Source of the DNA: Deltaproteobacteria bacterium
GTDB lineage: Bacteria; Desulfobacterota; Binatia; UBA9968
Direction of reading: 5' to 3'
Assembly: GCA_005878685.1 (NCBI GenBank)
Contig: VBLN01000027.1
Coordinates: forward strand, 19,552 to 30,937
Length of the DNA: 11,386 nucleotides
Shown: one piece after another, positions 1 to 11,386 of the stretch
Layout: every line of letters starts with the position of its first letter
Numbering within the stretch: the stretch's first letter is position 1
Translations under genes and position numbers: made by a program
The notes under the pieces: generated by a model
Told to the model about the DNA's origin: nothing
The model's input: the letters and a program-made list of their open reading frames with translations, nothing else
Database searches by the model: none

Positions 1-395
1 GATTAGAGGGTCACTCGGATGCCGACGTTCTCATCCATGCGTTGATGAACGCGCTTTTGGGTGCCATGGGGAAAGGAGACATTGGAATCCATTTCCCGGA
101 CACGGATTCCCGCTATAAAGGAATTTCAAGCGAGAGACTGCTTGCGCGAGTGCTGCGGATGGTGGATCAGGAGGGGCTTGGCCTCATGAACGGAGACATC
201 ACCCTTATCGCTGAGAAGCCCCGGTTGGCGCCTTTCTTTCCGGAGATAAAGAAAAATCTGTCGCGACTCCTGAAAGTGCCGCCGAGTCGGCTCAATATCA
301 AAGCCGTCACCACGGAAGGGTTAGGCTGGGTGGGCGAAGGACGCGGGATCGCCGCCACGGCTGTCGTGTTACTTCGAAGAAAACGGCGGGGCTGA
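1..395 (+). CDS. ispF: 2-C-methyl-D-erythritol 2,4-cyclodiphosphate synthase, 3' part
   Basis: This is the C-terminal part (about 131 of the usual ~160 residues) of the MEP-pathway enzyme that cyclises CDP-methylerythritol 2-phosphate to the 2,4-cyclodiphosphate, releasing CMP, in the cytoplasm. The first whole codon is at position 3, and the gene enters from the left edge. Seen: the HSDADV motif at once, the metal-binding His of IHAL (codon 36-38, equivalent to E. coli His42), GDIGIHFPDTD, and the closing TTEGLGWVGEGRGIA block with the conserved C-terminal Ala-Val-Leu-Leu strand. The N-terminal DVH metal site lies outside the window. The reading frame is intact to TGA at 393-395. It is separated from the respiratory operon by 54 bp of AT-rich DNA. 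The family call is secure. Confidence 0.95.
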   Translation, partial: LEGHSDADVLIHALMNALLGAMGKGDIGIHFPDTDSRYKGISSERLLARVLRMVDQEGLGLMNGDITLIAEKPRLAPFFPEIKKNLSRLLKVPPSRLNIKAVTTEGLGWVGEGRGIAATAVVLLRRKRRG

Positions 396-406
396 CCAAA
401 TGAAGG

Positions 407-430
407 TTGACAAATTTTTTTATCTATAAT
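407..430 (+). promoter_or_regulatory. Promoter-like AT-rich stretch before the respiratory operon
   Basis: The gap between ispF and the 115-aa protein contains a perfect TTGACA (407-412) and a perfect TATAAT (425-430), but only 12 bp apart instead of about 17. They therefore cannot serve as one standard sigma70 pair. With 17 bp spacing, the TTGACA would face TAACAA at 430-435. The stretch is strikingly AT-rich against its surroundings and is the natural place for the operon promoter, but which hexamers are used is unclear. Confidence 0.4.
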
Positions 431-449
431 AACAAAAATCCTATCTTAG

Positions 450-797
450 GTGGCCTCAGATTCTCCCAATTCAGGCCAGCTCGGGCCGGAGCAAGAGATA
501 GAGAGATTGGCCCAAGAGATTGGTCGTCTGATCCAGAGCGCTGAGCCGGAAAGACGAGAAGATCTCAAGGAGTTGGCGTACACCCTTATCCGCGAGGAGA
601 TGTTCGAGCGGGGCTGGGGTGATGAGAAGACGGCGAGCGCGACTCCGGGTCCCTTCAATCCGTTGGGAACCGGCGTTCTCTTCTTAGTGCTGGGAGGCGG
701 TCTTTCGTTCGTCTTCGGACCGGTGGGGCTCACGCTCATGTTGTTCGGCCTGATCTTCATCGTGTGGGGCGCGGCGATCAGTTGGCTCAAGCGTTAA
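450..797 (+). CDS. Hypothetical two-helix membrane protein, first gene of the bc operon
   Basis: A 115-aa protein of unrecognised family. Residues 12-60 are charged and predicted helical (rich in Glu, Arg and Leu, amphipathic), residues 61-72 are a Gly/Pro/Thr linker, and residues 73-112 form two closely spaced hydrophobic segments joined by a short FGPVG turn, ending in WLKR. This suggests a cytoplasmic helical domain tethered by a membrane hairpin. The start is GTG at 450 (Met-Ala-Ser-Asp). No strong Shine-Dalgarno precedes it, so the start is uncertain. The stop at 795-797 is 7 bp before the Rieske ATG, which argues for cotranscription with the quinol oxidase complex. A role as accessory or assembly factor is inference from position only. 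Confidence 0.7.
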   Translation: MASDSPNSGQLGPEQEIERLAQEIGRLIQSAEPERREDLKELAYTLIREEMFERGWGDEKTASATPGPFNPLGTGVLFLVLGGGLSFVFGPVGLTLMLFGLIFIVWGAAISWLKR

Positions 798-804
798 AAA
801 GGCT

Positions 805-1313
805 ATGGCGGACGACGTAAAGAAAACTGAAGTCAAAAGAGGGATCTGGTCGCGGCGGGATTTCTTCACTCGTTTGGGCTGGAGCGGCTTCGGCATCTTC
901 GGCGCCTTCAGCCTGCTCGGCTTTATCCGCTCCGCCTTTCCACGGATTCTGTTCCAACCGCCGGCCACTTTTAAGGCCGGTTTTGCGAGGTCAGCGAAAA
1001 ATACAAGCAAGAGCAGCGGGTTTGGATCGTGCGCGCGGAGGAGGGCATCTACGCGATTTTCGCCAAGTGCACGCACCTCGGATGCACGCCACGCTGGCTC
1101 GCGGCGGAGAACAAGTTCAAATGCCCGTGCCACGGTAGCGGCTTCTACAAGTCGGGGCTCAACTTCGAAGGGCCGGCGCCGCGGCCGCTCGATCGGCTGA
1201 AGGTCACGGTCGGCGACGACGGGCAGCTCGTGGTCGATAAAAGCAAGATCTTGAGAATGGAGGCCGGCCCGGAGCCCGACGAGCAGCATCCGGAAAGCAT
1301 CCTCAAAGCTTAA
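805..1313 (+). pseudogene. Rieske 2Fe-2S subunit of the bc complex, frame-disrupted
   Basis: This is the Rieske iron-sulfur protein that takes the first electron from quinol at the Qo site. The N-terminal half (805 to about 984) has a Tat-type motif SRRDFF at residues 16-21 followed by a transmembrane helix (about 24-43), as known for Rieske proteins exported folded. The C-terminal half is in another frame, from about 984 to 1313. It holds both cluster-binding boxes, CTHLGC (1068-1085) and CPCHGSGF (1122-1145), including the disulfide cysteines, and then the GPAPRPLDR block. Joining the halves needs a -1 frame change at the TTTT run 981-984. Family proteins usually have a few more residues between FKAGF and the VSEKY-like stretch, so a small deletion of 3n+1 bases fits, as does one missing T. 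It could be a true pseudogene, a sequencing error or, less likely, recoding. Cytochrome b starts 11 bp downstream. Confidence 0.85.
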
Positions 1314-1324
1314 GCGGAATCATT

Positions 1325-2104
1325 ATGGCGTTAAAAGACAAAATCGAAGAAATAAAAAAGGACATCGTCGAGAGCCATGTGTGGAAGGCGATCTTCCGCC
1401 ACGGCTACGAAGACACGCCGCGAAACCGTGTGCTCATGGTCACAGCCAACGTCTGGCTCCACCTCCATCCGGCCAAAGTGCGCCGCCACGGCGTCCGGAT
1501 GCGCTTTACGTGGTGCATGGGCGGTCTCACGTTCCTGATGTTTCTCATGACGGTCATCACCGGCATCTATTTGATGTTTTATTACCGCCCCGTGGGGGAG
1601 TACGCCTTCGCCGACATGCAGTACTTGGAACAGGACATGCCCTTCGGCATGCTGATGCGCAACATGCCCCGCTGGGCGGCACACGCCATGGTTGTTTTCG
1701 TCTGGCTGCACATGTTCCGAGTCTTTCTTACCGGCTCGTACAAGCCGCCGCGCGAGTTCAACTGGATCGTCGGTGTGCTCTTGCTGGTGCTGACCCTGTT
1801 GCTGAGCTTTACGGGTTACCTCCTGCCCTGGGATCAGCTCTCGATCTGGGCCGTGCCCGTCGGCTCGAACATGGCGCGGGCTTCACCCCTGCTCGGCCAT
1901 GAAGGACCGTTCCACGAGTTTGTCGGTGCCAATCCGATTTACGACGCGCGCGCGTTTCTTTTCGGCGGCGGAGAGATCGGACCACACACGCTGCTGCGCT
2001 TCTATATCTTGCACTGCATCTTCATCCCGCTCGTGGCCAGTCTCTTGATGGCGGTCCATTTCTGGCGCATTCGGCGCGACGGCTTTTCTGGACCGTCGCT
2101 CTGA
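1325..2104 (+). CDS. Cytochrome b6-like subunit (N-terminal half of cytochrome b)
   Basis: This is the diheme membrane subunit of a bc/b6f-type quinol oxidoreductase, 259 aa, with about four transmembrane helices. Helix D has His230 and His245, 15 residues apart as in b6 rather than 14 as in mitochondrial cytochrome b. Helix B has His129. Its partner position 115, reading R-N-M-P where bovine reads R-Y-M-H, is Pro (CCC, 1667-1669) instead of the heme bL histidine. The TGYLLPWDQ Qo-region block is intact. Cys64 in the TWCMGG motif matches the b6 cysteine that binds the extra heme c(i). A soluble, charged extension of about 58 residues precedes helix A. The ATG at 1325 has only a weak GGA upstream. 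The gene ends at SGPSL, as is typical of split cytochrome b, and subunit IV follows 40 bp later. Confidence 0.93.
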   Translation: MALKDKIEEIKKDIVESHVWKAIFRHGYEDTPRNRVLMVTANVWLHLHPAKVRRHGVRMRFTWCMGGLTFLMFLMTVITGIYLMFYYRPVGEYAFADMQYLEQDMPFGMLMRNMPRWAAHAMVVFVWLHMFRVFLTGSYKPPREFNWIVGVLLLVLTLLLSFTGYLLPWDQLSIWAVPVGSNMARASPLLGHEGPFHEFVGANPIYDARAFLFGGGEIGPHTLLRFYILHCIFIPLVASLLMAVHFWRIRRDGFSGPSL

Positions 2105-2144
2105 ATGGTCGAGCCCTTGGAGAATTAGAGGTTGGAGGATTAAA

Positions 2145-2918
2145 ATGGCTGAAGTCGCCCCGGCAACGAAAAAACCCGCGCAGGTCGACGACAAGATTCA
2201 CACCTGGCCGCACCTCGTGCGCGGCGAGTTCCTGGTCACGATTTTCGTTCTGGTCGTGCTCACGCTCTGGGCGATGTTGCTCGACGCCCCGCTCGAAGAG
2301 CCCGCCAATCCGACAAGGACACCCAACCCTTCCAAGGCGCCGTGGTACTTTCTCGGCTTGCAGGAAATGCTCGTCTATTACGATCCCTGGCACGCTGGCG
2401 TCGTCCTGCCGACGCTCATTATCATTGGCCTGATGGTGATTCCTTTCATCGACATCAACCCGGCCGGCAACGGCTACTACTGCTTTAAAGACCGGAAATA
2501 CGAGATCCTGACGTTCTTTTTCGGCTTCCACATTCTCTGGGTGAGCATGATTATCATCGGGACGTTTTTTCGCGGGCCCGGTTGGAATCTCTTCTGGCCG
2601 TGGGAGCATTGGGACCCGCACAAGGTCGCGGCGTTGACGAACGTCGATCTGCCGTATCTCGTTGGCTTCCGTAACCAGACGTTGTCGGTCCTTTTTGGAC
2701 TGTTCTGCGTCGTCGCGTACTTCGTCGTCGGCATGGCGCTCTTCTATTACTGGGTGGTCCGGATCAAGGGAAAGGAATTCATGGAGCGATGGGGACCCGT
2801 GCGTTTTGGGATCACTGCCTTCCTGATAGTCACGATGCTCGCGCTGCCCGTCAAAATGTTCCTGCGACTCGCCTTCAACGTAAAGTACATCGTGGCGACG
2901 AAGTACATTAATATCTAG
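2145..2918 (+). CDS. Cytochrome b subunit IV-like protein (C-terminal half of cytochrome b)
   Basis: A 257-aa membrane protein supplying the C-terminal helices of split cytochrome b, including the Qo-site loop. The block SKAPWYFLGLQEML (about 63-76) is the PEWY region. The glutamate is replaced by proline (Ala65-Pro66-Trp67-Tyr68), a variation known among complexes thought to use low-potential quinones. Hydrophobic segments lie near residues 29-47, 84-102, 120-141, 180-203 and 219-240. This is more than the three helices of plastid subunit IV, so the C-terminal two look like an extension. The start is well set by GGAGG at 2134-2138, six bases before ATG. It sits between the b6-like gene and a 55-aa ORF beginning 6 bp after its stop. 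No c-type heme motif is present. Confidence 0.92.
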   Translation: MAEVAPATKKPAQVDDKIHTWPHLVRGEFLVTIFVLVVLTLWAMLLDAPLEEPANPTRTPNPSKAPWYFLGLQEMLVYYDPWHAGVVLPTLIIIGLMVIPFIDINPAGNGYYCFKDRKYEILTFFFGFHILWVSMIIIGTFFRGPGWNLFWPWEHWDPHKVAALTNVDLPYLVGFRNQTLSVLFGLFCVVAYFVVGMALFYYWVVRIKGKEFMERWGPVRFGITAFLIVTMLALPVKMFLRLAFNVKYIVATKYINI

Positions 2919-2924
2919 CCCGCG

Positions 2925-3092
2925 ATGTTCTACGTCGCTAAAGTCTTCCAGGCGCTTGGGGTCGCGGACGTGGGCTATGCTCTCTATATGGGCATCCTGC
3001 AGCACTCTTCCATGGCTGAGGAGATCGTTCTCACTTTGATCGGCGTCGGGGTCTTTTCCCTGGGCCGGACTCTGGAGAAGAGGTTAGTTTGA
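2925..3092 (+). CDS. Small membrane protein (55 aa) inside the bc operon
   Basis: A short intact ORF running from ATG 2925 to TGA 3090-3092. It fills almost all of the space between subunit IV (6 bp gap) and the multiheme cytochrome (10 bp gap). The protein begins MFYVAKVFQALG, with a first hydrophobic stretch around residues 4-25 and a second at about 34-47 (IVLTLIGVGVFSLG), and ends in the basic RTLEKRLV. Two short helices or one helix plus an amphipathic segment are likely. The GAGGA of the next gene's ribosome binding site overlaps its stop codon, suggesting translational coupling. It resembles the tiny accessory subunits of b6f and bc complexes in size and position only. No family was recognised and function is inference. 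Confidence 0.72.
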   Translation: MFYVAKVFQALGVADVGYALYMGILQHSSMAEEIVLTLIGVGVFSLGRTLEKRLV

Positions 3093-3102
3093 GGAAACGC
3101 TA

Positions 3103-5790
3103 ATGGCGGTCAGAGGCATCGACGAACGCGAGGAGAAGAAATCATACGGCAGCGTGTTTCTGCTCGGCAGCGCCCTGCTCGTTGTCGCCACTCTATGGTC
3201 GTTTTGGGACGACAACATCACGCGCCGGGCGTGGAAGGCATATCAGGCCCATTTCTACCGTCTCGATTATCAAAAGGCCAAGGCGGCCTACGCCGAAGAG
3301 GACAAAAAGCTCCAGGCCGACCCGGCCTATCAGGAGCTGGCCAAGAAGCTCGCCGCTGAGAAGCACAGCCTCGAGAAAGGCGAGTTGTCCAAGAAGCTGA
3401 AGGCGTTGGAGAGCCAGGAAAAAACCGCCACCGTCCGCTTCGGCGAACTGGACCAGGAAGTCAAGTTTATCAAGAGCGAGCTCGAAGAGGCGTGGTACGA
3501 GCACGACCACGCGCTGCAGCAGGGAAGATCCACCAAGCCGTACGAAGAGATTATCCGCGGGCTGAACGAGCGGCAGGCCAAATGGGAGCCTGCGGTTGAA
3601 AAAGCGCGGCAGGAAAAAGACCGGATCAAGGAAGAAATCAAGAAGATCACTTCAGGCGTCAAGGAGCTGGAGGACGAGCTGTCCAAAAAAACCGCCGAGC
3701 GGGACAAATGGCTGACGCCGATCCAGAACGCCACGATCGTTCAGAATCCCGTAGTCTTCTACAAGATACCGAATATCCGCCAGGTCGTACTGAACGAGTT
3801 CGACCGCAATACTTTCGACCAGCCGATCGCACGGGTGGATCGCTGCCAGACCTGTCATACGGCGGTCAACCGTCCCGGATTCGAAAAAGAGCCGCATCCC
3901 TACCGCACGCACCCGCGCCGCGAAGTGCTATTGGCCGATAACGCGCATCCGCCGGAAAAATTCGGCTGCACCCCCTGCCATGAAGGCCAAGGTCCTGCCG
4001 TCAACAGCCCCATGAAGGCGCACGGGGAGGTCCTGCCGGGCGAGCACAACTATTGGGAGCACCCGCTGCTGCGCGGCCCTAAGGTCCAGTCGAGTTGCGC
4101 CTCCTGCCATCTGAATATCCAAAGTTTTGAGGATGCCCCGCTGCTGGCTCAAGGTCAAAGGACCTTCGAGCAAATAGGCTGCACGGGTTGCCATCTAATC
4201 AAGGGATACGAAGACATTCCGAAGATCGGCCCGAGCCTCAAAAGGATCAGCGCAAAAGTCGATCCCAGCTGGATGGTCCGTTGGATCGAAAACCCGCACA
4301 AGTTCCGTCCCCGGACACGCATGCCCAATTTTGATTTCAAAGAGGATGAGGCACTGGCCATTACCGCCTTCCTGTGGTCGCTTTCCAAAGAGGAGGGCGA
4401 CAAATGGCTCCAGGAGCATCCCCTGCCTTCCGGTTACAGAGAAGGAGATCAGAATCTGGCGGCGCAAGGGAAGACTCTGGTGGAGTCCGTCGGCTGCAAG
4501 GGATGCCATGGCTTCGCTGACGGCGAGTTCTCCACGGTGGTCGGCAAGGAAAAAGATCTTGTTCCGAACCTCAAAGATATTGGCGCGAAGGTAGGTGCCC
4601 GCTGGATTTATCATTGGGTGAAGAACCCGCGCGACTTCTCCCCCGCTACGCGCATGCCGAGCCTGCGTCTGACCGATTCGGAGGCGTCGGCGATTACGAC
4701 TTATCTGACGACCTTGGGCAATAAGTCAGAGCCGATCGCGGGTGTTCAGGAGCGGCTCGCCGATAACAAGAATATCAAGCGCGGGGAGTCCCTGGTGCGC
4801 AAGTACGGATGTTTCGGCTGCCATGATATTCAGGGAATGGAGAAGGAGTCTCGCATCGGCGTCGAGCTTACGACCTTTGGCTCGAAGACCCTCGAAGAGC
4901 TGTTTTTCGGCAACCATACAGACATCCCCAATACTTGGGATGACTGGACTTATAACAAGCTCAAGACGCCCCGGACGTACGCCACCGAACGGGTCGAACA
5001 GGTAATGCCCCAGTTCGACCTTACCGATGACGACATCAAGGCCATCAGAATCGTGCTCGCCGGCTTCCAGGATAGGAAGGTGCCGCCCCGGTACCTGGCG
5101 GATCACGGCCTAAGGGTCACTCAGGTGGTTGAGGGGCGGAGATTGATGCATCAATACAACTGCATCGGCTGCCACGAGATCGAACGCCGGGGAGGATTTA
5201 TCCGAAAATACTATCAGGAAAATCCGACTCTCGCGCCGCCGGTTCTGAACGGCGAGGGAGAAAAGGTGCAGTCCCCTTGGCTCTTCAGCTTTCTCAAGGC
5301 GCCGTTCTCTATTCGTCCGTGGCTTCGATTGCGGATGCCGACCTTTGGATTCTCAGATCAGGAGGCGAACCTGCTCGTCAGTTACTTCAATGGACTTTCC
5401 AAGCTTGAGGTCCCGTACGCCTATTTTGACGAAGGCAAGGTCCCTCGAGAGCATTTGGACGCGGCGCGCGTCTTGGTTTCGAAAGACTACTTCAACTGCT
5501 TTAGCTGCCATCAGCAGGGAGAGAGGAAGCCTGAAGGCCCTGAGGAGGGCTGGGCGCCGGATTTGAATCTGGCGCGAAATCGCTTGAATCCGAACTGGAT
5601 TATTAAATGGCTGCAGGATCCGCAGAAGGTTCAGCCCGGAACCAAGATGCCGTCGTTTTTTCCGGGCGGGCCGGATAACGTCCTCGGAGGCAAGGATGAC
5701 AGACAGATTGAAGCCTTGAGAGATTATATCATGATGTCGGGCAAAGAGAGCGCGCCTGCTGAGAGCCGCAAGAAAGTCGCAAGGCGTTGA
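3103..5790 (+). CDS. Membrane-anchored octaheme cytochrome c of the bc complex
   Basis: An 895-aa protein in the place where cytochrome c1 or f would be, so probably the electron exit of the complex. Layout: a transmembrane anchor at residues 17-36, a long charged coiled-coil-like segment at about 50-200, then eight CxxCH heme sites with first Cys at 248, 289, 332, 360, 465, 570, 687 and 799. The last five each precede an MP motif (Met407, 518, 635, 745, 849) with similar sequence around it, so residues about 345-880 read as five tandem single-heme class I cytochrome c domains with His/Met ligation. The first three hemes form a different N-terminal domain lacking such Met motifs. GAGGA at 3091-3095, eight bases before ATG, supports the start. 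The C-terminus is basic (SRKKVARR). Covalent heme attachment and periplasmic location are inferred from the motifs and the anchor. Confidence 0.9.
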   Translation: MAVRGIDEREEKKSYGSVFLLGSALLVVATLWSFWDDNITRRAWKAYQAHFYRLDYQKAKAAYAEEDKKLQADPAYQELAKKLAAEKHSLEKGELSKKLKALESQEKTATVRFGELDQEVKFIKSELEEAWYEHDHALQQGRSTKPYEEIIRGLNERQAKWEPAVEKARQEKDRIKEEIKKITSGVKELEDELSKKTAERDKWLTPIQNATIVQNPVVFYKIPNIRQVVLNEFDRNTFDQPIARVDRCQTCHTAVNRPGFEKEPHPYRTHPRREVLLADNAHPPEKFGCTPCHEGQGPAVNSPMKAHGEVLPGEHNYWEHPLLRGPKVQSSCASCHLNIQSFEDAPLLAQGQRTFEQIGCTGCHLIKGYEDIPKIGPSLKRISAKVDPSWMVRWIENPHKFRPRTRMPNFDFKEDEALAITAFLWSLSKEEGDKWLQEHPLPSGYREGDQNLAAQGKTLVESVGCKGCHGFADGEFSTVVGKEKDLVPNLKDIGAKVGARWIYHWVKNPRDFSPATRMPSLRLTDSEASAITTYLTTLGNKSEPIAGVQERLADNKNIKRGESLVRKYGCFGCHDIQGMEKESRIGVELTTFGSKTLEELFFGNHTDIPNTWDDWTYNKLKTPRTYATERVEQVMPQFDLTDDDIKAIRIVLAGFQDRKVPPRYLADHGLRVTQVVEGRRLMHQYNCIGCHEIERRGGFIRKYYQENPTLAPPVLNGEGEKVQSPWLFSFLKAPFSIRPWLRLRMPTFGFSDQEANLLVSYFNGLSKLEVPYAYFDEGKVPREHLDAARVLVSKDYFNCFSCHQQGERKPEGPEEGWAPDLNLARNRLNPNWIIKWLQDPQKVQPGTKMPSFFPGGPDNVLGGKDDRQIEALRDYIMMSGKESAPAESRKKVARR

Positions 5791-5838
5791 ATAAGCCAAT
5801 ATCTTATGGTTCAGTAAAAAGTAAGAAAGGAGGGTAGT

Positions 5839-6552
5839 ATGAAGAAGATGATATCGACATTTTTATCTGGCGCTCTGTTACTCTTTCCACTTTCGGCAGT
5901 GTTGGCCTACGACGGAGGAGCGGTCAGCGATGGCGGGACCATTACAGGCTCCGTCAAGTTTAAGGGCACGGCTCCGGCGCCCAAGAAGATTGAGGCCAAC
6001 AAGGATACGGAGGTCTGTGGAAAAACCCCAAAGACCGATGCGAGCCTGATCGTCTCCGGCGGGAATCTCGTGAACGCGGTCGTCTATATCTCGGATATCA
6101 AGAAGGGCAAGAAGATGGAGCCACAAAAGGTGACGTTGGACCAGAAGGGCTGCGAATACCATCCCCACGTTTTGGCCTTTCCGGCCGGCTCCACTGTCGA
6201 GATCCAGAACCCCGATGGCATCCTGCATAACATCCACAGCTACAGCAAGGTGAACAGTCCATTCAACATCGCTCAGCCGAAGTTTAAGAAGAGCGTTCCA
6301 CAGAAGATCGACAAGCCTGAAACCATCAATGTTAAGTGCGACGTCCACGGTTGGATGAACGGTTGGCTGTTTGCGGCGGAAAATCCCTACTACGGCGTGA
6401 CGGACAATTCGGGGAACTTCAAGCTTACGGATGTTCCGCCGGGCAATTACACCGTAGAAGTCTGGCATGAGACCTTGGGCAAGACGACCCAGAAGGTGAC
6501 CGTCAAAGCCAAGGAAGAGGCTAAGGTCAATTTCGAAATGGCAAAAAAGTAG
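5839..6552 (+). CDS. Secreted cupredoxin with carboxypeptidase-regulatory-like fold
   Basis: A 237-aa exported protein with a clear signal peptide (MKKMISTFLSGALLLFPL, cleavage likely after VLA at residue 23). The middle part has plastocyanin-like type 1 copper ligands: His130 in ILHNIHS, then Cys167, His170 and Met173 in the KCDVHGWM block. This is the order His...Cys-x2-His-x2-Met seen in blue copper proteins. The C-terminal stretch from about 184 (YYGVTDNSGNFKLTDVPPGNYTVEVW) is a carboxypeptidase regulatory-like beta domain. The first part (GTITGSVKFKG) resembles the same family, and Cys60 and Cys105 could pair. AGGAGG at 5828-5833, five bases before ATG, is a near-perfect ribosome binding site. 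It is the last gene before the terminator. A role as mobile electron acceptor for the bc complex is plausible but inferred. Confidence 0.85.
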   Translation: MKKMISTFLSGALLLFPLSAVLAYDGGAVSDGGTITGSVKFKGTAPAPKKIEANKDTEVCGKTPKTDASLIVSGGNLVNAVVYISDIKKGKKMEPQKVTLDQKGCEYHPHVLAFPAGSTVEIQNPDGILHNIHSYSKVNSPFNIAQPKFKKSVPQKIDKPETINVKCDVHGWMNGWLFAAENPYYGVTDNSGNFKLTDVPPGNYTVEVWHETLGKTTQKVTVKAKEEAKVNFEMAKK

Positions 6553-6567
6553 TCAGAGAATTCTATG

Positions 6568-6604
6568 CGTGGCAGGGCGCTGACTCGCCCTGCCACGGGT
6601 TTTG
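6568..6604 (+). terminator. Intrinsic terminator of the bc operon
   Basis: A perfect 12-bp GC-rich stem (6568-6579 with 6586-6597) closes a 6-nt loop and is followed by GGTTTTGG. It lies 16 bp after the cupredoxin stop and before the convergent aldolase-family gene. The T-tract is short, but the stem is very strong. Confidence 0.85.
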
Positions 6605-6640
6605 GTTGCTTTCGATTCCAAGTCCCTAGCCGGCCGAAGT

Positions 6641-7327
6641 CTATTTCCTCCGCACCTTATCGCTGAAAAAGTTCCAGGCTCGCTCGAGGTCCACCGGAGG
6701 GAGAGTTTCCTTCTTTTCCAATCCAGATTCTTCCGTGCCGAGAAGAATAGGGGTGCCGATTTGCAACGCGCCGTAAAGCATGTCCGCAGCCTCTTCCAGG
6801 TAAATAGCCATCATGACTGCCTCAGGGATCGTCCTTCCCACCGTCACTTGACCGTTGCCCCTAAGCAAAATGGCCGGATTTGTTCCGAGTTCGGTCGCGA
6901 CTTCCTCGCCGAGCCTTTGGCTCGAGATCAACCGAGTTTTGGAAAAGACCGGCACGCCGCCGTGGAAGAAGCTGCCGTGATTGTGAACCGGTTCGATCCT
7001 TCTCTCTGTCACCGAAAAATAGTTGGCCTTGCGGGCGTGAATGCGCGTGATCGCCTGAACGTCGGCTCTTTGGTTGAAGATGGCCGCGTGCAACGGCGTT
7101 TCGAAAGGAGGAGCGGATCTGCCGTTGACGATTTCTCCCCGAAGATTGAGGGTCAGGAGTTCTTTCTCCTTGACCAGCGCGAGGCTGACTCTCGGTGTTA
7201 GGAGGAAGACGTCTGAGCCTGGGATGCGCGCGCTGACATGACCAAAGCCCTGCACCAATCCTTCGCCGGAGAGGATCCTGCAAGCCAGAATGAGATTTTT
7301 TCTCAGATCGGCGATAGTCTTCTTCAT
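6641..7327 (-). CDS. Class II aldolase/adducin family protein with altered metal site
   Basis: A 228-aa cytoplasmic protein of the class II aldolase/adducin fold (relatives include fuculose-phosphate aldolase, ribulose-phosphate epimerase and decarboxylases). Seen: GHVSARIPGSDVFLLTP near the N-terminus, FETPLHAAIF with Glu76 (equivalent of the catalytic acid), IHARK at 96-100, VHNHGSFFHGGVPVF, and ILLRGNGQVTVGRTIPEA near 153-170. Of the three zinc histidines expected from L-fuculose-phosphate aldolase, only the first (His97) is in place. The second is Arg99 (CGC) and the third Asn158 (AAC) in what is normally an R-G/N-H-G motif. Either this subgroup works without that zinc site or it is not an aldolase, so the substrate is unknown. 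The start has AAGGAG (complement at 7332-7337) five bases upstream. The gene is single and divergent from the 7397 gene. Confidence 0.85.
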   Translation of the reverse strand: MKKTIADLRKNLILACRILSGEGLVQGFGHVSARIPGSDVFLLTPRVSLALVKEKELLTLNLRGEIVNGRSAPPFETPLHAAIFNQRADVQAITRIHARKANYFSVTERRIEPVHNHGSFFHGGVPVFSKTRLISSQRLGEEVATELGTNPAILLRGNGQVTVGRTIPEAVMMAIYLEEAADMLYGALQIGTPILLGTEESGLEKKETLPPVDLERAWNFFSDKVRRK

Positions 7328-7340
7328 GCGGCTCCTTTTG

Positions 7341-7375
7341 AATTGGCTAAATTTTTAGTATATATAGCAGTTTAA
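7341..7375. promoter_or_regulatory. AT-rich divergent promoter region
   Basis: The 69-bp space between the divergent aldolase-family gene and the 89-aa hypothetical contains an AT-rich core with overlapping TATATA/TATACT hexamers (complement around 7359-7366) that could serve as a -10 box on either strand. No convincing -35 box at 16-18 bp was found for either direction, so only the region is marked. Confidence 0.4.
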
Positions 7376-7396
7376 ACGGTTGGGAAAGAGTCGCCG

Positions 7397-7666
7397 ATGA
7401 AGGTCAAGGTGAAATCTTGTTCGGGCTCAGAGGGTGAGGAAACTCCTGTTGGCTTCCTCTTAGGGGAGCGGTCTATCAAAATCGAGGAGGTCATGGACCG
7501 CTGGTACGGGCAGCAGGGGACTTACTATCGCGTCCTGGGAGATGACGAGAATCTTTACATCCTTAAGGAGCCCCTTGAAGGTGAACTGTGGGAGCTCGTC
7601 TCCTTCACCCACAAGAACTCGCGCGGCACTGAGCTACCGCCCGAGGGGAAGAAGGAGCTTCAGTAA
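7397..7666 (+). CDS. Small hypothetical cytoplasmic protein
   Basis: An 89-aa protein with no signal peptide or membrane segment and no family I can name. After a charged N-terminus (MKVKVKSCSGSEGEE), residues 27-70 look like a compact beta fold: IKIEEVMDRWYGQQGTYYRV, followed by a hydrophobic/acidic pattern around NLYILKEPLEGELWELVSF. The rest is a basic/acidic tail. The aromatic and glycine spacing looks like a real globular protein rather than a chance ORF. A weak GAAAGAG lies upstream of ATG 7397. The next gene on the strand starts 265 bp later, so the two are not tightly coupled. Confidence 0.65.
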   Translation: MKVKVKSCSGSEGEETPVGFLLGERSIKIEEVMDRWYGQQGTYYRVLGDDENLYILKEPLEGELWELVSFTHKNSRGTELPPEGKKELQ

Positions 7667-7931
7667 AGTCCATATCACCGACTTACGTCTGTGGTTTTCG
7701 GCGCTGCCCTTCGGGCAAGTCCAGAACATTATTCCCGCAGTCACACACGGGGGTTCTGTGGTAGGGGGTAAAGTCCTCATGGGTCTGGTCTCGCCGCGTG
7801 GCCCGATCGAGTTTCTGCAGTTTCAAGGATTACGGGTCGTCAATCAGAATTGATGCACCTAGTGACTCGTACGTCCGCAGATCGCGGGTTTACTTACTCC
7901 ATCTTTGGTTCGTCAGAGAGTTGATGGCGTT
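7667..7931 (+). other. Intergenic gap of about 265 bp before the flavoprotein
   Basis: I see no convincing gene here. An open frame spans 7542-7853 but it starts inside the previous gene in another frame and has no recognisable protein character. A short hairpin TGCCC-TTC-GGGCA lies at 7705-7717 without a T-tract. A TTG codon at 7905 could extend the flavoprotein by nine residues, but nothing supports its use. Confidence 0.4.
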
Positions 7932-8918
7932 ATGGCTGAAAAGAAAATCGGAACGGTAACTTATTGGCGATATTCATCCGATGTGCTGGCGATCTTCCGC
8001 CTCATGCCGGAGAGCGGCAGCAAGTTTCCTAATTATAAAGCGGGCCAATATATGGCTTTGCAGCGCAATGACTGCCGGCTGACAAAAAAGCTTGTTGGGG
8101 AAGGTGGCAAGGTAGAGTACGTGACCGTCCTAGACGAAAAAGGCAATCCCAAGCGCGGGGCTGTGACCCATTCCTATTCTATTGCGTCGGCGCCTTTTGA
8201 AACCGAGCAGAAGAGTTGCCTGGAGTTCTACGTCATCCTTGAGGCCGACGAAAAAGGCGTTCAGGGAAGGCTCACCGAATCGATGTTTCGGATGAAGCCC
8301 GACGGCGATAACAAAATGGTCTATTACGAAAAAATCGCCGGCGACTTCACGCTCGATAAGCGGGCAGCCGGTTTCCGGAACATTATCTTCGTCGGCACCG
8401 GAACAGGGCTGGCGCCGTTCGTCTCGATGGTCAAGCAGCTTGACTTCGAGGCAGCTTCGGGCAAGAGCGATTCGGTGAAGTACACGCTGCTCCACACGAA
8501 CCGGACCTACGAGGAGTTGGATTATTACCAGGAGTTGCTGGCTATCGAGGCGGCGCAGCGCTTTGACTTCGTCTATGTCCCCTCGGTGAGCCGGCCAACC
8601 CAACGAGACTGGGAAGATCCCAAGCTGGGCAGGGGGCGGGCCAATAACATGCTTCGATATTTGTTAGAGATGCCACTCAAAGAGGAGCAGGACCTGCAAG
8701 AGATCGCGGCGAAGGGTGGAGACGTCGCAAAGGCGAAGGCGCTCTTGGAAAAGACGGTCAAGCCGGCTTTGCCGAAGCATCTGTCTCGGGACGCGCTGCG
8801 CGGTCGGATGGATCCCGCGAACACTGTCGTCATCACCTGCGGCAACCCCTGGTCGATGGAGGACATCAAGTACGCCGCCGAAACCAGCCGGATGCGGTTC
8901 GAGAAGGAAGATTGGTGA
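7932..8918 (+). CDS. Ferredoxin--NADP(+) reductase family flavoprotein
   Basis: A 328-aa cytoplasmic FAD protein of the ferredoxin-NADP reductase superfamily, which moves electrons between NAD(P)H and a one-electron carrier such as ferredoxin. Seen in order: AGQYM (37-41) and the FAD-binding HSYSIASAP (80-88), standing for the usual RxYS motif. Next is the nucleotide-binding FVGTGTGLAPF (153-163), then TCGNP (302-306), and a terminal Trp328 that may stack on the flavin, as aromatic C-termini do in bacterial FNRs. Residues about 235-290 are a lengthy, charged helical insertion (LKEEQDLQEIAAKGG...) between the nucleotide-binding motifs. ATG 7932 is preferred over an upstream TTG at 7905 because homology-like sequence begins at GTVTYW. 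The ribosome site is weak. It has no cysteine cluster or membrane segment. Confidence 0.88.
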   Translation: MAEKKIGTVTYWRYSSDVLAIFRLMPESGSKFPNYKAGQYMALQRNDCRLTKKLVGEGGKVEYVTVLDEKGNPKRGAVTHSYSIASAPFETEQKSCLEFYVILEADEKGVQGRLTESMFRMKPDGDNKMVYYEKIAGDFTLDKRAAGFRNIIFVGTGTGLAPFVSMVKQLDFEAASGKSDSVKYTLLHTNRTYEELDYYQELLAIEAAQRFDFVYVPSVSRPTQRDWEDPKLGRGRANNMLRYLLEMPLKEEQDLQEIAAKGGDVAKAKALLEKTVKPALPKHLSRDALRGRMDPANTVVITCGNPWSMEDIKYAAETSRMRFEKEDW

Positions 8919-8935
8919 CCCCTCTCAGGAAATCT

Positions 8936-8949
8936 TCTCTCTAGAGAGA
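8936..8949. repeat. 14-bp perfect palindrome after the flavoprotein gene
   Basis: TCTCTCTAGAGAGA is a perfect dyad centred on CTAG, 17 bp past the reductase stop. As RNA it gives only a 5-bp stem and has no T-tract, so it is weak as a terminator. The remaining sequence to 9093 (about 140 bp) shows no gene on either strand that I can support. Confidence 0.5.
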
Positions 8950-9093
8950 TATCCTTACCTGCGCTGCTAGTCACCGTTATCCCTGTCAAAGATCACAATG
9001 CTGTTGGCGGGAATGACGATTCTCGCCGATGAAGGCAGCAAGTGCCTCCCCGGCCCATCCCTCTACCGGCGAAGAACAAGTTCCGGCGGTGTC

Positions 9094-9381
9094 CTATTTT
9101 AAGCGTTCCAGCCACTTTACGTAAAGGTTGTATTCGGCTGGGTTATGGTCCTTCATTCGGTTCCCGATTTCTCTTGACATGATTTCTATGTAGATATTCC
9201 GATCGTTTTCTGTGAGCGCAGAATGACCTCGACTAATTGGGAGATTCCATCTATGCTGTGAACCATCCGACTGCCTCGTGAATGTACAACCCAAAAACCA
9301 ATCTATTCCAGGTCGGTAGGTCTTAAATACATCTCTAATCGAGTTATCGGCGATTGCCTTCCATTGCGATGAGTAATCCAT
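9094..9381 (-). CDS. Orphan hypothetical protein, lower GC
   Basis: A possible 95-aa protein, soluble, rich in Trp, Tyr, Asn and Arg, with no recognised family, signal peptide or membrane segment. It starts at ATG (complement of 9379-9381) with no clear ribosome binding site, which lowers confidence. Its base composition is visibly more AT-rich than neighbouring genes, and the 68 bp before it up to purC are also AT-rich. This could mean acquired DNA, a decayed gene or a chance ORF. The C-terminal part (MKDHNPAEYNLYVKWLERLK) looks protein-like. It follows purC on the same strand. Confidence 0.4.
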   Translation of the reverse strand: MDYSSQWKAIADNSIRDVFKTYRPGIDWFLGCTFTRQSDGSQHRWNLPISRGHSALTENDRNIYIEIMSREIGNRMKDHNPAEYNLYVKWLERLK

Positions 9382-9449
9382 CGAGGATCTCTTAGCATTT
9401 ATTCTTTCGAGCCACGAAGAACTTGACCGCGAGGATCAAAGCCAAGCTT

Positions 9450-10334
9450 TCAAAGATGAGTAGAATTGTTTTTTAACCTCCGTAGGGCCTCAACGTATTT
9501 TTCTTGTGTCTTGTGCACCACCTCGGGGGGCAAAGATGGCACCGGAGGCCGGGTGTCCCAATGGAGGCCCAAAAGATAATCGCGCACGTACTGCTTATCG
9601 AAGCTTTCGGGTGCCTTTCCCGCCTGGTATCCTTCTGCAAGCCAGAAACGGGATGAATCGGGGGTGAGGAGCTCATCGATCAGGAGTATCCCTTGCGTTG
9701 CCAAGCCAAACTCAAACTTGGTATCCGCAATAATGATTCCTCTCGCCTCAGCCATCTTGCGCGCGCGGAGATAGATGGCAATGCTGATTTCGCGCATCTG
9801 CTCGGCCTGTTTGCGTCCGACTCTCTCAACCATCTCGTCAAAGGTGATGTTCTCGTCATGCTCGCCTACCGGCGCCTTCGTCGAAGGGGTGAAGATAGGC
9901 TTTTCTAAGCGTGACGCCTCAACCAAACCTTTCGACAGCGGGATACCACAGACGCGACCTGATTCTCGATATTCCTTCCAGGCCGAGCCGAAGAGATAAC
10001 CTCTAACGACGCATTCCACAGGCGCGGGGGCGGTTTTTTTTACGAGCATGCTGCGACCTTCTAACTTGTCCCGGTAGGGACGACAGGCATCAGGAAAATG
10101 TCCAACCTCAGTTGTCACTAAATGATGACGGCATAGATCGCTCATTACGTGGAACCAATACGCAGAAAGGGCGGTAAGGATTTTTCCCTTATCCGGTATC
10201 CTCGTTGGTAGAACTACGTCAAAGCAAGAAATGCGGTCCGAAGCCACCATGAGAAGGTGGTCACCCAAATCGTAAATATCCCTCACTTTTCCTTGCTTCA
10301 GAAGAGGCAATCCTGTCAGTAACTCTTGGCCCAT
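9450..10334 (-). CDS. purC: Phosphoribosylaminoimidazole-succinocarboxamide synthase
   Basis: SAICAR synthase, a cytoplasmic enzyme of purine biosynthesis that joins CAIR with aspartate using ATP. It has 294 aa, the long form also seen in yeast ADE1-type enzymes and longer than E. coli PurC (about 237). Motifs in order: QGKVRDIYD near 14-22, the nucleotide-binding SDRISCFDVVLP, the VVRGYLFGSAWKEY block, the signature FTPSTKAPVGEHDENI, IADTKFEFG, then LIDELLTPDSSRFW and SFDKQYVRDYL. The frame is intact and all signature blocks are present. The ATG (complement 10332-10334) has GGGTGA upstream. No other purine genes are visible in the window, so purC is apparently isolated here. It lies 115 bp after the 36-aa peptide gene, so they may share a transcript. 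Confidence 0.96.
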   Translation of the reverse strand: MGQELLTGLPLLKQGKVRDIYDLGDHLLMVASDRISCFDVVLPTRIPDKGKILTALSAYWFHVMSDLCRHHLVTTEVGHFPDACRPYRDKLEGRSMLVKKTAPAPVECVVRGYLFGSAWKEYRESGRVCGIPLSKGLVEASRLEKPIFTPSTKAPVGEHDENITFDEMVERVGRKQAEQMREISIAIYLRARKMAEARGIIIADTKFEFGLATQGILLIDELLTPDSSRFWLAEGYQAGKAPESFDKQYVRDYLLGLHWDTRPPVPSLPPEVVHKTQEKYVEALRRLKNNSTHL

Positions 10335-10449
10335 TCTTCACCCTTTCTTGAAAGTTGCTTTTCCAGGTTTCCTTTCGACATTCGACATAGGTCTACGCGA
10401 GTTTGTTTTTCTGACTTCAACTTCAGGCAATACGAGTTGAGCAAGCAAA
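10335..10449 (-). other. Intergenic leader before purC
   Basis: There are 115 bp between the small peptide gene and purC. I found no promoter pair that fits well. A tandem 7-bp repeat TTCGACA x2 lies at 10374-10387. No terminator is evident, so readthrough from upstream into purC is possible. Confidence 0.35.
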
Positions 10450-10560
10450 TTAGTGAGAGCGTTTCTTCAGCCTGCCTTTAAGAAAATCGATGAACAGGAG
10501 CAGAAACAAAATGCCTATGCCGCCTCCGATAATCCAAAGAAGGGGTATCCACCTTTCCAC
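10450..10560 (-). CDS. Small membrane peptide (36 aa), candidate gene
   Basis: A short ORF from GTG (complement 10558-10560) to TAA. AAAGGGAG (complement of 10566-10573), five bases upstream, is a good ribosome site. The peptide is one hydrophobic helix (IPLLWIIGGGIGILFLLLF) with an aromatic/charged N-terminus MERW and a strongly basic C-terminus KGRLKKRSH, so it would span the inner membrane with its tail inside. The same frame is open further upstream to 10680, but that stretch is the stem of a terminator and structured RNA, so the short form is preferred. An out-of-frame ATG at 10562 overlaps the start and encodes only 15 codons. Function is unknown. Confidence 0.45.
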   Translation of the reverse strand: MERWIPLLWIIGGGIGILFLLLFIDFLKGRLKKRSH

Positions 10561-10573
10561 ATGTGCTCCCTTT

Positions 10574-10615
10574 AAAAACAAAAAAGCCAGCATCAGCCAC
10601 GAGGGCTGAGCTGGC
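10574..10615 (-). terminator. Strong intrinsic terminator on the minus strand
   Basis: On the minus strand, GCCAGCTCAGCC pairs with GGCTGATGCTGGC (12 bp with one bulged T) around a 5-nt loop, followed by TTTTTTGTTTTT. The T-tract ends directly before the ribosome binding site of the 36-aa ORF, an arrangement typical of attenuators and riboswitch expression platforms as well as of a plain RNA-gene terminator. Confidence 0.9.
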
Positions 10616-10770
10616 CTGCCTTCGAGCAAGTCTCCCTTGGAAGAGGACTTCCTGAATGGCCTACCGGCTATGCCTGACAACGAAAGATCGTTCTGTACCC
10701 TTCTAGGGCCGGCCTCTACCTTGATTGATTGTTCTTACTGCGAACAATCCCTCAAGGGGTCTGCCAAACT
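10574..10770 (-). ncRNA. Candidate structured RNA or attenuated leader, about 190 nt
   Basis: Between a promoter-like signal and the terminator, the minus strand holds several hairpins and no convincing gene. A long stem combines outer pairs 10719-10724/10752-10757 with inner perfect 8-bp pairs 10727-10734/10742-10749 around a 7-nt loop. CCGGC/GCCGG (10664-10668 with 10708-10712) can close a junction holding two small hairpins, 10698-10708 and 10679-10692. The terminator hairpin follows. I did not recognise a named riboswitch, 6S RNA, SRP RNA or T-box from motifs. It could be a small noncoding RNA or a ligand-responsive leader for the 36-aa gene and purC. The boundaries are estimated from the signals. 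Confidence 0.5.
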
Positions 10771-10776
10771 GAAGAG

Positions 10777-10805
10777 ACACTAGTAAAGGAGGAAAAGGAA
10801 GTCAA
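10777..10805 (-). promoter_or_regulatory. Sigma70-like promoter before the structured RNA
   Basis: On the minus strand TTGACT (complement 10800-10805) lies exactly 17 bp before TAGTGT (complement 10777-10782), which keeps the three most conserved -10 positions. The -35 overlaps the DUF2294 stop codon. Transcription would begin near 10770. It is moderate evidence because the -10 box is weak. Confidence 0.45.
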
Positions 10806-11179
10806 GTATTTCTCTTACGCGGCAACTCCTTCTCCAAGTTCCTATCCAGGATGAAGACAAAGACTCTTTCACCACAAGTCGTGCTTATGTCCGTATGGAT
10901 TTCTCGGACTTTCGCGCTTGTGATATCACCAATCACTTGAGAGAGACGGCTCTTAGCGCTTTCGATAAGCGCCTGGCGCATTTTTTTCACCAGCTCAATG
11001 CCATCGGCGTTTTTGGCCAGCTGTTGTTCGGCCGCAGTCAGGACTCCCTGAAGGCGAACGAGGATCATGTCCTCAATGATATAACTCCGCGATTCTGTGG
11101 GGCCTCGCCCCATATAGTCAATTTCAAAGCGGACCAGCGCTTCGCTGATCTCCGCTTCTATTTCACCCTTCGTTTTCAT
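10802..11179 (-). CDS. DUF2294 family protein
   Basis: A 125-aa soluble protein that I recognise as a DUF2294-type protein, a conserved bacterial family of unknown function. Seen: the EIDYMGRGPTESRSYIIEDM block (roughly 19-38), then MILVRLQGVLTAAEQQLA, and the closing HTDISTTCGERVFVFILD strand region (roughly 95-112). These match the family's length and motif order. The middle (about 57-85) is helical and charged. AAGGAA, about eight bases before ATG, supports the start. It is the first gene of the minus-strand series and has its own good promoter about 170 bp upstream. Its relation to the RNA, peptide and purC downstream is not evident. Confidence 0.85.
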   Translation of the reverse strand: MKTKGEIEAEISEALVRFEIDYMGRGPTESRSYIIEDMILVRLQGVLTAAEQQLAKNADGIELVKKMRQALIESAKSRLSQVIGDITSAKVREIHTDISTTCGERVFVFILDRNLEKELPRKRNT

Positions 11180-11200
11180 CGCACATTCCTTCTACGTCTG

Positions 11201-11284
11201 CTATGTGCGCCGACTTCTGAAGCAACTTAGGCTGAGGAAAGCTCCTCTTTTCTTCCAGTAAGACTTCATCGCTTTATCGGGCAT
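11201..11284 (-). other. Possible 27-codon leader ORF before the DUF2294 gene
   Basis: Inside the long leader, an ATG (complement 11282-11284) opens a 27-codon frame with the sequence MPDKAMKSYWKKRGAFLSLS near its start. GGGAGG lies upstream but about 13 bases away, too far for a good ribosome site. It overlaps the downstream arm of the inverted repeat in the leader. It may be chance and is recorded because the leader is otherwise unexplained. Confidence 0.2.
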
Positions 11285-11339
11285 AGCGAATCTTCTTCCT
11301 CCCGTCGATGCTACAAATATGTTGACTTCTGATAAAGCG
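11270..11339. repeat. 9-bp inverted repeat flanking the DUF2294 leader
   Basis: CGCTTTATC at 11270-11278 and GATAAAGCG at 11331-11339 are perfect inverted copies separated by 52 bp. On the minus strand the first-transcribed arm coincides with the predicted start of transcription, so the leader RNA could fold back on itself. The arms could also be a protein-binding pair. Confidence 0.55.
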
Positions 11340-11345
11340 AAACGA

Positions 11346-11374
11346 ATTTTATTCAAGCGTCCTTCGATTGGCAA
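11346..11374 (-). promoter_or_regulatory. Sigma70-type promoter of the DUF2294 gene
   Basis: On the minus strand TTGCCA (complement 11369-11374) is followed after exactly 17 bp by TAAAAT (complement 11346-11351). Both hexamers are close to consensus. The start of transcription would be near 11339, giving a leader of about 160 nt before the DUF2294 ATG. Confidence 0.65.
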
Positions 11375-11386
11375 GAGCCCACGGAT

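Follow-up and report, generated by a model that had tools for sequence, protein, structure and literature searches.

Organisation of the locus

The window, by which we mean the whole 11,386-nucleotide stretch of DNA analysed here, lies on one contig (C138) of a draft Binatia genome that totals 3.79 Mb on 507 contigs and has a completeness of 80.6%. It carries an operon in which genes for a Rieske iron-sulfur protein, a cytochrome b N-terminal subunit, the cytochrome b C-terminal subunit and a c-type cytochrome with eight CxxCH motifs follow one another in that order, all on the forward (+) strand. In complexes of this family, quinol is oxidised at the Qo site and the electrons are split between the Rieske cluster and heme bL, with heme bL passing its electron on to heme bH, and with the high-potential electron travelling to a multiheme c-type cytochrome.

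The b6-type N-terminal subunit of cytochrome b (positions 1325-2104; 259 residues) matches the PF00033 profile with 141.4 bits (E = 3.8e-41), well above the family cut-off of 27.2, and is 97% identical to its counterpart in the closest genome, G016. It is followed by a petD-like gene for the C-terminal subunit (2145-2918; PF00032, 27.3 bits against a cut-off of 20.7), which forms one open frame with a single departure, F to Y, among its 114 family-invariant columns. Next comes the gene for the large c-type cytochrome (3103-5790), a single open frame of 895 residues whose eight CxxCH motifs are also present in the loci L031-L034, and whose product probably receives the electrons that leave the complex. 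The operon resembles the split cytochrome b / cytochrome b6 of b6f- and bc-type complexes (PF00033 together with PF00032) in possessing a two-subunit cytochrome b with an upstream Rieske gene, three of the four heme histidines and a gap-free match to cytochrome b6 through helix B. It differs from this known arrangement in having a proline at the position of the first heme bL histidine and, as in L031-L034, in the large eight-CxxCH cytochrome encoded downstream.

The Rieske gene upstream of cytochrome b is broken. Its 5′ part (805-981; 59 residues, 76% identical to G016) and its 3′ part (987-1313; 108 residues), which carries the CTHLGC and CPCHG motifs (the latter as CPCHGSG), were recovered as two tblastn pieces in different frames, and a MAFFT alignment with L031, L032, L033 and L034 places a frame-shifting deletion of 19 bases at the junction between them (981-987). 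Both parts are nearly identical to P0121, an intact Rieske protein of 175 residues known from a JGI record whose contig measures 4,060 bases; the protein includes the stretch that is missing here: 58 of 59 residues agree in the 5′ part and 107 of 108 in the 3′ part, giving 165 of the 167 compared. Since P0121 is intact, an almost identical lineage, be it from the same sample or another, carries the whole Rieske gene. At 1035-1037 the broken gene has an alanine codon (GCG), at a position where 112 of 120 homologues have Glu and 2 have Ala; this is a possible A-to-C change.

A proline at the position of the first heme bL histidine

Three of the four heme histidines on helices B and D of cytochrome b are kept (His129, His230 and His245), and the first is replaced by Pro115, encoded by CCC at 1667-1669; His120 is also present. 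In a HMMER alignment, residue 115 pairs with His86 of the cytochrome b6 chain 6rqf_I, a pairing that follows from the alignment being gap-free from query residue 60 (chain residue 31) through helix B. We take His86 of this chain to be a bL-type ligand, and His129 (codon at 1709-1711) is presumably a ligand of heme bH. The initial annotation of this DNA, made from its letters, had described a proline codon in place of a heme bL histidine with the other three ligands intact; both the open reading frame and the b6 alignment confirm this description. Its assignment of the ligand was correct, as was its account of the change as one of a single base.

Column 115 is otherwise occupied almost without exception by histidine. 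This holds for 29 of 29 family and order loci (the best non-own loci, drawn from 51 other genomes with a match), for 80 of 80 named loci (80 kept of 555, among which the nearest are Deltaproteobacteria and Candidatus Binatia MAGs), for 120 of 120 proteins (the best 120 of 8000 scored), and for 161 of 162 proteins in an enlarged set formed by adding 42 from a second listing to those 120, where the remaining protein has Arg; the four sets overlap in organisms. Close homologues in which position 115 is not a ligand, an arrangement that the initial annotation had allowed for, were sought in these sets and not found, and proline occurs at this column in none of them. We also considered His120 as a replacement ligand for heme bL. 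This candidate was set aside, as the residue is His in every row of the 29-, 80- and 162-member sets, beside His115, and for that reason is to be read as an ordinary feature of the family.

A conspecific cytochrome b was sought among the best 120 proteins listed, both for the whole protein and for residues 50-200, and no entry lies above 94% identity, although such a copy could hide inside a cluster, because the clusters were made at 90% identity. Likewise, a PF00033 search of the genome, which is about 81% complete, found no second cytochrome b.

Nature and sequence context of the changes in cytochrome b

Across 106 near-invariant columns of cytochrome b only two depart, H115P and T178P (CCC at 1856-1858), and both depart to proline. 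Both are A-to-C changes within ACCG, which on the minus strand reads as CGGT to CGGG. The original base at both sites was taken from the relatives: of the 29 loci, 23 have CAC with a C after it at codon 115, and 19 have ACC with a G after it at codon 178. Together with K99Q (codon at 1619-1621; Lys in the 29 family and order loci), the two proline changes are all that departs at the 192 family-invariant columns of the protein; all three are A-to-C, and all are among the nine amino-acid differences that separate it from that of G016. K99Q itself is probably natural, because Gln is found at this position in 6 of 162 homologues.

Because L024 and L030, which belong to the 29 relatives, likewise have 3 departures at these 192 columns, the number of departures in cytochrome b is unremarkable and only their kind is odd. 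A-to-C changes account for 3 of 3 departures in cytochrome b versus no more than 1 of the 29 departures in the comparison genes (23 at 2140 columns in rpoB, rpoC, fusA, rpsG and rpsL, 5 at 336 in the c-type cytochrome, and the one already described in the petD-like gene), a contrast for which a post hoc Fisher test gives p = 0.0008. If T-to-G changes are counted too, up to 3 of the 29 others qualify (fusA S109A, rpoC E177D and rpoB I301V, the last being a two-base change), and the contrast weakens to a p of about 0.004, calculated by hand. The sole possible A-to-C change outside cytochrome b is of ambiguous origin (GAA or GAG to GAC). A mutT-type mutator, with a genome-wide excess of A-to-C changes, was considered and finds no support in the count of at most 1 in 29 outside cytochrome b. 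Within the window, ACCG and CCCG are balanced in number (47 and 48, respectively).

On the minus strand, both proline changes resemble systematic GGT-to-GGG errors of Illumina sequencing. In the passages of Meacham et al. on which we rely (PMC3295828), GGT with its T miscalled as G is given as the strongest systematic Illumina error motif, and a T-to-G change after GG on the minus strand would produce the bases present at 1668 and at 1856. The corresponding passages of Schirmer et al. (PMC4787001) give CGG and GGG as the commonest 3-mers preceding substitutions on GAII and HiSeq instruments. The latter paper cites the motif of Meacham et al. as GGG to GGT, the opposite of what the original passage in PMC3295828 states; we followed the original.

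Broken and intact genes elsewhere in the genome

To find frame breaks, 350 kb of this genome (G000) and 800 kb of G016 were compared with proteins of relatives, using a cut of 45% identity and 100 residues. In G000, 79 genes passed and six were flagged, one of which (L307) was an antisense shadow containing stops and was dropped. This leaves 5 broken genes of 78 in this genome versus 0 of 94 in G016 (p = 0.018), in a sample that is biased, because the contigs with the Rieske and COX1 genes were fetched on purpose. Many of the contigs were chosen for matches to Rieske, COX1, bd, Nuo or ATP-synthase proteins, C480 among them, whereas C100 was picked by number. Without the Rieske gene and the two COX1 genes the comparison becomes 2 of 75 versus 0 of 94, which is not significant (p about 0.2, hand calculation).

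Besides the Rieske gene of the window, the broken genes comprise both of the COX1 copies found in this genome, a Rieske oxygenase-like gene and a gene for a transport permease. The COX1 copy on contig C290 (L240; 7131-8841, minus strand) is frameshifted, with a deletion of 44 bases (sized by hand), and none of its 201 family-invariant columns departs; the copy on C220 (L239; 1890-3613, minus strand) combines a deletion of about 49 bases, again sized by hand, with an internal TGA. The two-domain transport permease on C100 (L251; 320-2098) and the Rieske oxygenase-like gene on C480 (L306; 1-983) each show a frame break against G016. COX1-family copies split between frames were also seen in two relatives (G006:C773:2952-4225 and G012:C3:7096-8446). 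Near the breakpoints, exact words shared with the relatives place conserved stretches next to the breaks, an observation made with no proper control and from which we draw no firm inference.

The core genes rpoB, rpoC, fusA, rpsG and rpsL depart from the family at 1.07% of their invariant columns, which lies at the upper end of the range of 0.05-1.3% found in 17 family and order relatives; rplA, rplK, nusG and tuf, with one or two loci each, gave no usable columns in this comparison. The departures are mostly conservative, but include changes of G to R, E to W and A to P. The rpoC gene is whole, and the pieces of rpoB, fusA and tuf end at contig edges, with no frame break in any of the four. 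Open frames were likewise found for cytochrome bd subunit I (one frame), two ATP-synthase alpha/beta-type subunits and six Nuo-type antiporter subunits.

Origin of the proline codon

We consider it likely that the Pro115 codon is a sequence error, that is, a wrong consensus base in a rough metagenome-assembled genome. This reading is favoured because A-to-C in ACCG occurs twice in a single gene, because the Rieske gene next door is broken, and because there are other breaks in the assembly. The organism itself would then probably carry His115, as the examined relatives do, and would probably possess an ordinary b6/bc-type complex. The reads would have been generated by Illumina chemistry and, where local coverage was thin, a miscalled base may have passed into the consensus. 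Because Pro115 is judged to be an error, the membership of the real gene in PF00033 is not in doubt. Several points count against an error: the GGT motif leaves the deletions unexplained, base-level quality elsewhere in the genome shows no obvious excess of departures, the number of departures in cytochrome b is not high, the frame-break contrast loses significance without the Rieske and COX1 genes, the A-to-C contrast weakens when T-to-G is included, and ACCG and CCCG are balanced in the window. Of the three readings that the initial annotation had offered, it is accordingly the base-call error that we favour, with loss of function retained as a rival and the very unusual complex finding no support.

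Since the core genes look sound, the main rival is a real and recent loss, in which the bc/cytochrome c oxidase branch is no longer needed and its genes are decaying while respiration proceeds via cytochrome bd. The Rieske frameshift, H115P and T178P, and the frameshifts in both COX1 genes (one with an additional TGA) form a suggestive set, and the open frames of cytochrome bd subunit I and of the ATP-synthase and Nuo-type subunits, like the absence of frame breaks in rpoC, rpoB, fusA and tuf, are in keeping with it. We nevertheless think such a loss unlikely: the petD-like gene and the eight-heme cytochrome keep open frames with few departures, the other C290 genes that were matched each lie in one frame, and two of the broken genes (the C100 permease and the C480 oxygenase-like gene) lie outside the pathway. 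Moreover, split COX1-family copies occur in G006 and G012 as well, and the changes in cytochrome b bear the error signature described above. Apart from their breaks, the two halves of the Rieske gene and the COX1 of C290 show very good conservation, so that a loss could only have happened very recently. That a Binatia lineage is losing the whole high-potential branch (Rieske protein, bL ligand and both COX1 genes) and keeping cytochrome bd appears to us somewhat less likely again. A mixture of strains, in which the minor allele of a mutated strain entered the consensus of a mixed population, would fit with the genome being a draft bin and with the almost identical intact Rieske protein on record (P0121). 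It still requires a real dead allele, however, and leaves the shared error-prone context of the two proline changes unexplained, so that we regard it as highly improbable.

Least credible of all is that the complex works with an unusual heme bL site, whether five-coordinate or with another ligand such as His120. The one point in favour is that cytochrome b has an open frame and is conserved in other respects, at 97% identity to G016. Set against this are the absence of Pro115 from every relative examined, the presence of His120 in relatives that also have His115, and the frameshift in the gene for the Rieske partner. According to the relevant passages of PMC8138165, heme bL has two axial histidine ligands (H97 and H198 in the numbering of Rhodobacter capsulatus), and the mutant H198N, which like the protein described here has one bL histidine missing, shows no turnover. 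That mutant is engineered, affects the other ligand of the pair and has Asn in place of Pro; its inability to turn over makes it very unlikely that a complex lacking the ligand at position 115 would work. Pro115 looks like a sequencing or assembly error and not like the mark of a novel respiratory enzyme, with nothing found here that supports a working bL site with one histidine.

Missing ligands in draft genomes

Catalytic residues that are absent from draft metagenome genomes can pass for new biochemistry. Here, simple checks, namely whether the change is A-to-C in ACC and whether neighbouring genes are broken, point to error. Were the loss true, it would represent respiratory pruning in a phylum that is described, in the part of PMC8262859 drawn on here, as encoding aerobic methylotrophy. 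Within the enlarged set of 162 proteins, at least one heme histidine is missing in four, and the losses differ in kind or place (L230 in two proteins, P245 in one, and R115 together with L129 in one); judged from the proteins rather than from their DNA, these look like one-off errors.
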